A stretch of 64,000 bases of DNA from Clostridia bacterium (GTDB taxonomy: Bacteria; Bacillota; Clostridia; Oscillospirales; CAG-382), in the NCBI GenBank assembly GCA_017516825.1, contig JAFXBC010000035.1:1-64000 (forward strand), written 5' to 3'. This document shows positions 1 to 64,000 of this stretch, piece after piece. The notes beneath the pieces are model-generated. The model made no database searches and was not told the DNA's origin. It worked only from the letters and a program-made list of their open reading frames with translations. Positions within the stretch are counted from its first letter, which is position 1, and each line of letters starts with the position of its first letter. The position numbers were made by a program, and so were the translations under genes.

Positions 1-241
1 CAATTCCATACTTGAGAAACTGGATACACAGAACTGTGAGGTGAAATGCGTCTCACTTGTAGCGGATGAAAAGACTCTGTGCGAAAGATTATCAATGGAT
101 GTAGAAAGAGGTATTCGCTCTGAAGATGTAATTGAGAGAAGCATAGCAAGAATACCGATGTATCAAGCATTGGGTACCATTAAAATTGATACCAATGCAA
201 AAACCGTGGCTATGATTGCCAATGAGATAAAGCTGTTGTAA
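1..241 (+). CDS. C-terminal part of a P-loop kinase-like protein (5' end outside the window)
   Basis: The reading frame is open from the left edge (first full codon at position 2) to a TAA at 239-241, so at least 79 C-terminal residues are present and the start lies outside the window. A GTG at 41 could start a short protein, but the open upstream frame argues for a longer gene. The tail has a helix with LCERLSMDVERG, an IERSIAR helix, then KIDTNAKTVAMIANEI. That layout resembles the lid and C-terminal end of small AAA/nucleoside-kinase-type P-loop proteins, where an IDT strand precedes the last helix. Walker A is not in view, so the family call is tentative. The segment is clearly AT-richer than the neighbouring cotJ genes. 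Confidence 0.45.
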   Translation, partial: NSILEKLDTQNCEVKCVSLVADEKTLCERLSMDVERGIRSEDVIERSIARIPMYQALGTIKIDTNAKTVAMIANEIKLL

Positions 242-272
242 TACCGTCAAATTCCAATAGGTCGAACAGATA

Positions 273-300
273 AGAGCAGATGGATGACCCCATCTGCTCT
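273..300. terminator. Stem-loop between convergent genes
   Basis: An 11-bp perfect stem (AGAGCAGATGG at 273-283 with CCATCTGCTCT at 290-300) sits between the end of the kinase-like gene and the end of cotJC. On the plus strand it is followed by CTCTTTTG, a modest T-run. It probably terminates the plus-strand gene and may act on both. Confidence 0.65.
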
Positions 301-313
301 CTCTTTTGTGCGT

Positions 314-913
314 TTATCTCTTGTCAAAGCTGGGATTGTAAGCGTAGAAATTCTTGTAGTCCAGGTCGTCCTGGATCATCCGCATACATTCCCCAAAGCG
401 CTGGAAGTGGACGATCTCGCGCTCACGAAGGAAGCGGATGGGATCACGGACGTCGGCGTCATCGCAGAAGCGCAGGATGTTGTCGTAGGTGGTGCGGGCC
501 TTCTGCTCTGCCCCCATGTCCTCAGAGATGTCGGTGATGGGGTCGCCCTTGGATTGGAGATAAGCCGCGGTGAAGGGCACTCCTGCGGCGGAAACGGGGT
601 AGATCCCGGTGGTGTGATCCACGAAATAGGCATCAAAGCCGGACTTTTGGATCTCCTCCACGGTGAGGTTGCGGGTGAGCTGGTACACGATGGCGCCGAT
701 CATTTCCAGATGGGCCAGCTCCTCCGTGCCGATGTCCGTGAGAGCGCCGATGACGTTCTTGTTGGGCATGGAATACCGTTGGGAGAGATAACGCAGGGAA
801 GCCCCTAATTCACCGTCGGGGCCGCCGAACTGGGTGATGATCAGCTTTGCCAGGGCGGGGTTGGGGTTCTTGATATTCACAGGGTATTGCAGTTTTTTCT
901 CGTATGACCACAT
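314..913 (-). CDS. cotJC: Spore coat protein CotJC, manganese-catalase-like
   Basis: This 199-residue protein belongs to the CotJC family, which shares the ferritin-like di-manganese catalase fold and sits in the inner layers of the endospore coat. The start MWSYEKKLQYPV at 913 was chosen because AAGGAGG lies just upstream. A longer open frame to 1207 runs antisense-like through cotJB and was discarded. Family signatures visible are KLIITQFGGPDGELGASLRYLSQR near the N-terminus, the Glu/His-rich TEELAHLEM helix and REREIVHFQRFGE near the C-terminus, which provide candidate metal ligands. It is the last gene of cotJA-cotJB-cotJC; cotJB stops two bases before its ATG, so the genes are surely co-translated. 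Expression during sporulation in the mother cell is expected from the family. Confidence 0.93.
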   Translation of the reverse strand: MWSYEKKLQYPVNIKNPNPALAKLIITQFGGPDGELGASLRYLSQRYSMPNKNVIGALTDIGTEELAHLEMIGAIVYQLTRNLTVEEIQKSGFDAYFVDHTTGIYPVSAAGVPFTAAYLQSKGDPITDISEDMGAEQKARTTYDNILRFCDDADVRDPIRFLREREIVHFQRFGECMRMIQDDLDYKNFYAYNPSFDKR

Positions 914-914
914 A

Positions 915-1250
915 TCAGTTGCCTCCTTTCCACGGGCGGGCGTTTTCACCGGGAGCGCATCCGCCATTTTGCCGGCAAGTTTGCCGGCAATTTTGCTGGC
1001 AGGTCTGCCATGGCCAGGGATGCTCCGTCCAGGTCCAGCGGTCGCCGTGTACGCCGAAGGAAACGAGAGGGCCGTGGTTCTTCTCAAAGGCGGCGTAAAG
1101 CTCGTCGTATTTCTTTTTGTACGTCTTGTAAAGGGATAACGCCTTGCGGTTGTCCGGGTGGGTGTCCAGATACAGCACCAGCTCGTGGAGGGCAAAGCCG
1201 GTCTCACGGATCTGCTGCAGGGCGGTTTCGTAGGCAGTCACGTTGTTCAT
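915..1250 (-). CDS. cotJB: Spore coat protein CotJB with a Cys-rich tail
   Basis: The first ~80 residues are a typical CotJB: ALQQIRETGFALHELVLYLDTHP, a KKKYDELYAAFE helix, and the hallmark DRWTWTEHPWPW near residues 69-80. Family members usually stop close to this point, so the 111-residue length is unusual. The extra ~30 residues read QTCQQNCRQTC, RQNGGC and then APGENARPWKGGN. The tail is encoded by short imperfect repeats of TTGCCGGCAA type (about 967-1006). Its start codon overlaps the cotJA stop as ATGA (1247-1250). The extra cysteines could serve disulfide cross-linking in the coat, which is inference. Confidence 0.9.
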   Translation of the reverse strand: MNNVTAYETALQQIRETGFALHELVLYLDTHPDNRKALSLYKTYKKKYDELYAAFEKNHGPLVSFGVHGDRWTWTEHPWPWQTCQQNCRQTCRQNGGCAPGENARPWKGGN

Positions 1251-1441
1251 CGGTGCTTTCCTCCTACGAAGGGGAAGTTCAGCGAGCGGAACAGAGTGCC
1301 GTTTTCCAGGGCTTCGTCCTCACCGTAGAGGTTTTCGAAGGGCTGGTTGGGCACATAGGACATGGCAAGGGAAATTTTGGCGGGAAAGGCGCTTTCTTCA
1401 AAGGCCATCATGTCCGCCATGAATTGGTCCAAGGGTTCCAA
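1247..1441 (-). CDS. cotJA: Spore coat protein CotJA (TTG start)
   Basis: The conserved CotJA core is present: KISLAMSYVPNQPFENLY, then EALENGTLFRSL and the NFPFVG end. No ATG is well placed. A TTG at 1441 lies seven bases after AAAGGAGG, the ideal distance, and gives a 64-residue protein beginning (M)EPLDQFMADM. An apparent longer frame reaching 1555 would run backwards through the terminator at 1523-1552 and was rejected. A second candidate start is the ATG at 1420, which has no ribosome-binding site. CotJA interacts with CotJC in known coats. The stop overlaps the cotJB start by four bases. No convincing vegetative promoter was found between the terminator and the gene; CATACCCT (minus strand, 1493-1500) weakly resembles a sporulation sigma-E -10 element. 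Confidence 0.88.
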   Translation of the reverse strand: MEPLDQFMADMMAFEESAFPAKISLAMSYVPNQPFENLYGEDEALENGTLFRSLNFPFVGGKHR

Positions 1442-1522
1442 AGGGAAGCCTCCTTTTTTATTTTGGGGCGGACGATGGTCCTGCCCATTGACAGGGTATG
1501 AAGAATGGCGAAAAAGGGTGAA

Positions 1523-1552
1523 AAAAGCACCCTTCAAGCGGAGGGTGCTTTT
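1523..1552 (-). terminator. Intrinsic terminator of the MATE gene
   Basis: An 11-bp perfect stem (AAAAGCACCCT / AGGGTGCTTTT) is followed on the minus strand by a T-run. It lies 22 bases past the MATE stop and separates that gene from the cotJ operon. Confidence 0.85.
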
Positions 1553-1573
1553 CAATTGCTTTTTTGAGAATAT

Positions 1574-2953
1574 TTACTCCGATCCCTTCAAGGGCTTGAT
1601 CTTTTTGCGGTAAATACGGATAAACAGCACAATGGTGGCGGCAAGGCTGACGAACTCCGCGATGACGAAGGCCCACCAGACCAGATCCACGTTGCCTGCC
1701 AGGCTTAACAGATACGCCACGGGCAACAGCACCAAAAGCTGTCTGCTCAAGGACACGATGGTGGAATAGAACCCGTTGCCCAACGCCTGGAAGGAGGCGG
1801 ACAGGGCGATTGCCACCGCCGCGATGGGGAAGGACCAGGAGATGACCCGCAACGCCACACGGCCGATGGTCAAGAACTCATCCGTCAGGTTAAACAGCCC
1901 CAACAGGAAGTCCGGCGCAAGCTGGAAGGTGAGCCAGCCCGCAAACATCACGCCCAGGGCGATGGAGCAGGTGAGCTTCAGGGTGCGGGTAATGCGGGAG
2001 GGCTTGCGGTAGCCGTAGTTGAAGGCCACGATGGAGATACAGGCGTTGTTCATGCCGAACAGGGGCATAAAGAAGAAGCTCTGGATCTTGTAGTAGATGC
2101 CGAAGACCCCCGTTGCCACCTCGGAGAAGCCCTGGAGAATGCGGTTGATACCGAAGTTCATCACGGCGCCGATGGCCATCATAATGGCGGAGGGGATACC
2201 GATGGCCAGGATCTCCTTGACCAAATGCCACTTGGGGAGGAGGTAAGACAGACGGAAATCCACGTCCTTGTTGAACTTCAGGTTGAAGAACAGCGCCAGG
2301 AGGGCCGCCACCCATTGGCCGATCACCGTGGCGATGGCCGCGCCGGCAATGCCCATTTGGGGGATGCCCAAGGCGGGAACGCCGAAGATGAAAATGGGGT
2401 CCAGGATGATGTTCAAAACCGCACCCGTGCCCTGGGTAAACAGGGTGTAGATGGTTCTGCCCGTAGCCTGGAGCATACGCTCAAACAGCACCTCGAACAC
2501 GATACCCACGATGAAAATACAGCAGATGGCTACGTAGGTGGAGCCGCTTTCCACGGTGAAGGGTACGTCGGATTGCATTTCGAAGAAAGGCCGCGCACCG
2601 AAGAACCCGAAAAGCATGAACAGCACCGTGACGATGGCGGAAAGGAAAATACCGTTCCCCGCCACGCGGCTGCCCCGCTCCCTGTCTCCTTCTCCCAAAA
2701 AGCGGGAGAGCAGAGCGTTCACGCCCACGCCCACGCCGGTGGCAAAGCCGATCTGCAGGTTTTGGATGGGGAACGCCAGGGAAAGCGCCGTGGAGGCCTC
2801 GGGGTTGTATTGGGTGACGTACATGCTGTCTACGATGTTGTAGAGGGCCTGCACCAGCATGGAGGTGATGAGAGGCCACGCCATGTTCAGAAGAAGCTTG
2901 CCTTCCGACATCACCGCCATTTTGTTATCGTTTTTGGAAATGGTCTTGGTCAT
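1574..2953 (-). CDS. MATE family multidrug efflux transporter
   Basis: This 459-residue polytopic membrane protein fits the usual length and layout of MATE antiporters, which expel cationic drugs or metabolites using a Na+ or H+ gradient. The N-terminus carries NMAWPLITSMLVQALYNIVDSMYV, the classic first MATE helix, followed by many hydrophobic segments. The repeat-half signature GIPSAIMMAIGAVMNFGINRIL begins the second half. The C-terminal cytoplasmic end is basic (RIYRKKIKPLKG). AAAAAGGA precedes the ATG. It stands alone between the oxidoreductase operon and cotJ with its own terminator; substrate cannot be told from sequence. Confidence 0.92.
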   Translation of the reverse strand: MTKTISKNDNKMAVMSEGKLLLNMAWPLITSMLVQALYNIVDSMYVTQYNPEASTALSLAFPIQNLQIGFATGVGVGVNALLSRFLGEGDRERGSRVAGNGIFLSAIVTVLFMLFGFFGARPFFEMQSDVPFTVESGSTYVAICCIFIVGIVFEVLFERMLQATGRTIYTLFTQGTGAVLNIILDPIFIFGVPALGIPQMGIAGAAIATVIGQWVAALLALFFNLKFNKDVDFRLSYLLPKWHLVKEILAIGIPSAIMMAIGAVMNFGINRILQGFSEVATGVFGIYYKIQSFFFMPLFGMNNACISIVAFNYGYRKPSRITRTLKLTCSIALGVMFAGWLTFQLAPDFLLGLFNLTDEFLTIGRVALRVISWSFPIAAVAIALSASFQALGNGFYSTIVSLSRQLLVLLPVAYLLSLAGNVDLVWWAFVIAEFVSLAATIVLFIRIYRKKIKPLKGSE

Positions 2954-2977
2954 AAAACGTCCTTTTTGGGGGAGTAA

Positions 2978-3328
2978 TTAACGAAGATCTGCGGTGGCCA
3001 CCAGGTTGGCGCCGAAAAGGTCTGCCAGCAATACGTCCCCGATCTTCACCCCTTCGGGGGCCACGACGCGATTCACCTTTTCCATGGCGGCGAACAGGCT
3101 TTCCTTGGGGATGGGCTTGTCCGTCTTCACGGGGAGCAGCTTGCCGTTTGCCGTCTTCACGGTGGTGGTGAGGGTACGTACCGGGTGAAGCAGCTCGTTT
3201 TTTGCGTAGGGAACGCCACGGGGACAGGTGTTGCCCTCTACGGAAAGGATCTCGCCCTCCTCATTCCGGGTGACGGTGAGGGTACAGCCCATAGGGCAGA
3301 CGATACAAGTCAGTTCGGTTGTCTTCAT
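2978..3328 (-). CDS. DUF1667 family cysteine protein of the FAD-oxidoreductase operon
   Basis: This 116-residue cytosolic protein opens with TCIVCPMGCTLTV and a later NTCPRG, four closely spaced cysteines that probably bind an iron-sulfur cluster or another metal. It then continues YAKNELLHPVRTLTTTV, typical of DUF1667. Family members are almost always encoded with a GlpA-like dehydrogenase and a second flavoprotein, as here, where it is the third gene, 13 bases after the upstream gene stops. A role as electron-transfer partner, in place of the GlpC subunit of other anaerobes, is inferred from context. No GlpC-like gene is present. Confidence 0.85.
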   Translation of the reverse strand: MKTTELTCIVCPMGCTLTVTRNEEGEILSVEGNTCPRGVPYAKNELLHPVRTLTTTVKTANGKLLPVKTDKPIPKESLFAAMEKVNRVVAPEGVKIGDVLLADLFGANLVATADLR

Positions 3329-3341
3329 GGTTGTCCTCCGA

Positions 3342-4583
3342 TTATTCTACGCAAACCGTCAGATCCCCGTTGGCCTCCGAAAGCAGGGCGGGGGAGAGAC
3401 GGACGGATTCCATTTCGCCGGGGGTCATACGGCGTTTTTTCTTGGTGAGAAGCACTTTGTCCCCGCATTTCACGGTGAGCAGGGCGTTATCCGCCACGCT
3501 TCCCACGCGGAAGAACAGGGTGACCTCCTCTTTTGCGCTGTCGATCCGCTGGGGCACGGTGTAACGCACCTTCCCCGCAGGCTTGACGGCCAGGGCGATC
3601 TCCTTTGCGGGAGCGTTCCCCTTGATGTACGCCGCGGCGGCGTTGCCGGCCAGGGCGGCCTCCTCGGAAACGAAGTCCACCAGGTCGTGAACGTGCAACA
3701 CGTTGCCGCAGGCGAACACGCCCTCCAGGGCGGTCTCGCGGTTCTGGTTCACGGTGGCGCCGCCGGTGATGCCGTCCAGGGGGATGCCCGCAGACTTGGT
3801 CAGCTCGTTTTCGGGGAGCAGTCCGCAGGAAAGAAGCAGGGTGTCGCAGGGGATGTAGGTCTCCGTCTCGGGGATCACCTGCAAGCGCTCGTCCACCTTC
3901 GCGATGGAAACGCCGGTGACACGCTCCTTGCCGTGGATGCGGGAGACGGTATGGCTGAGATACAAGGGGATGTCAAAATCCCGCAAGCATTGTACGATGT
4001 TGCGGTTGAGGCCGCCGGAATAGGGCATCAGCTCGCAAACGGCCTTCACTTTCGCCCCCTCCAAAGTCATACGGCGGGCCATGATCAGGCCGATATCACC
4101 GGAGCCCAGGATCACCACCTCTTTGCCGGGCATATAGCCCTCCATGTTCACGAATCTCTGGGCCGTGCCTGCGGTGAAGATCCCCGCGGGACGGGTGCCG
4201 GGAATGTTCAAGGCACCTCTGGGACGCTCTCTGCACCCCATGGCAAGCACCACGGCGGTGGCCTCCAGGGTGAAGATGCCCATCTGCTTGTTCATGGCGG
4301 TGACGGTCTTGTCGGGGGATACGGAAAGCACCATGGTGCCGCAAAGGGACTCAATGCCTCTTTCCTGCACCTGCTGTTCGTACCGTGCGGCGTATTCCGG
4401 GCCGGTAAGCTCCTCCCCGAAGCGGTGGAGCCCAAAGCCGTTGTGGATGCATTGCTGAAGGATGCCTCCCAGGGAGGTATCCCGCTCTAAAATGAGAATA
4501 TCCCGAATACCGCTGTCGTAGGCGGCAACGGCGGCGGCAAGGCCTGCGGGGCCCCCGCCGATGATAACCAAATCTTTTTTCAT
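3342..4583 (-). CDS. FAD/NAD(P)-dependent oxidoreductase (GlpB/GlpA-partner type)
   Basis: The protein is 413 residues from the ATG at 4583, which overlaps the upstream stop as ATGA and has AAAGGAG upstream. It has an N-terminal FAD-binding Rossmann motif (VIIGGGPAGLAAAVAA, residues 6-21) with a following LERDTSLGGILQQC. A second dinucleotide motif VVILGSGDIGLIMARR is near residues 156-171. A late GVFACGNVLHVHDLVD segment is the usual FAD-contacting end of this fold. The cysteine in GILQQCIHNGFG is conserved in this clostridial family. It probably forms a complex with the GlpA-like protein and the DUF1667 protein and passes electrons to NAD or another carrier. The exact electron acceptor is unknown. 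Confidence 0.85.
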   Translation of the reverse strand: MKKDLVIIGGGPAGLAAAVAAYDSGIRDILILERDTSLGGILQQCIHNGFGLHRFGEELTGPEYAARYEQQVQERGIESLCGTMVLSVSPDKTVTAMNKQMGIFTLEATAVVLAMGCRERPRGALNIPGTRPAGIFTAGTAQRFVNMEGYMPGKEVVILGSGDIGLIMARRMTLEGAKVKAVCELMPYSGGLNRNIVQCLRDFDIPLYLSHTVSRIHGKERVTGVSIAKVDERLQVIPETETYIPCDTLLLSCGLLPENELTKSAGIPLDGITGGATVNQNRETALEGVFACGNVLHVHDLVDFVSEEAALAGNAAAAYIKGNAPAKEIALAVKPAGKVRYTVPQRIDSAKEEVTLFFRVGSVADNALLTVKCGDKVLLTKKKRRMTPGEMESVRLSPALLSEANGDLTVCVE

Positions 4584-6025
4584 ACTGATTCTCCTTTCGT
4601 CTTGCCGATCAGGAGTTTGCTGCCCTCTGCACCCTTTTCCACGTCCATGGGGGAACGATCCAGCTCTCTTGCCAGAATCTCCACCAAAAGCGGGGTGCAG
4701 AACCCGCCCTGGCATCTGCCCATACCGCTGCGGAGGCGGTGCTTCAGCCCGTCCAGGGTGGTGGCGCGGGGTGCGCGGTGGATGGCTTCCACGATCTCGC
4801 CCTCCGTCACGGTCTCGCAACGGCAGACCACCCGCCCGAAGGCAGGGTTCTCGCGGATCACGGCGTTCTTTTCCTCCATGGAGAGGGAGGAGAACCAATG
4901 GTAGGACTTCCGCTTGCCGTTAAAGGCTTTGTTTTCCGTCAGTGCCAGCCCTGCTTCCGCCAACAGACCCACCGCGTAGGGGGCAATGGCAGGGGCGGAG
5001 GAAAGGCCGGGAGATTCGATGCCCGCCACCTGGAGGAAGCGGGGATCCTTCTCGGAGAAGCGGATGATAAAGTCTTCCTGATCCGGCACGCTTCTCACCC
5101 CGGTGAAGGAGGTGATGACGGCGCGGTAATTCAGATTGGGCACGCTCTTGGCGGCGGTCTCCCGCACGAAGGCCAGCCCCTCACGGGTGGTGGCGGTGTT
5201 GCCCTTTTCCCCGATGTTCAAGGCGGTGGGGCCTGTCAGCAGGTTGCCGTGAACGGTGGGAGTGACCAGAATGCCCTTGCCCATCTCGTTGGGCGTCTGG
5301 AAAATGGTGTGGGACACGGTGTCCCCTTCGGATTTATCCAATAAGAGGTATTCTCCCGCTCTGGGCTTGATGGAGAAGCTGTCGTCCCCGATGAGGCGGG
5401 AGACCTCGTCGGAGCGGATGCCCGCGCAGTTGACCACGTAATCCGCCTGCAGGGTCTTCTCTCCGCAGGTGAGGACAAAGGATTCCCCGTCCTTTTCAAT
5501 AGCGGTGACGGGAGAAGCCAGCCAAAGCTCCGCCCCGTTGTCCACCGCGTTGCCTGCGGCGGCGATGGCAAGGGAATAGGGGCAGACGATCCCCGCGGAG
5601 GTACAGCGCAAAGCGCCCACCGCTTTGGGAGACAGGTTGGGCTCCAGACGGTGAAGCTCCTCTGCATTCAATACGGAAAGGCCGGGAACGCCGTTTTCCA
5701 GCCCTCTTGCATACAGCTTGCCAACGTGCTCCATTTCCTTTTCGGAAAAAGCCAGCACCAAGGAGCCGTTGTTCTTGTAGGAGACCCCAAGCTCCTCCGT
5801 CAAGGCGGGCATCATAGCCGCGCCCTCCACGTTCAGCTTGGCCTTCAGCGTCCCGGGAACGGGGTCAAACCCGCCGTGGACGATGGCGCTGTTGGCGCCG
5901 CTGGCTCCCGTGGCGATATCCTCTCTCGCTTCGATGAGGACCACCTTCAGCTCGTATTTGGTTAATTCTCTGGCGATCAGGCTACCTACGACCCCCCCGC
6001 CGATGACGGCTACCGTCGGTTTCAT
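4580..6025 (-). CDS. Anaerobic glycerol-3-phosphate dehydrogenase-like FAD protein with BFD-type [2Fe-2S] domain
   Basis: The preferred start is the ATG at 6025 (MKPTVAVIGGG), giving 481 residues; an ATG at 6067 would add 14 residues lacking similarity. Residues 4-15 form the FAD-binding GGGVVG loop, followed by the DAO-type signature GASGANSAIVHGGFD. The C-terminal ~90 residues hold the bacterioferritin-associated-ferredoxin-like cluster domain, with VCRCETVTEGEIVEAI and MGRCQGGFC supplying four cysteines. This architecture matches GlpA-like dehydrogenases that oxidise sn-glycerol 3-phosphate to dihydroxyacetone phosphate. Related 2-hydroxyacid oxidases have the same plan, so the substrate is not certain. 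It is the first gene of the operon. Confidence 0.85.
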   Translation of the reverse strand: MKPTVAVIGGGVVGSLIARELTKYELKVVLIEAREDIATGASGANSAIVHGGFDPVPGTLKAKLNVEGAAMMPALTEELGVSYKNNGSLVLAFSEKEMEHVGKLYARGLENGVPGLSVLNAEELHRLEPNLSPKAVGALRCTSAGIVCPYSLAIAAAGNAVDNGAELWLASPVTAIEKDGESFVLTCGEKTLQADYVVNCAGIRSDEVSRLIGDDSFSIKPRAGEYLLLDKSEGDTVSHTIFQTPNEMGKGILVTPTVHGNLLTGPTALNIGEKGNTATTREGLAFVRETAAKSVPNLNYRAVITSFTGVRSVPDQEDFIIRFSEKDPRFLQVAGIESPGLSSAPAIAPYAVGLLAEAGLALTENKAFNGKRKSYHWFSSLSMEEKNAVIRENPAFGRVVCRCETVTEGEIVEAIHRAPRATTLDGLKHRLRSGMGRCQGGFCTPLLVEILARELDRSPMDVEKGAEGSKLLIGKTKGESV

Positions 6026-6070
6026 GCTTCGCACGTCCCTTCTGAAATGATTTCGGTATTCTAACATCTT

Positions 6071-6099
6071 ATTCTATCACAAAAGGCCGTGGAAATCAA
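6071..6099 (-). promoter_or_regulatory. Promoter of the glycerol-3-phosphate dehydrogenase-like operon
   Basis: On the minus strand TTGATT (6099-6094) and TAGAAT (6076-6071) are separated by 17 bp, about 45 bp before the preferred start codon. Confidence 0.6.
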
Positions 6100-6221
6100 C
6101 CGCAAAAGACCCCTTTTCCGTGGGATTTCGCATTTTTCGAAAAAAAGGAGAAGACAGGCCTTTGCCGCGCGGCTCCCGGGGGTGGGGAAGTACCGGCTTG
6201 TGTTTTCCCCCGGGTACACAA

Positions 6222-6256
6222 AAACTCCGTAAAAGCACTAGGCTCTTACGGAGTTT
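6222..6256 (-). terminator. Intrinsic terminator of the SEDPAP surface-protein gene
   Basis: AAACTCCGTAA (6222-6232) pairs with TTACGGAGTTT (6246-6256), and on the minus strand the stem runs into TTTTTG. It follows the stop of the surface-protein gene. The rest of 6100-6270 holds only a second GC-rich inverted repeat (CCCGGGGG ... CCCCCGGG, about 6176-6213). Confidence 0.85.
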
Positions 6257-6270
6257 CGGTTATTTAAGGA

Positions 6271-8439
6271 TTAAAACTTTTCCTGGCGCCACTTGACGAT
6301 GAACAGAGCAGCCGCGCCCACGATAGCGACGAAGATGATGATCAAAGCCACGATAAGGCCTGCGTTGGAACGCTGAGGCTCCTCGGGAATGCTTTCCACG
6401 GAGCTTTCCTCAACCTCCACCGCCACGTTGCCGATGACCTGGAAGTTGATGTCGGCAGGCAGGTATTCCACGCGGATGGTGTGGTCTGCGCTGACGTTGC
6501 TCTCGGTGTACAGATATACGGTCTTGCCTGCAGGGCCTGCAATGGCAACGCCGTCCACGTACACGGCAGAGATCATGAAGCCGTTCTCTGCGGTGATGGT
6601 GAAGGCCAGCTCGCCGCCGCGGGATACGGTATTGGCACCTGCGGGGGTGATGGAGCCGCCTGCTCCTGCCGCCGCCTGGATCACGTAAGTATCCAGAACC
6701 TTGATACGAACCACCATGTTGCGGGAGGTCAGGAAAGGCATACGGGTGGTCCAGCCCCCTGCCTCGGTGGTGCCGGTGCCTACCACCTTCAAGTTGGTGC
6801 CGTCCTTGACCATCAGGTCAACGCCGTCGCCGCCGATGGCGGTGGCAAACTCGGAAAGGTTGAAGGATGCCAGAGTGCCCTCGGGGAAGGTGGGGGTTTC
6901 TGCCAGCTCAAAATACTGGAACACGGTCTCCGGGTCAGCCGCCAGAACGGCGTTACGGATGATCTCGTAGTAAGAGCCGTTGGGACCTACGGCCACGGCA
7001 AAGTTGATGTAGTCCTTTTCAACGCCGCTGACCAGACCGCCGCAGGGGATAAACCACTGGACGTAAGCGGTCTTCAGTACCACGTATTCGCCGTCTTCTG
7101 CGGTGAGGGTGTTGATCTTATCGAATACGGACTTGCCGATATAGTTCTTGTCGGTGAGATCCAGAACGATGAGACCGTCGGCATCGGGAGCCCAGTTGAA
7201 GTCCTCCGCTTCCGCGGGATCGATCTCCACCACCACAGCCTTGAAGCTGACGGTAACGGTGGCATTGGCCGCCACGTTCTCCAGCACGTAGGTGCCGTCG
7301 GTGAGGTTCTGGGCGGTGCCGCCTACGCGGAAGGCGTCTACCTGGTGGCCGTCGGCGGCGTAAACGCTGATCACCAGGGAATCCCCTGCGTTGACGGTGA
7401 TGGTGGTGGCGTTACCGGAGGTAATGGTGTAGCCGCCTGCGGAAACGTAACCGCCTGCGGTAGCACAGGACACCACGATCTGATAAGTAGTGGGGGTGAC
7501 GATGTCGGGTTCGAAGGTAAGCTCCAGGGTGGTCAGCTCGGTGATGGTGAGCTTGGTCAGCCCTCTGGAAACGTCTCTGTCATTGCCGTCCAGCTTCAAG
7601 CCGGTGAGCTTGTAGCCGTGGGCGGGAGTGATGGTGATGGGAGTGGTAACGCCGATCTCCAGCCAAACGGATTCGGTGACCTTGTTGCCCGTGCCGGATA
7701 CCAGGAAATCCCCTGCGGCAACGGAGCCGGGCCCCTTGATGGTGACGCGAAGCTCTGCCTCGGTCACGGGTTCTTCGGAGGAATCCTCGGAAGGATCTCC
7801 GGAGGGCTCGTCAGAGGGGGTGTCGGAAGGATCCTCGGAGGGATCGGGGTCATCGGAAGGCGCGGGATCCTCGGACGGTGCGGGATCCTCGGAGGGTGCG
7901 GGATCCTCGGAAGGTGCGGGATCCTCGGAAGGCGCGGGATCCTCGGAAGGTGCGGGATCCTCGGAAGGCGCGGGATCCTCGGAAGGTGCAGGATCTTCGG
8001 AGGGAGCAGGATCTTCGGAGGGTGCAGGATCTTCGGAGGGAGCAGGATCTTCGGAGGGTGCGGGATCCTCGGAAGGAAGCTCCACGGCTACCTGCGTGGT
8101 GTTTACGTAAAGAACGTATTCCATGCTCTGGGTGATCTCAAGGGAATATACCTCGTTATCTTCCGTGGGAACGGGTGCGGCGTCAAACAGCATGACGCTG
8201 TCTACCCGGTATCCCTCGGCGGGCACGATGCGGATGCTCAAGGTTGTGCCCACGGGAGCCTGGAATTCGGTAGCGGGGGTCTCGGAACCGTTGAAATAGG
8301 CCAAAAACGCCCCGGATTCTCCTTCCAGTTTTACCGTGCCGGTCTCCTCCGGTTCAGCCAAGGCTACCGTGGCAAACACGGACAGCAGGGTGAACACGAA
8401 GAAGAGAGAAAGAAAAAGTTTTGCGTTATGGGTCATCAC
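6271..8439 (-). CDS. Secreted, C-terminally membrane-anchored surface protein with SEDPAP repeats
   Basis: The protein is about 722 residues. A GTG (8439) and an ATG (8436) are adjacent and either may start translation. An N-terminal signal peptide (LFLSLFFVFTLLSVFATVALA) is followed by a ~90-residue beta-rich domain. A long Ser/Asp/Pro/Glu stalk contains twelve SEDPAP units and ends in irregular SEDPSD, SDEPSGDPSED. Two or more InlB/Big-like beta repeats (GYKLTGLKLDG, GHQVDAFRVGG) come next, then a globular region and a last repeat. The chain ends in a hydrophobic helix (LIVALIIIFVAIVGAAALFIV) and KWRQEKF, so it is anchored by a transmembrane tail rather than an LPXTG motif. The stalk is presumably an extended spacer across the cell wall. 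Function is unknown; adhesion or sensing would fit. It is monocistronic. Confidence 0.8.
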   Translation of the reverse strand: MMTHNAKLFLSLFFVFTLLSVFATVALAEPEETGTVKLEGESGAFLAYFNGSETPATEFQAPVGTTLSIRIVPAEGYRVDSVMLFDAAPVPTEDNEVYSLEITQSMEYVLYVNTTQVAVELPSEDPAPSEDPAPSEDPAPSEDPAPSEDPAPSEDPAPSEDPAPSEDPAPSEDPAPSEDPAPSEDPAPSEDPAPSDDPDPSEDPSDTPSDEPSGDPSEDSSEEPVTEAELRVTIKGPGSVAAGDFLVSGTGNKVTESVWLEIGVTTPITITPAHGYKLTGLKLDGNDRDVSRGLTKLTITELTTLELTFEPDIVTPTTYQIVVSCATAGGYVSAGGYTITSGNATTITVNAGDSLVISVYAADGHQVDAFRVGGTAQNLTDGTYVLENVAANATVTVSFKAVVVEIDPAEAEDFNWAPDADGLIVLDLTDKNYIGKSVFDKINTLTAEDGEYVVLKTAYVQWFIPCGGLVSGVEKDYINFAVAVGPNGSYYEIIRNAVLAADPETVFQYFELAETPTFPEGTLASFNLSEFATAIGGDGVDLMVKDGTNLKVVGTGTTEAGGWTTRMPFLTSRNMVVRIKVLDTYVIQAAAGAGGSITPAGANTVSRGGELAFTITAENGFMISAVYVDGVAIAGPAGKTVYLYTESNVSADHTIRVEYLPADINFQVIGNVAVEVEESSVESIPEEPQRSNAGLIVALIIIFVAIVGAAALFIVKWRQEKF
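7861..8076. repeat. Twelve 18-bp tandem repeats encoding SEDPAP
   Basis: Exact 18-bp periodicity runs for twelve units with no indels. Units 1-7 and 12 read GGATCCTCGG in their centre (unit 1 has a C variant), whereas units 8-11 read AGGATCTTCGG, so one block of four spread as a group. Such arrays change copy number by slippage while keeping frame. Confidence 0.95.
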
Positions 8440-8513
8440 TATGTCCCTTCCTTTCTTAGCCCGCAGAGGCGGGCAGTTGTGAGTATCTCTAAGGAATAGA
8501 TATGTCTGTATAC

Positions 8514-8530
8514 ACTTGCCAACGGCAAGT
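8514..8530. promoter_or_regulatory. Palindromic operator candidate downstream of the surface-protein promoter
   Basis: ACTTGCC-AAC-GGCAAGT is a perfect 7-bp inverted repeat with a 3-bp centre, flanked on both sides by TATAC-type sequence. It lies about 8-24 bp downstream of the -10 box, where bound protein would block transcription. No regulator is encoded next to it. Confidence 0.55.
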
Positions 8531-8537
8531 ATACACT

Positions 8538-8565
8538 ATTATAACACGCCCTCCCGATTTTGCAA
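8538..8565 (-). promoter_or_regulatory. Promoter of the SEDPAP surface-protein gene
   Basis: On the minus strand TTGCAA (8565-8560), a 16-bp spacer and a perfect TATAAT (8543-8538) precede the gene by about 100 bp. Confidence 0.7.
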
Positions 8566-8596
8566 GGGCTAATTGAAAACATTTTGTAAAAAGCGT

Positions 8597-10423
8597 TCAA
8601 CGTTTCACAAAAAATTCTTCGTACCAGACCAGAAATACGAAAACACACCAGATCTGACGCCAATTGTCCTTCTTTTCCGCCACGTGCTCCTCCAAAAGCT
8701 GCAAGAGAGCGTCGGTACGGAAGAATTTGGCGGCGTGGGCGGAGGCGAACTGCTCCCGCACCAGGGAGGCGTATTTTTCCTCTCTCAGCCAGGCTCTCAC
8801 GGGAACGGGGAAGCCCAGCTTTTTCTTGGAGGCCACCCCTTCGGGAATGTGCTTTGCGGCGGCCTTACGCATGGCAAGCTTGGTGCCGTTTTTGTCTGCG
8901 CGGTACTTGGTGGGGATGGTGGAGGCCAGAGCGAATACCTCTCTGTCCAGGAAGGGTACTCTCAGCTCCAGACTGCTGGCCATGCTCATTTTATCCGCCT
9001 TCAGCAGGATGTCTCCCATAAGCCAGGTGTGCAGGTCGATGTACTGCATCTTGGTGACGGCGTCCATGCCCTTCAGCTTGTGGCGGTAGGGCTTGGTGAG
9101 ATCGGTGGGCTTCACCTTGCCGTCGTAGTTCAGAAGCAGCTGCTTCTTAAAGGCTTCGCTCATCAGATTGGTGTTGCCGATGTAACGCTCCTCCAAGGGC
9201 TTGGCACGGCGCAACAGGAAGTTGGCGCCCTTCATGCGGGGGAATCTTTCCGCCACCTTCCCAAGCCTTTTGCGGATGCACCCCGGGATCTTATCGAACC
9301 AGGCCAGGGCGAAGGGCTCCTTGTATACGTTGTAGCCCCCGAAGAACTCGTCGGCGCCCTCCCCGGAAAGGCAGACCTTCACCTGCTTGGCGGCGTCCCT
9401 GTTCAGGAAGAACAAGGCGGCCGCGGCGGCGTCTGCCAGAGGCTCGTCCATGTGGTACTGGATCTTGGGGAGATTCTCCCAATATTCCTCGGGGCTGATG
9501 TAATACACGCTGTGCTTCACACCCAATTCCTTGGAAAAAGCCTTTGCGTATTCCGCCTCGTCGTAATTGCGGTTTTCAAAGCCCACGGTGAAGGTCTTGT
9601 CCACCTTGGCGATACAAGCCACGAAGCTGGAATCCACCCCGGAGGACAGGAAGGAGCCTACCTCCACGTCGGCGATCTTGTGGGCGCGGACGGAATCCGC
9701 CATCACCTTGTCGATTGTCTCCACCCATTCCGCCTCGGACTTTTCCGTGTTGGGAACGAAGGTGGGCTCAAAATACCGCTCTACCGTCAATTCTCCGTCC
9801 TTCCACAGCAGGCGGTGCCCTGCCAAAAGCTTTTTCACCCCCGTAAAGAAGGTGTCCTCCCCGGGGGAATACTGGCAGGAAAGGTACAGAGTCAATTGAG
9901 ACTCGTTAAATTCTTTTTTGAAATCGGGATGGTGCAGAAACGCCTTGATCTCGCTGGCGAACAGCAGTCTGCCCTCCCTTGCATCGTAATAGAAGGGCTT
10001 GATGCCGAAGGGATCCCTTGCGGCGAACAATTCCTTGGTATTTTTGTTCCAGATCACGAAGGCGAACATCCCCCGCAGCTTTTCCGGCAACGCCGTTCCC
10101 CACTCCTCAAAGCCGTGCAACAGCACCTCGCTGTCGGAACGGGTGGTGAAGGTGTGACCCTTTGCCAACAGCTCCTCCCGAAGCTCCATGAAGTTATAGA
10201 TCTCCCCGTTGAACACCAAGGCAAGACTGCCGTCCTCGTTGAACAGAGGCTGTGCGCCCCCTTCCAGATCGATGATGGAAAGTCTGCGGTGCCCCAGGGC
10301 CACCCCGTCGTCGCAAAAATACCCTTCTCCGTCGGGGCCTCTGTGGGCGATGGCATCCGCCATGGCGCGGATGATCTGCTCTTTATCCTTCGGGTTCCCC
10401 GTAAATCCTACGATCCCGCACAT
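8597..10423 (-). CDS. asnB: Asparagine synthase, glutamine-hydrolysing
   Basis: This 608-residue enzyme makes asparagine from aspartate, ATP and glutamine. The protein begins MCGIVGFTG, which places the nucleophilic Cys at position 2 after Met removal, as needed for the N-terminal class II glutaminase domain. AIAHRGPDGEGYF and GHRRLSIIDLEGG follow. The C-terminal synthetase domain has the ATP pyrophosphatase loop SSGVDSSFVA near residue 255 and LSGEGADEFFGGYN near residue 355. AAGGAG precedes the ATG at the right distance. Length and motifs are those of the family, and nothing looks degenerate. It is transcribed in the same direction as polA upstream, but a stem-loop separates them. Confidence 0.95.
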   Translation of the reverse strand: MCGIVGFTGNPKDKEQIIRAMADAIAHRGPDGEGYFCDDGVALGHRRLSIIDLEGGAQPLFNEDGSLALVFNGEIYNFMELREELLAKGHTFTTRSDSEVLLHGFEEWGTALPEKLRGMFAFVIWNKNTKELFAARDPFGIKPFYYDAREGRLLFASEIKAFLHHPDFKKEFNESQLTLYLSCQYSPGEDTFFTGVKKLLAGHRLLWKDGELTVERYFEPTFVPNTEKSEAEWVETIDKVMADSVRAHKIADVEVGSFLSSGVDSSFVACIAKVDKTFTVGFENRNYDEAEYAKAFSKELGVKHSVYYISPEEYWENLPKIQYHMDEPLADAAAAALFFLNRDAAKQVKVCLSGEGADEFFGGYNVYKEPFALAWFDKIPGCIRKRLGKVAERFPRMKGANFLLRRAKPLEERYIGNTNLMSEAFKKQLLLNYDGKVKPTDLTKPYRHKLKGMDAVTKMQYIDLHTWLMGDILLKADKMSMASSLELRVPFLDREVFALASTIPTKYRADKNGTKLAMRKAAAKHIPEGVASKKKLGFPVPVRAWLREEKYASLVREQFASAHAAKFFRTDALLQLLEEHVAEKKDNWRQIWCVFVFLVWYEEFFVKR

Positions 10424-10490
10424 AGAAAATCTCCTTCGTTTTTACGTCAATCAGCCGCTTGTAAAAACACGTACAATATAATAAATTCCG

Positions 10491-10519
10491 TTTTTTCGGA
10501 GGCTTCGCCTTCGGAAAAA
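10491..10519. other. Stem-loop between polA and asnB
   Basis: TTTTTTCGGAGGC pairs with GCCTTCGGAAAAA across a TTC loop with two G-T pairs. It lacks a clear T-run after the stem on the minus strand, so it may be an attenuating or processing hairpin rather than an efficient terminator. Confidence 0.45.
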
Positions 10520-10541
10520 CACCTTTTAGACGAGCAAATCT

Positions 10542-13034
10542 TTAGTCTTTTGCATCGTACCAGCTCTTGCCGATCTTGGCGTCTGCCACCAAGGGCACGG
10601 CAAACTCTGCCGCTTCCACCATTTCCTTTTCCAAAAGGGCCTTCACCTGCTGTGCTTCCCCTTCGGGGGCTTCCACGATCAATTCGTCGTGGATCTGCAG
10701 GATCAGCTTGGCCTCCAGACCCGCCTTCTTCAGGGCGTCGAACACGCGGATCATGGCGATCTTGATGAGATCCGCCGCCGTTCCCTGGATGGGGGTATTC
10801 ATGGCCACCCGCTCCCCAAAGGCGCGGCGCATCTTGTTGGCCTGCTTCATTTCGGGGATCTCACGGCGCCTGCCGTAAAGGGTCTCCACGTAGCCGTGCT
10901 CTGCGGCAAAGGATTTTGCCCACTCCATATAGTCCCGAATGGCGGGATATTTCTCAAAATATCTGGCGATAAAGCCCTTGGCCTCCTTGACGGAAACCCC
11001 GATGTCCTGGGACAGGGAATACTCCCCGATGCCGTAGATGATACCGAAGTTCACCGCCTTGGCGGATTTACGCATTTCCCCCGTCACCATCTCCATGGGC
11101 ACGCCGTAGACCTGGGCGGCGGTGGCGGTGTGGATGTCCGCCCCCTGGCGGAAGGCGTTGCACAGAGCCTCGTCCCCGGAAATGTGGGCAAGCAAGCGCA
11201 GTTCGATCTGGGAATAGTCCGCATCCACCAGAACGTGGCCTTCCCGTGCCTTGAAGAACTTCCGCAGTTCTCTCCCTTTTTCCGTACGGACGGGGATGTT
11301 CTGCAAATTGGGCTCTGCGGAGGAAAGTCTGCCCGTCATGGTCATGGTCTGCTTGAAGGTGGTGTGGACTCTCCCGTCTTCGGAGATCACCTTCAAAAGC
11401 CCTTCCCCGTAGGTGGATTTCAGCTTGGCCGCCTTGCGGTAATCCAAGATCAACTGCACCAGGGGGTCGTAGAGAGCCAGCTTTTCCAGGGTCTCCGCAT
11501 CGGTGGAATAGCCGGATTTGGTCTTTTTGTAATGGGGGAGCTTCCGCTCCTCAAACAGCACTTCTCCCAACTGCTTGGGGGAATTGACGTTGAAGGAATG
11601 TCCCGCCAAAGCGTAGATCTGCTCCGCATAGAGGTCGATTTCCTCCTCCAGGGCGGCGGTGAAGGCTTCCAACCCCCGGCGGTCCAGGAGGAAGCCCTCC
11701 TTTTCCATGTCCGCCAGCACGTAGGCCAGGGGCTTTTCCACCTCGGTGTAAAGCTTTTCCAAGGCCTCCGTCAGTGAGGGACGGAAGGCGTCGTACAGCA
11801 GGAAATACAAGGCAGGATCGGGAACGTCCTCCACCACGGCCCGGGTGGCGCGGAACACCGCTCCCGCAAAGGAGATGCCGTTGTCCGTAGGGGAGGAAAG
11901 ATAGGCCAGCAGGGAAAGATCCTCCATCTCGCAAGCGGGGGATATCCCCTTGCTCCAAAGTGTATGCAAAGTCTCCTTTACCGACCACACCAAGGCAGTC
12001 TTTCCCGTGGCAAACAAAGCTTCTGCCTTGTCCCAGGGGATGCGGCAGCCCGCTTTGCCGTCAAACACCAGACAGCCATCCTCTGCGGGCAACACGCCGA
12101 AACGGCTCGTGGAGATAGACTCCGCCTCCGTATAAGTCACTTGTTCCGGCAATTCCGCGGCTTGCGGCACTTCTTCCTCTCCGGGAAGTTGCTCCAACAG
12201 CTTGCGGAACTCCAATTTCGTATACAATTCCCGCAAGGCGGGAACGTTCTGTCCCTCATAAAGATAGCCCTCGGGGGCGGTTTCGATGGGTGCATCCAAA
12301 CGGATCTCCGCCAAGAAGCGGGAGGTGTAGGCCATTTCCTTCCCTGCCAACAGCTTGTCGTGCAAAGCACCCTTGATGTCCTGAATGTTGGCGTAAACGC
12401 CCTCCACGTCCCCGTATTGGGCGATCAGCTTGATAGCGCCCTTTTCTCCGATGCCCGCCACCCCGGGAATGTTGTCGGAGGCGTCGCCCATAATGGCCTT
12501 GATCTCGATCAGGCGCTTGGGATCCACCCCGTATTGCTCAAAGATCTCCTTCACCCCGGTGATACGGGTCTCATTGGTGGCCGCAAGATGGACGGTGACA
12601 CGGTTGTTCACCAATTGGAAGCTGTCCCTGTCCCCCGTGACGATGATACACTCCGTCCCGCGGCGGGAGAAGCTGTCCGTCAAAGTGCCGATGATATCGT
12701 CCGCCTCAAAGCCGGACATTTCCACCACCGTCAGCCCCAAGGCGGCGGCAACCTCCTTTGCGTAGGGCAGCTGCATCGCCAGCTCCTCGGGCATTCCCTT
12801 GCGGTTGGCCTTGTAAAAATCGCAGGCCTTGTGTCGGAAGGTGGGCTCCTTGCGGTCGAAGGCGATGGCGGCGTACTTCAAATTCTCCCCCGCCTCCTGC
12901 ATGGCGCGGCGGATGATGTTCACGAACCCGAAGATGGCGTTGGTGGGGATCCCTTCCTTGGTGGAAAGGGGGCGCACCCCGTAAAACGCACGGTTCAGAA
13001 TGCTGTTGCCGTCAAAAACGATGAGCTTTTCCAT
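10542..13034 (-). CDS. polA: DNA polymerase I, probably without proofreading activity
   Basis: The start at 13034 (MEKLIVFDGNSILNRAFYG) is preferred over one five codons upstream because GGAGG sits five bases before it, giving 830 residues. The first ~290 residues are the 5'-3' exonuclease used in Okazaki fragment maturation (GFEADDIIGTL, ITGDRDSFQL, IMGDASDNIPG). The middle domain occupies the place of the 3'-5' exonuclease but lacks the DxE pair and other acidic residues, so it should not proofread. The polymerase domain has motif A DYSQIELRLLAH, motif B RKSAKAVNFGIIYG and motif C LQIHDELIVE. It acts in repair and RNA-primer replacement. A strong promoter lies just upstream. Confidence 0.95.
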   Translation of the reverse strand: MEKLIVFDGNSILNRAFYGVRPLSTKEGIPTNAIFGFVNIIRRAMQEAGENLKYAAIAFDRKEPTFRHKACDFYKANRKGMPEELAMQLPYAKEVAAALGLTVVEMSGFEADDIIGTLTDSFSRRGTECIIVTGDRDSFQLVNNRVTVHLAATNETRITGVKEIFEQYGVDPKRLIEIKAIMGDASDNIPGVAGIGEKGAIKLIAQYGDVEGVYANIQDIKGALHDKLLAGKEMAYTSRFLAEIRLDAPIETAPEGYLYEGQNVPALRELYTKLEFRKLLEQLPGEEEVPQAAELPEQVTYTEAESISTSRFGVLPAEDGCLVFDGKAGCRIPWDKAEALFATGKTALVWSVKETLHTLWSKGISPACEMEDLSLLAYLSSPTDNGISFAGAVFRATRAVVEDVPDPALYFLLYDAFRPSLTEALEKLYTEVEKPLAYVLADMEKEGFLLDRRGLEAFTAALEEEIDLYAEQIYALAGHSFNVNSPKQLGEVLFEERKLPHYKKTKSGYSTDAETLEKLALYDPLVQLILDYRKAAKLKSTYGEGLLKVISEDGRVHTTFKQTMTMTGRLSSAEPNLQNIPVRTEKGRELRKFFKAREGHVLVDADYSQIELRLLAHISGDEALCNAFRQGADIHTATAAQVYGVPMEMVTGEMRKSAKAVNFGIIYGIGEYSLSQDIGVSVKEAKGFIARYFEKYPAIRDYMEWAKSFAAEHGYVETLYGRRREIPEMKQANKMRRAFGERVAMNTPIQGTAADLIKIAMIRVFDALKKAGLEAKLILQIHDELIVEAPEGEAQQVKALLEKEMVEAAEFAVPLVADAKIGKSWYDAKD

Positions 13035-13064
13035 ATTGCCCTCCGACATAATTTCTCAATTTAT

Positions 13065-13093
13065 AGTATACCACAAATTCACCCCGCCGTCAA
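13065..13093 (-). promoter_or_regulatory. polA promoter
   Basis: Minus-strand TTGACG (13093-13088), 17-bp spacer, TATACT (13070-13065), about 30 bp from the polA ATG. Confidence 0.7.
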
Positions 13094-13114
13094 GGGAAAG
13101 AGCAGGAAAAAACA

Positions 13115-13133
13115 GTGCGGTGGATAACCGCAC
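13115..13133 (-). terminator. Terminator of the methyltransferase gene
   Basis: GTGCGGT (13115-13121) pairs with ACCGCAC (13127-13133); on the minus strand the stem is followed by TGTTTTTT. The same CAGTGCGGTGGATAACCGCAC sequence recurs on the other side of this gene. Confidence 0.8.
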
Positions 13134-13150
13134 CGGATTGCTGACAAACC

Positions 13151-13819
13151 TTATCGTTCTCTCTTCACCACGGCGTACATCATCATCGGAAACTGGGTGC
13201 CTACGGAGGTAAGATCCGCTTCCAAGATCTCCAGGCGGGCGGCCTTCAATTCCTTTTCAAAGGTCGCGGAGGTGACGATTCTGCAGGAGGTTTCCGCTAC
13301 CAGCATGGCGTTGCCCTCAAAGGTGCGTTCGCTCAGATCAAAGGCCTTCGTGATATCCGTGGCAAGTTCCATCGTTCCGTCTCCCATGGTGCAGATCAAA
13401 GCGATCCCATTCTTGGTCAAGTGCTCTCGGACAAAAGCGTAGAAGGCAGACCTGCTCTCGTCGTCCACCAGCATATGGATCACCGCTACGGAATAAATGA
13501 AATCAAATTTTTCGTCCAACCTGCCTTTGACGGCATCCAAAACGGTAAAATGTTCCGCGAAGTCGGGGTATTGTTCCTTGCAGTAACCAATGGCTTGCGG
13601 AGAAACATCCGTGGCGCGCAAGCGGTATCCTTGCTCCAAAACTGTAATGGAGTCTCTTCCTTCGCCGCATCCCAACTCCAGAAGGGGAGCGTTCTTCGGG
13701 ATGGCGTATTTCTTTAAGATCTCCGCGACGATGGGGGAACTTTCGTATCCCATGCAACGGAGATTCTTTTCGTGGACGGCTTTATAGCGCTCGTCGTAAG
13801 CTTCGTAGTAGTTTTTCAT
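13151..13819 (-). CDS. Small class I SAM-dependent methyltransferase
   Basis: Translation probably starts at the ATG at 13819 (MKNYYEAYDERYKAVHEK), preceded by AAAGGAG, giving 222 residues. Motif I is visible as PLLELGCGEGRDSITVLEQG near residues 45-64, followed by the acidic LRATDVSPQAIGYCKEQ (motif II) and FDFIYSVAVIHMLVDDESR (motif IV region). It is a soluble Methyltransf_25/11-type enzyme. The substrate cannot be told; related proteins modify small molecules, tellurite-type compounds or quinones. It is a single-gene unit with matching hairpins on both sides. Confidence 0.8.
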   Translation of the reverse strand: MKNYYEAYDERYKAVHEKNLRCMGYESSPIVAEILKKYAIPKNAPLLELGCGEGRDSITVLEQGYRLRATDVSPQAIGYCKEQYPDFAEHFTVLDAVKGRLDEKFDFIYSVAVIHMLVDDESRSAFYAFVREHLTKNGIALICTMGDGTMELATDITKAFDLSERTFEGNAMLVAETSCRIVTSATFEKELKAARLEILEADLTSVGTQFPMMMYAVVKRER

Positions 13820-13846
13820 GAAAGCTCCTTTCACGGGAAAAGAATG

Positions 13847-13869
13847 CAGTGCGGTGGATAACCGCACTG
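13847..13869 (-). terminator. Stem-loop after the degenerate M23 gene, copy of the hairpin at 13115
   Basis: CAGTGCGG and CCGCACTG form an 8-bp stem (10 bp counting the flanking pairs) a few bases after the M23 stop codon. The T-run on the minus strand is interrupted (CATTCTTTT), so termination may be weaker. Nearly the whole element equals the one at 13113-13133. Confidence 0.65.
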
Positions 13870-13878
13870 CGTAGTATT

Positions 13879-15486
13879 TCAGTTTGTGACGAAGGTGTCT
13901 CCCAGGGACATGGCAAAGAAGAAGTTGCCGTGTTCGGCGGAGCTTCCCAGCTTGCCCAGCTCCTCGGAGCGGGAGATCTGATCTCCGGCCTTGACGGTGA
14001 GGGTATCCAACAAAGCGTAGTAGCTGAACAGGCCGCAACCGTGGTCGATCACCACCAAATTGCCTGCCGCCCCAAGCTCGCCGGCATATACGCAGACTCC
14101 TTGCTGAACGGCGGTCACCGTATCCCCCTGCTCTCCGTGGTAAAGCTTACCCTTCAAGTAGGAAAGCCCGGGGCCGTCGTCGGCGTTCTCGTTGCCCAGC
14201 ATCAAGGTGGTGCCGTAATCGTAGGCCAATTCTCCCCCCACGGGATCCGCAAAGGAGAGATCCATCCGCAGGCGGGGCGTTCCGTCGGAGGCATCCCGCA
14301 GGGATTTCAAGGTGTTTCGCAGGGTCTCCAGCACTCCGGGGGCGTAGAGGTTTTGGTAATCGTTGTCGTTAAGCACAACGGAGATGATCTCCTCGTTTTC
14401 CCGTTCCTCCACGGTGACGGCGTAGATGGTCTCCGTCTCTCCGGAGCGGACGGTGAGGGGATAGGTGCCTGCGGGGGTTTCGGGATCGATGGGCAGGAAG
14501 GCGTAGCTGTTGCCGCTTCCCCCGTCGTAATAGAACTGCAGGTTGTCCGTCTGTCCCTCGAAGGTGACGGTCAGATCCTCCGCAGGGTTGGTGTATTCCG
14601 CGATCAGGGTGAGGAATCCTCCCGCAGAGAGGGTGACGGCGTTGTTTTCGCTGCCCAAGAGCTTTACTGCGGCAGGTACGTCGTACAGCACCAGGAAGCG
14701 GTAGCGTGCCTCCCCGTATTGGGCGGAATTGGAGGCCTGGCTCCAGGTGGCGGTAATCTCCACGCTGACCATGGTGTCTCCGGTGAAGTGCAGTCCTCCA
14801 AGGGAGGTAACGGGCACCTCGTAGCCGTCGGCGCCGTTTTCAAAATGCCGCACCACGAAGCTGTAATGGGAGGGCTCCACGGAAAACTCCAAAAGATTCT
14901 CGAAATCCGCCAGCAGGTTGCAGGTCAGGATCTCCCGGGCAAGGTCGGTGGAAAGATCGTCGTAATATACCCCGTCGGGCTTTTTGTAGGACCAGGCGTA
15001 CTCCAGGGGGAGGATGTCGTAGCGTCTTTCCCCGGAACGGACTGCCAGAGAGGGCAGGCGATGGTCCGCAAAAAGGTATTCCAGCTCGGGACGTACCACC
15101 AGGGCGGTGGCATCCTCCTTGGACAGCAGGTAGCAGTTGCCCCCCTTGTCAAAGGCCATACAGCCGGAAAGGCTGACGGAGGGATACAGCTTGTATTCCG
15201 CATCGTCCAGGGTCAACAGCAAGGGCTTTTCCCCCGCGGTCTCCCGCACGGGCTCCTCCAGAGGGGTGGCCCGCTCCAGCATCCCCGTAAAGAGGTTCAG
15301 CTCCTCTTCCTCGGTGAAGACCAGGCGGGTGCCGTCGGGCAATTCCAGCGCGGCCTCCGTTACGTGGTCAAAGGAGATCCCTCCCGCGGCAAGCTGAAGG
15401 GAAAACAGCACCACGAATACCAGGGGAACACACAGCAATACCGCGATCAAGGCGGCGGTTTTTTTATGATTGGCAAGCTCTAACAC
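13879..15486 (-). CDS. Membrane-anchored protein with a degenerate M23 (LytM-like) domain
   Basis: A GTG at 15486, nine bases after AAGGAAGG, starts a 535-residue protein. One N-terminal membrane helix (TAALIAVLLCVPLVFVVLFSL) leads into a large external region of unknown fold with a possible beta-sandwich. The last ~110 residues align by pattern with M23 peptidases: GDTVTAVQQGVCVYAGELGAAGNLVVIDHG, then FSYYALLDTLTVKAGDQI and the LGKLGSS turn. The zinc ligands of true M23 enzymes are not in place: no HxxxD at the domain start, and EHGNFFFAM stands where HLHFE is expected. It is probably not a peptidase. SpoIIQ, a sporulation M23 protein, is a comparable membrane-anchored case, but membership is not proven. 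Confidence 0.72.
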   Translation of the reverse strand: MLELANHKKTAALIAVLLCVPLVFVVLFSLQLAAGGISFDHVTEAALELPDGTRLVFTEEEELNLFTGMLERATPLEEPVRETAGEKPLLLTLDDAEYKLYPSVSLSGCMAFDKGGNCYLLSKEDATALVVRPELEYLFADHRLPSLAVRSGERRYDILPLEYAWSYKKPDGVYYDDLSTDLAREILTCNLLADFENLLEFSVEPSHYSFVVRHFENGADGYEVPVTSLGGLHFTGDTMVSVEITATWSQASNSAQYGEARYRFLVLYDVPAAVKLLGSENNAVTLSAGGFLTLIAEYTNPAEDLTVTFEGQTDNLQFYYDGGSGNSYAFLPIDPETPAGTYPLTVRSGETETIYAVTVEERENEEIISVVLNDNDYQNLYAPGVLETLRNTLKSLRDASDGTPRLRMDLSFADPVGGELAYDYGTTLMLGNENADDGPGLSYLKGKLYHGEQGDTVTAVQQGVCVYAGELGAAGNLVVIDHGCGLFSYYALLDTLTVKAGDQISRSEELGKLGSSAEHGNFFFAMSLGDTFVTN

Positions 15487-15518
15487 GAGGGGATACCTTC
15501 CTTACAGTTTCTTCCCTT

Positions 15519-15547
15519 ATTATATAACAAGGAACGGGGTTCGTCAA
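15519..15547 (-). promoter_or_regulatory. Promoter of the degenerate M23 gene
   Basis: Minus-strand TTGACG (15547-15542), 17-bp spacer, perfect TATAAT (15524-15519). The good vegetative match argues against purely sporulation-specific expression. Confidence 0.7.
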
Positions 15548-15557
15548 GAGATTTTTT

Positions 15558-16136
15558 TCAAAGCAGCTCCGCTACGGAACAGACGGCGATGCCCATCCCC
15601 GCGGAGAGGAGAATGAGCCAGATGGAGGAAAGCTTTTTCTTCCACAGCTTCTTCACGCCGAAATAGACGCCCAACAGCAGGGCGAAGATCACCATGGAGC
15701 GGAGATCCGGGGTGAACGCCGGCTTGAAGAAGAATCCGAAGGCGTTTGCCAGCAGTACCGCGCCGGTGGAAAGGATCAAGGCGGAGACCACGGGCTTCAC
15801 GCCCTTCAAAAAGCCCTTGAAATACTTGTTCTCGGTGAAGTTCTTCAGAATGGAAGCGATGATGAGAATGATGATGAAGGCGGGCAACACCGTACCCAGG
15901 GTGGCCACGATGCTTCCCAAGGGGCCGCCGGTGACGGCGCCCACGTAGGTAGCCATGTTCACGGCGATGGGGCCGGGGGTGGATTCGCAGACCCCCACGA
16001 AATCGTAGAATTGCTCCGCGGTGAGCCAGCCCTTGGCAACTACCGTCTCCTCCATGAGGGGCAACATCCCGTAGCCGCCGCCGAAGCAGAACAGACCCAC
16101 CTTAAAAAAGCTTAAAAACAGTTCTAAAAAGATCAT
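15558..16136 (-). CDS. Chromate transporter family half-protein (second of a pair)
   Basis: A 192-residue membrane protein starting MIFLELFLSFFKVGLFCFGGG. The CFGGGYGMLPLMEETVV stretch and the ESTPGPIAVNMATYVG motif are signatures of the ChrA superfamily. Short ChrA proteins occur as two adjacent genes whose products correspond to the two halves of the long form. The start overlaps the stop of its partner (ATGA at 16133-16136), so stoichiometric synthesis is likely. Known members export chromate by anion exchange; in anaerobes without chromate stress the natural substrate is unclear. Confidence 0.88.
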   Translation of the reverse strand: MIFLELFLSFFKVGLFCFGGGYGMLPLMEETVVAKGWLTAEQFYDFVGVCESTPGPIAVNMATYVGAVTGGPLGSIVATLGTVLPAFIIILIIASILKNFTENKYFKGFLKGVKPVVSALILSTGAVLLANAFGFFFKPAFTPDLRSMVIFALLLGVYFGVKKLWKKKLSSIWLILLSAGMGIAVCSVAELL

Positions 16137-16699
16137 TTTTTGCCCTCCCGTTCTTTCGCACCCCGGAGCGCGTAGGCGTAAATGCCGATGGCACCGCCCG
16201 CCAAGATCCAGACGATGGCGCTGACGCTGACGGCAAACCATTCAAACACCAAAAGGGCGACAAACAAAACGCCAAAGGTGATCATGGGCAAGGGCTTTTT
16301 CCCCGCCTTGGAAAGCAGGTTGAAGCCTGCCTTCAGGATCAAAAATGCCACCGCACAGCGGATTCCCACGAAGGCGTAGGACACGTACTTGTTGGCCATA
16401 AAGGGCTCCAGGAACAGGGAGATGAGATAAATGATCACCAAAGAGGGTGTCACCACGCCCAGGGTAGCCAGGGCACTGCCCGGAACTCCCGCCTTCTTGT
16501 AGCCTACGAAGGTGGCCATATTGATGGCGATGGGGCCGGGGGTGGATTCCGCGATGGCGATGACCTCCATGAACTCGTCCTCCGTCAGCCAGCCGAATTT
16601 ATCCACCACGGTCTCCTTCACCACGGCGATCATGGCGTAGCCGCCTCCGAAGGTAAAAAGACCGATCTTAAAAAAGTTGAAAAACAATTTCCATATCAT
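16133..16699 (-). CDS. Chromate transporter family half-protein (first of a pair)
   Basis: This 188-residue protein (MIWKLFFNFFKIGLFTFGGG) parallels its partner, with TFGGGYAMIAVVKETVV and AESTPGPIAINMATFVG in the same positions. The two proteins are clearly paralogous halves that should assemble into one transporter. AAGGAGG precedes the ATG, at a slightly long distance (11 bases). The longer frame extending upstream to 16825 passes through the promoter and lacks family similarity. Confidence 0.88.
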   Translation of the reverse strand: MIWKLFFNFFKIGLFTFGGGYAMIAVVKETVVDKFGWLTEDEFMEVIAIAESTPGPIAINMATFVGYKKAGVPGSALATLGVVTPSLVIIYLISLFLEPFMANKYVSYAFVGIRCAVAFLILKAGFNLLSKAGKKPLPMITFGVLFVALLVFEWFAVSVSAIVWILAGGAIGIYAYALRGAKEREGKK

Positions 16700-16724
16700 A
16701 GGCTCCAAAACCTCCTTGCCTTTC

Positions 16725-16753
16725 AGTATATCATAGTTTCCCCCCGATTGCAA
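16725..16753 (-). promoter_or_regulatory. Promoter of the chromate-transporter pair
   Basis: Minus-strand TTGCAA (16753-16748), 17-bp spacer, TATACT (16730-16725), just ahead of the ribosome-binding site. Confidence 0.65.
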
Positions 16754-16791
16754 GGCGTTTTTCTTTTTGCAGAGAAAAAACCGCCGTTCTC

Positions 16792-16820
16792 TTGACAAAA
16801 GACGACACAGGTGGTACAAT
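16792..16820 (+). promoter_or_regulatory. Promoter of the uracil permease-upp operon
   Basis: TTGACA (16792-16797), 17-bp spacer, TACAAT (16815-16820), divergent from the chromate-transporter promoter about 40 bp away. Confidence 0.75.
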
Positions 16821-16832
16821 AGCATTTAAGAA

Positions 16833-16852
16833 CAAAGTTCGAACAAACTTTG
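16833..16852. promoter_or_regulatory. Inverted repeat in the permease leader
   Basis: CAAAGTT and AACTTTG form a perfect 7-bp inverted repeat around a 6-base centre, with GTTCGAAC embedded at 16837-16844. It starts within about 10 bases of the expected transcription start. It could be an operator or a short RNA hairpin; no T-run follows, so it is not a terminator. Confidence 0.4.
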
Positions 16853-16895
16853 AAAAAGAAAAGAATAAATAAAAAACAAGGAAGGTCTTTTTCCC

Positions 16896-18242
16896 ATGAA
16901 ACTTACCTACGGCGTCAAAGACAAGCCGAAGTTTGGTCAGACGATCATCTTCGCAATCCAGCAGCTCCTTGCCATTATGGCCGCAACCCTGGTAGTTCCG
17001 ATTATCGTCGGCAACAACATGAGCCCCGCCGCCGCTCTGTTCGGCGCAGGCGTCGGTACTCTTGTGTACCTGTGCTTCACCAAGTTCAAGAGCCCCGTAT
17101 TCCTGGGCTCCTCCTTCGCATTCCTCGGCTCTATGTCCGCTGCCTTTGGAGGCGGTGTTTCCATGGCTCTGGGCTACGTCGGCCTGATCATCGGTGCCGT
17201 ATTGGCAGGTCTGGTCTACGTGATCATCGCCATTCTGGTGAAGATCGCAGGCGTTAACTGGCTGAACAAGCTGATGCCCGCCGTTGTTATCGGCCCCACC
17301 GTTGCCATCATCGGTCTGTCCCTGGCAGGCAACGCAGTCGGCGACCTCAATTCCGGCGACGTTGCTACCGGCTCTCCCTACGTTGCTCTCATCTGCGGCC
17401 TCATCGCTCTGATCGTCACCATTCTCTGCTCCACCTACGGCAAGAAGATGATCAAGCTCATCCCCTTCATCATGGGTATCCTGGCAGGTACTGCCGCCGC
17501 TACCATCTTCACCATCATCGGTGACGTGATGGGCAACGACGCTCTGAAGCTGGTTGATTTCTCCAACTTCACCAACCTGTGGGCAAACGGCGTGAACCTT
17601 GAGACCTTCGTGACCCTGCCCGACTTCACCTTCATGACCGCTCTGGACGGTGTGAAGGAGATCAACCTCGACTATATCGTAACCATCGCAGTGGCTTACA
17701 TGCCCGTTGCTCTGGTAGTATTTGCCGAGCACGTTGCCGACCACAAGAACATCTCCTCCATCATCGAGTCCGACCTGCTGGAGGATCCCGGTCTCCACAG
17801 AACTCTGCTGGGTGACGGCGTTGGCTCCATGGCCGGTGCCTTCTTCGGCGGCTGTCCCAACACCACCTACGGTGAGTCCGTTGCTTGCGTAGCCATCTCC
17901 GGCAACGCTTCCGTCATCACCACCCTGTTCGCCGCCATCGGCGCGATCCTCATCGCCTTCTTCGCTCCCTTCGTAGCATTCGTTAACTTCATCCCCGCTT
18001 GCGTTATGGGCGGTATCTGCGTGGCTCTCTACGGCTTCATCGCAGTTTCCGGTCTTAAGATGATCCAGAAGGTTGACCTGGAGAAGAACCGCAACCTGTT
18101 CGTGGTCTCCACCATTCTGATCTGCGGCATCGGCGGTCTGTCCCTGTCCTTCGGCCAGGTGACCATCACCTCCATCGCTTGCGCTCTGATCCTGGGTATC
18201 ATCGTAAACCTGATCCTCTCCGGCGAAAAGGACGCAGAGTGA
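16896..18242 (+). CDS. uraA: Uracil-xanthine permease (NCS2 family)
   Basis: A 448-residue polytopic protein with the NCS2 layout: N-terminal [23 protein letters not shown], then [13 protein letters not shown], the substrate-region [32 protein letters not shown] with the conserved glutamate, and [24 protein letters not shown], which carries the second conserved glutamate. It imports uracil, probably by proton symport. Codon use is markedly optimised, suggesting high expression. The upp gene follows after 25 bases, so uptake and phosphoribosylation of uracil are coupled, the standard pyrimidine salvage arrangement. No PyrR-binding attenuator was recognised in the leader. Confidence 0.95.
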
Positions 18243-18267
18243 TCTCCTTTTGAAAGGGCTTTCAATC

Positions 18268-18897
18268 ATGGCACAACTTCACGTTATCGACCATCCTCTG
18301 ATTCAGCATAAGCTGTCTATCATGAGAAATCAGAATACCGGCTCCAAGGATTTCCGCCAGCTTTTGGAGGAGATCTCCATGCTCATGGGCTACGAGGTGA
18401 CCCGGGAGCTTCCCTTGGAGGATTACACCATCAAGACCCCTCTTTGCTCCATGACCGCAAAGCGCATCTCCGGCAAGAAGCTGGCCATCGTTCCCATCCT
18501 CCGCGCAGGCTTGGGCATGGTGGACGGTCTGCTGTCTTTGATGCCTGTGGCAAAGGTTGGGCACATCGGTCTCTACCGTGATCCCGATACCCACCTTCCC
18601 GTGGAGTATTACTGCAAGCTTCCCCCGGACGTGGCAAACCGCACCGTGCTGTTGGTTGACCCCATGCTGGCAACCGGCGGCTCTGCCTCCGACGCTTTGA
18701 CCAAGCTGAAGGAGCGGGGTGTGACGGATATCCGTCTCATGTGTCTGGTGGGCGCACCCGAGGGTGTGAAGAAGATCGAGGAAGACCATCCCGACGTTCC
18801 CATCTATCTGGCGGCGTTGGACGAGAAGCTGAACGATCACGCTTACATCCTGCCCGGTCTGGGCGACGCGGGCGACCGTATCTTCGGTACGCTTTAA
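18268..18897 (+). CDS. upp: Uracil phosphoribosyltransferase
   Basis: The ATG at 18268 ([20 protein letters not shown]) gives 209 residues, the standard family length; a TTG seven codons upstream is less likely. The PRPP-binding loop reads [14 protein letters not shown] near residues 129-142 and the uracil-recognition end reads [15 protein letters not shown]. The enzyme converts uracil and PRPP to UMP. It shares a transcript with the permease and is followed at once by a strong terminator. Confidence 0.96.
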
Positions 18898-18904
18898 CAA
18901 CTTG

Positions 18905-18939
18905 CGGGACTGCCTTTTCAAAGCGCAGTCCCGTTTTTT
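18905..18939 (+). terminator. Terminator of the permease-upp operon
   Basis: CGGGACTGC (18905-18913) pairs with GCAGTCCCG (18925-18933), followed by six T residues. Confidence 0.9.
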
Positions 18940-18960
18940 ATCCAAAAAGGAGGCTTTCCT

Positions 18961-20285
18961 ATGGCCGTCAATTTACCGGAAGCGTTTCTGGAACGCATGA
19001 AGACCCTGCTGGGGGAGGAATACCCCGCTTTCCTGGCGGAATACCACAAGGAATCCACCCGTGCCTTGTACAAAACGGCGGAGGTGGAGCCGGATTTTCC
19101 CACCTCTCCCATCGCCCACTTGCCACACGGGTACACCTTTGACACGGAAAAGCCGGGGAACCACCCCTTCCACCACGCAGGGGCGTTTTACGTTCAGGAT
19201 CCCTCCGCCATGGCCACCGTTGCCGCCGTGCCCTTCCGCGAGGGGATGCGGTGTCTGGATCTGTGCGCTTCCCCCGGAGGAAAGACGGTACAGATGGCTC
19301 ACCGCATGGGGAAAGAGGGCTTTTTGGTGTCCAACGAGATCAATCCCTCCCGTTGCAAGGTGCTTTACGGCAACGTGGAACGGATGGGCTTTGACAACGT
19401 CCAGGTGACCAACGCGGATCCCAAACGCATCGCCGCCTGGTACCCGGATTTCTTCGACTTGGTGACGGTGGACGCCCCTGCTCCGGGGAGGGAATGTTCC
19501 GCAAGTACGAAAACGCTCCCGCGGAGTGGTCGGAAAACGCTCCCGCCTTCTGTGCCGCAAGGCAAAAGGAGATCCTGCACTACGCAGGGCAGACGGTGGC
19601 CCCCGGGGGATACCTGCTGTACGCCACCTGCACCTTCTCCACGGAGGAGAACGAGGGCTCCGTGAGGGCCTTTTTGGAGGAATATCCGGAATTCACCCTG
19701 CAGGAGCTTCCCGCGCCCTTGCAGGCGGTGTCTTCTCCCGGGGTGGAGATGCCTTTTGCACGGCGGTTCTACCCCCATAAGGCGGCGGGAGAGGGGCAGT
19801 TCGTGGCCCTTTTGAAGCGGAGCCGGGAGGGGATGCGCCGTGAGGCCCCCGCCTTCCCCGACGGCAGGGAAGTGATCCCTTACGAGGAGCTGAACGTTTT
19901 GCAGGACTTTTTGGAGTCCGTTATGGAAAAGGGCGGGGATCTCACCCTGTGCAAATACGGAAAATACCTGTATTCCGCTCCCATGCCCGTCCCGCGGGAG
20001 AACGTTTTCTCCGCGGGGGTGACCCTGGGCACGGTGGAAAAGCGCCGTTTCGTCCCCCATCACCAGCTTTTTAAGTGCTTCGGAACCCGTTTCCTTCGGA
20101 AATTGGAGCTGGAGCTTGGCGACAAGCGGGTGATGCAGTACCTTTCCGGGGCGGAGATCGATTGCGACCTCCCCGACGGCTGGGCGGCGGTGCTTCTGGG
20201 AGGATTGCCCTTGGGAGGCATCAAGGTCTCCGGTGGCAGGGGGAAAAATCACTACCCCAAGGGGCTACGTGTGAACGGGGTGTAA
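18961..20285 (+). pseudogene. rsmF: RsmF-like 16S rRNA m5C methyltransferase, interrupted by a one-base frameshift
   Basis: The gene has AAAAAGGAGG before its ATG and encodes the NOL1/NOP2/Sun fold: MRCLDLCASPGGKTVQMAH (SAM site), SNEINPSRCKVLYGNVERMG, then FDLVTVDAP. Here the frame shifts: the next residues of the conserved catalytic motif (CSGEGMFRK) continue in another frame, followed by YLLYATCTFSTEENEG with the second catalytic Cys. Adding one C to the four-C run at 19475-19478 would restore the motif and a single chain of ~441 residues. The C-terminal part (to 20285) carries the RsmF-type extension with ALLKRSREG and SGAEIDC. No other damage is visible, so this is a very recent mutation, an assembly error, or rarely a programmed shift. 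Confidence 0.85.
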
Positions 20286-20301
20286 AAACCGTTTTTCCAT
20301 C

Positions 20302-20331
20302 TTGACAGTACCCGCTTTGCCATGTTACAAT
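20302..20331 (+). promoter_or_regulatory. Promoter of the giant dockerin/BspA gene
   Basis: TTGACA (20302-20307), 18-bp spacer, TACAAT (20326-20331), about 35 bp before the GTG start. Confidence 0.65.
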
Positions 20332-20365
20332 ATTTGCAGAAGAAAGAAGAAGGAAGTCGTTTTTT

Positions 20366-23300
20366 GTGAAAAAAGCCTGCCTGCGAAGCTGTTGCCTCCT
20401 GCTGGTCCTGAGCGTGCTGATGGGACTTCTTCCCGCTACCGTGGTGTATGCGGGGGACCCCTACACCTACGAGATCCGGGAGGGAGAAGCCTACATTACC
20501 TCTTACAACGGAATAGATGAGCAGGTAGTGATCCCCGAGACCCTGGGGGACGCTCCCGTGGCGGGGATCGGCTCCTTTGCCTTTGAGGAAGCTTCCTTGA
20601 AGGAGCTGGTGCTTCCCCACAGCCTGCGTTTTCTGGGCGACGGGGCTTTTTTCGCTTGCGCTTCCCTTGAGAAGGTGACCTTCGGCGAGGGGCTGACCCA
20701 CATCGGGGAGGCCGCCTTCGCGGATTGCGTCAGCCTTGGGGAGATCCTGCTGCCCAAGAGCCTTGCCACCATGGGAAGCGAGGTCTTTTCTGGGTGTAAC
20801 GCGCTGGCTTCTTTGGCGGTGGAGGAGGGCTGTGAGGCCTTCCGAAGCGGGGGAAATTGTATCCTTGAAACCGCTACGGGCAAGCTCCTTGCGGGATGTG
20901 GTGCTTCCGTGATCCCCGACGACGGCAGTGTGAAAAGCATTGCCCCCTACGCCTTTTCCTGTATGCAGGGCTTGACCTCCCTGGAGATTCCGGAGAGCGT
21001 TACCGCCATCGGGGACGGGGCCTTTGAAAACACGGGGCTGACGATGCTGTTCATCCCCGCGTCCGTGGTCACCGTTGGGAAGCATATCCTCCACGGCACC
21101 TCGCTGACCGCTCTGTATTGCGGCGGGGAGGCACAGCCTGCCGATTGGCAGGAGAAGTGGAACGCCGGGGTGGAGGTTCCTCCCATCTGGAGCTACGACA
21201 ATACCTGCCCCCATGGGGACAGCCGCAAAGAATATCTGGAGCCCACCTGCGAGACGGAGGGCTTTGAAAAAGAGGTCTGTAACCTTTGTGAAAGCGAATT
21301 ATGGCTGAAGCTTCTCCCTTCCGCGGGGCATACCGAGAAGACGGAGACGGTGGAGCCTACCTGTGCCAAGGCGGGGTATGTCCTCGTGAGCTGTACCCTC
21401 TGCGGCAAGGAGCTTTCCCGCAAGGTGTTGCCCGTCTCCTCTCAGCACGGGGAACTGCGTACCGAGCGTGTGGAGCCCACCTGCGAGAAGGACGGCTACG
21501 AAAAACAGATCTGTACCGTCTGCGGAAAGACGGCCACCACCGTGAAGCTTCCCTCCCCCGGGCACACGGAATACACCGAGACGGTGCTTCCCACCTGCGC
21601 CCAGAGCGGCTACACCCGTGTGACCTGCACGGTGTGCGGCGTGGAGATCGTCTACGCAGAGCTTCCCGTTTCTGCCAAGCACGGGGAATTGCGGGTGGAG
21701 TCCGTTCCCGCCACCTGTACGGAGGACGGCTACGAAAGGCAGATCTGCACCGTTTGCGGCAAGACGGTGAAGGAGGAGATCTTCTCCGCCTTCGGTCACA
21801 AGGAGCAGACGGAGACCTCCTTCCCCTCCTGTATCCAGGGAGGCTATACCCGTGTGACCTGTACGGTGTGCGGCGAGGAGCTTTCTTACCTGGAATTCCC
21901 TCCCTCGGAGGATCACGTTTCCCCCGAGACGGAGCGTGTGGAGCCCACCTGTGCCAAGGCGGGCTACGTGAAAGTGACCTGTACCACCTGCGGAATGCAG
22001 GTATCCTATGAAGAACTCCCTGCGTTGACGGAGCACATGACTCCCGAGACGGAGCGTGTGGAGCCCACCTGCGGACAGGGCGGCTACGTGAAAGTGACCT
22101 GTACCACTTGCGGGATGGAGGTATCCTTTGAAGAACTTCCTCCTTTGACGGAGCATATGACTCCCGAGACGGAACGTGTGGAGCCTACTTGCGGACAGGG
22201 CGGGTACGTGAAAGTCACCTGTACCACTTGCGGGATGCAGGTATCCTTTGAAGAACTCCCCGCCTTGACGGAGCATATGACTCCCGAGACGGAGCGGGTA
22301 GAGCCTACCTGCGCCAAGGCGGGCTACGTGAAGGTCACCTGTACCACCTGCGGGATGGAGGTATCCTTTGAAGAACGTCCTCCTTTGACGGAGCATATGA
22401 CTCCCGAGACGGAGCGTGTGGAGCCTACTTGCGCCAAGGCGGGCTACGTGAAAGTCACCTGTACCACCTGCGGACAGCAGATCTCCCATGAAGATCTCCC
22501 CGTTACGGAGGAGCATCCCTCCCTGGAGCGGGAAACGGTACTTCCCACCTGCACGGCGGAAGGCTACCAAAGGGACGTCTGCACCCTCTGCGGCAGAACG
22601 GCGTCGGAAACCATCTACCCCGCCACGGGACATACCGTGGAACGGGAGGCCGTGTCTCCCACCTGCGGCAAGGACGGGTACGTCCATGAGACCTGTGCCG
22701 TATGCGGAGAGGAATTGTCCCACACCCTGTTGCCCGCCACAGGGCATCTCTACGGAGAGACGGGCGTTTGTTCCGGTTGCGGCATCCCCGCCGGAGACCC
22801 CATAGAGGACTTTACCTATACGCTGATGGGGGCGGGGGTCATGATCACAGGCTACAAGGGGAGCAACACCCGCGTGGTGATCCCTTCCCATTTCAAAGGC
22901 GCTCCCGTGTTGCGTATCGGCGACAATGCCTTCCTTTCCAAGACGGTCGAGACGGTGGTGCTTCCCTCCACTCTGGTGGAGATCGGCAAGTTCGCCTTTG
23001 AAGCCTGCACCTCTCTGGAGGAGGTCGTCATCCCTCCTTCCGTGCGGAAGATCGACCAGGGTGCCTTTGCGGGCTGTTCCGCGCTGAAGGTTCTGTACTT
23101 GGGAGACGGCTTGGAGATTTTGGAATCCGCCGCCTTCGCGGGATGCACCTCCCTCACCGCCGTGACCCTGCCTGCAAAGCTGAAGACCCTGGCGCCCGGG
23201 GCGTTTGCCCATTGTACCGCCCTGACCTCCCTTTCCGTGGAGGCGGGGAATTCCGTTTATGAGGCCGAGGGCAACTGCATTCTGGAAAAAGAAACGGGCA

Positions 23301-24322
23301 TCCTGCTGATGGGCTGTGTGACTTCACGGATCCCCGCGGACGGCAGTGTGAAGGCCATCGCCCAAAGCGCCTTCGAGGGGCTGACGGAGCTGACGGCTTT
23401 GCACCTGCCCGAAGGGCTTGTTTCCATCGGTGCCTACGCCTTCCGCGGTACGGGACTGATAGCGCTGACCATCCCCGGGACGGTGGAAGCCGTGGGAAGA
23501 TATATTCTTTTTGATACCCCTGCACAGCGGGTATATTGCTCTGCGGAGACCCGCCCCGAGGGCTGGCATATCAATTGGATCGCAGGCAGTGAAGCGGAGG
23601 TTTTCTTTGGCGGTCCTTCCTGCGAACACCCGGAGACTCTGCTTTTCTCCGAAAAACAGCCCGGCTGCGCCACGGAGGGGGAGCAGGTCTACGCCTGTGC
23701 TTCCTGCGGGGTGGAGACCCGTCGGGTGAGCATTCCCGCTTTGGGCCACGTTTACAGCAAGGGCGTCTGCAAGACCTGCGGCTGTCCCGAAGGGCTGGTT
23801 CTGGAGCAGGTTGGCGGCGCCTATCGGGTCACGGGATATACGGGAACGGCAGAGGTGCTGGTGCTTCCCGAGAAGCTGGACGGCATTCCGCTCACCGCCG
23901 TGACGTCGGGTGCCTTTGCAGGCAACACCCACTTGAAAAAGATCTTCCTGCCCGAAGCGGTGCTTTTGGTGGGAGAGGGGGCTTTTGCAGGCTGTACGAG
24001 TCTGGAGGAGATCCTCTGCGCCCGCGATCACGCCACGCCCATCTGGCATTCCCATTGGGCCTGGGGAACGGAGGCGGCCATCGCCTGGGGGCAGGAGCCT
24101 CCCACGGCATCCCCCATCCTCTACGGCGACTTGAATCTGGACGGCAAGATCAATCCCATGGACTATATGCTGTTGAAGAACCACGTGCTGGGACGCAAGC
24201 TTCTCACCGAGGAGCAACGGCGGGGCGGGGATCTCAACAGGGACGGTAAGATCAACGCCAGAGACTATCTGCTGTTGAAGAACCACGTGCTGGGCAAATA
24301 TACCATCGATCAGACCCAATAA
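20366..24322 (+). CDS. Giant secreted BspA-type leucine-rich-repeat protein with Cys repeats and C-terminal dockerin
   Basis: A GTG start with AAGGAAG upstream opens a 1318-residue protein. Residues 1-29 are a signal peptide ending VVYA. Residues ~30-280 hold LRR_5/BspA repeats (SFAFEEASLKELVLP, AFADCVSLGEILLP). Residues ~290-800 are thirteen ~40-residue units of the pattern PTC-x5-GY-x4-C-x2-CG, each with three cysteines. A second LRR_5 block spans ~815-1100, with one more CxxCG unit and a third short LRR block after it. The end is a type I dockerin: GDLNLDGKINPMDYMLLKNHVLG-type calcium loop duplicated as GDLNRDGKINARDYLLLKNHVLG. The dockerin should plug into a cohesin scaffold on the cell surface. 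BspA repeats in other bacteria bind host or microbial surfaces. No catalytic domain is seen. Confidence 0.88.
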   Translation: MKKACLRSCCLLLVLSVLMGLLPATVVYAGDPYTYEIREGEAYITSYNGIDEQVVIPETLGDAPVAGIGSFAFEEASLKELVLPHSLRFLGDGAFFACASLEKVTFGEGLTHIGEAAFADCVSLGEILLPKSLATMGSEVFSGCNALASLAVEEGCEAFRSGGNCILETATGKLLAGCGASVIPDDGSVKSIAPYAFSCMQGLTSLEIPESVTAIGDGAFENTGLTMLFIPASVVTVGKHILHGTSLTALYCGGEAQPADWQEKWNAGVEVPPIWSYDNTCPHGDSRKEYLEPTCETEGFEKEVCNLCESELWLKLLPSAGHTEKTETVEPTCAKAGYVLVSCTLCGKELSRKVLPVSSQHGELRTERVEPTCEKDGYEKQICTVCGKTATTVKLPSPGHTEYTETVLPTCAQSGYTRVTCTVCGVEIVYAELPVSAKHGELRVESVPATCTEDGYERQICTVCGKTVKEEIFSAFGHKEQTETSFPSCIQGGYTRVTCTVCGEELSYLEFPPSEDHVSPETERVEPTCAKAGYVKVTCTTCGMQVSYEELPALTEHMTPETERVEPTCGQGGYVKVTCTTCGMEVSFEELPPLTEHMTPETERVEPTCGQGGYVKVTCTTCGMQVSFEELPALTEHMTPETERVEPTCAKAGYVKVTCTTCGMEVSFEERPPLTEHMTPETERVEPTCAKAGYVKVTCTTCGQQISHEDLPVTEEHPSLERETVLPTCTAEGYQRDVCTLCGRTASETIYPATGHTVEREAVSPTCGKDGYVHETCAVCGEELSHTLLPATGHLYGETGVCSGCGIPAGDPIEDFTYTLMGAGVMITGYKGSNTRVVIPSHFKGAPVLRIGDNAFLSKTVETVVLPSTLVEIGKFAFEACTSLEEVVIPPSVRKIDQGAFAGCSALKVLYLGDGLEILESAAFAGCTSLTAVTLPAKLKTLAPGAFAHCTALTSLSVEAGNSVYEAEGNCILEKETGILLMGCVTSRIPADGSVKAIAQSAFEGLTELTALHLPEGLVSIGAYAFRGTGLIALTIPGTVEAVGRYILFDTPAQRVYCSAETRPEGWHINWIAGSEAEVFFGGPSCEHPETLLFSEKQPGCATEGEQVYACASCGVETRRVSIPALGHVYSKGVCKTCGCPEGLVLEQVGGAYRVTGYTGTAEVLVLPEKLDGIPLTAVTSGAFAGNTHLKKIFLPEAVLLVGEGAFAGCTSLEEILCARDHATPIWHSHWAWGTEAAIAWGQEPPTASPILYGDLNLDGKINPMDYMLLKNHVLGRKLLTEEQRRGGDLNRDGKINARDYLLLKNHVLGKYTIDQTQ
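21921..22520. repeat. Five 120-bp near-identical tandem repeats within the giant BspA gene
   Basis: Units start at 21921, 22041, 22161, 22281 and 22401, exactly 120 bp apart, and differ by only a few bases each except at the end of the last. They encode five of the thirteen Cys units (PETERVEPTCAKAGYVKVTC type). The flanking units are diverged, so this block expanded recently. Confidence 0.92.
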
Positions 24323-24329
24323 AGGAAAA

Positions 24330-24361
24330 AGGACGGAGAGCGCTTCTCCGTCCTCTTTTTT
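24330..24361 (+). terminator. Terminator of the giant BspA gene
   Basis: AGGACGGAGA (24330-24339) pairs with TCTCCGTCCT (24345-24354), followed by CTTTTTT. Confidence 0.9.
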
Positions 24362-24394
24362 GCACGGAGAGACCTTTCCCGGGTTCGATTTCTA

Positions 24395-24423
24395 TTGCAA
24401 ATCAAAAAAAGGTGTGATATAAT
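24395..24423 (+). promoter_or_regulatory. Promoter of the dockerin-metzincin and GH20 genes
   Basis: TTGCAA (24395-24400), 17-bp spacer, perfect TATAAT (24418-24423), about 33 bp before the ATG. Confidence 0.7.
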
Positions 24424-24455
24424 AAACGCAGGAAAGAAAAAAAGGCGGGATCTTT

Positions 24456-25814
24456 ATGAAATGCAAGGCGCTTTTCAAAGGCGTTGCCATCCTCCTGCTT
24501 GCCGCACTGTGCTTTGGTGGGGCTTCTTTTCACGCTTTGGCGAAGGACGCTTTTTTGGGAGACGTCAACGGTGACGGCAAGGTGAACGCCGCAGATTATT
24601 TCCTGGTGAAACTGCATGTGCTTGGCGACCGGCAAATGTCCGAAGAAGCCATGGTTGCCGCGGATATCAACGGTGACGGGAAGGTCTCCTCCATCGATTT
24701 CTTTTTTCTGAAAAATCAAGTGTTGGGACGGGGCGACCTCCAGACCCAATTCCATTACAAGAACCATTTGTTTTTGGAGTACCGCGATCGGGGGAACTGC
24801 CGTATGCTGGAAGGCAAGGTGGGAGTTCTGCTGGTGTTCGTCAGCGACAGCGAAAGCAGTTGGGACGTTGCCGCCAAGGAAAAGGCGGAAAGCAAGCTCC
24901 GCTGGGAGATGAGCCGCCTGTACGGGTATGCCGAGGCCGCAGACGTGAGCCTGACCTTGTATTACGGGGATTGGGACGTCACTTCCTCTCTGGACGTGGA
25001 GGCCGGTAACGTCAAGGATTGGGAAACGGAGGTTACCGCCGCCATGGAATACACCTCCATCCACCACCTGCAGACCGAGCTTTTGCAGAACTGGGGCGTG
25101 GATTCCGCTCCCGTGGTCTTTTTGCTGAACAAGCCCGGGCGGGCCGTGGCCTACTCCACCACCAGAGAGCAGGGGGCGGAGTATCTGGTGCTGTACGGCT
25201 TCGATCTGAACCCCTTCTGCCACGAGCTCCTTCACCTGTACGGCGCAAGGGATTACTATTACCCCGCGTCGGTGGGTGTATCCGCAAGGGAACACCTTCC
25301 GGGCAGTATCATGGCCACGGGGGACGTGATGGACGATCTCACCGCCTATACCGTGGGCTGGCGGGGTCTGCTGACGGCGGATGCCAGACAGTTTTTGAAG
25401 GAAACCGCCCATCTCACCCGAAAGGATCTGGAGGATGCATCCCAAGCGGAGCAGTATACCGGCTTCGGCAGTCGGGTCTACGCCAACGGGGATCTGTACG
25501 TGGGCGAGCTGGTGTTCGGTGTGCCCCAGGGGGTGGGAGAATACCGCTTCGCGGCGGGAGGCTTCTACCAAGGTGAATTTGCGGGAGGTACCTTCCACGG
25601 CGTGGGCCGTATGGAATGGGCGGGAGGCGCCGTGTACGAGGGAGACTTCGTAAACGGGGCCCGCACGGGGCAGGGGATCTATCTCTGGCCCAACGGAGAC
25701 CGCTACGAGGGCGGCTTCTTAGACGGAAAATTACACGGATACGGCATCTATACCTACGCAAACGGCGAGGCCAAGAGCGGTTATTGGGAATACGGCGCCT
25801 TCCGTTCCCATTAA
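24456..25814 (+). CDS. Secreted dockerin - metzincin-like protease - MORN repeat protein
   Basis: The 452-residue protein has a signal peptide (AILLLAALCFGGASFHALA) and, right after it, an N-terminal type I dockerin at ~35-92 with two calcium loops (GDVNGDGKVNAADYFLVKLHVLG, ADINGDGKVSSIDFFFLKNQVLG, written here as separate motifs). Residues ~100-330 form a metallopeptidase-like domain: CHELLHLYGARD gives the metzincin zinc motif HExxHxxGxxD at 256-266, with a following SIMATGD that could be the Met-turn. Residues ~340-445 are four to five MORN repeats (YEGDFVNGARTGQGIYLWPNG). MORN repeats are normally intracellular membrane-binding motifs, so their place on a secreted dockerin protein is unusual. 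It is probably co-transcribed with the GH20 gene 21 bases downstream. The protease assignment rests on the motif only. Confidence 0.78.
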   Translation: MKCKALFKGVAILLLAALCFGGASFHALAKDAFLGDVNGDGKVNAADYFLVKLHVLGDRQMSEEAMVAADINGDGKVSSIDFFFLKNQVLGRGDLQTQFHYKNHLFLEYRDRGNCRMLEGKVGVLLVFVSDSESSWDVAAKEKAESKLRWEMSRLYGYAEAADVSLTLYYGDWDVTSSLDVEAGNVKDWETEVTAAMEYTSIHHLQTELLQNWGVDSAPVVFLLNKPGRAVAYSTTREQGAEYLVLYGFDLNPFCHELLHLYGARDYYYPASVGVSAREHLPGSIMATGDVMDDLTAYTVGWRGLLTADARQFLKETAHLTRKDLEDASQAEQYTGFGSRVYANGDLYVGELVFGVPQGVGEYRFAAGGFYQGEFAGGTFHGVGRMEWAGGAVYEGDFVNGARTGQGIYLWPNGDRYEGGFLDGKLHGYGIYTYANGEAKSGYWEYGAFRSH

Positions 25815-25835
25815 AAACTTTCTTGGAGGATCTAT

Positions 25836-28601
25836 ATGAAGCGATTGTTGGCAGGCCTTTTGTCAGGCCTTTTGCTGGGTACAGTATTCACCCTTCCCTC
25901 CGTCTCCGCCGCAGAGGGAAACCCCGCGCCCACCGTTTTGCCCGCCATCCGTGAGTGGCAGGGGGGAAGCGGTAGATTTTTGGCGGACGGCAGCACGGTT
26001 TTGGTGAACTTGTCCTCCTCTCCCGCCGTGGAGAAGGTGCAGGGCTACTTCCGCGAGATGCTTTCCTTGGACGTAGAGATCGTCACCGCAGGGGAAAGCG
26101 GCGTGATCTTCCAAAAGGATGACTCCCTTCTGGACACCGTAGGCGAGGAGGGCTATACCCTGGACGCCACGGAGACCGAAATTATCATCAAGGCGCCTAC
26201 GGATACGGGGCTTTTGTACGGCGGTATCACCGTTTGCCAGAGCTTGTATGCCGACGGGTATTTCCCCGTGGGGCAGGCGGTGGACTACCCCTCCTATCCC
26301 ATCCGCTCGGGGATGATCGACGTGGGCAGAGCCTGGATCCCCCTGGAGTATGTGGAGGAGATCTCCCGCTACATGGTGTGGTTCAAAATGAACGAGATCC
26401 ATCTCCACATCAACGACGAGGGCAGCAACGGCTATTCCGCCTTCCGCCTGGAAAGTGACGTGAAGGGACTCACCGCCAAGGACGGCTATTATTCCAAGGA
26501 GGATTACCGCGCCTATCAGAAGCGGATGCTGGAATACGGCATGACGGTGGTGACGGAGATCGATACTCCCTTCCACTCCCGTTGTTATCAGAACGCGGAC
26601 AACCCGCCTCCTCATCTGCCGGGGAACGACAGATGTCTGGACATTTCCAAGCCCGAGACCTTGGAGTTCGTGAAGAATCTGCTGGCGGAATACATGACGG
26701 GGGACGACCCCGTTTTCGTGGGGAAGGTGGTACATATCGGCACCGACGAATACCCCAGAGAATACGCGGAGGATATGCGTAAGTATACCGACGCTTTGAT
26801 CAGATACGTGGATTCCTTGGGCTATATTCCCCGTCATTGGGGCAGTATGGGCCCCAACGGCTTCCCCGGGGAGACTCCCGTGGCGCAGATCGGCCAGGTG
26901 AACTTCTGGGATTGGGGCATTTCGGGCCCTTCCCAGACCATGGCAAGCGATTACGACGTGATCAACACCGTCAATTCCATTCTGTACACCGTTCCCACCA
27001 CCAACTACAACTTCCCGGACTACTTCAACCTGCCCTACATGTATCAGACCTGGCAGGTGAACGTGTTCAATTATTACGAAGATGCCAAGGTGGATCCCAA
27101 CGATCCCCAACTGAAGGGGGCCTGCTTCGCCCTGTGGAACGACCTGCATACCGCCTACAAGGGGGTCACCCGCTACGATATCTTTGACCGCCTGCGTGGT
27201 ATGGTCTGCATGGTGGCGGAAAAGACCTGGCTGGGCGTGGCCACCAAGAATATCCCCGCCGCCGATTTTATGAAGCGGTACGAGACCCTGTCCCTGCTGG
27301 CAGGGGATGCTGACCCCGGCAGACACACCTTCCCCGCGGAGGGTATCCACCTGACCTACGAAAACGGCTTTGTGCTGGACGGGGAAAGCAGTCTTTCCGC
27401 TGTGATCCCCGCCCTGGGCTTCCCCAACACGCTGGAATTTGAGATCTCCCTGGACGAGATCCCCGAGGGGCCTCTGTTTGCGGGGGACGGGGTGGAGATC
27501 CTGGCGGATGCCGACGGCAAAGGGCACTTCGGCTTCAAAAACGAGGTGTATACCTTCACCTACGATTACACCCTGCCTGTTGGGGAGAAGGTGAAGCTGC
27601 GGCTTTCCTGCGATGGCACCACCACCGTGCTGACGGTGAACGACGGCTTGTGCTTTGAGCCTTACAACGCCCTCAACCCGGGGGACACCAAGCTTTCTAC
27701 CCTCACCATCCCCCTGGAGACCATCGGCAAGGGGGTCAAGGGCAAGCTGTACAGCCTGCGGGTCACACCCGCTTTTGAGAGCGTGGCGCACCTGGTGGCA
27801 GGGCAGAACCTGGCCTTGAACGCCCCCGTCTCCGTCTCCAAGCTGGAGGTGGAGGACGGCCGCTTTACCGCCGATCTGGCGGTGGACGGTTCCGAGGATA
27901 CCCGCCTTTCCTTCTCCGCAAAGGAGGACGAGCAATGGCTGGTGGTGGATCTGGGCTCCGTATGCGACATTGCCCGGGTGGAGATTTGCTACAACGAGCG
28001 CGTAGGGGAATACGACCTCCAGGTCTCTGACGACGGCGAGAACTTCACCACCGTTTACACCCTCACCGGAGGAGAAGAACGGAAGCAGGAGACCGACGTG
28101 ATCCAATTGGAGAACGCCTCCGGCCGATATATCCGCTACCGTCAGCACAAGCGCTGGTATCACGCCGAGTGGAATACCTATTACAGCGGGGGCATCCGTG
28201 AGTTCCGTGTGTATTCCCGGGATCTTTCCCCCTACGAGGCCTTGATAGAGGAGGCGTATCAGCTCCTCATCGACCTGCCCGGGGACGATCCCCGAAGAAG
28301 CGACATCCGCAAGGCGGCCAACGCCCTGAAGAGCTATATCACCTCCGGCAATACGGTGTATATCCCCAACGCAGATCTGTTGGGCGAGGCGTTGACGGCG
28401 GCCATGAACGCAGAGCTTCCCGACGAGGGCGACACCTCCAAGGACGTTTCCGCCGAGGAAAGCCTGCCCGAGACCTCCGCGCCCGCACCCGCACCTGCCC
28501 CTGCGGAAAAGAGCTTCCCTTGGGGATGGGTAGCAGGGGGCATCCTTGCCCTGGGTGCCATTGCCGCGGCGGCCGTGTTTTTTGCAAAAAAGAAGAAATA
28601 A
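25836..28601 (+). CDS. Cell-surface glycoside hydrolase family 20 (beta-N-acetylhexosaminidase-like) with F5/8C domain
   Basis: The 921-residue protein has a signal peptide (LLAGLLSGLLLGTVFTLPSVSA). A GH20 N-terminal alpha/beta domain is followed by the catalytic barrel: YPIRSGMIDVGRAWIPLEYVEEI, KMNEIHLHINDEG, and HIGTDEYP with the catalytic Asp304-Glu305 pair. A beta-sandwich linker is followed by an F5/8 type C (CBM32-like) domain (residues ~665-800, LAVDGSEDTRLSF, DLQVSDDGENF) for galactose or GlcNAc-type glycans. A Pro/Ala/Glu stalk, SFPWGWV, a membrane helix and KKKK follow. GH20 enzymes remove terminal GlcNAc or GalNAc, or release lacto-N-biose. The HIGTDE form differs from the common HxGGDE, so specificity may too. 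Mucin or human-milk-type glycans are plausible targets. Confidence 0.88.
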   Translation: MKRLLAGLLSGLLLGTVFTLPSVSAAEGNPAPTVLPAIREWQGGSGRFLADGSTVLVNLSSSPAVEKVQGYFREMLSLDVEIVTAGESGVIFQKDDSLLDTVGEEGYTLDATETEIIIKAPTDTGLLYGGITVCQSLYADGYFPVGQAVDYPSYPIRSGMIDVGRAWIPLEYVEEISRYMVWFKMNEIHLHINDEGSNGYSAFRLESDVKGLTAKDGYYSKEDYRAYQKRMLEYGMTVVTEIDTPFHSRCYQNADNPPPHLPGNDRCLDISKPETLEFVKNLLAEYMTGDDPVFVGKVVHIGTDEYPREYAEDMRKYTDALIRYVDSLGYIPRHWGSMGPNGFPGETPVAQIGQVNFWDWGISGPSQTMASDYDVINTVNSILYTVPTTNYNFPDYFNLPYMYQTWQVNVFNYYEDAKVDPNDPQLKGACFALWNDLHTAYKGVTRYDIFDRLRGMVCMVAEKTWLGVATKNIPAADFMKRYETLSLLAGDADPGRHTFPAEGIHLTYENGFVLDGESSLSAVIPALGFPNTLEFEISLDEIPEGPLFAGDGVEILADADGKGHFGFKNEVYTFTYDYTLPVGEKVKLRLSCDGTTTVLTVNDGLCFEPYNALNPGDTKLSTLTIPLETIGKGVKGKLYSLRVTPAFESVAHLVAGQNLALNAPVSVSKLEVEDGRFTADLAVDGSEDTRLSFSAKEDEQWLVVDLGSVCDIARVEICYNERVGEYDLQVSDDGENFTTVYTLTGGEERKQETDVIQLENASGRYIRYRQHKRWYHAEWNTYYSGGIREFRVYSRDLSPYEALIEEAYQLLIDLPGDDPRRSDIRKAANALKSYITSGNTVYIPNADLLGEALTAAMNAELPDEGDTSKDVSAEESLPETSAPAPAPAPAEKSFPWGWVAGGILALGAIAAAAVFFAKKKK

Positions 28602-28616
28602 AAAATACAAAAGGTC

Positions 28617-28645
28617 TTGCAAAACGACGCCATATTTGTTAATAT
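28617..28645 (+). promoter_or_regulatory. Promoter of the Gfo/Idh/MocA gene
   Basis: TTGCAA (28617-28622), 17-bp spacer, TAATAT (28640-28645). No terminator was seen between this and the GH20 stop. Confidence 0.55.
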
Positions 28646-28678
28646 AAAAACAACAAAAATACCAAAGGAGAACACGCC

Positions 28679-29743
28679 ATGAAACAGTTTAACATCGCCA
28701 TCATCGGCCAGGGCAGAAGCGGCAGAGACATCCACGGCCTGCATCTGAAGAAGGACACGGAGCGTTTCCGCGTCGTTGCCGTTGTGGAAAAGCTGGAAAA
28801 ACGTATGAACCGCGCCGCAGCAGAATATGGCTGTGACGTTTACGACGATTATACCAAGCTGTTTGAGAGAAATGACATCGATCTGGTGGTCAATTCCTCT
28901 CCCAGCCATTTGCATTACGCCATCACCAAGGATCTGCTTTCCCACGGGCTGAACGTGCTGTGCGAGAAGCCCTGCGTTCCCACCGTGGAGGAGTTTGACG
29001 ATCTTTGCGAAACCGCAAAGCAGAACGGTTGCCACTTCTTGGTATTCCAGCAGAGCCGTTTTGCCCACTACTTCCAGAAGGTGAAGGAAGTCATCGCCTC
29101 CGGCGTGCTGGGCAGGATCGTCCACGTGGGGATCCAGTTCAACGGCTTTGCCCGTCGTTGGGACTGGCAGTGCTGTCTGGACTTCAACGGCGGCAACCTT
29201 GCCAACACCGGCCCTCACCCCGTTGACCAGGCGCTGAACATCCTGGACGCTTACGACCGGGATCTGGAGATCTTCTGCAAGATGGATCGCTGTAACACCT
29301 TCGGCAACGCCGAGGACTACGTGAAGCTCATCGTCACCGCTCCCGGCAAGCCTTTGATCGATCTGGACATCTCCTCCTGTGACGCTTACCCCCTCTACAC
29401 CTACAAGGTGGAGGGCACCAACGGCACCCTGAAGGGCAACATGGCCCACATCGATTGGAAGTACTTCAAGCCCGAGGAGGCACCCCAGCAGAAGCTGATC
29501 CGCACCCCCCTCTACGTGGACGAGGAGCAGATGCCCGCTTACTGCGGCGAGCGGCTTACCTGGTACGAGGAAAGCTGGGACGGTGATCCCCAGGCACCCT
29601 TCATCGCGGCGGTGCAGACCTACTACGATCAGATCTACGCCCTGCTGTCCGAAGGCAGAGAGCACGATATCAAGCTGTTCCAGGTGCGCCAGCAGTTGGA
29701 TCTCATCCGCAAGTGCCACGAGATGAACCCCCAGATCTGCTAA
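28679..29743 (+). CDS. Gfo/Idh/MocA family NAD(P)-dependent oxidoreductase
   Basis: This 354-residue soluble enzyme has the N-terminal Rossmann motif AIIGQGRSGRDIH (residues 7-19), the DLVVNSSPSHLHYAI strand, and the family signature LCEKPCVPTVEEF near residue 100 that holds the catalytic lysine. The C-terminal substrate domain includes GGNLANTGPHPVDQALNI with the conserved histidine. Members oxidise sugars, inositols or sugar derivatives. Its position after a GH20 gene suggests a role in sugar catabolism, but substrate is unknown. Codons are strongly optimised, so the protein is likely abundant. The next gene begins 12 bases later and may be co-transcribed. Confidence 0.9.
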   Translation: MKQFNIAIIGQGRSGRDIHGLHLKKDTERFRVVAVVEKLEKRMNRAAAEYGCDVYDDYTKLFERNDIDLVVNSSPSHLHYAITKDLLSHGLNVLCEKPCVPTVEEFDDLCETAKQNGCHFLVFQQSRFAHYFQKVKEVIASGVLGRIVHVGIQFNGFARRWDWQCCLDFNGGNLANTGPHPVDQALNILDAYDRDLEIFCKMDRCNTFGNAEDYVKLIVTAPGKPLIDLDISSCDAYPLYTYKVEGTNGTLKGNMAHIDWKYFKPEEAPQQKLIRTPLYVDEEQMPAYCGERLTWYEESWDGDPQAPFIAAVQTYYDQIYALLSEGREHDIKLFQVRQQLDLIRKCHEMNPQIC

Positions 29744-29755
29744 AGAGGAAGCATT

Positions 29756-30613
29756 ATGAGACCGTTTTGGGGTATTGATATCACCAGAAACAAAAAGAAC
29801 GACCATCCGGACGGCGACCCGTTGATCGTGGCATCCTCCTCCGCCTCCATGGCAGAGGACGTGAATGAAGCCACGGAGCAGGCGGACGCTATGGAGCAAA
29901 AGGCCAAGCTGCCCGGTTGGATCCGCGTGATCTACACCGTATGTGCCGTTGCGGCGTTGCTGATTGCGGGGGGCATCCTGCGGGCGGACGTTACCTTTGA
30001 GCAGGGGTACAAGAATGCGCCTGCCCTCGTTTGGATCGGCGGCGTCTGCGGCGTGATCGCCATTGCGCTGTTTGCCTGGTCAAAGCTGAGACGGAGCAAG
30101 GTGGAGGAAAGCGACGAGTTTGAGGAAACGGTTGTCCGTATAGATCAAGCCACGGCTGCAGCGGCAGAGGAGCTGGGAATTCCCGCCGACGCCTTGGACG
30201 TGGACGTGCTGGCAGGGAAGTATAAGATCAAGGACGGGAAACTCAAGTTCTGTGAGCTTTCTCCCATGACGGCGGCAACCTTCGTAAATATTTCCGCCTG
30301 GGCGTTTGTGGAAAACGACACCCTGTATCTGGCGGATGTGAGCAACAAGTACGCCATCCCGCTGTCTGAGATCACCTGCATCCGCAAGGGCGAAAAGCGC
30401 GCCGTCTTCCGTGGGTGGAACAAGCCCGTTCCCTTCAAGGAGCCGCCTTACAAGGAGTTCAAGTTCGGCGTCAACCAGTTCGGGGACATTTTCAGCAAGA
30501 CTCACTATATTTTGGAATTCCGCCATGATGGCGAAACCTGGGGCGTATATTTCCTGCCCTACGAACTGCCTGCGATCTCCAAGCTGACGGGGATCACAGA
30601 CGTTACGGAATAA
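29756..30613 (+). CDS. Uncharacterised membrane protein with two helices and a C-terminal globular domain
   Basis: The 285-residue protein has a polar N-terminus (WGIDITRNKKNDHP), two predicted membrane helices (about 55-74 and 89-108), an acidic/Ala-rich linker, and a ~150-residue C-terminal domain (AGKYKIKDGKLKFCE, YAIPLSEITCIRKGEKR, HDGETWGVYFLPYE). The pattern of short beta strands with a SEITCIRKG turn is reminiscent of bacterial PH-like domains, a tentative view. It has AGAGGAAG upstream and probably shares a transcript with the oxidoreductase. No function can be assigned. Confidence 0.75.
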   Translation: MRPFWGIDITRNKKNDHPDGDPLIVASSSASMAEDVNEATEQADAMEQKAKLPGWIRVIYTVCAVAALLIAGGILRADVTFEQGYKNAPALVWIGGVCGVIAIALFAWSKLRRSKVEESDEFEETVVRIDQATAAAAEELGIPADALDVDVLAGKYKIKDGKLKFCELSPMTAATFVNISAWAFVENDTLYLADVSNKYAIPLSEITCIRKGEKRAVFRGWNKPVPFKEPPYKEFKFGVNQFGDIFSKTHYILEFRHDGETWGVYFLPYELPAISKLTGITDVTE

Positions 30614-30644
30614 GAACAGAATCCGCATAGTTGCTAACACTTGA

Positions 30645-30679
30645 AAAATCGGCAGAAATATTGCTTTTCTGCCGATTTT
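30645..30679 (+). terminator. Terminator after the two-helix membrane protein
   Basis: AAAATCGGCAGAAA pairs with TTTCTGCCGATTTT; the T-run is inside the distal arm, so it may work on both strands. Confidence 0.75.
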
Positions 30680-30689
30680 GTGTTATACT
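30661..30689 (+). promoter_or_regulatory. Possible promoter of the 30.7-kb unknown gene
   Basis: TTGCTT (30661-30666), 17-bp spacer and TATACT (30684-30689). The -35 element overlaps the preceding terminator loop. Confidence 0.45.
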
Positions 30690-30724
30690 GAGATAGGACA
30701 TCCTGCCGAAAGGAGAAGCTTTGC

Positions 30725-31366
30725 ATGCAGAAAATTGAAATCAGACAGCGGTGTCTCCCGTCGGGATACCACATGAAAGCTTTTTTCATCGATGAACGGC
30801 CCTTGTCCGCGTATATGGATGAATGGATCGCAGGAAATGAGGCTTTGGAATATTTATTGCCTTGCGAGGGCTTGGAAATTTGCTGGACCGATGAATATAA
30901 TTACGAAGGCGACGCAAGATTTATGCGCTTTGTTCTGAATCGGCAGGATGCAATCACCCCGATTTTGAGTTGCCCGGATGACATGGATTTTTCTTGCATC
31001 GTAATCGTGGCAGACGTTCTCAAGCAAGGCGATACAGTGATCTGGAAACGCATTGGGCTGGTGGATCACTCCTATGAGTCTTTTGAAGTCGAAAAAAGCA
31101 GGGGCATTGCTTTTGCCGAAGCATACTCCGAAGAAGATCGTGTGCGTTATGGCGGACAGCCGGAGCTGACAAAGGTAGGCAGCCCAGCGTGGAATAAATG
31201 GACAGGGAAAAACTGGGAGGAAGAATTGTACCGCAGAAGGGTCAACTACACCTTCCCGTATTATCAGGATGAGACACATATTCAGTGGCTCGCCGATTGT
31301 CATTTTGTGTTCCACAGAAGAGAATACGACGCGGTTGTAGAGCTCTGCTACAAAGAAAACAACTAA
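30725..31366 (+). CDS. Uncharacterised soluble protein, AT-richer than its surroundings
   Basis: The 213-residue protein has a good AAAGGAG ribosome-binding site. It has no signal peptide or membrane helix and is rich in aromatic and acidic residues (EGLEICWTDEYNYEGDARFM, KWTGKNWEEELYRRRVNYTFPYY). The composition and the lack of recognisable relatives resemble immunity-type or other accessory small proteins, but there is no toxin gene beside it. Base composition and codon use differ from the neighbouring genes, which suggests acquisition by transfer. It is flanked by its own promoter and terminator, so it forms a self-contained unit. Confidence 0.75.
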   Translation: MQKIEIRQRCLPSGYHMKAFFIDERPLSAYMDEWIAGNEALEYLLPCEGLEICWTDEYNYEGDARFMRFVLNRQDAITPILSCPDDMDFSCIVIVADVLKQGDTVIWKRIGLVDHSYESFEVEKSRGIAFAEAYSEEDRVRYGGQPELTKVGSPAWNKWTGKNWEEELYRRRVNYTFPYYQDETHIQWLADCHFVFHRREYDAVVELCYKENN

Positions 31367-31380
31367 AACTGTAAGAGGAA

Positions 31381-31407
31381 GCCCCGACAGAAAGCTGTCG
31401 GGGTTTT
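31381..31407 (+). terminator. Terminator of the 30.7-kb unknown gene
   Basis: CCCCGACAG (31382-31390) pairs with CTGTCGGGG (31395-31403), followed by TTTTG. Confidence 0.9.
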
Positions 31408-31455
31408 GCTTTGCATAAATAGGGGGTTGGTTAAGTTGTATGGCGTGTAGCGCAA

Positions 31456-31513
31456 AAGGCTCCCCTTAGCAAGGGGAGCTGTCGCGGCGTTCTCGCCGTG
31501 ACTGAGGGGATTG
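31456..31513. repeat. Dispersed intergenic palindromic repeat (CTCCCCTTAG family)
   Basis: AGGCTCCCCTTAGCAAGGGG and AGCTGTCGCGGCG-TTCTCGCCGTGACTGAGGGG form two stacked hairpins. Elements of this type, with a CTCCCC..GGGGAG stem, a CTGTC..GACTGAG stem and a closing GGGGATTG, are common between genes in clostridial gut genomes. Only one copy is in this window, so the family assignment rests on recollection rather than internal comparison. Confidence 0.6.
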
Positions 31514-31530
31514 TTTTGATGGATAGCCCA

Positions 31531-32046
31531 CTACATTCTTTTTTCCAAGCTTTCCGTTAACTTTGCCGCCAGAAACAGCTTTGCCAGGTCAAAGGGGAGA
31601 AAGGGCAATACGTACCGAAGCACCGCCGCGGCGATGCCGCCTATTCCCGTAGCGGGGGCGTACAGCAGGCAATACCAGGCCGTGCCGCACAGGTACAGCA
31701 CCAAAAGGCCGCAAAGCATCCGCAAAAACAGGGGCATCTTTTTGGGCAAGAACCCCGTCATTGCCACGGCAGGGAGGAAGCCTATCAAAAAGCCGCCTGT
31801 GGTGCCGATCAAATGCCCCACGCCGCCCCGGAAGCCCGCAAACACGGGAAGGCCTGCCGCGCCTAAAACTAAGTAACAGCCCACCGCTACAAGCCCCCAT
31901 TTGCCTCCCAGCACCCCCGCGCACAGGAACACGGCGAAGGTCTGCAGGGTAAAGGGCGGGTCGAAGGGTACTTGCAACAGGGAGCACACGGCGATGAGGG
32001 CGCAGAACAACCCCACCCGTGTGAGATGACGGTATTTGGTTGTCAT
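31531..32046 (-). CDS. bioY: BioY, biotin-binding S component of an ECF transporter
   Basis: This 171-residue, very hydrophobic protein matches BioY: FDPPFTLQTFAVFLCAGVLGGKWG, VGCYLVLGAAGLPVFAGFRGG, and HLIGTTGGFLIGFLPA are the family core near residues 25-95. Six membrane helices are expected. It captures biotin and relies on shared EcfA/EcfT subunits, which are encoded 12 kb away as an EcfA fusion plus EcfT. AAAAAAGGAGG precedes the ATG ideally. No biotin-operon (BirA-type) palindrome was recognised upstream; instead there is a composite of intergenic palindromes. Confidence 0.92.
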   Translation of the reverse strand: MTTKYRHLTRVGLFCALIAVCSLLQVPFDPPFTLQTFAVFLCAGVLGGKWGLVAVGCYLVLGAAGLPVFAGFRGGVGHLIGTTGGFLIGFLPAVAMTGFLPKKMPLFLRMLCGLLVLYLCGTAWYCLLYAPATGIGGIAAAVLRYVLPFLPFDLAKLFLAAKLTESLEKRM

Positions 32047-32063
32047 TCTGCACCTCCTTTTTT

Positions 32064-32122
32064 GGGGGGCTCTGCCCCACCGTCTGCGACGGTTCCCCGC
32101 TTAAGGGGATGATCCCCTTAAG
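32064..32122. repeat. Composite palindromic intergenic element, copy 1
   Basis: Three hairpins in a row: GGGGC-TCT-GCCCC (32066-32078), ACCGTC-TGC-GACGGT (32079-32093), and CTTAAGGGGAT-G-ATCCCCTTAAG (32100-32122). The first and third, with the connecting CCCG, recur in modified form at 46500-46553 in the other orientation. Confidence 0.7.
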
Positions 32123-32160
32123 AATCCTGCACCTTGAAATCGGTTTTCTTGGGGTTTGTT

Positions 32161-32194
32161 AAGGGGGCTTCTTTTTTCGAAAAGAAGCCCCCTT
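32161..32194. terminator. Long stem-loop after thrS
   Basis: AAGGGGGCTTCTTTT (32161-32175) pairs perfectly with AAAAGAAGCCCCCTT (32180-32194) around a TTCG loop. The 15-bp stem should stop or stabilise transcripts from thrS, although no T-run lies outside the stem. Confidence 0.6.
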
Positions 32195-32208
32195 GACGCG
32201 TCTCTCTT

Positions 32209-33972
32209 TTATTTAGCCTTTGTGTCTCGTTCCACAATAATCTTCGCCATCAGATCGTCCATGGAAAGACTGCCCAGATTGCCTTCCTTGCGGGAGCGGA
32301 TGGAAACGGTGCCGTTTGCCATCTCCTCGTCGCCAATGACCAGCATATAGGGGATCTTTTCCAGCTGTGCCTCGCGGATCTTGTAGCCGATCTTCTCGTT
32401 GCGGGTATCCACCTCTGCGCGGAAGCCTGCCTTCTTCAGCACCTCCAGGCACTGATAAGCGTAGTCTGCGTGGCGGTCGGCGATGGGCAGGAGGCGAACC
32501 TGCTCGGGCATCAGCCACAGGGGGAGCGCGCCTGCATACTTCTCGATGATGTAAGCCAGAGTGCGCTCAAAGCAACCCAAGCTGGTGCGGTGGATGATAT
32601 AGGGGCGCTTTGCGGTGTTGTCGGAATCGGTGTATTCCATGCCGAACTTCTCAGCCAACAGCATATCGATCTGGATGGTGACCAGGGTGTCTTCCTTGCC
32701 GTATACGTTGTGGTACTGGATGTCCAGCTTGGGGCCGTAGAAGGCGGCTTCGTCGATGCCGATGGTGTATTCCACGCCCAGGTTGTCCAAAATCTTGGCC
32801 ATGGTGTTCTGGGCTTCTTCCCACTGCTCGGCGGTGCCTTCGTACTTGTTCTTGGGGTTGGCGGGATCCCACTGGGAGAAGCGGAAGGTGCAGTCCTCCA
32901 GCAGACCCACGGTGTCCAGGAAGTATTTTGCCAGCTCCAGACAGCCCTTGAACTCCTCCTCCAGCTGATCGGGACGGAGGATGTAGTGACCCTCGGAGAT
33001 GGTGAACTGGCGGACGCGGATGAGGCCGTGCATCTCCCCGGACTCCTCGTTGCGGAACAGGGTAGAGGTCTCGGTGAGGCGCATGGGCAGATCGCGGTAG
33101 GAGCGCTTTCTGTTCAGATAGACCTGGTACTGGAAGGGGCAGGTCATGGGACGCATGGCGAAGCATTCCTTCTCCTCGTCTGCGGGATCGCCGATGATGA
33201 ACATACCGTCCAGATAGTGATCCCAGTGACCGGAAATGCGGTAAAGGTCACGCTTTGCCATCAGGGGAGTCTTGGTGAGGAGACAGCCCTTCTCCTGCTC
33301 AACGTCCTCCACCCATCTCTGCATCAGCTGAACCACTCTTGCGCCCTTGGGCAACAGCACGGGCAAGCCCTGGCCGATGGAATCCACGGTGGTGAAATAC
33401 TCCAGCTCTCTGCCCAGCTTGTTGTGGTCACGCTTCTTGGCCTCCTCCTGGGCAACCAGGTAGGCTTCCAGGTCTTCCTTGTTCAGGAAAGCGGTGCCGT
33501 AGATACGGGTGAGCATCTTGCGGGAGGAATCGCCTCTCCAGTAAGCACCGGTGGCGGAGGTGAGCTTGAAGGCCTTGATCTTCTTGGTGTAGGAGACGTG
33601 GGGGCCTGCACAAAGGTCGGTGAAATCCCCCTGCTTGTAGAAGGAAAGCTCCTCGTCCTCGGGGAGGTCGCCTATCAGCTCGATCTTATAAGGCTCGTCC
33701 TTCATCAGCTCCAAAGCTTCGGCTCTGGGGAGGGTGAAGCGCTCGATCTTCAGATTGGCCTTGATGATGGCCTTCATTTCTGCCTCGATGGCCTCGAAAT
33801 CCTCTGCGGTCAGGGGTCTGTCGCCGCAGTCGAAATCGTAGTAGAAGCCGTTGTCAATGGCAGGGCCGATGGCCAGCTTTACGTGGGGAAAAAGATGCTT
33901 GACAGCCTGCGCCAGCACGTGAGAGCAGGAATGTCTCAGAGTACGCAGTTCGTCGTAGATGATGTCGCTCAT
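32209..33972 (-). CDS. thrS: Threonyl-tRNA synthetase lacking the N-terminal TGS domain
   Basis: The enzyme charges tRNA-Thr. The start MSDIIYDELRTLRHSCSHVL at 33972 gives 587 residues, about 50-60 fewer than the usual ThrS, because the TGS domain is absent. The chain begins at the editing (SAD) domain, whose ligands are visible in RHSCSHVLAQAVKH and FTDLCAGPHVS. The class II core has CFAMRPMTCPFQYQVY (zinc Cys), motif 2 TETSTLFRNEESGEMHGLIR and motif 3 LGCFERTLAYIIE. The anticodon domain ends normally. In-frame codons upstream of the ATG come from a palindrome and encode nothing TGS-like. No T-box leader is visible in the ~95 bases between this gene and the kinase gene upstream. Confidence 0.95.
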   Translation of the reverse strand: MSDIIYDELRTLRHSCSHVLAQAVKHLFPHVKLAIGPAIDNGFYYDFDCGDRPLTAEDFEAIEAEMKAIIKANLKIERFTLPRAEALELMKDEPYKIELIGDLPEDEELSFYKQGDFTDLCAGPHVSYTKKIKAFKLTSATGAYWRGDSSRKMLTRIYGTAFLNKEDLEAYLVAQEEAKKRDHNKLGRELEYFTTVDSIGQGLPVLLPKGARVVQLMQRWVEDVEQEKGCLLTKTPLMAKRDLYRISGHWDHYLDGMFIIGDPADEEKECFAMRPMTCPFQYQVYLNRKRSYRDLPMRLTETSTLFRNEESGEMHGLIRVRQFTISEGHYILRPDQLEEEFKGCLELAKYFLDTVGLLEDCTFRFSQWDPANPKNKYEGTAEQWEEAQNTMAKILDNLGVEYTIGIDEAAFYGPKLDIQYHNVYGKEDTLVTIQIDMLLAEKFGMEYTDSDNTAKRPYIIHRTSLGCFERTLAYIIEKYAGALPLWLMPEQVRLLPIADRHADYAYQCLEVLKKAGFRAEVDTRNEKIGYKIREAQLEKIPYMLVIGDEEMANGTVSIRSRKEGNLGSLSMDDLMAKIIVERDTKAK

Positions 33973-34022
33973 AGCAATGTACGATCCTTTCGTAGCCCGC
34001 ATTTTTGCGGGCGGTTGATCAG

Positions 34023-34049
34023 GTTTGAAAAAGGATCCCTTTTTCAAAC
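34023..34049. repeat. Palindrome upstream of thrS, shared with ruvA
   Basis: GTTTGAAAAAGG and CCTTTTTCAAAC arms surround a GATC-containing centre (27 bp in all). The same element, one base shorter, lies at 49224-49249 in the ruvA leader. On the minus strand it precedes a small hairpin, then CTACGAAAGG and the start codon. Confidence 0.75.
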
Positions 34050-34066
34050 GTAGTCCTTTTTCATAA

Positions 34067-35008
34067 TTAATAGGAATTTTTCAGAAAAGCAGATAAGGGG
34101 GTGGCGCCTTCGTTGCTTGCCAATTGATGCTTGGCCTTGGCGATCGCTCCCGTAACCGGCTCTGCCTCCAGACGGAACAGAGTGGCGGTTTCGGGAATAT
34201 GCTTTGCCACCAGCTCCATGGCCAGGGGATCCTTGAAGATCCCGCCCGCCAACGCCACGGAATAGGGCTTGCCCTCAAACAGGCCTGCCGCCGTGGTGAT
34301 CAGCTCGCCCACGTAGGCGAAGTTCTGCTCTAAGATCGCCACCGCCGCAGGGTCGTTTTCCCGTGCCGCGGCGAATACCACCGGGGCAAAGGCGGCAAAT
34401 TGGGTCTTGGAGTAGCCGTTGATCTCAAAAATGCTCTTATGGCATCCTTCCGGGAATTTCGCGTCCATCATGGAGGCCAAAACGCCGTAGTCGTCTCTGC
34501 CGTCCAGGGTGCGGAACACGTGGGCAAAGGCGGCCTTTCCCATTTCGTAGCCGTTACCCGTCAGGTCAAACTGGCCGTAGCCGCCGATGCGGTAGACGGT
34601 ACCCTTTACCTTGACAAAGCAGGAGGAGCCCGTTCCGCAGATGATGATGGCGCCGTCCTCCCCGTGGGGGAACCCGCCGTACAGCACGTTCATACCGTCG
34701 TGGGAGCAATCACAGCGGGCGTTGGGGAAGGCTCTTCCCAGCTTGTCCCGCAACAGCTCGTTCATCTTGAAGGAGGTCAGCCCCGCGATGCCTGCAAAGA
34801 CGGAGGCCACTTCGCCGTTTTCCACCCCGTTTTCACGGCAGAGAGAGGTGAAGCCCTCCAGAAGCAGAGCCTCCATGGCCTCGTAGCCGATGTCCCCGGG
34901 ATTGGAGCGCCCGCGGGTGCAGGAGGCGATGGGGTTGCCCTCTGCGTCGGCCAGAAGGAAGGCGGTCTTACTGCCGCCTCCGTCTGCGCCCAACAAATAG
35001 CGTTTCAT
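34067..35008 (-). CDS. BadF/BadG/BcrA-type ATPase, probable N-acetylglucosamine kinase
   Basis: The 313-residue protein has the actin-like ATPase fold: phosphate-1 loop LLGADGGGSKTAFLLAD at the N-terminus, CSHDGMNVLYGG, the phosphate-2 IICGTGSSCFVK near residue 122, and an adenosine motif SVALAGGIFKDPLAMELV. Proteins of this size in the family are mostly eukaryote-like N-acetylglucosamine kinases. That would suit the GH20 hexosaminidase in this window, though the genes are 6 kb apart. The start is four bases after the mscL stop and has no clear ribosome-binding site, so translation may be coupled. thrS follows downstream. Confidence 0.85.
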   Translation of the reverse strand: MKRYLLGADGGGSKTAFLLADAEGNPIASCTRGRSNPGDIGYEAMEALLLEGFTSLCRENGVENGEVASVFAGIAGLTSFKMNELLRDKLGRAFPNARCDCSHDGMNVLYGGFPHGEDGAIIICGTGSSCFVKVKGTVYRIGGYGQFDLTGNGYEMGKAAFAHVFRTLDGRDDYGVLASMMDAKFPEGCHKSIFEINGYSKTQFAAFAPVVFAAARENDPAAVAILEQNFAYVGELITTAAGLFEGKPYSVALAGGIFKDPLAMELVAKHIPETATLFRLEAEPVTGAIAKAKHQLASNEGATPLSAFLKNSY

Positions 35009-35012
35009 GGAT

Positions 35013-35495
35013 TTATTTCTTTTCGTCCAGCAGGGTCTTGATCTCGTTCAGAACGGCCAGAGTCTTCTCCTCAACGGTGGGTTCCGCGGGAGCGGGAGGG
35101 GGAGGAGGAGCGGCTTCTTCCTCATCCTGGCGCAGGGATTCCATCTTCTGCTGGAATCTCATAGCGGAACGGATGATGACGAACAGGGTCAGGGCAACGA
35201 TGAAGAAGTTGATGACGTAGGAAAGGAACAGACCGTAGGAGATGGCAACCTCGGGGGTGACCACGGCGCCTGCTTCGTCCAATACCTCGGGGGTGAGGAC
35301 GTACTTCAGGTCTACCAGGTCCTGGGTGTTGCACAGGTTACCGATGACGGGCATCAGGATGTGATCAACCAGAGATTTTACGATCTGGTTGAAGGCAGTA
35401 CCGATGATCATACCGACTGCCATATCAAGGATGTTACCCTTGGTGATGAACTTCTTGAAATCGGTGAAGAAGCCGGATTTCTTATTCTTAGCCAT
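35013..35495 (-). CDS. mscL: Large-conductance mechanosensitive channel
   Basis: This 160-residue protein has the MscL plan: an amphipathic N-terminal helix (FFTDFKKFITKGNILDMAVG), the pore helix MAVGMIIGTAFNQIVKSLVDHILMP split here by its family signatures, a periplasmic loop, and TM2 YGLFLSYVINFFIVALTLFVII. The C-terminal cytoplasmic bundle is preceded by a proline run (AAPPPPPAPAEP). The homopentamer opens under membrane tension to release solutes. GGGAGGG lies before the ATG. Confidence 0.95.
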   Translation of the reverse strand: MAKNKKSGFFTDFKKFITKGNILDMAVGMIIGTAFNQIVKSLVDHILMPVIGNLCNTQDLVDLKYVLTPEVLDEAGAVVTPEVAISYGLFLSYVINFFIVALTLFVIIRSAMRFQQKMESLRQDEEEAAPPPPPAPAEPTVEEKTLAVLNEIKTLLDEKK

Positions 35496-35510
35496 TATGT
35501 AGCCCTCCCT

Positions 35511-35705
35511 TTACGCGATAGCGGCGTTCAGCTTCGCCAGAAGAGCGTCGGCGTCGGTGCCGTGAACCTCGCAAGCCTGCTCGATGGATTCCCCGCGGGA
35601 GTGGGGGCAGCCCAGGCAATGCATACCGATCTCGAAGAAGTATTCTGCCAGGTGGGGGTACTGATCCAGCACGTCGCCGATCAGCATGTCTTTGGTGATT
35701 TTCAT
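35511..35705 (-). CDS. Small DUF1858 protein
   Basis: The 64-residue protein contains ITKDMLIGDVLDQYPHLAEYFF and the IGMHCLGCPHSRGESIEQAC motif. This CxxC-bearing hybrid-cluster-associated domain (DUF1858) is found alone or fused in many anaerobes. The two adjacent cysteines and the third in EQAC suggest redox or metal binding, but the function is unknown. It has a good AAAGGAG ribosome-binding site and lies 13 bases after the P-type-ATPase-like gene and 15 before mscL, in one transcription direction. Confidence 0.88.
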   Translation of the reverse strand: MKITKDMLIGDVLDQYPHLAEYFFEIGMHCLGCPHSRGESIEQACEVHGTDADALLAKLNAAIA

Positions 35706-35718
35706 AGTGGGATCTCCT

Positions 35719-38283
35719 TTATTTTGCTTTTTTATTTTTCGATCTGAAGAAGAGGAGGAGCTGTACCACCCCTTGCCACAGGGCTACCAGCCCGCCGGTC
35801 AGCAACAACTGCCGCCAGGTGGGGAAGGTGAACAGGGCGGGGATCAACAGCAACAGCCCGCAATACGCCGCCAGGCAGGGGAAGGTCAGCCAAAGGGCTC
35901 GGCATCCGAAGCGACCGCGGCGGAGGGCGCCTTCCTCGTACAGGCACCCGCAGGCGTAGAGGAATTGGGAGAGCAACGCTCCCGGGAACAGACAGGCGGT
36001 ACTGCCTGTGAACAGGAAGCAAAGGTAAAGCACCACGCCGTTCCCGATCCCAAACAGGACGGGGGGAACCGTTTCCCGCAGGAAGGTCTTCCTGCCGGGG
36101 GCGGGGACTTGGTAGTTGAGAATGGAACGGTCCGTGGGAAGCAACGCCACCACGGTGGCCAGGGCAAGGTTGCCCACCACGCCGCCCAACAGCACCTCGG
36201 GAAGGCCGTAGGGGAGGGATCCTCCCGCAAAGACGCCGACGGTCAAGCAGGTCAGCCATCCGCAAAGCCCTGCGGTCAACAGCTGTAACAGCCAGCGGAG
36301 GCGGAAATACAGCATCTTCGCCCCTGCGATGCCTGCGGCGAACACCTGGAAGCCGTTTTCCTTCATCAAAAGGTCTGCGCTTTCCCGCAGGATGTCCTTC
36401 TCGTTACTGCGGACGGCAGAGATGTCCGCTTCCCGCAGTAAGGGGATCTGGGCTTCCTCCGTGCCGGTGGCAAGGACGGTCCTGCCGGATTCCCTCCGCA
36501 GGCGAAGCACGTCCAGCCATTGATCGTGGGTGGGCTCCAGGAACACTTTATATTTCCCGGAATTCAGCACGTACATACCTCGGTCGGTGACGTCGATCTC
36601 ACGGGAGCTGATCATTTCTCCCTCGCTTTCGATGATGCCAACGCTTTTCGCAATGCCTGCGGCGGTATGGTAGGGATCGTCGGTGGAGAGAACGCATTCG
36701 ATCCCCGCCTTGGAGGTACGGTAGATGCCTCCTGCCATATCCACCTCCATGGAGAGGCGGAAGGCCAGGAAGCCCCGGAAGATGAGACGGCGTTCCGTCA
36801 GGGGATTCCGCAGGCTGTCCTCTCGGGTGACCCCGGAGGCAACTGCCACTAAGTAGGCCATGTTGCGGGTGGCGCGCTCTGCGGCGGAGAGGATCTTTTT
36901 CTTGGCGGCGGGAGTCATTTTGTATTCCTTCCCGTCGGTCTCGTATCCCGCACAGCGGGCCAGGACGTCCTCGGGAGCGCCCTTGATCACCACGCGGTTG
37001 TGATCCTTGTTCAGAGAGATGACTCCGTTTACCTCCCCTTCTCCGTTGCGGGCGGTGTCCACGCGGAACCATTCCTCCGTCAGCTCGGTGACGGGAATAC
37101 AACGATCCCGCAGATAGGCGGCGGTGACCCCCTCGTAGGGGTGCAGGGTGCGGGGGAAGTCGGAGCATACCAAGGAGAGCTTCAACACCTCCTGCATGGC
37201 GTGGTTGGGAGGGATCTCCGCGGAATACAGCTTTCCCCCTGCAAAAACGCTGTCCAGGAAAGGCTTCTTGGGAGGGAAGGTAAGCTCCTTGGGGCACATC
37301 ACCGTGTTCACCCGGGCCAGGCGGTTGATCTTATCCAGATTCCGCAGGATGACCCCGCTTTTTTCCAGCTTCCGAAGCCCGTCTCCAAAGGAAAGACAGG
37401 CCAGAGCCAGGGCGATGTCACAAAGAGAGACGGCGGCGGTGGCCGCAGACAGGGCCAGGAGAGCGCCAAGCCCTCTGCCCAGCAAAGCCCCTGCCACGGA
37501 AAGCAGGAAGCACCCCAGAAGACCGATCAGGGAAAGCCAGCGGCAATATTCCCGCGCGTGGGTCAGCAGGGGAGGAAGATAGTCTTTTTTTGTGGAACGG
37601 ATCTGGCGCAACAGGGTGTGATCCCCCGTGCGGCAGACCATGGCAAGGCAGGTGCCGGAGGTCACCAGGGTGCCTGCGTACAGCATATTGCCGCTGACCG
37701 CCTCCGATTCCTTGGCGGGAATGCGGTTGGATTTCCGTACCGCCGTCCGTACCCCGCTGACGGGGGTCTCCAGGGCGGAAAGACGGCCGTCGTCCTCCAG
37801 AATACGGGCGTCGGCGGGAACCAGGTTGCCCTGCTCCAAATACAAAAGGTCTCCCGGCACCAGCAGGCGGCTGTCCGTCTTCTGGCTTTTGCCGTCCCGC
37901 ACCACCTGTACCGCAAAAGCGGAATGCTTTTCACGCCCCCGCAGGACACGGGCGGCGATCAGCTCCCAAAGAGCGCCCACCGTCAGGGCGAAGGCCCCGA
38001 TCCCCGTGGAGACCAGGTAGATGGGATCCTGCAAAAACAGGTAAAGAACCAGCATCACCGCCAAAAACAGCAGGCTTACCATGCCTCTCAGCTGGCTCTT
38101 GATCCCTTCGGCGGGATGGATGGCAAATTCCTTGCGGAACAGGTTCTTCCCGTGGAGGTGCAGGCGGTAGCGGGCTTGCTTTTGGGTCAGCCCGTTGAGC
38201 CCGTGGGATTCCAGGCGGGCTACCAGCTCCTCCGGGGAGCAGGTCTGGGGGATGAATACCCCGGTTTCTTCGGTTGTTTGCAC
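35719..38283 (-). CDS. P-type ATPase homologue without catalytic motifs (pseudoenzyme)
   Basis: The protein is 854 residues from a GTG with AAGGAGG upstream. It keeps the P-type layout: an N-terminal cation-ATPase domain (EELVARLESHGLNGLTQKQAR), two helices, an actuator domain with VPGDLLYLEQGNLVPADARI, helices 3-4, P- and N-domains with VVIKGAPEDVLARC (434-438 KGAPE), and a C-terminal helix bundle. The essential motifs are gone: DKTGT is replaced around 326-336 by TVMCPKELTFP, TGES by LETPVSG (171-177), TGDGxND by TGTEEAQ (606-612), and the helix-4 PEGLP by a proline-free stretch. The frame is intact and codon use is normal. It therefore probably cannot form the aspartyl-phosphate, yet appears maintained. 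A regulatory or scaffold role is inference. Confidence 0.85.
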   Translation of the reverse strand: MQTTEETGVFIPQTCSPEELVARLESHGLNGLTQKQARYRLHLHGKNLFRKEFAIHPAEGIKSQLRGMVSLLFLAVMLVLYLFLQDPIYLVSTGIGAFALTVGALWELIAARVLRGREKHSAFAVQVVRDGKSQKTDSRLLVPGDLLYLEQGNLVPADARILEDDGRLSALETPVSGVRTAVRKSNRIPAKESEAVSGNMLYAGTLVTSGTCLAMVCRTGDHTLLRQIRSTKKDYLPPLLTHAREYCRWLSLIGLLGCFLLSVAGALLGRGLGALLALSAATAAVSLCDIALALACLSFGDGLRKLEKSGVILRNLDKINRLARVNTVMCPKELTFPPKKPFLDSVFAGGKLYSAEIPPNHAMQEVLKLSLVCSDFPRTLHPYEGVTAAYLRDRCIPVTELTEEWFRVDTARNGEGEVNGVISLNKDHNRVVIKGAPEDVLARCAGYETDGKEYKMTPAAKKKILSAAERATRNMAYLVAVASGVTREDSLRNPLTERRLIFRGFLAFRLSMEVDMAGGIYRTSKAGIECVLSTDDPYHTAAGIAKSVGIIESEGEMISSREIDVTDRGMYVLNSGKYKVFLEPTHDQWLDVLRLRRESGRTVLATGTEEAQIPLLREADISAVRSNEKDILRESADLLMKENGFQVFAAGIAGAKMLYFRLRWLLQLLTAGLCGWLTCLTVGVFAGGSLPYGLPEVLLGGVVGNLALATVVALLPTDRSILNYQVPAPGRKTFLRETVPPVLFGIGNGVVLYLCFLFTGSTACLFPGALLSQFLYACGCLYEEGALRRGRFGCRALWLTFPCLAAYCGLLLLIPALFTFPTWRQLLLTGGLVALWQGVVQLLLFFRSKNKKAK

Positions 38284-38325
38284 CCGGGATCACCCTCCTT
38301 TCCCGCGGGGAAGCTTTTTCAAAGG

Positions 38326-40596
38326 TTAAATAGCTTGAATTGCCACGCCTTTTTCGTCGGCGGTGGCGTTGATGGCGGTGACTCCCACGTTGTAACGGGC
38401 CACCAGCTCCATGGCGATGGCGTCCTCCAGCTCCGTCTGGATCAGACGGCGGAGGTTACGGGCACCGTATTTCTCGGAAAAGCCCTTGTCTGCCAGGTGC
38501 CGGATCACGTCCTCCGTCCAGGTAAAGGCGATATCCTTATCCGCCAGCACCTGCTTCAGCTCGCCCAGCATAATGGCGCAGATGGCGGAGAAATGCTCTC
38601 TCGTCAAACGGTTGAACACCACGATCTCGTCCACGCGGTTTAAGAATTCGGGACGGAGGAAGGCCTCAAGTGCCGTGCGGATGCGGGTCTCGTCGCTTTC
38701 CTTTTCCGTGGCGGTAAAGCCCGTGGAGCCCACGGAAACGGCGCCTGCGTTGGTGGTCATGATGATGACGGTGTTCTCAAAGTTCACTTCTTTGCCGTGG
38801 GAATCGGTGATGCGGCCGTCGTCCAAGATCTGAAGCAGAATATTCATCACGTCGGGATGGGCCTTTTCGATCTCGTCGAACAGCACCACGGAATAGGGCT
38901 TTCTGCGGATCTTCTCCGTCAACTGGCCTGCATCGTCGTAGCCGATATAGCCGGGAGGGGAGCCGATGATCCGGGAAACGGCGTATTTTTCCATATATTC
39001 GCTCATATCCAGACGGATGAGCGCATCGGGGGAATCAAAGAGATATTCCGCCAGATCCTTCACCAATTGGGTCTTGCCCACGCCGGTACTGCCGGCGAAG
39101 ATGAAGGAAACGGGCTTTTTCTTGTAGGAGATCCCGGCGCGGGAACGGCGGATGGCACGGGTCACCGTGTCGATGGCCTCGTCCTGGCCCACGATGTGGC
39201 CGCGGAGGGTGTCTCCCAGGGATTCCAGCTTTTTGAAGTCGTTTTCGCCGATGGAGGAGGCGGGGATCCCCGTCCAGACCTCGATGACGCTTGCCAGATC
39301 TTCCACGGTGAGGGCCAATTTGTCCCGCTCCGAGGAGAGCTGATCGAACCGCTGGTCCTTCTGAAGCTTTTCCGTCTTCAGCTCCGCCAAGCGGGCGTAA
39401 TCCTCCTCTGCCATCATCTCCTTGGCCTCCAGATCGGACTGCTTCTTTTCCAAAGCCTTGATCTCGTCTGCCAGAGAATTCAACTCGTTGATGACGGGGG
39501 AGTGCATGGACACGTTGGCGCAGGCCTCGTCCATCAGGTCGATGGCCTTATCCGGCAGGAAACGGTCGTTGATATACCGCTCGGAGAGCTGTACCATACG
39601 GCGCACCACGTGGTCGGAAATGCGGATGCCGTGGTACTTCTCGTAATAGGAGCGGATGCCCTTCAGGATCTCCACGGCGTCCTCCACGGAGGGCTCGTTG
39701 ATCATCACGGGCTGGAAACGGCGCTCCAACGCGGCGTCGTGCTCGATATATTTACGGTATTCCGTCAAGGTGGTGGCGCCGATGATCTGCACCTCGCCTC
39801 TGGAAAGGGCGGGCTTTAAGATGTTGGCGGCGTTCATCCCGCCCTCGGCGTTCCCCGCTCCCACGATGGAGTGGATCTCGTCGATGACCAGGATGATGTT
39901 GCCGTTTTCCTTGACCTCGTCGATCAGGCCCTTCATGCGGTTTTCAAACTGCCCGCGGAACTGGGTGCCCGCCACGATGGCGGTCATATCCACCAGGAAG
40001 ACCTCTTTTTTCTTCAATTTATAGGGGACGTTCCCTGCGGCGATGCGGAGAGCAAGTGCTTCCGCCACGGCGGTCTTACCCACGCCGGGTTCGCCGATGA
40101 GGCAGGGGTTGTTCTTCTGCCGTCTGCACAGGATCTGGGTCACACGCTCCAATTCCGTATCCCGCCCCACGATGCGGTCCAGCTTGCCCTCGCGGGCACG
40201 GGTGGTGAGGTCGATACAGAAGGCGTCCAGGCATTTGTGCTTGGGACGCTTGCCCTCGGGCTGTTTTTTGCTCCCGGGCTTTTCCCCCTCGGGGCTCTGC
40301 CGGGCAGGCTTTTGGTCGCCGAAGACGGCGTTCAGATCGATGGCGGGGGCTCTGCCCTCGTCCTCCTCGTCGCCGTCAAGCTCTGCGGGCAGAAGGGATT
40401 CCAGCTCCCCGGACATACTTTCCAGGTCCTCGTCGGAAATGCCCATCTGCTTTAAGATATCGTCCACGGGCTTCAGCCCGATCTCTTTGGCACACTTGAT
40501 GCAATAGCCCTCCTGGGTGGCCTTGCCCGCCGTTTCCTTGGTGACGAAGATCACTGCGGGTCGGGTCTGACAGCGGGTACATTTTTTCAGGATCAT
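38326..40596 (-). CDS. ClpE/ClpC-like AAA+ unfoldase with N-terminal zinc finger
   Basis: The 756-residue protein starts with a zinc-finger region (CTRCQTRP ... GYCIKCAKE), as in ClpE, rather than the double Clp_N domain of ClpC. An acidic linker leads to AAA-1 (Walker A GEPGVGKT, Walker [15 protein letters not shown]), a coiled-coil middle domain of ~50 residues ([17 protein letters not shown]), and AAA-2 (Walker A GSTGVGKT, Walker [21 protein letters not shown] sensor). The C-terminal D2 small domain is present. It would unfold proteins for ClpP or act alone. No LGF/IGF-type ClpP loop was confirmed. The start overlaps the pgsA stop as ATGA. A CtsR box was not seen. Confidence 0.88.
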
Positions 40597-41168
40597 TCCT
40601 TGGTTCTCCTCATGTTCTCAAAATGTTTGATCCCGTAAAGCCCGCGGAAGATCTTGATGTAATACATGATCAGCGCGAACAGGATGGTAACGATCAGCAA
40701 CCCGCAGAGAATGGCGTTCAATACGGCGTTGTGAGGATACAGGATCATGGTGATGGTCAAAACGAAGATCACGGCGGTGGCCAGCTTTCCGTACCAGAAG
40801 GAAGCGACCACGCTGTGCTTGGTACGCATAACGATAATAGCCCCCACCATCATGGTCAGCTCCTTCAAAGAGAAGAGGATGAGGAGTACCAGCGGGATGA
40901 TGAACATATCGTCGTCCTTGAAATCCAGGGTCAGACAGAGCAAAACGGTAAACTGCATCAGCTTATCCGCCACAGGGTCAAGGATCTTGCCTACGTTGGT
41001 GATCCATTGATTCCGTCTTGCCAGGTAGCCGTCCAGCACGTCCGTAGCGGAGGCAAAGAAGAAGATGCCTGCTGCCGCCACGCGGTTGTCTTCCCGGAAG
41101 ACCCACACGAAGAACGGGATGCAAAGCAAGCGGATCACGGATAAAATGTTGGGAATTTGTTTTTTCAT
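40593..41168 (-). CDS. pgsA: CDP-diacylglycerol-glycerol-3-phosphate 3-phosphatidyltransferase
   Basis: The 191-residue integral membrane enzyme commits CDP-diacylglycerol to phosphatidylglycerol synthesis. The CDP-alcohol phosphotransferase motif is intact: ATDVLDGYLARRNQWITNVG followed by KILDPVADK, giving the DGxxAR-x8-Gx3Dx3D pattern. The N-terminus NILSVIRLLCIPFFVW is typical PgsA. Length matches the family. It heads a run with the Clp ATPase, overlapping its start by four bases, and follows the CvpA-like gene by 38 bases. Confidence 0.94.
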   Translation of the reverse strand: MKKQIPNILSVIRLLCIPFFVWVFREDNRVAAAGIFFFASATDVLDGYLARRNQWITNVGKILDPVADKLMQFTVLLCLTLDFKDDDMFIIPLVLLILFSLKELTMMVGAIIVMRTKHSVVASFWYGKLATAVIFVLTITMILYPHNAVLNAILCGLLIVTILFALIMYYIKIFRGLYGIKHFENMRRTKE

Positions 41169-41206
41169 GATGTTTTCACGCCCCTTATGTTATACGTCGG
41201 TTGTTA

Positions 41207-41911
41207 TCAGAACAGGATCTTCAATATCTGGATCGCGTCAAAGAGGCGGTACAGGTATGTGTCCGCGGGGTTAAAGGAATCGAAGATCTCCAGCCCCTGC
41301 ATGGATGCGGCGGAAACCAGAATGCCCACCACGGCGCAGAAGACGAAGATACGCACCAGCGCCAGAAGTACTCCCAGGGCCATGCCCAGCAGGGTGTTGG
41401 CGCTCCGCACGAAGGGGATCTTTTCCACCAGCCCCGTGAGCAGCTTGCCTGCCAGCTTCAAAAGCAATACCGTTGCCACGAACAGGATCAGCATGGAGAG
41501 GGCCTTCATCACCAGCACGGTGATGGGGTCGGCTATGTATTCCGCCACTTGGGCCCGCATGGAGTCCTCGTCGCCGTCAAGCTCTGCCGCCCAATGGGAA
41601 AACGCCTCCGTATCCATGCCCAGCTTTTCCAAAGCGGACAGGAGAGGGCCGTCCTCGTCCTGTGCCAGCTCCGCGATGCTTTCCGATTCCGTCAGCTCCT
41701 CCACGAAGCCTTCCGTGCCGCTGTGTACCGCGTCGGCTATGGGGGTGGCCCCCAGGATGCCGGACAAAAGCCCGGTGAAGCAGAACACCACGATCAAAGC
41801 GATGAGGGAGCTTGCGGCGTTCACCGCGGTTTTGATAAAGCCCCGCTTGCCTGCCAGGAACACGGTGACCACGGCGATGGCGAGAATGATCAGGTCAATG
41901 ATAAGATTCAT
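41207..41911 (-). CDS. CvpA family membrane protein
   Basis: The 234-residue protein begins LIIDLIILAIAVVTVFLAGKRGF, the typical first CvpA helix plus GKRGFIK turn, followed by a second helix (LIALIVVFCFTGLLSGILG). A polar ~90-residue insert rich in Glu and Asp sits in the middle. Then come AVLLLKLAGKLL-type and LLGMALGVLLALVRIFVFC helices. CvpA proteins were first linked to colicin V production, but their general role in membrane or cell-envelope homeostasis is poorly understood. Its start overlaps the stop of the DUF5711-like gene (ATGA, 41908-41911). Confidence 0.82.
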   Translation of the reverse strand: MNLIIDLIILAIAVVTVFLAGKRGFIKTAVNAASSLIALIVVFCFTGLLSGILGATPIADAVHSGTEGFVEELTESESIAELAQDEDGPLLSALEKLGMDTEAFSHWAAELDGDEDSMRAQVAEYIADPITVLVMKALSMLILFVATVLLLKLAGKLLTGLVEKIPFVRSANTLLGMALGVLLALVRIFVFCAVVGILVSAASMQGLEIFDSFNPADTYLYRLFDAIQILKILF

Positions 41912-43152
41912 TGCGTTTCCTCCTTTTGGGTATCGGTCAATCGGTATGCCAGATTCTTTTCGAAGACCACGGGAGTGCCGTCTTCGTCAAACAGCAGTTG
42001 TACCGCATCTCCACGGGTGGCGTGGGATGCTTCCTCCCCGGACAGGGGGAGCAGGGTGACCTCCTCGGAGGTCAGAAGATACAGGGTGTCTGCCGCAAAG
42101 TGCAGATCCGCGGGAACGGCGGGGCAGGGGGTATGGCCCACCACGTCTCCTTCGCCGTCGTACACCGTCAGCTCCACGCCGTCGGAAAGCCCGCCGCCGG
42201 TGGTGATCACCAGCACGTGTCCGTTTTCGAAACGGCAGTTGGCAAGGCCTGCGCCCTCCATGGACACCGTTTGCAGCACGGAATGATCCTCCCCGCTGCA
42301 GAACCGCAGGGCAGTCCCGGTGAGGACGGCGTAATTCCCGTCCTCCAGATAGCCCGCCATCAGGGGAAGCTCTCCCGTAAAGGTGGCGGTATACACAGGC
42401 TCCTCCTCCTTCACGGAGTAGACCTGCAGTAGCGTACGCAGGTAGCCGCCTCCCGCCTCGTGCCCCAGGGCCAGGAACTGCTTCCCGTCGGGGGAGAGGG
42501 CGATGTAATCGACGTAGGTGTTGCTCAGCAGACGCTTGTAGATCTGCCGTGCGTAGCCGTCGTAAACGTAAATGGCACTGCGGTAGTTCTTTTCCGCGGT
42601 GATCACGGCGAAGTGGCCGGATTCCGAAGCGGAAAAGCCGTAGATGGGGTAATCCATGGCAAGGCGGGCCAACTGGGAGTAGGAGTTGAACATCCGCACC
42701 TCGTTGCCGCCCAGGTCGTAGGCGAAAATATTCTGGGAGGTGGCCACCAGGCGGGGATCCTCCATGCGGAAGCTCTCGGAGAACAGCTTGCTCCCCACGG
42801 TGCCGGCTTCACGGCTGTACACCGTCAGCCCGTCGGTATTGAGAACCACCAGGTCTCCCTTGAACAGGGCGCCTCGGTTGGATTCCACGTAGTCGTAGCG
42901 GATCTCGGCGGCGGCGGAGACGTCCACCTCCGTCAGATCCAGAAATTTCAGCATATAACGGAAGTTTTCGGCAGTCAGCACGTCACCGTGGGCGGTAAAG
43001 CCGTACACGCCGAACAGCACCGTTGCCAAAAGACAGAAATACCGCAGGTGGGACACCCGCCGGGCCTTCTTCTCGTAGTACTGTTCCACGGTGGGGGTTT
43101 CCGTATTCTTTTTTCGTTTCTTGCGGTCAAAAAAGATGGAAAATGCAGACAC
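41908..43152 (-). CDS. DUF5711-like membrane-anchored beta-propeller protein
   Basis: From a GTG at 43152 the protein has 414 residues. A basic cytosolic leader (RKKRKKNTETPTVEQYYEKK) is followed by one membrane helix (YFCLLATVLFGVYGF) and an external ~350-residue region of short repeated beta blades (VLNTDGLTVYSREAGTV, IYVYDGYARQIYKRL, IALSPDGKQFLALG, LTVYDGEGDVVGH). This pattern fits DUF5711-type proteins that sit next to cvpA in clostridia. Blades suggest a WD40/PQQ-like propeller that binds a partner. Function unknown. Confidence 0.78.
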   Translation of the reverse strand: MSAFSIFFDRKKRKKNTETPTVEQYYEKKARRVSHLRYFCLLATVLFGVYGFTAHGDVLTAENFRYMLKFLDLTEVDVSAAAEIRYDYVESNRGALFKGDLVVLNTDGLTVYSREAGTVGSKLFSESFRMEDPRLVATSQNIFAYDLGGNEVRMFNSYSQLARLAMDYPIYGFSASESGHFAVITAEKNYRSAIYVYDGYARQIYKRLLSNTYVDYIALSPDGKQFLALGHEAGGGYLRTLLQVYSVKEEEPVYTATFTGELPLMAGYLEDGNYAVLTGTALRFCSGEDHSVLQTVSMEGAGLANCRFENGHVLVITTGGGLSDGVELTVYDGEGDVVGHTPCPAVPADLHFAADTLYLLTSEEVTLLPLSGEEASHATRGDAVQLLFDEDGTPVVFEKNLAYRLTDTQKEETQ

Positions 43153-43178
43153 AAAAACACTCCGTAGAAATCAAAGGG

Positions 43179-43910
43179 TCAATAAAAAACTTTTTTCAGG
43201 CAAAGTCCCGTGGGAGGCATGGTACGCCCTGCCGCAGAGCGGTCTTTGGCTTCCAGAACAGAAGCGGGGGTGCCTTCCAGCACGCCGTCCTGGAGATCCA
43301 GCACGGTGCCCACCAGAATACGCACCATGTTGTACAGGAACCCGTCGGCGGAGACGGTAAATTCCACCGTCTCTCCCTCTCTTTTGCAGGAGAAATCGTA
43401 TACCGTCCGCACGGTATCGGTGATATCGCTTCCCGCCGCCATAAAGGAACGGAAATCGTGCTTCCCCGTAAAGGCCTTGCAAAGGGTATCGCAAGCCGAT
43501 TCGTCGATCTGCTTCTGCCAAAGGGAGGCGGTCTGTGCGGTGAAGGGATCCTTCACACGGGAATTGCGGATACGGTAGACGTATTCCTTGCCCTTGGCGT
43601 CGTAGCGGGGATGGAAGTCCTCCGGCACCTCCCACGCCTCCAATACGGAGATGTCCTCCGGCAGGCGGCTGCCCAGCGCCAGGGGGATCTTTTCCGCGGG
43701 GATGCTTTGGGGGATGCCCTCCGCCTTGCAGATAAAGCCTTCGGCGTGGACGCCCGCATCCGTGCGGGAACAGCCTGTGACGGTGCCGCGGGTGCCGAAG
43801 GCGGCCTCCATAGCATCCTGCAAGACTTCCTGGACGCTTTTGCCGTTTTTCTGCACCTGCCACCCGCAGTAACGGGTGCCCAGGTAGGCGATCTTCAACG
43901 CCGCCGTCAT
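43179..43910 (-). CDS. truA: tRNA pseudouridine(38-40) synthase
   Basis: The start at 43910 (MTAALKIAYLGTRYCGWQVQ) overlaps the ecfT stop as ATGA and gives 243 residues, the usual TruA length. The catalytic aspartate lies in TGCSRTDAGVHAEGF, and YRIRNS and GKHDFRSFMAAGSD are family segments. FLYNMVRILVGTVL near residue 200 is the conserved C-terminal helix. The enzyme modifies U38-U40 in the anticodon stem. The ecfA-ecfT-truA order is a conserved clostridial gene string downstream of ribosomal protein operons elsewhere, so this location without ribosomal genes is a relocated copy of that string. Confidence 0.95.
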   Translation of the reverse strand: MTAALKIAYLGTRYCGWQVQKNGKSVQEVLQDAMEAAFGTRGTVTGCSRTDAGVHAEGFICKAEGIPQSIPAEKIPLALGSRLPEDISVLEAWEVPEDFHPRYDAKGKEYVYRIRNSRVKDPFTAQTASLWQKQIDESACDTLCKAFTGKHDFRSFMAAGSDITDTVRTVYDFSCKREGETVEFTVSADGFLYNMVRILVGTVLDLQDGVLEGTPASVLEAKDRSAAGRTMPPTGLCLKKVFY

Positions 43911-44740
43911 AAAGCAAAGGCTCCCAGGGTGAAGGACAGATAGTGATTCATAAAGGGAATTGCCACGCAAAGAGCGATAAACAGCAACAGGAACAGGTAA
44001 TCGGAGACACGGCTCTTCATCACCTTCAGCTTGGTTCTGCCCTCGCCGCCCCGATAGCAACGGCATTCCATGGCCTCCGCCAGCTCATCCGCTCTGCGGA
44101 AGGCGGAGACGAACAGGGGGATCAGCACGGGGATCAAGGCCTTGGCCTTCTTCAAAAGACCGCCGCCGTCAAAATCCGCGCCTCTGGCCTTCTGGGCGGA
44201 GATGATCTTATCCGTCTCCTCGATGAGGGTGGGGATAAAACGCAAGGCGATGGTCATCATCATGGCGAACTCGTGAACGGGCACGCCGATCTTGCGGAGA
44301 GGGCCGAAAAGGGATTCGATGGCATCCGTCAACGCCAGGGGGCTGGTGGTGTAGGACAGGAGAATACTGCTTCCCGCCACCAGGCAGACCAAGCGCACCA
44401 TCATAAATACCGCGGTGCGGATGCCTTCGGGGTAGATGGTCAAAATACCCCATTCCACCAGGGGCGTTTCCCCCGTGGTGAAGAACAGGTTGATGGCTCC
44501 CGTAAACAATAATACGAAGATCACCGGCTTCAAAGAACGGAGAAGCACGGAAAAACGGATACGGGAGGAAACTGCCAGCGCCACCGTCACCCCCAGCACC
44601 AACGCCAGGGAGGCGGCGTTCTGCGCCAACAGCGCGAAGATCATGTAGACCACCAGCACCACCAGCTTGATGCGGGGGTCCGCTTTGTGAAGAAAGGAAT
44701 TTCCGGGGAAGAACTGGCCCAGGGTCACGTCTTTCAGCAT
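43907..44740 (-). CDS. ecfT: ECF transporter T component
   Basis: The start MLKDVTLGQFFPGNSFLH at 44740 overlaps the end of the ecfA fusion by seven bases; 277 residues result. The family signatures LHKADPRIKLVVLV near the N-terminus and the two short ARG-type coupling motifs, seen here as SAQKARGADFDGG and AMECRCYRGGEGR, are present. EcfT is the membrane hub that couples ATP hydrolysis to exchangeable vitamin-binding S components. BioY in this window is one probable client. Confidence 0.95.
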   Translation of the reverse strand: MLKDVTLGQFFPGNSFLHKADPRIKLVVLVVYMIFALLAQNAASLALVLGVTVALAVSSRIRFSVLLRSLKPVIFVLLFTGAINLFFTTGETPLVEWGILTIYPEGIRTAVFMMVRLVCLVAGSSILLSYTTSPLALTDAIESLFGPLRKIGVPVHEFAMMMTIALRFIPTLIEETDKIISAQKARGADFDGGGLLKKAKALIPVLIPLFVSAFRRADELAEAMECRCYRGGEGRTKLKVMKSRVSDYLFLLLFIALCVAIPFMNHYLSFTLGAFAL

Positions 44741-46464
44741 TCCAGCATCCTTTCCAACTGCTTCTTGGCGTAGTTCACGGTATAGATATCCGTGCCCGCG
44801 CAAAGGGAGCGCTTTTTCAGCTCGATAAACAGTTTGGTGATCTGGGGCAGGTCAAGAGAGGCGTCGAACAGCTTTTCCGCCTGTCCGAAGACCTCCTCCA
44901 CCGTGCCGTACAGGTAGACCTCGCCGTCCTTCAGAACCAGAATACGGTCGGCGTACTTGGCTACCTCCTCCATGCTGTGGGAAATGAGGAGCAGGGTGGC
45001 ACCCAAACGGTCCTTGTATTCCATCAGACCGCCGAAGATCTCCTCTCTGCCCTTGGGATCCAAGCCTGCGGCGGGCTCGTCCAGAACCAGCACCTCGGGC
45101 TCCATGGCTACCACGCCTGCGATGGCGGCGCGGCGCTTCTGGCCGCCGGAAAGCTCAAAGGGGCTTCTTCTCAGCTCCCCTTCGGACAGGCCGCAGAAAC
45201 GGGCGGCATCCTCCACGCGGCGGTTGATCTCATCCTCTGTCAGCCCCATATTGCCGGGGCCGTATGCAATGTCCTTGCGGACGGTTTCTTCAAACAATTG
45301 GTATTCGGGGTATTGGAACACCAGCCCCACCCGGGAACGGATCTTCCGCATCTCCTTGGGCTTGGCGTGGATGCTCTCGCCCCCCAGCAGGATCTCCCCG
45401 GAGGTGGGGTTGCGAAGCCCGTTGAGCAGGGTGGCAAGGGTGCTTTTCCCCGAGCCGGTGTGGCCGATGATGCCGATGACCTCCCCCTTGGGGAAGGAAA
45501 CGGAGAGATTCTTCAAGGCCTCCTTGCGGAAGGGGGTGCCCTCACCGTAGACCACGGAGACGTTTTTTACCTCCAAGGCCGCGGGCTTCTCCGCAGAAAC
45601 CGCCGTTTCCTTGGGCGTAGCGGGGAAAACGTTCTTGGGAAGCACCTTCTCCAGCTCGTCTGCCGCCTCCATGGTGTGGAGGATCCCCTTGGGGAAGGGG
45701 TGGCCGTCCTTGGTCATCAGATGCAAAAGCTCGGTGACCTGGGGGACGGAGAGGGAGACGTTTTTCAGCTCCTCCACGTTGGAGAAGATCTCACGGGGGG
45801 CGCCGTCCATCAGAACGCGGCCGTGATCCAGAACCACCACGCGGTCTGCCTCGATGGCCTCCGCCATGTAGTGGGTGATGGTGATGACGGTGATCTGCTT
45901 TTCCTTGTTCAGCTTCTTCATAGCCGCCATGATCTCCCGTCTGCCGTTGGGATCCAGCATAGCGGTGGCTTCGTCGAAGATGATGCAATCCGGGCTCATG
46001 GCAAGAACCCCTGCGATGGCGATCCTCTGCTTCTGCCCGCCGGAAAGCTTGCTTGTGGCGTGCCGGGCGTATTCCGTCATGGAGACGGTGGCAAGCGCCT
46101 CGTCCACGCGGCGGCGGATGACCTCACGCTTGTAGCCCAGATTCTCGGGAGCGAAGGCCACGTCCTCCTCCACCACACCTGCCACCAATTGGTTGTCGGG
46201 GTTCTGGAAGATCATGCCGCATTTTTCCCGCAGCTTCCACAGGGATTCCTCGTCGTCGGTGGGCAGACCCGCCACGGTGATCTTGCCCCCGGAGGGCTGT
46301 AAGATCCCGCAGATCAGCTTGGCAAGGGTGGATTTTCCGCTGCCGTTGTGCCCAAGCACGGCGGTATAGCTTCCCTTTTCGAAGGAAAGACTGACGTCGT
46401 TTATCACCGGCAAGTCGCTTCCTTCGTAGAAGAAGGTTAAATTTTGAATATCGATAAAGCTCAT
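44734..46464 (-). CDS. Fused ECF transporter ATPase (EcfA1-EcfA2 in one chain)
   Basis: The 576-residue protein contains two complete ABC ATPases. The first half has Walker A GHNGSGKST (38-46), Q-loop FQNPDNQLV, signature LSGGQKQR and Walker B CIIFDEATAMLDP. The second has Walker A GHTGSGKST (334-342), FQYPEYQLF, LSGGQKRR and VLVLDEPAAGLDP. A ~35-residue Ala/Pro/Glu linker (PKETAVSAEKPAALE) joins them. In most Firmicutes these are two adjacent genes, ecfA1 and ecfA2; here they make one heterodimer-in-a-chain. ecfT overlaps its end. The ribosome-binding site is weak. No S component gene is adjacent. Confidence 0.93.
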   Translation of the reverse strand: MSFIDIQNLTFFYEGSDLPVINDVSLSFEKGSYTAVLGHNGSGKSTLAKLICGILQPSGGKITVAGLPTDDEESLWKLREKCGMIFQNPDNQLVAGVVEEDVAFAPENLGYKREVIRRRVDEALATVSMTEYARHATSKLSGGQKQRIAIAGVLAMSPDCIIFDEATAMLDPNGRREIMAAMKKLNKEKQITVITITHYMAEAIEADRVVVLDHGRVLMDGAPREIFSNVEELKNVSLSVPQVTELLHLMTKDGHPFPKGILHTMEAADELEKVLPKNVFPATPKETAVSAEKPAALEVKNVSVVYGEGTPFRKEALKNLSVSFPKGEVIGIIGHTGSGKSTLATLLNGLRNPTSGEILLGGESIHAKPKEMRKIRSRVGLVFQYPEYQLFEETVRKDIAYGPGNMGLTEDEINRRVEDAARFCGLSEGELRRSPFELSGGQKRRAAIAGVVAMEPEVLVLDEPAAGLDPKGREEIFGGLMEYKDRLGATLLLISHSMEEVAKYADRILVLKDGEVYLYGTVEEVFGQAEKLFDASLDLPQITKLFIELKKRSLCAGTDIYTVNYAKKQLERMLEC

Positions 46465-46499
46465 AATAACGTCATTCTTCAGAATAGGTTTTGAAGATC

Positions 46500-46553
46500 C
46501 TTAAGAAACTTTTTCCGAAAAGTTTCTTAAGCGGGTGAAGGGCAGCGCCCTTC
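46500..46553. repeat. Composite palindromic intergenic element, copy 2
   Basis: CTTAAGAAACTTTT-TCCG-AAAAGTTTCTTAAG (46500-46531; arms of 14 bp) is followed by GAAGGGC-AGC-GCCCTTC (46537-46553). The layout mirrors 32064-32122. It lies between the rRNA-methyltransferase-like gene and ecfA and may terminate transcription from the ruv operon. Confidence 0.65.
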
Positions 46554-46578
46554 GTGCACTGTCAGTGAGAGCGTAGCG

Positions 46579-47436
46579 TCACCTTGTCCAACGGCTGGCC
46601 GCTCCGCAGGGAAGGGGGATGCCGGAGGCCACTACGGGGAGTCCCAATTCGTCGCTGACCACCTTGCCGCCGAACCGCTTCATGTGGCGGTTCAACACGT
46701 AGCCGTTGGTGGAGGGGGAAAGCCCCGTGGTGTAGGAGTTCAGGATCACGAACAGCGGATCGTCGGACAGCACGCCGCAAACCAGCTCCACCAGCCCGTC
46801 CAGGCTTTCCTCGATGACCCAGCGTTCCCCGCCGGGGCCTCTGCCGAAGGAGGGGGGATCCAGGATCACCGCGTCGTAGCGGTTGCCTCTGCGGATCTCC
46901 CGCTGAACGAACTTGGCGCAGTCGTCCACGATGTAGCGGATGCGGTTGTCGGGAATGCCGGACAAAGCGGCGTTCTGCTTGGCTCTTGCCACCATGCCCT
47001 TGGAAGCGTCCACGTGGCAGACGAAGGCGCCCGCCTTGGCCGCCGCAACGGAAGCACCGCCAGTGTAGGCAAACAGGTTCAACAGCTTGATCTCCCTGCC
47101 TGCGTTCTTGATGAGATCGGAAAACCAATCCCAGTTGGCCGCCTGCTCGGGGAACAGCCCCGTGTGCTTGAAGCCCATGGGGGATAAGAGGAACTTCAGA
47201 TCTCCGTAGGAGACCACCCATTCCTCGGGAATGTCCTTTTTGACCCACTCGCCGCCGCCCTTGTTACTGCGGCGGTAGATGCCCCCGGCTTTCTTCCATT
47301 CCGGGCGCTTTTTGTCCCCGCCCCAGATGATCTGGGGGTCGGGACGGATGAGGATATGGTCTCCCCATTTTTCCAGCCGTTCGCCGTCGGCGGCGTCCAG
47401 CAAGGTATAGTCTTTCCAATTTTCTGCAACAAACAT
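46579..47436 (-). CDS. Class I SAM-dependent methyltransferase, RlmI/RlmK-like but without PUA domain
   Basis: The 285-residue protein begins [27 protein letters not shown]-like sequence, a beta-rich start with RPDPQIIWGG. The catalytic domain has LNLFAYTGGASVAAAKAG (SAM site near residue 120), HVDASKGMVARAKQNAALSG, YIVDDCAKFVQREI and DAVILDPPSFGRGPGG, the DPPSF motif of 23S rRNA-modifying enzymes. The ~100-residue N-terminal region does not look like a PUA domain, so the true substrate is uncertain. The ATG shares one base with the ruvB stop (TGATG), indicating translational coupling to the ruv operon. Confidence 0.82.
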   Translation of the reverse strand: MFVAENWKDYTLLDAADGERLEKWGDHILIRPDPQIIWGGDKKRPEWKKAGGIYRRSNKGGGEWVKKDIPEEWVVSYGDLKFLLSPMGFKHTGLFPEQAANWDWFSDLIKNAGREIKLLNLFAYTGGASVAAAKAGAFVCHVDASKGMVARAKQNAALSGIPDNRIRYIVDDCAKFVQREIRRGNRYDAVILDPPSFGRGPGGERWVIEESLDGLVELVCGVLSDDPLFVILNSYTTGLSPSTNGYVLNRHMKRFGGKVVSDELGLPVVASGIPLPCGAASRWTR

Positions 47437-48530
47437 CAGCTTTCCTCGTTTTCAAAGGTGAGTTGTTCCGCCGTGCTGTAAACCTGCTCCGGATAGGGTA
47501 CGCCGATATGGCGGTAGGCTCCCGCCGTGGCCATTCTGCCCCGGGGGGTACGGTTCAGGAAGCCCAGCTGCATGAGATAGGGCTCGTAAACGTCCTCGAT
47601 GGTGACCGCCGCTTCTCCCGTGACAGCCGCCAGGGTGTCCAGCCCCACGGGGCCTCCGCCGAAGTGACGGATGATGGCGTCCAGCATTTTGCGGTCCACC
47701 GCGTCCAGACCCAGTTCGTCCACCTCCATGGCGCGGAGGGCGATGTCGGCGATCTCTCTGTCGATGGTGCCGTCCCCCTTCACCGCCGCAAAGTCACGAA
47801 CCCGCTTCAGAAAGCGGTTGGCGATACGGGGGGTGCCTCTGGAACGCTTGGCGATCTCCAAGGCGCCCTCGGGAAGAATGGGGGTGTCCAGGATCCCCGA
47901 GGAACGGGTGACGATCCGGGCAAGCTCCTCCGGGGGATACAGCTCCAGACGGAAGGTCATGCCGAAGCGGTCGCGGAGAGGGGCGGACAATTGCCCCGCT
48001 CTGGTGGTGGCACCGATGAGGGTGAAGGGCTTCAAGGGAATGCGGATAGAACGGGCGGAGGGCCCCTTGCCCATCATCAAGTCCAGACAATAGTCCTCCA
48101 TGGCGGGGTACAGCACCTCCTCCACCTGCTTGGGGAGACGGTGGATCTCGTCGATGAACAGGATGTCGTTCCGCTCCAGGGTGGTAAGCAAAGCCGCCAG
48201 ATCCCCTGCCTTTGCGATGGCGGGGCCGGAGGTGATCTTCAGATTGACCCCCAATTCGGAGGCGATGATGCAGGACAACGTGGTCTTCCCCAGACCGGGA
48301 GGGCCGAAGAGCAAGACGTGATCCAGAGCCTCCTGCCTTGCGGTGGCGGCTTGGATGTAGATCTCCAGGTTGGCCTTCAGCTTTTCCTGCCCCACGTATT
48401 CCGACAGGGTCTTGGGACGAAGGGACAGCTCTGTTTCCGTGTCCTCCGAGATATATTCCGATGCGGTGAAACGGCTTTCGAAATCGAAGTCGTCGTTCCC
48501 GTAGGTAGGCACTTTCGTGTTAATAGGCAT
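47436..48530 (-). CDS. ruvB: Holliday junction branch migration helicase RuvB
   Basis: The 364-residue AAA+ motor has Walker [15 protein letters not shown], Walker [13 protein letters not shown], sensor [13 protein letters not shown], the arginine finger region LRDRFGM and a winged-helix C-terminus ([18 protein letters not shown]). It begins with a ~30-residue leader before the conserved [16 protein letters not shown]. RuvB rings drive branch migration with RuvA. It is the third gene of ruvC-ruvA-ruvB. Confidence 0.97.
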
Positions 48531-48554
48531 GGCAAATTACCGTTCCTTGTTCAC

Positions 48555-49148
48555 TTATCGTTTGGAGGCCAGAATGCGTAAAGTCTCCGCGATCATTTCC
48601 TCCAAGGGCAGGGAGGGGGAGACGGAACGCATGGCGTCCCGGATCTGCTCTCTGGAGAAGCCGTAAAGGGTCAGGGTGTCGATGACCTGGGAGGCGTTGG
48701 CGCCGCCGCTGACACCGGGGATGTCCGAGGTGACGGGCAGACCGTTTGCCACCTTGTCCTTCAGCTCCAAAATCACCCTCTGGGCGGTCTTGTTCCCCAC
48801 GCCGGGGGCGCGGGCGATGGCCTTGTAGTCCCCGTCGGCACAGGCGCGGATAAACTCCTCGATGGTCAGCACCGAAAGGATGGCACCCGCTCCCTTGGGG
48901 CCGATGCCGGAAACGGAGATCAGCTTGCGGAACAGCTCCAATTCTTCTTCCGTGGCGAAGCCGTACAGATCCGCCGCATCCTCCTTCAAGGCCAGGTGGG
49001 TGTACAGCAAGGCCTCCTTCTTCAGCTTGGAGGACAATGCCGCAAAGGTGGAGGCGGGGATGTTCAGCTTGTAGCCCACGCCGCCGCAATCCAGCACGGC
49101 GATCTCGTTTTGCAGGACGGTCAACGTCCCTCGAAGATAATAAAACAT
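48555..49148 (-). CDS. ruvA: Holliday junction DNA-binding protein RuvA
   Basis: The ATG at 49148 (MFYYLRGTLTVLQNEIAVLD) gives 197 residues. The N-terminal OB fold is followed by the two helix-hairpin-helix motifs LISVSGIGPKGAGAIL and ARAPGVGNKTAQRVILEL. The flexible C-terminal domain that contacts RuvB ends in EEMIAETLRILASKR. The leader contains the palindrome at 49224 and CTACGAAAGG at a 13-base distance from the ATG. A much longer open frame upstream passes through ruvC in another phase and was rejected. Confidence 0.96.
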   Translation of the reverse strand: MFYYLRGTLTVLQNEIAVLDCGGVGYKLNIPASTFAALSSKLKKEALLYTHLALKEDAADLYGFATEEELELFRKLISVSGIGPKGAGAILSVLTIEEFIRACADGDYKAIARAPGVGNKTAQRVILELKDKVANGLPVTSDIPGVSGGANASQVIDTLTLYGFSREQIRDAMRSVSPSLPLEEMIAETLRILASKR

Positions 49149-49223
49149 AGTTGTGTTCACACCTTTCGTAGTCCGCCGCGCGGACGGTCGGGATGGATTT
49201 TGTGAGCGAAGCCGCAAAATCTC

Positions 49224-49249
49224 GTTTGAAAAAGGATCCCTTTTCAAAC
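49224..49249. repeat. Palindrome upstream of ruvA, shared with thrS
   Basis: The 26-bp element has GTTTGAAAAAGG and CCTTTTCAAAC arms, one T shorter than the copy at 34023. It lies just after the ruvC stop, seven bases away. Confidence 0.75.
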
Positions 49250-49255
49250 AGAACC

Positions 49256-49735
49256 TCAATATTTGTGAAGCGCCGTGTTGCCGTGGCAGATGGCGATGGC
49301 GATGGCGTCCGCCGCATCGTCGGGCTTGGGAGTCTCCTTCATGTGGAGGTACTGCCGCACCATGTACATCACCTGCTGTTTTTCCGCCCTGCCGTAGCCA
49401 ACCACGGCGGATTTTACCTGCAGGGGGGTGTATTCGTAGATGGGGAGACGGGCCTGGTTGGCGGCCAGCAGGATCACCCCTCTGGCCTGGGCCACGTCCA
49501 CGGCGGTCTTCTGGTTGTTGTTGAAGAACAGCTCCTCCACGGACATACAGTCGGGACGGTGGCGGGAGATCAGCTCCTGCATTCCCTGGTAGATCTCCGA
49601 AAGGCGATCCTCCAAAAGGGTGTGGGCGGGGGTGGTGATACAGCCGTATTCCAGACAGCGGAAGTTCCCGCTGACGCATTCCACCACGCCGTAGCCAACG
49701 ATGGCAACGCCGGGGTCGATCCCCAAAATGACCAT
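49256..49735 (-). CDS. ruvC: Crossover junction endodeoxyribonuclease RuvC
   Basis: The 159-residue resolvase has all four acidic catalytic residues in place: ILGIDPGVAIVGYGVVE (Asp7), MSVEELFFNNNQKTA (Glu), and the C-terminal KPDDAADAIAIAICH pair. Length is typical. It cleaves Holliday junctions held by RuvAB. It is the first gene of the ruv operon and has GGAGAGG before the ATG and a strong promoter ahead. Confidence 0.97.
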   Translation of the reverse strand: MVILGIDPGVAIVGYGVVECVSGNFRCLEYGCITTPAHTLLEDRLSEIYQGMQELISRHRPDCMSVEELFFNNNQKTAVDVAQARGVILLAANQARLPIYEYTPLQVKSAVVGYGRAEKQQVMYMVRQYLHMKETPKPDDAADAIAIAICHGNTALHKY

Positions 49736-49797
49736 GCCGTACCTCTCCGAAAAGTTTTGATAATAACCCAGGGTAAAATACCCCCTATAATTCCGTT

Positions 49798-49826
49798 ATT
49801 ATACCATATAATGATAGTTTCGTCAA
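49798..49826 (-). promoter_or_regulatory. Promoter of the ruvCAB operon
   Basis: Minus-strand TTGACG (49826-49821), 17-bp spacer, perfect TATAAT (49803-49798). No LexA-type box was recognised. The rest of 49736-50018 holds only this and the divergent promoter below. Confidence 0.75.
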
Positions 49827-49934
49827 GAAGAAAGGGTGTAAAAATACCGTATAATTTGTGAATTTTTCCCATCAAAATGCCCATCTCTTTTCTCGCTTGC
49901 TAAGGGTGCGGAGAGGGGATGGAAAAAATTTTCC

Positions 49935-49963
49935 TTGACAAACGTCGAAATTTGTGGCATAAT
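49935..49963 (+). promoter_or_regulatory. Promoter of the dockerin cysteine-peptidase-like gene
   Basis: TTGACA (49935-49940), 17-bp spacer, CATAAT (49958-49963), leaving a ~60-nt leader. Confidence 0.65.
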
Positions 49964-50030
49964 GTTGCGGATCGCGGGAGAACTGCGACCTAACGCGCAA
50001 ACGTAAGCTACGAAAGGCATGGACATCCAT

Positions 50031-50963
50031 ATGTCATTTTTTAAACGGACAGCAGCATTGCTTTTGACCTTCGTTCTTCTGACCACCGCCGTGTGGGGAT
50101 ACGCACCCGCCGTTTCCGCAGGGGAGCAGATCCTGGATGCGGAGAAGGCCTCCGGCAGTGATTACACCGACCGTCCCGCCCTGGCCGCCGCTCTGGACGC
50201 GGTGTTTGCGGGAGATATCGATCTTTTCAGAAACTACAATTGCACCAAGGAGAAGGAAGCGCCCTTAGGGTCCTCCCATCTCACGGGGAGCAATCAGTAT
50301 TACATCATGTGCCCCGCCACGGGAGACGTGATCTCCGGCTGGCAATGCTATATCTACGGCAACGCGGTATACAACAAGCTGTTCGGTGAGTACGTTTACC
50401 ACGGCGGCCACGACTTCCTGTATTCCGAATTGGTCATGGAGGGTGGCGCCAAGACGGTCTCCTACGAGGCTTTCAAGGAGGCGGGCATTCTTTGCGGCGC
50501 CTATATGCGTACCACCTGCTATAAAAGCGGGGCTTATCACAGCTCCAAGGCCCATTCTCTGATCATCCTTTCCTACGACGAGGAGACCGTTTCCTACGTG
50601 GACGGCAACTCCGACGGCAGAGGCCTGGTGCGGATCAACACCCGTACCTGGGAGGAGTTCAACAGGGTAACTCTTTCCGGAAAGAGCCGTTACGTGGCAC
50701 ATATCGTTCAGCCCACCCGGGAGTATTACGACAGCCTGTATCCCCTTCCAGAAGAGGAACTGGCTATGGGAGACCTGAACGATAACGGCAAGGTGGACGC
50801 TTTGGACTATATGCTCCTGAAGCTGGCCGTGCTTGGGAAGTGCGAGTTGTCCTTTGCCCAGAAGAAGGCCGCCGACGTCAGCGGCAACGGCAAGGTGGAT
50901 CCTGCGGATTACCTGCTGGTGAAGACCCAGGTTTTGGGACGGGGCCCCGTCACCCCCAGATAA
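50031..50963 (+). CDS. Secreted cysteine-peptidase-like protein with C-terminal dockerin
   Basis: The start at 50031 (MSFFKRTAALLLTFVLL) is preferred over the ATG at 50019 because CTACGAAAGG then lies exactly 13 bases upstream, as in thrS and ruvA; at 50019 only one base would separate it. The 310-residue protein has a signal peptide ending AVSA. A ~200-residue domain follows with Cys106 (SGWQCYIYGNAVYNKLFG), His175 (SSKAHSLIILSYD) and Asp191/Asn193 (YVDGNSDG), a papain/CHAP-like order of catalytic residues. A type I dockerin ends the protein (~247-305, GDLNDNGKVDALDYMLLK and AADVSGNGKVDPADYLLVK). The active-site reading is pattern-based. It is monocistronic with its own promoter and terminator. 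Confidence 0.8.
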   Translation: MSFFKRTAALLLTFVLLTTAVWGYAPAVSAGEQILDAEKASGSDYTDRPALAAALDAVFAGDIDLFRNYNCTKEKEAPLGSSHLTGSNQYYIMCPATGDVISGWQCYIYGNAVYNKLFGEYVYHGGHDFLYSELVMEGGAKTVSYEAFKEAGILCGAYMRTTCYKSGAYHSSKAHSLIILSYDEETVSYVDGNSDGRGLVRINTRTWEEFNRVTLSGKSRYVAHIVQPTREYYDSLYPLPEEELAMGDLNDNGKVDALDYMLLKLAVLGKCELSFAQKKAADVSGNGKVDPADYLLVKTQVLGRGPVTPR

Positions 50964-50972
50964 AGCTTCCCC

Positions 50973-51003
50973 AAGCTCCGGCTGAAAAAGCCGGGGCTTT
51001 TTT
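50973..51003 (+). terminator. Terminator of the dockerin cysteine-peptidase-like gene
   Basis: AAGCTCCGGCT (50973-50983) pairs with AGCCGGGGCTT (50989-50999, one G-T pair), then TTTT. Confidence 0.85.
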
Positions 51004-51047
51004 GTCCCTCGGGACAAGAGAAAAACCGCGGGGATAAAGATTTTTCC

Positions 51048-51075
51048 TTGCTTTTGGGGAAAGGTGTGGTATACT
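51048..51075 (+). promoter_or_regulatory. Promoter of the AraC-BspA operon
   Basis: TTGCTT (51048-51053), 16-bp spacer, TATACT (51070-51075), about 32 bp before the ATG. Confidence 0.6.
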
Positions 51076-51106
51076 GTAACCAAAGAGAGAAAGGATAGGC
51101 CTTTTT

Positions 51107-52030
51107 ATGGAGCACGTTACCATCGGAAAACAATACGGAGAGGGGAAGGTCGTCTACGCGGAGTGCGTGGCAAACGGGGATCTTTCCCGGGCAAAATCGG
51201 GAGGAAACAGCTTCCTTTTGGTGTGCCTGTTTGAGGGAACGCTTCGCTTTTCCGCGGGAGGCAGGTCCTACGTTGGGGAGGCGCCCTGCTTTTTGTGCTT
51301 TGACGAACGGGAGGAGCCTATTTTCGAAAACACCGCAGGGGCGAGATACGCCTGCGTTTGGTTCCACCCCTTGTTTCTGAACGTGAACATGACCCTCTCC
51401 CGCATCCGTTCCGTGGAATACGAGGACATGGCCTCCGTCCACGACCTGTTTCTGCTTCGTCCCTTCCTGGACGGGGGATATATCGTCCCCGCCACCGCGG
51501 AGCGGCTGGCAAGCGCGGAGCATGCCTGCCGCTGTATGGAGCGGGAGCTGAGGGAACAGCGGGATTGGTATTGGTCCTGCCGCAGTCGAAGCTATTTTAT
51601 GGAGCTGCTCATTTCCCTGGAGCGGGTCTATGCAGAGGTGGGCTATCCCCTGGTGGCCAATCAGCCCTACGGGGAGACGGCGGGGGAGGCGGATCTTTTA
51701 CAGGACGCCGTCCTTTATCTGGAAGGCCACTTTGCCGAGGAGCTGACCATTCGGGACGTCTGCACCCGTTTGGGAGCAAGCCGTTCCTCCCTCACTGCCG
51801 CCTTCCGCAAGGGGATGAATACCACGGTGATGGAGTATCTCATGGCCTTCCGCGTGAGGGTGGCAAAAAAGCACCTTGCCTTCACCGAGATCCCCCATAA
51901 GGAGATCGCCTTCCGTTGTGGGTTCAAGACCGTCCAGCACTTTTCCCGCGTGTTCAAGCAACACACCGGGCAGACCCCCGGGGAGTTCCGCAGGAATGCG
52001 GTGCAGAAACGAAAGGATGAAATCAAATGA
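51107..52030 (+). CDS. AraC family transcriptional regulator
   Basis: The 307-residue protein has an N-terminal cupin-like sensory domain (SFLLVCLFEGTLRFSAGGRSY, APCFLCFDERE, YACVWFHPLFLNV) and a C-terminal double helix-turn-helix domain (LTIRDVCTRLGASRSSLTAAFRKGMN, HKEIAFRCGFKTVQHFSRVFKQHTGQTPGEFR; motifs read consecutively in the chain). These regulators usually respond to sugars or host signals. The stop overlaps the start of the following BspA gene (ATGA, 52027-52030), so it is expected to control that surface protein and possibly other targets. Confidence 0.92.
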   Translation: MEHVTIGKQYGEGKVVYAECVANGDLSRAKSGGNSFLLVCLFEGTLRFSAGGRSYVGEAPCFLCFDEREEPIFENTAGARYACVWFHPLFLNVNMTLSRIRSVEYEDMASVHDLFLLRPFLDGGYIVPATAERLASAEHACRCMERELREQRDWYWSCRSRSYFMELLISLERVYAEVGYPLVANQPYGETAGEADLLQDAVLYLEGHFAEELTIRDVCTRLGASRSSLTAAFRKGMNTTVMEYLMAFRVRVAKKHLAFTEIPHKEIAFRCGFKTVQHFSRVFKQHTGQTPGEFRRNAVQKRKDEIK

Positions 52031-54699
52031 GAAGAATTTTTGCCATGGCTTTATGCCTTTTGCTGCTGGTAACGGCGTTGCCCTTTCGGGCGGAGGCCGC
52101 AGGGTATGAGGAGGAAGGAGACTTTCTCTACACGGTAAGCAACGGGCAGGCTCAATTGCGTTTGTATCAAGGAAACGATAAGGTCGTAGAGGTACCCGCC
52201 GAGTTGGGCGGCTGTTCGGTGGTCAGAATTGACACCTATGCCTTCAAGGAATCTTCCGCGGAGGAGGTCATCCTGCCGGAAGGGATCACCGATATTGGCG
52301 CCCAAGCCTTTGAGGATTGCGCTTCCTTGAAGAAGATCAACCTTCCCGAAGGGCTTTTGGACATCGGCATGGGGGCGTTCCTCCGTTGCAGTGCTTTGGA
52401 AGAGCTGGATTTTCCCTCCACCTTACGGTCTGTGGGCATGAGCGCCTTTCAGAAATGCGCCTCCTTGGAAGAGGTGGTGCTTCCCGAGGGGCTTTTATAC
52501 CTGCAGTCCGGCGCTTTTCTCGGATGCACGGGGCTGCGAAAGGTCGTTTTGCCCTCCACCCTGCAGCTTCGGCTGACGGACAGCAGTTTGTTCCAGAACT
52601 GTACCGCTTTGGAAGAAGTGATCCTGTCGGAAGGGTTCACCTTGATACCCTCCGCCGCGTTTGCGGGCTGTACTTCCTTGGCGAAGGTGGAGATACCCTC
52701 CACCGTGACCCGCATTGACACCCTTGCTTTTGAAAACTGTACCTCTTTGAATCGCTTGACACTTCCCGCTTCCTTGTCCACCGTGGGAGGGGGCATCCTG
52801 TCGGGTTGCGGTGAGGTGGAGATCCTTTTGGAAGAAGGCTCACCCTTGACCTATGAAAACGGCGCCTTGTATAACGAAAGCGGCTTTTTGGTGTACGCAA
52901 GGGGGATGGAAGAGCTTCCTCCCCTGCAAAACGGCATCGAGAGCTATGCTTTTGCCGGTAACACGGTTTTGAAAACCGCCCATATTCCCGCAAGGGTCAC
53001 GGCGGTGCGTTCTTACGCTTTTCGGAATTGCACAGCCTTGGAGGCGGCTACCGTTCCCTGGTCTGTGGAGGATCTGAACGGCACGTTCTGCGGATGCGAA
53101 AGCCTTTCCTCCGTGAACCTGTACCAGGGACTGGAGATCATCGGGGCGCAGACCTTTGCAGGGTGTAAGAATCTGACGGAGATCCGTCTGCCCGAGGGGC
53201 TTTTGGCCATCGGCCTCCGTGCTTTTGCGGAGTCGGGGCTGACCTCTGTGTATATTCCCGATACCGTTACCCGGATCGAGCAGGAAGCCTTTCTGGATTG
53301 CCCCAACCTGACCCGTATCGAATGCGGTGCATCGGAAAAGCCGAAGGGATGGAGCGACGCTTGGGTACCCGAAGGGGTGGAGATCGTCTGGGGCGTTGCC
53401 CGCGAGGAAGATCCCGCGTTCTCTTACGGAGAAGAAAACGGCTACCTCTACCGGATCCTGGATGGGGAAGCCATTCTTCTGGGCTACAAGGGGAACGACA
53501 AAGAGCTGGCCCTGCCCGCTACCCTTGGGGGCAAGCCCGTGACGGAGATCTGGCAGAACGCCTTCAGTATGCTTGGCGACGTTCGCGGCGAGAGTATGGA
53601 CAAGGTTGTGATCCCCGAGGGGGTAAAGCGGATCGGCGAAATGGCATTCTTTGAATGCGGTGAGTTGTCCTCCGTGGTGCTTCCGGGCAGTCTGGAATCT
53701 ATCGGGGAAGGGGCTTTTTACAGCTGTGCTTTGAGAAAAGTGAAGATCCCCGCCTCGGTTTCCGTGATTCCCGCCAATTGTTTTGCTCGGTGCCAGTGGA
53801 TGACGGAGGTTGAGATCCCCGAAGGGGTCGTGGAAATTCAGGAGGACGCTTTTTACAACAGCTCCTTGAAGAAGATCTCTCTGCCCGCTTCGGTGACGGA
53901 GATCCATCCCACTGCTTTTTCACGGCTCCAGTTTTTGACATCCTTTACGGTTTCCTCCGAAAACCCCGTGTACAGCGGGTGGGGAAATTGCTTGCTGAAG
54001 GGAGACACCGTGGTGTTGGCAACGGGAGAATTCCCCCAGGAGTTTTCTCTTCCCGAGGGGGTGCGGGTGATCGGAGAAAACGCCTTTGCCTCTGCGGAAT
54101 ATCTGAAATCCGTGGTTCTTCCCTCCACTTTGGAGCGGATCGAGAACGGCGCTTTTTCCGCCTGCACCCGTTTGACCTGCATTGAGATCCCCGAGGGGGT
54201 GACCTATGTGGGGGACAGAGCGTTTTACAGTACCGAAGCTTTGGCAGAGGTGATCCTGCCGGAAAGCCTGACCCACATCGGAGACTCCGCTTTTGCGGGG
54301 GCGGCCTTGACCTCTGTCTACGTGCCCAAGGGCGTGACCTTCATCGGCAGAGAAGCCTTTGCCTACAACGATAACTTGACGGAATTGCTCTTCGGCGCCA
54401 CGGAAAAGCAGGAGGGTTGGGACGAAACCCTGGCGTACCGTTGCCCCGTGTCGAATTCGGGCAATATGAAGCTTGGCGTGAAAAATCCCTACGCCTCCGA
54501 AGACCCCGAAGAGAATGTCAGCGGGGAAACCTCCGGGGAAGAAAGCTCGGAAGCCGCTTCCGAAGAACCCTCGGCGGAAGCAAGCAGTGCAGTTTCCGCA
54601 CCTCCCGAAGAAGGAAAGTCCTTCCCGTGGGTTTGGGTGATCCTCGCGGTGGCGGCGGTTGCCGCGGCGGTGTTGGTCGTGGTGAAAAAGAAAAAATAA
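52027..54699 (+). CDS. BspA-type leucine-rich-repeat surface protein with C-terminal membrane anchor
   Basis: The 890-residue protein has a signal peptide (LCLLLLVTALPFRAEA). About 30 LRR_5 (BspA/TpLRR) repeats follow in two blocks, with units such as AFEDCASLKKINLPEGLL and AFYSCALRKVKIPASV. The block boundary near residue 460 repeats the N-terminal start (FLYTVSNGQ versus YLYRILDGEA, each followed by a YQGND/YKGND loop), so the gene arose by internal duplication. The end is a Ser/Glu/Ala stalk (SGETSGEESSEAASEE), SFPWVWV, a membrane helix and KKKK. Such proteins mediate adhesion to host or other cells. Unlike the 20.4-kb protein it has no dockerin. Translation is coupled to the AraC gene. 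Confidence 0.88.
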   Translation: MRRIFAMALCLLLLVTALPFRAEAAGYEEEGDFLYTVSNGQAQLRLYQGNDKVVEVPAELGGCSVVRIDTYAFKESSAEEVILPEGITDIGAQAFEDCASLKKINLPEGLLDIGMGAFLRCSALEELDFPSTLRSVGMSAFQKCASLEEVVLPEGLLYLQSGAFLGCTGLRKVVLPSTLQLRLTDSSLFQNCTALEEVILSEGFTLIPSAAFAGCTSLAKVEIPSTVTRIDTLAFENCTSLNRLTLPASLSTVGGGILSGCGEVEILLEEGSPLTYENGALYNESGFLVYARGMEELPPLQNGIESYAFAGNTVLKTAHIPARVTAVRSYAFRNCTALEAATVPWSVEDLNGTFCGCESLSSVNLYQGLEIIGAQTFAGCKNLTEIRLPEGLLAIGLRAFAESGLTSVYIPDTVTRIEQEAFLDCPNLTRIECGASEKPKGWSDAWVPEGVEIVWGVAREEDPAFSYGEENGYLYRILDGEAILLGYKGNDKELALPATLGGKPVTEIWQNAFSMLGDVRGESMDKVVIPEGVKRIGEMAFFECGELSSVVLPGSLESIGEGAFYSCALRKVKIPASVSVIPANCFARCQWMTEVEIPEGVVEIQEDAFYNSSLKKISLPASVTEIHPTAFSRLQFLTSFTVSSENPVYSGWGNCLLKGDTVVLATGEFPQEFSLPEGVRVIGENAFASAEYLKSVVLPSTLERIENGAFSACTRLTCIEIPEGVTYVGDRAFYSTEALAEVILPESLTHIGDSAFAGAALTSVYVPKGVTFIGREAFAYNDNLTELLFGATEKQEGWDETLAYRCPVSNSGNMKLGVKNPYASEDPEENVSGETSGEESSEAASEEPSAEASSAVSAPPEEGKSFPWVWVILAVAAVAAAVLVVVKKKK

Positions 54700-54705
54700 G
54701 CAGAT

Positions 54706-54740
54706 CGGTCGGACGGGTTTTTCCTGCCCGGCCGTTTTTT
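54706..54740 (+). terminator. Terminator of the AraC-BspA operon
   Basis: CGGTCGGACGGG and CCTGCCCGGCCG form an imperfect 12-bp stem, followed by six T residues. Confidence 0.75.
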
Positions 54741-54827
54741 CGTAAAGGCGGGGCGTCTTACCGTTTCGCAAAAGGGGACTACGAACACGCAATGGGTAAG
54801 GGTGGGGATTTACGTTTTGCACCCCGT

Positions 54828-55320
54828 GCGGGGGATACGGTTTGATTTTCCATCGTTTTCGTTTCGTGTCCGTAGGGGTTGACGTCCACGGCAACCCGCA
54901 TTGCGGGAGATGCGGTTTGGTTTTCCACCGATCTGCGCTTGGGTCCGTAGGGGTTGACGCCCACGGCAACCCGCATTGCGGGGGATACGGTTTGATTTTC
55001 CACCGATCTGCGCTCGTGTCCGTAGGGGTTGACGTCCACGGCAACCCGCATTGCGGGAGATGCGGTTTGATTTTCCATCGTTTTCGTTTCGTGTTCGTAG
55101 GGGTTGACGTCCACGGCAACCCGCATTGCGGGGGATACGGTTTGATTTTCCACCGATCTGCGCTCGGGTTCGTAGGGGTTGACGCCCACGGCAACCCGCA
55201 TTGCGGGGGACACGGTTTGATTTTCCATCGTTTTCGTTTCGTGTCCGTAGGGGTTGACGTCCACGGCAACCCGCATTGCGGGAGACACGGTTTGATTCTT
55301 CGCCATTCTTGTTTCGTGCT
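54828..55320. repeat. 75-bp tandem repeat array, about 6.6 units, with two alternating variable modules
   Basis: The anchor CGTAGGGGTTGACG recurs at 54871, 54946, 55021, 55096, 55171 and 55246, exactly 75 bp apart. Each unit has a conserved ~55-bp core with a CCCGCA/TGCGGG hairpin and a GGGTTG...CAACCC pairing, and a ~20-bp segment of two kinds: A (TCGTTTTCGTTTCGTGTC) or B (CCGATCTGCGCTCGTGTC). The order is A B B A B A and a degenerate A. Because 75 is a multiple of three, several frames stay open on both strands, but base changes alter amino acids in every frame, so coding is unlikely. The remaining DNA from 54741 to 54827 and 55321 to 55469 shows no gene. Confidence 0.9.
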
Positions 55321-55469
55321 TACGGTTTCTCCCTAACGCATAGCAAAGATTCCCCGCCTGTGACCCGTTTTTTCGCCGAACCGATCCGTTTTTTCGATTT
55401 TATGGAATGAAAAACGAATTTTGCTAAGGATTTCCGCCGCTTTTCGGCAGAAAAATCCGCCGTTTCCAC

Positions 55470-55498
55470 TTGACAAAGAAAAGGGGAAGTAGTATAAT
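55470..55498 (+). promoter_or_regulatory. Consensus promoter of the hydrogenase operon
   Basis: TTGACA (55470-55475), 17-bp spacer, TATAAT (55493-55498): both hexamers perfect. A ~112-nt leader follows before the first start codon; no known riboswitch or Rex box (TTGTGA/TTAACA type) was recognised in it. Confidence 0.85.
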
Positions 55499-55616
55499 GA
55501 GACCTGTAAAGAAAGATTCTGTCGAACGGCCTCGGTTGCGTGGTCGCTTTTTGTGCGTAACGGGTTGGGCGGCAGAGCCACGGTTTCTGAAAAACATTAT
55601 GCAGGAGGATAAGCAC

Positions 55617-56093
55617 ATGGCACTTACCCAGGAACAAATCGCAAGCAAGACGGAAGACCTGAAAGCTTACATTGCTGCGCACAAGGACGTTGACGGCCCT
55701 CTCATGCCGATCATGCAGTACGCGCAGGAGTCTTTCAGCTACCTGTCTATGGAAACGATGACGCTCATCGCTGATTCGTTGGGCATCCCCGTTACCGACG
55801 TTTACGGTATCGCAACCTTCTACGCACAGTTCTCTCTCAAACCCAAGGGTGACTACGTTATCCAGGTTTGCCAGGGTACTGCATGCTACGTTAAGGGTGC
55901 GGCCGCCGTATTGGACGAGGTGAAGGACATTCTCGGCATCCAGTCCGGCGAGACCACGGAGGACGGCAAGTTCTCTATTCAGGATACCCGCTGCCTCGGC
56001 TGCTGCGGTCTGGCTCCCGTTATGACCGTCAACGCTGACGTATACGGCCGTATCACCCCCAAAGACGTCAAGGGCATTCTGGAAAAGTATTGA
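55617..56093 (+). CDS. hydC: NADH-dependent [FeFe]-hydrogenase, thioredoxin-like [2Fe-2S] subunit (HydC/NuoE type)
   Basis: The ATG at 55617, eight bases after AGGAGG, gives 158 residues; an open frame further upstream lies over the promoter. The four cluster ligands are in VCQGTACYVKGA and DTRCLGCCGLAPVMTVN, the pattern of NuoE-like proteins. The N-terminal helical part (LMPIMQYAQESFSYLSMETM, VYGIATFYAQFSL) is also typical. It carries electrons between the NADH site of HydB and the hydrogenase subunit. It is the first gene of hydC-hydB-hydA, with strongly optimised codons. Confidence 0.94.
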   Translation: MALTQEQIASKTEDLKAYIAAHKDVDGPLMPIMQYAQESFSYLSMETMTLIADSLGIPVTDVYGIATFYAQFSLKPKGDYVIQVCQGTACYVKGAAAVLDEVKDILGIQSGETTEDGKFSIQDTRCLGCCGLAPVMTVNADVYGRITPKDVKGILEKY

Positions 56094-56146
56094 TCTTTTC
56101 ACAGGGAAAATGCGATTTCTAAAAATTACAGGAAGGGTTTAATTGT

Positions 56147-58024
56147 ATGAATCTTGAACAACTTGCTCAAATTCGTGAAGCAGGCCAGGAAACCGTTAAG
56201 CTGCGCCAGGCAACCGGCGTTCCCGGTACCGGCATGCATCACATCATGATCTGCGGCGGTACCGGCTGTACCTCCTCCGGATCCAATAAACTGAAGGAGA
56301 TCTTCGAGTCCGAGGCGGCTCGTCTCGGCATTTCCGATCAGGTGAAAGTGGTTATGACCGGTTGCTTCGGTCTGTGTGCACTGGGCCCCATCGTCATCGT
56401 TTACCCCGAAGGCACCTTCTACAGCCAGGTTCAGGCTGAGGACGTTCCCGAAATCGTGGAAAGCCACCTGAAGGGCGGCGTTCCGGTTGCCCGTCTGGTA
56501 TACGAGGATATCGGCGATCTGAAGCTGGAGGAAGGCCGTTCCCCCACGCTGTTCGACACCACCTTCTATCACAAGCAGGTTCGTCTGGCGCTCCGTAACT
56601 GCGGCGCCATCAACCCCGAGGATATCAACGAGTACATCGCAGTAGACGGCTACCAGGCTCTGGCAAAGGCACTTACCGAGATGACTCCCGACGAAGTCAT
56701 CCAGACCGTGTTGGATTCCGGTTTGCGCGGCAGAGGCGGCGCAGGCTTCCCCACCGGCAGAAAGTGGATGTTCGCAAAGGCTCCCGCTCCCAAGAAGTAC
56801 GTCGTATGTAACGCCGACGAGGGTGACCCCGGCGCGTTCATGGACCGTTCCATCCTGGAGGGCGACCCCCATACCGTTATCGAGGCTATGGCCATCGCAG
56901 GCTACGCCATCGGTGCAGACGAGGGTTACGTTTACGTCCGTGCAGAGTACCCCATCGCAGTCAGACGTTTGCAGAAGGCCATCGATCAGGCCCGCGAGGT
57001 AGGTCTGCTGGGTAAGAACATTCTGGGTACCGGCTTCAACTTCGATATGCAGATCCGTCTGGGCGCAGGCGCATTCGTCTGCGGCGAGGAGACCGCACTG
57101 CTGACCTCCATCGAGGGCAACCGCGGCGAACCCCGTCCCCGTCCTCCCTTCCCTGCAGTGAAGGGTCTGTTCGGCAAGCCCACCGTTATCAACAACGTTG
57201 AGACCTACGCCAACGTTTGCCAGATCATCCGTAAGGGTGCAGACTGGTTCAAGGCTACCGGCACCGAGACCTCTACCGGCACCAAGGTATTCGCTCTGGG
57301 CGGTAAGATCAAGCATACCGGTCTGGTAGAAGTTCCCATGGGTATCACCCTCCGCGAGATCATCTACGATATCGGCGGCGGCATCCCTAACGGCAAGAAG
57401 TTCAAGGCGGCTCAGACCGGCGGTCCTTCCGGCGGCTGTATCCCCGCGATCAATCTGGACACCCCCGTTGACTTCAACTCTCTGATGGCCATCGGCTCCA
57501 TGATGGGCTCCGGCGGTATGATCATCATGGACGAAGACAACTGTATGGTTGACATCGCTAAGTTCTTCCTGGAGTTCACCGTTGACGAATCCTGCGGTAA
57601 GTGCGTTCCCTGCCGTCTGGGTACCAGAAGAATGCTGGACATCCTGACCCGTATCACCGAGGGTGAAGGTCAGGACGGCGATATCGAGAAGCTGGAAGCT
57701 CTGGCAGAGGATCTGAAGACCTCCGCGCTTTGCGCACTGGGTCAGACCGCTCCCAACCCCGTAGTTTCCACCCTCCGTTACTTCCGCGACGAGTACGAGG
57801 CTCACATCTACGAGAAGCGTTGCCCCGCAGGTGCATGTAAGGCCCTGCTGCAATACACCATCGATCCCGAGAAGTGCAAGGGCTGTTCCCTCTGCGCACG
57901 CAAGTGTCCCGCAGGCGCTATCACGGGCGAGATCAAGAAACCCTACACCATCGATCCTGCCAAGTGTATCAAGTGCGGCGTTTGCGAAGCTACTTGTAAG
58001 TTCGGCGCGATCAGCAAGAAATAA
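56147..58024 (+). CDS. hydB: NADH-dependent [FeFe]-hydrogenase, flavin/NADH-binding subunit (HydB/NuoF type)
   Basis: The 625-residue subunit has three parts. Residues ~25-125 are an N-terminal thioredoxin-like [2Fe-2S] domain (MICGGTGCTSSGSNK, MTGCFGLCALGPIV). The NuoF core has the NADH loop GLRGRGGAGFPTGRKW, the FMN segment NADEGDPGAFMDRSILEGDPH (as two motifs), and the [4Fe-4S] ligands SCGKCVPCRLGTRRM. The C-terminus is a 2[4Fe-4S] ferredoxin (CKGCSLCARKCPAGAI, CIKCGVCEATCKFGAI). This matches HydB of trimeric electron-bifurcating hydrogenases, which couple NADH and reduced ferredoxin to hydrogen. Bifurcation itself is inferred from family. High codon bias. Confidence 0.95.
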   Translation: MNLEQLAQIREAGQETVKLRQATGVPGTGMHHIMICGGTGCTSSGSNKLKEIFESEAARLGISDQVKVVMTGCFGLCALGPIVIVYPEGTFYSQVQAEDVPEIVESHLKGGVPVARLVYEDIGDLKLEEGRSPTLFDTTFYHKQVRLALRNCGAINPEDINEYIAVDGYQALAKALTEMTPDEVIQTVLDSGLRGRGGAGFPTGRKWMFAKAPAPKKYVVCNADEGDPGAFMDRSILEGDPHTVIEAMAIAGYAIGADEGYVYVRAEYPIAVRRLQKAIDQAREVGLLGKNILGTGFNFDMQIRLGAGAFVCGEETALLTSIEGNRGEPRPRPPFPAVKGLFGKPTVINNVETYANVCQIIRKGADWFKATGTETSTGTKVFALGGKIKHTGLVEVPMGITLREIIYDIGGGIPNGKKFKAAQTGGPSGGCIPAINLDTPVDFNSLMAIGSMMGSGGMIIMDEDNCMVDIAKFFLEFTVDESCGKCVPCRLGTRRMLDILTRITEGEGQDGDIEKLEALAEDLKTSALCALGQTAPNPVVSTLRYFRDEYEAHIYEKRCPAGACKALLQYTIDPEKCKGCSLCARKCPAGAITGEIKKPYTIDPAKCIKCGVCEATCKFGAISKK

Positions 58025-58041
58025 GGGGAGGAGAAACAGAC

Positions 58042-59790
58042 ATGGAAAATATGGTAACTCTGACCATCGACGGCGTACAGGTAACTGTTCCGTCTACTTA
58101 TACCGTTCTTGATGCCGCAAGAGAAGCGGGCATCAACATTCCCACCCTTTGCTACCTGAAGGACGTAAACGCCATCGGCGCATGCCGTCTGTGCGTTGTT
58201 GAGATCCAGGGTGCAAGAGGTCTGCAGGCAGCCTGCGTTTCCCCCGTTGCAGAGGGGCAGGTGGTTTGCACCAACAACGAGAAGCTGAGAAAGTCCAGAA
58301 AGACCAACCTGGAGCTGATTCTGTCCAATCACAACCGCGAGTGCACCTCCTGCGTACGCAGCGGCAACTGTGAGCTGCAGAAGCTCTGCTTGGAGTACGG
58401 CGTTGACGAGTACCGTTTCGACGGCAACCTGTCCAGCGAGATGTACGACGACGTCAGCCCCTCTCTGGTACGTGACAACTCCAAGTGTATCAACTGCCGC
58501 CGTTGCGTTGCGGCTTGTAAGAATATGCAGGGCATCGGCGCCATCGGCGTTTCCGGCAGAGGCTTCAAGGCCGAGGTCGGCTGCGTTTACGGCGAGAGCC
58601 TGGCAGACAGCCCCTGCGTATACTGCGGCCAGTGTATCCTGGCTTGCCCCGTTGGCGCTCTGAAGGAAAAGGACAGCATCCAGGACGTTTACGCCGCATT
58701 CGCTGCAGGCAAGCACGTTGTGGTTCAGCCCGCTCCCGCAGTCCGCGCCACCATCGGCGAGGAATTCGGCTATCCCGTTGGCACCTCCGTCACCGGTAAG
58801 CTGGCTACCGCTCTCCGCCGTCTGGGCTTCGCAAAGGTATTTGACACCGACTTCGGTGCAGACCTGACCATTATGGAAGAGGGCACCGAGCTTCTGGGCA
58901 GACTCCAGAACGGCGGCGCACTTCCCATGATCACCTCCTGCTCTCCCGGTTGGATCAACTACTGCGAGACCTTCTACCCCGAATTCATCCCCAACCTGTC
59001 CTCCTGCAAGTCTCCCCACGAGATGGAAGGCGCTATGATCAAGACCTACTACGCCGAGAAGGCAGGCATTGATCCCAAGGACATCTACGTTGTCTCCGTT
59101 ATGCCCTGTACCGCCAAGAAGTTCGAGGCTCAGCGTCCCGAGCTGGGAAGCGGCGGTCTGAAGGACGTTGACGCAGTTCTCACCGTCCGCGAGCTGGCTA
59201 AGATGATCAAGAACGCAGGCATCGACTTCCGTCGTCTGCCCGATGGCGACTTTGATTCTCTCCTGGGCGAGTCCACCGGCGCGGCCGTTATCTTCGGCGC
59301 TACCGGCGGCGTTATGGAGGCTGCTCTCCGTACCGTTTACGAGAAGGTTACCGGCAAGGTTCTGGAAGACGTGAACTTCATGGCTGTCCGCGGCACCGAG
59401 GGTGTCAAGGAAGCCGAGATCGACCTGAACGGCACCAAGATCACCGTAGCTGTTGCCAACGGCACCAAGAATGCGGCCAAGGTTCTGGACGCTGTGAAGA
59501 ACGGCGAGAAGAACTACACCTTCATCGAGGTCATGGGCTGTCCCGGCGGTTGCGTATGCGGCGGCGGTACTCCCATCGTCAACGCTACCGACAAGTCCTA
59601 CATCGACCTGAAGGCTGAGCGCGCTAAGGCTCTGTACAACGAGGACGCTTCCAAGGCTGTCCGTAAGTCTCACGAGAACTCCGAAGTGAAGAAGATCTAC
59701 GAGGAGTTCCTGGGCGAGCCCAACTCTCACAAGGCTCACGAGCTGCTGCATACCCACTATGCCGCTCGTCCCAAGTACAGAAAGCACTAA
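58042..59790 (+). CDS. hydA: NADH-dependent [FeFe]-hydrogenase, catalytic subunit (HydA, trimeric group A)
   Basis: The 582-residue protein has an N-terminal [2Fe-2S] domain (IGACRLCVVEIQGARG), a His-ligated cluster (HNRECTSCVRSGNCELQKLC), and two [4Fe-4S] sites (CINCRRCVAACKN, CVYCGQCILACPVGAL). The H-cluster domain has all three signatures: L1 TSCSPGW near residue 297, L2 MPCTAKKFE, and L3 EVMGCPGGCVCGGG. No catalytic residue is missing. The chain ends with a short C-terminal helix (HELLHTHYAARPKYRKH). It forms or consumes H2 in fermentation. It lies 17 bases after hydB, behind GGGGAGGAG. Confidence 0.97.
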   Translation: MENMVTLTIDGVQVTVPSTYTVLDAAREAGINIPTLCYLKDVNAIGACRLCVVEIQGARGLQAACVSPVAEGQVVCTNNEKLRKSRKTNLELILSNHNRECTSCVRSGNCELQKLCLEYGVDEYRFDGNLSSEMYDDVSPSLVRDNSKCINCRRCVAACKNMQGIGAIGVSGRGFKAEVGCVYGESLADSPCVYCGQCILACPVGALKEKDSIQDVYAAFAAGKHVVVQPAPAVRATIGEEFGYPVGTSVTGKLATALRRLGFAKVFDTDFGADLTIMEEGTELLGRLQNGGALPMITSCSPGWINYCETFYPEFIPNLSSCKSPHEMEGAMIKTYYAEKAGIDPKDIYVVSVMPCTAKKFEAQRPELGSGGLKDVDAVLTVRELAKMIKNAGIDFRRLPDGDFDSLLGESTGAAVIFGATGGVMEAALRTVYEKVTGKVLEDVNFMAVRGTEGVKEAEIDLNGTKITVAVANGTKNAAKVLDAVKNGEKNYTFIEVMGCPGGCVCGGGTPIVNATDKSYIDLKAERAKALYNEDASKAVRKSHENSEVKKIYEEFLGEPNSHKAHELLHTHYAARPKYRKH

Positions 59791-59806
59791 TTCTCAAAGC
59801 AAACGC

Positions 59807-59837
59807 AAAGGAAGTCTCTTTTCGAGGCTTCCTTTTT
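59807..59837 (+). terminator. Terminator of the hydrogenase operon
   Basis: AAAGGAAG (59807-59814) pairs with CTTCCTTT (59828-59835), with four more inner pairs, followed by T residues. Confidence 0.85.
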
Positions 59838-59907
59838 GCATTTGATGATAACTTGTTAACATTTTTGCGGTAAACTAAGCGCGAAAGAAGACAAAGGAGG
59901 GGATACC

Positions 59908-60561
59908 GTGGCAAGGATCCTGATCGTGGAGGACGAGCCGACCATCAACAATCTGATCCGCATGAACCTGTCCCTGGGCGGGCATACCTGTACCCAGCGA
60001 TTTTCCGGGGAGGGGGTGGCGGAGCTGGCAGAGGAGACGGAATTCGACCTGGTGATCCTGGACGTGATGCTTCCGGGGGCGGACGGCTTTGAGATCGCTT
60101 CCCGCCTGAAGGGTACGCCCATGATCTTCGTCACCGCCAAGGACGGACTGAAGGACCGTCTGAAGGGATTGCGCCTGGGGGCGGACGACTATATCGTAAA
60201 GCCCTTTGAGATTTTGGAGCTGGTGGCCAGGGTGGACGCGGTGTTGCGCCGTACCGCAAGGACGGACACCACCTTCTCCTTCGACGGCATCACCGTGGAG
60301 TTTGCCCGCCGCAGAGTGCTGAAAAACGGGGCGGAGGTGAAGCTGAAGCCCAAGGAATACGAGCTTTTCGAGGCTTTGGTCCGCAACCGCAACCTGGCAC
60401 TCTCCAGGGAACAGCTGGTGGAAAAGGTGTGGGGTTACGATTACGAGGGAGAGTTGCGTACCGTGGACGTCCACATCCAAAAGCTGCGGCAGAAGCTGGG
60501 GCTGGGAGAGCGGCTGAAAACGGTGTACAAGCTGGGCTATCGGTTGGAGGTGGAGGTATGA
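59908..60561 (+). CDS. OmpR family response regulator
   Basis: A GTG start after AAAGGAGGGG opens a 217-residue protein. The receiver domain has the acidic pocket VEDE, phospho-acceptor Asp52 in VILDVMLPGADG, and the TAKD switch lysine region. The C-terminal winged helix carries VKLKPKEYELFEALVRN and the LRTVDVHIQKLRQKLG recognition segment. It is the first gene of a three-gene operon and overlaps the kinase start by four bases. Targets are unknown; the gene lies 117 bases downstream of hydA but behind a terminator. Confidence 0.95.
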   Translation: MARILIVEDEPTINNLIRMNLSLGGHTCTQRFSGEGVAELAEETEFDLVILDVMLPGADGFEIASRLKGTPMIFVTAKDGLKDRLKGLRLGADDYIVKPFEILELVARVDAVLRRTARTDTTFSFDGITVEFARRRVLKNGAEVKLKPKEYELFEALVRNRNLALSREQLVEKVWGYDYEGELRTVDVHIQKLRQKLGLGERLKTVYKLGYRLEVEV

Positions 60562-61883
60562 AGTTCTGGCAGAAAACCTATTTGTTCACCCTGATTCTGG
60601 TGCTGTTGTGCCAGGGCGGGGGGATCTTTGCCCTGGCCCGCTATACCTACGGCGGCATGACCAACGCGGAGGAAAACGCCTGCCGCGCCCAGTTCGTTTA
60701 TCTTTCCCGCCTGCTGGAGGCCGCTTTGGAGGGGGTGGACCCGGCAGAGGGCGAGGAGCAGTATCTGTGGCAGAACTTAGACGTGTTCGGCAAGCATTAC
60801 GGCAAAAGCGGGATCCGCCTGGCCGTCTATGCGGGGGAGAAACCGGTGTATTCCTCCTTCCCCTCGGACGTGCCCTATCAGCGAGACACCTTTTTGCAGA
60901 CCTACCTGGGCGGGGTGCGGTATTTCCTGGCGGAGGGTCCCTTGGAGGAGGCGCCTTACCGCGTCGTGCTGGGAAAGGATATCAGCAATCTGGACGACAC
61001 CTTCCGAAGTCTGACCCGTACGTTTTTGCTGATCTCCGCCTTGGTGTCCCTGCTTTTGGCGGTGAGCCTGTACTGGCTGTTGAAGCGGCTGACCACCCCC
61101 TTGGGAGCGCTGCAGGAGACGGCGGAGGCCATCGCAGGGGGTGAGCTGTCCCTCCGCGCCAAGGAAACGGGGGGAGACGAGTTTGCAAAGCTGGCAAAAA
61201 GCTTCAACGACATGGTGGAAAAGCTCCGTGAGGAGGCCGAGGCAAAGCAAATGCTTGTGGACAACATGGCCCACGAGCTGAGAACGCCACTGACGGGGAT
61301 CAAGGGCTACGGAGACTTTCTGCTCCGTGCCGCCGCCTCGGAGGAGGTGAAGCTGGAGGCCGCCCGCTGTATCGTAGCAGAGGCGGAGCGGCTGGAAAAG
61401 ATCTCCCGCACCCTGCTGGATACGGCCTATCTGCGGGCGGAGGGGATCACCTTGCAGGCGGTGGAGGCGGACGTCCTGCTTGGGGAAACGGCGGAACGCT
61501 TTGGAGAGCGGGGCGTGGAGATCGCCTTGGAAGCAAGCCCTTGCCCCGTTTTGGGAGACCCGTTGCTGTTGTCCTTGCTGTTTGACAATCTGACGGACAA
61601 CGCCGTGAAGTCCGGGGCCACCCGGGTAACCCTTTCCTGCAGGGAGGGAGAGGTCTCCGTCACCGACGACGGCAGAGGGATGACGGTGGAACAGCTTGCC
61701 CATATCACCCGTCCCTTCTACCGCACGGACAAAAGCCGTTCCCGGGGAGAAGGGGGCACGGGCTTGGGGCTTGCCCTTTGCAAGCAGATCGCCCTTTGCC
61801 ACGGGGCGAAGCTTTCCTTTACCTCCGCACCGGGAGAAGGAACTGCGGTGCGGGTGGCTTTTGAAAGGAGACAAGAGAAATGA
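60558..61883 (+). CDS. Membrane sensor histidine kinase
   Basis: The ATG at 60558 overlaps the regulator stop and gives 441 residues. Two membrane helices (about 8-28 and 155-175) enclose a ~125-residue extracytoplasmic sensor with no recognised family. A HAMP domain (LTTPLGALQETAEAIAGGEL) follows, then the H-box DNMAHELRTPLTGIKGYGDF with phosphorylated His239 and the ATPase domain (FDNLTDNAVKSG, DDGRGM, GGTGLGLALCKQIA). The signal is unknown. Confidence 0.94.
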   Translation: MKFWQKTYLFTLILVLLCQGGGIFALARYTYGGMTNAEENACRAQFVYLSRLLEAALEGVDPAEGEEQYLWQNLDVFGKHYGKSGIRLAVYAGEKPVYSSFPSDVPYQRDTFLQTYLGGVRYFLAEGPLEEAPYRVVLGKDISNLDDTFRSLTRTFLLISALVSLLLAVSLYWLLKRLTTPLGALQETAEAIAGGELSLRAKETGGDEFAKLAKSFNDMVEKLREEAEAKQMLVDNMAHELRTPLTGIKGYGDFLLRAAASEEVKLEAARCIVAEAERLEKISRTLLDTAYLRAEGITLQAVEADVLLGETAERFGERGVEIALEASPCPVLGDPLLLSLLFDNLTDNAVKSGATRVTLSCREGEVSVTDDGRGMTVEQLAHITRPFYRTDKSRSRGEGGTGLGLALCKQIALCHGAKLSFTSAPGEGTAVRVAFERRQEK

Positions 61884-63355
61884 AGAAGGAAAACGGAAGG
61901 ACGATTCTTTGGGCCGCCGTTTCCGTGGCAGTCTCCCTGGCGGTTCTGGCAGGGGTGCTGGTGGCGGCGGGGATGCCCTCCTCCCAAGGAACGCCCTACG
62001 ACGGCAGAGGGGTTTTTTCCCGCCGAGACGATCTTCCCCCCTCCGCGGAGCTGTTGGAGGAGAAATATTCCATTTACAACGTGGAGGAGGGAGAGGGGAG
62101 CTTGCGTTTGTTTTCCCCCGAGCAATGGGCCCTTCGGGAGCAAAAGCGGAAGGGGGGAGAGCGGTTTTTCCTCACCTATTGGGAGATTTTTTACCTGGTG
62201 GAGGACACCCGGACCCTTTACGAGAGCTACGACACCCTGCTTTTGACGGAAGAAAGATCTCTGCCCATCCACAAAACGGATATTTTTGATCTCAGCGCTG
62301 ATTTGGCATCCTTTGATCTGTGCGTAGAGCCTGTGAAGCGGGAGCTTGGGGCCATGGCTTACGGAGAGGCGCAGAAGGCTTTTGACCGAAAGCTGGAGGA
62401 GCTTCGGGCCATCCTGCTGTATCGCCTGTATATGCAGGACAGCGGGTGGCGGTTCGTGTACTACACCACGGGGGAGGACGGAACTTGCCGTGATCTGCGG
62501 GTGTCTGCCGTTTGGGATCGAACCTCCCCCTGTATGCTCACCCTTTCTCTGGACGAGGGAAGCGCCCAAAGTATACAGGCTTACGAGGACGCCCTGGCGG
62601 AGGATTGTCTGCGGAGGGCGAGAGGCGAATTGCCCTTGCATCCTCTTTTGCAGATCGAAATGGATCCCGCAACAGGCGGCCCCGGGTTGCAGATACTCCT
62701 TTGGGACACGGAGGAGTTGGAAAGCACCCGGCTTTTCCCGGGGGCATTGCTTGCATCCCAACGGCCGGTTCTTTACGAAGGCAAGTTGAAGATCGCCACC
62801 CGTGAGGGAACGGCGTTGGAGCTTTGGGAAGGGCAGGGAAAGATCTTGGAGGAGACCTTGGAAAAAGGATCTTGGAAGGACGGCGTGGTGGATTGCCTTC
62901 CCGCCTACACCATCACCCTTTTCGGGGGAGACGACTCCGCCTCGGCGGAATATACCTACCACCCGGGATGCGGCGTGGTGTTTGACAGGCGGAATCGGCG
63001 GTATCTGGAGCTGGGAGGCTTGGACAAGAAGGCGGTGGACCGTATGCTGGAGATCGCCACCGGAGCAAAAGCCCTCTACGGAGGAACGGTGTCCCTCCCC
63101 TGTGGGGACGGTGGTACCGTGTTCCTGTCAGACAGCCAGGGACGGCATCTTACCTCTCTGCTTTCTGCGGGGATCTGGGAGCCCGCAGGGGAGTACGGCT
63201 CCTTCCGTACCATTCTGATAGGGGAGACGGAGCTTATGTATGCCCGGGAGGAGGGCGTTGTGATCGACCCCGCCCGCGGGATGCAATTGCGCCTTTGCGA
63301 GAGAGAAAAAGCATTTTTTGAGGGGCTGTCGTTTTTGGATCCGGGGACCCTGTAA
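61880..63355 (+). CDS. Uncharacterised membrane-anchored extracytoplasmic protein of the two-component operon
   Basis: The start overlaps the kinase stop (ATGA), so it is translated with the sensor. The 491-residue protein has one N-terminal membrane helix (TILWAAVSVAVSLAVLAGVLVAA) and a large external region without a known domain (YWEIFYLVEDTRTLYES, AILLYRLYMQDSGWRFVYY, AYTITLFGGDDSASAEYTY). Its coupling to a histidine kinase suggests a ligand-binding or modulating partner, or the main regulated output. No catalytic motif was found. Confidence 0.78.
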   Translation: MKKENGRTILWAAVSVAVSLAVLAGVLVAAGMPSSQGTPYDGRGVFSRRDDLPPSAELLEEKYSIYNVEEGEGSLRLFSPEQWALREQKRKGGERFFLTYWEIFYLVEDTRTLYESYDTLLLTEERSLPIHKTDIFDLSADLASFDLCVEPVKRELGAMAYGEAQKAFDRKLEELRAILLYRLYMQDSGWRFVYYTTGEDGTCRDLRVSAVWDRTSPCMLTLSLDEGSAQSIQAYEDALAEDCLRRARGELPLHPLLQIEMDPATGGPGLQILLWDTEELESTRLFPGALLASQRPVLYEGKLKIATREGTALELWEGQGKILEETLEKGSWKDGVVDCLPAYTITLFGGDDSASAEYTYHPGCGVVFDRRNRRYLELGGLDKKAVDRMLEIATGAKALYGGTVSLPCGDGGTVFLSDSQGRHLTSLLSAGIWEPAGEYGSFRTILIGETELMYAREEGVVIDPARGMQLRLCEREKAFFEGLSFLDPGTL

Positions 63356-63362
63356 GACAACG

Positions 63363-63393
63363 AAAAAGAGCTTCCCGCAGGAGGCTCTTTTTT
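63363..63393. terminator. Bidirectional terminator between the two-component operon and spoIIIAH
   Basis: AAAAAGAGC (63363-63371) pairs with GCTCTTTTT (63384-63392), with T residues on either side depending on strand. Confidence 0.85.
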
Positions 63394-63398
63394 GATGC

Positions 63399-64000
63399 TT
63401 ACGCTTGTTCTTCCTCGGGGATCGTGTTTAAGATCACCCGAGTCCCCGTGGGGGAGATGCCGCTTTGCTGGTAGACGATCTCCACGATCTGGGCAAGCTC
63501 GGTCTCGCTGATCTCCGTGGTGTCCACGATGACGCTGCATTGATCCCCGGAGATCACCGCCACGCATTGGGGGATCCCCTTTGCCAGGGCCAAGGTCTCG
63601 ATGTTGGCTTCCGCCTCCATGTCCTTCATGATCTGAGCGATCTGCTCCAGGGCGTTTTCCTTTTCGTCGGGCAGGACGTCGGGGTTGTCGGCGATGCTTT
63701 GCAACACGGCGATGGCATCCTCCCGCACGGATTCACGGTTCAGCACCGTGACGGCCAGCAGATCCGAGGGATCCGTCACCGTGGGGGTCTCCCCGGATTC
63801 CTCCTGCTCCTGGTTCAGATCTCCCACAAGGACGGAATTCCCCAGCACCTTGCCGCTTTCCGATTCCGTACCCTGGGGGGTGCCGTCGGTAAAGCCTCCC
63901 AGCAGGGCGCTGACGGTGATGGCCACCGCCACCAGCAGAACGCACCCGCTTACCAGAAAGGCGCGGGAAGCCAACAGCTTGGGAATATCCACCTTTTTCA
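63399..64000 (-). CDS. spoIIIAH: Stage III sporulation protein AH (start just outside the window)
   Basis: About 200 residues are visible. A GTG at 63992 could start the protein, but it has no spaced ribosome-binding site. The frame continues upstream as AAG, AAA and the last two bases (TG) of a codon cut by the window edge, so the true start is probably an xTG whose first base is at 64001. One N-terminal membrane helix (FLVSGCVLLVAVAITVSALL) precedes an acidic linker and the SpoIIIAH domain (LLAVTVLNRESVREDAIAVLQ, IETLALAKGIPQCVAVISGDQCSVIVD, read as consecutive motifs). SpoIIIAH forms a ring with SpoIIQ across the mother cell-forespore membranes. The rest of the spoIIIA operon should lie to the right. 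Confidence 0.9.
   Translation of the reverse strand, partial: KKVDIPKLLASRAFLVSGCVLLVAVAITVSALLGGFTDGTPQGTESESGKVLGNSVLVGDLNQEQEESGETPTVTDPSDLLAVTVLNRESVREDAIAVLQSIADNPDVLPDEKENALEQIAQIMKDMEAEANIETLALAKGIPQCVAVISGDQCSVIVDTTEISETELAQIVEIVYQQSGISPTGTRVILNTIPEEEQA

Follow-up and report, generated by a model that had tools for sequence, protein, structure and literature searches.

The locus considered here carries a gene for a homologue of the P-type ATPases from which the motifs of catalysis are missing, and it raises the question of whether such a gene is in decay or encodes a conserved pseudoenzyme and, if the latter, what that protein does in the cell. It lies within a stretch of 64,000 nucleotides from a Clostridia bacterium (contig JAFXBC010000035.1), which is referred to below as the window. 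A preliminary description had proposed a P-type ATPase homologue with an intact frame, which had lost TGES, DKTGT, TGDGxND and the PEGLP of helix 4 and was conserved for a new function, perhaps as a sensor or regulator of the membrane, rather than decaying. The follow-up draws on the family of the window (f1) and on two further families of the same order (f16 and f19).

The reading frame starts with GTG and runs for 854 codons without an internal stop. The protein matched the Pfam families E1-E2_ATPase (1.8e-23) and Cation_ATPase_N (5e-7) as well as the PMR1-type NCBIfam model TIGR01522 (1.6e-39), the latter with a score of 135 bits where the cut-off is 798, which places it outside the PMR1-type equivalog. 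In the PDB it matched LMCA1, the solved Ca2+-ATPase of Listeria (8e-34), and a profile of the orthologue family matched LMCA1 at 1.6e-99 over nearly the whole length, N-terminus and last helices included. With homology over the A, P, N and transmembrane regions, the protein belongs by fold and descent to the P-type superfamily (P2 lineage) and is, as judged from these alignments, a full-length homologue of the type-II (PMR1/SERCA/LMCA1-like) ATPases. Both hydropathy and homology fit a ten-helix body with an A/N/P headpiece. AlphaFold was run on only three sequences (the window protein and those of L034 and L035) and gave a pLDDT of 35 and a pTM of 0.31. The order of N-terminal domain, A domain, helices, and P and N domains is common to the bacterial P2A Ca2+-ATPases (LMCA1/lmo0841), PMR1/SPCA, SERCA and the window protein; the latter differs from all of these in being without DKTGT, TGES, TGD, DPPR, TGDGxND and PEGLP.

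The register of the lost motifs was set by alignment to canonical paralogues (Table 1). It confirms the four losses named in the preliminary description, just as the database matches and the uninterrupted frame agree with its assignment of the gene. One correction concerns the phosphorylation site, where the register position of the phosphorylated Asp is P331, with C330 one residue earlier. The motifs that have been retained are GDLLYLEQGNLVPAD and KGAPE (434-438). Tested as an active P-type ATPase, the window protein fails on each of DKTGT, TGES and TGDGxND, and tested as a P2A Ca2+-ATPase it fails on the helix-4 PEGLP, which reads CDIAL; in most relatives from the window's genus this site is SLCDS-like. 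The statement that every catalytic site had been lost needs qualification, as four of the 12 catalytic residues (K332, T335, T534 and D536) are still identical. Single residues thus persist, but on this alignment no working catalytic site is left. A phosphoenzyme cycle would be impossible for such a protein, an inference made because the required residues are missing.

Table 1. Features of the pseudo-ATPase locus in the window, with replaced and retained motif sites given in residue numbers of the 854-aa protein
Feature	Position	Strand	Basis
BadF/BadG-type ATPase/kinase domain protein; neighbour in part of f1	34067..35008	(-)	
MscL mechanosensitive channel; f1 neighbour, not found near f16 or f19 loci	35013..35495	(-)	
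DUF1858 / TIGR03980 small redox-disulfide protein; next downstream gene in f1 and f16	35511..35705	(-)	
Pseudo-P-type ATPase, intact frame, 854 aa	35719..38283	(-)	motif alignment and profile matches
TGDGVND site, now TGTEEAQ (606-612)	36448..36468	(-)	alignment register
SERCA K684 position, now W589	36517..36519	(-)	alignment register
TGDH site, now TDDP (534-537)	36673..36684	(-)	alignment register
DPPR site, now LSME (510-513)	36745..36756	(-)	alignment register
KGAPE of N domain (434-438), kept	36970..36984	(-)	alignment
DKTGT site, now PKELT (331-335), inside motif [DN]TVMCxKxxAFPP	37279..37293	(-)	alignment register
Helix-4 PEGLP site, now CDIAL (288-292)	37408..37422	(-)	alignment register
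TGES site, now SGVR (176-179)	37747..37758	(-)	alignment register
AAA+ Clp unfoldase, 756 aa, N-terminal CxxC...CxxC zinc-finger-like, Walker A/B intact, ClpE-like; proposed partner	38326..40596	(-)	
CDP-alcohol phosphatidyltransferase (PgsA-like), upstream of Clp, conserved in many loci	40593..41168	(-)	
CvpA-like membrane protein (Pfam Colicin_V), conserved neighbour	41207..41911	(-)	
DUF5711 protein, conserved neighbour	41908..43152	(-)	

A protein search of 63 f1 genomes gave 46 full-length orthologues and two partial ones, with identities of 25-81%. DKTGT and GDGxND are absent from all of the f1 pseudo proteins; no motif is missing from the canonical paralogues encoded in the same genomes. 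The family has conserved replacement motifs of its own, namely [DN]TVMCxKxxAFPP at the phosphorylation site, an ETPVSG-like sequence in the actuator loop and an SLCDS-like sequence in helix 4, and a number of residues have been newly fixed (P237, P337, G644 and R661 in 46/46 proteins, the Trp at W589 in 45/46). The canonical residues of helix 6 have been swapped, mostly for Gly, Phe and Asn. In the few f1 genera that retain Asp-Lys, the intact TGES-TGD-GDGxND set is not kept. Genus g5 (L040, L043-L047) is one in which Asp-Lys is found, within CDKEVAFP, and there TGT and D703 are gone.

Such a remodelled headpiece could sense a ligand (a nucleotide, an ion, a redox state or a lipid) and signal to a target other than the Clp protein encoded upstream, for example to the synthesis of phospholipids by PgsA or to MscL as an osmotic valve. 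The KGAPE lysine position is occupied by K or R in all 46 of the f1 proteins, Cys330, Cys373 and Cys444 are conserved in f1, and the neighbouring genes encode PgsA, CvpA, the DUF1858 redox protein and MscL. However, the positions aligned with F487, K492 and R560, which we take to be the ATP-contact residues of SERCA, are largely lost, and the conservation of Cys330 does not extend to f16 or f19. Ligand sensing of this kind is regarded as unlikely, although it deserves to be kept in mind. A redox switch at Cys330, which was considered separately, is weakened by the confinement of this Cys to f1.

An order-wide profile search of 394 genomes gave scores of ~990-1285 bits for the full-length f1 genes and of at most 480 bits for everything else. 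The best matches outside f1 came from f16, and these proteins are also dead. Active orthologues were sought among close relatives, and the high-scoring non-f1 matches that were read proved to be either dead f16 members or canonical genes. A profile of the P domain (A2), by which f1 members and the majority of those in f16 can be told apart from canonical pumps, recovered further and more divergent f16 members, also motif-less. It misses f19-like members and so does not rule out pseudo-pumps elsewhere in the class; with full-length profiles, divergent members have scores similar to those of canonical pumps, and for this reason the limits of the spread beyond the three families could be drawn only in part. 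The f19 proteins were found by reading the position behind Clp, and they are still more divergent, with no intact motif. No intact PEGLP was seen in any of the relatives inspected. An active P-type ATPase in the same slot was looked for at ~35 Clp loci from the remaining sampled families, where unrelated genes were found. Two f19 loci have slot genes of unusual length. That of L218 (1317-3383; G099) has only 689 codons, and in an hmmsearch its first ~340 residues matched and its C-terminus matched weakly, with most of the N and P domains missing or unrecognisable. The slot gene of L216 (7343-10822; G116) has expanded to 1160 codons, and its homology can be recognised mainly in the N-terminal third.

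Catalytic residues were counted in a non-redundant set of 95 pseudo proteins (46 from f1, 18 from f16 and 31 from f19), with 26 canonical paralogues as the control. The pseudo proteins keep 0-5 of the 12 residues (medians of 3 in f1, 4 in f16 and 2 in f19) and a full set occurs in 0/95; the canonical paralogues keep 12/12. D351 is present in 14/95 pseudo proteins and D703 in 7/95, with both together in none of them, T353 is present in 2/95 and the Glu of TGES in 11/95. The phosphorylatable Asp is missing in 39/46 proteins of f1, 11/18 of f16 and 31/31 of f19.

These counts bear on the possibility that the protein still works as a pump in a non-canonical way, as has been argued for human TMEM94/ERMA. 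In this protein DKTGT is changed to DKQGI and GDGVND to GSSANL, TGES is absent, and yet it is reported to be an ER Mg2+ transporter that needs Asp427 (PMC13322241). Its status as a pump is itself disputed (PMC12134183). The window protein and ERMA have in common the P-type architecture, the missing TGES and the replaced GDGVND, without kinship having been shown; ERMA differs in being eukaryotic, in having no link to Clp and in retaining the phosphorylatable Asp together with the Lys, whereas the Asp is missing from most or all members of each family as counted above. A test for an ERMA-like Asp-Lys was not met by the window protein, which has P331-K332, nor by f19, where the Asp is absent in 31/31. 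A working pump is therefore hardly credible here.

The canonical paralogues allow for another role, that of the pseudo-pump as a regulatory subunit of an active P2-type ATPase in the same cell. A canonical P2-type ATPase is also encoded in the genome of the window (L002) and in most of its relatives. That of the window genome, however, is on another contig, and three genomes of the f1 genus g8 (G044, G045 and G046; 97-100% complete) have the pseudo gene as their sole match at E<=1e-90, with G044 (99% complete) lacking a second match at E<=1e-20. An active partner is thus not obligatory, and a regulatory subunit appears very improbable.

In a FastTree phylogeny, 58 pseudo proteins formed one clade (support 1.0) apart from the 26 canonical ATPases, with sub-clade supports of 1.0 for f1, 1.0 for f16 and 0.93 for f19. 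Long-branch attraction is possible in this tree, and the shared chromosomal position provides independent evidence. The single clade and the common locus point to a single conversion in an ancestor and to vertical inheritance since then, and this indicates that catalytic loss happened once, in the common ancestor of f1, f16 and f19. On this inference, a P2/PMR1-like pump lineage would have lost its phosphorylation, dephosphorylation, hinge and Mg-binding sites a single time.

Selection was assessed from pairwise dN/dS values (NG86) for 21 pairs of relatives with dS from 0.13 to ~2.3, one further pair being dS-saturated. All 21 pairs gave values of 0.05-0.20. Between the window and its nearest relatives the pseudo-ATPase gene gave 0.18-0.20, and the neighbouring genes were similar (0.02-0.28). 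The lowest values among the neighbours tested, 0.02-0.05, were those of the DUF1858/TIGR03980 gene. The preliminary description had named two outcomes that would refute it, a dN/dS near 1 and close relatives retaining DKTGT or TGDGxND; the first is excluded by the 21 pairs, and at this locus no relative retains either motif. A conserved pseudoenzyme is thus well supported, with catalytic residues lost in all orthologues and the gene under purifying selection, and the original preference for conservation over decay has held; the sensor or regulator role suggested with it is still a conjecture. A decaying pseudogene, open by chance, would fit the disappearance of all the classical catalytic motifs, but not the open frames in three families and the low dN/dS, and it can be set aside almost completely; the decay of a single copy is ruled out by the orthologues in relatives and by dN/dS. 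The window gene is almost certainly a conserved dead P-type ATPase that has been kept by purifying selection.

The constraint is not evenly distributed over the protein. Between the window and two near relatives, dN/dS was 0.10-0.20 for the A/N/P headpiece and 0.29-0.38 for M5-M10, and family-wide conservation was highest in the A domain and lowest in M7-M10. A transporter would be expected to show the opposite emphasis. The greater constraint on the headpiece between close relatives argues against a transporter, and the cytosolic headpiece appears, from these rates, to be the part that matters. Also considered in this light was whether the transmembrane part of the former pump could work without an energy supply, as a channel, a carrier or a lipid scramblase. 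The ten-helix body is preserved by homology, an acidic residue persists in helix 4 (Asp in 36/46 f1 proteins, Glu in 25/31 f19 proteins) and the PgsA gene is nearby, all of which leave room for such a function. Nevertheless, M5-M10 are the least constrained part between close relatives, M7-M10 the most divergent family-wide, and the canonical polar residues of M5/M6 have been replaced by Gly, Phe or Leu, and a function of this type is considered improbable.

The gene neighbourhood of the pseudoenzyme was compared among the three families. At 75 of the 78 loci with flanking sequence, the gene immediately upstream of the pseudo-ATPase gene encodes Clp and has the same orientation. The gap between the two is usually -4 to +50 bp. 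Overlaps of 1-4 bp are found in many f16 loci and suggest that the two genes are translationally coupled. Of the three exceptions, L041 and L276 are at contig ends, the 3' end of Clp being visible in L276, and L087 (f16) is a true exception with no Clp in the stretch. The upstream Clp proteins have 750-820 residues and nearly always an N-terminal CxxC...CxxC, and both Walker A boxes are intact in all of those checked. Their zinc-finger architecture is one that we take to resemble ClpE. The upstream gene of the window is like the ClpE-type AAA+ unfoldases in its zinc-finger-like N-terminus and its two intact AAA+ modules; the NCBIfam equivalog cut-off was not reached by the upstream Clp. Within the order Clp is near-universal (116/117 genomes), together with a conserved pgsA-CvpA-DUF5711-truA neighbourhood. 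Several f1 genera have Clp and no pseudo-ATPase gene, and in most of the sampled families no pseudo-ATPase is found beside Clp. Clp therefore does not need the pseudo-pump, and dependence, if there is any, is one-way.

The gene order ABC ATPase-truA-DUF5711-CvpA-pgsA-Clp-pseudo-ATPase-DUF1858 is largely common to f1 and f16. MscL and BadF follow the pseudo-ATPase only in f1, and DUF1858, MscL and thrS were not found beside the Clp-pseudo-ATPase pair at the f19 loci examined, from which the Clp pair would be the oldest linkage. In L201, L204, L205 and L207, thrS and the pseudo-ATPase block lie on different strands, which is not the case in the window. The run with DUF1858 and MscL that had been noticed at first is real in f1, and its DUF1858 part also in f16, but it does not extend to the f19 loci. 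The partner that is constant over all three families is the upstream Clp, and not DUF1858 or MscL. That these two linkages are not kept throughout also counts against the sensing of a ligand on behalf of such neighbours.

We propose that the pseudo-pump acts by binding and not by catalysis. Its ten-helix body would serve as a membrane anchor, and the surface of its A/N/P headpiece would recruit, position or regulate the ClpE-like zinc-finger AAA+ unfoldase encoded upstream, making the pseudo-pump a putative membrane receptor or substrate adaptor in Clp-dependent membrane-protein quality control. Taken as a whole, the explanation of a dead P2/PMR1-like pseudoenzyme that lost its activity once, was kept, and acts as a membrane receptor or adaptor for Clp is the one towards which we lean. 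The Clp partnership as such, inferred from gene linkage and the pattern of constraint, is plausible but stops somewhat short of probable, since conserved adjacency alone has been shown and gene order may reflect co-regulation only. It is a tentative suggestion, which may well not hold, that in an ancient bacterial lineage a ClpE-type AAA+ unfoldase acquired a membrane receptor of its own when a whole ion pump, headpiece and membrane body alike, was converted to this single, non-catalytic task. For none of the functional readings are structural, expression, biochemical or interaction data available. A model for how the pseudo-pump could work is provided by YqgP, a rhomboid of Bacillus subtilis that serves the AAA protease FtsH as a substrate adaptor and does not need its own catalytic activity for this (PMC7231995). 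Both cases combine a membrane protein of enzyme fold with an AAA+ machine; the folds and the AAA+ partners differ, and for the pseudo-pump gene linkage is the sole ground for assuming a partnership.

Pseudoenzymes are well known among kinases and proteases, but the open-access literature yielded no family of P-type ATPases in which every member is dead; subscription literature and the TCDB lists were not covered, and an earlier notice of a pseudo-pump family cannot be excluded. The nearest precedent that came to light is human TMEM94/ERMA, whose status is contested. Newly found here are the zinc-finger AAA+ Clp as the constant partner and the constraint on the headpiece above that on M5-M10. 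With ~100 orthologues, the fold of a pump has long been preserved without its chemistry. Active paralogues in the same genomes form a natural control, a candidate partner is encoded next door, and the use of the P-type ATPase fold without phosphorylation becomes directly testable. If the proposed role is true, it would represent a membrane-anchored Clp quality-control system that was previously unknown. Pseudo-pump genes are easily called calcium-transporting ATPases, which makes them a trap for annotation; the gene is also carried by the Oscillospiraceae MAGs SIG690 and HAN082.
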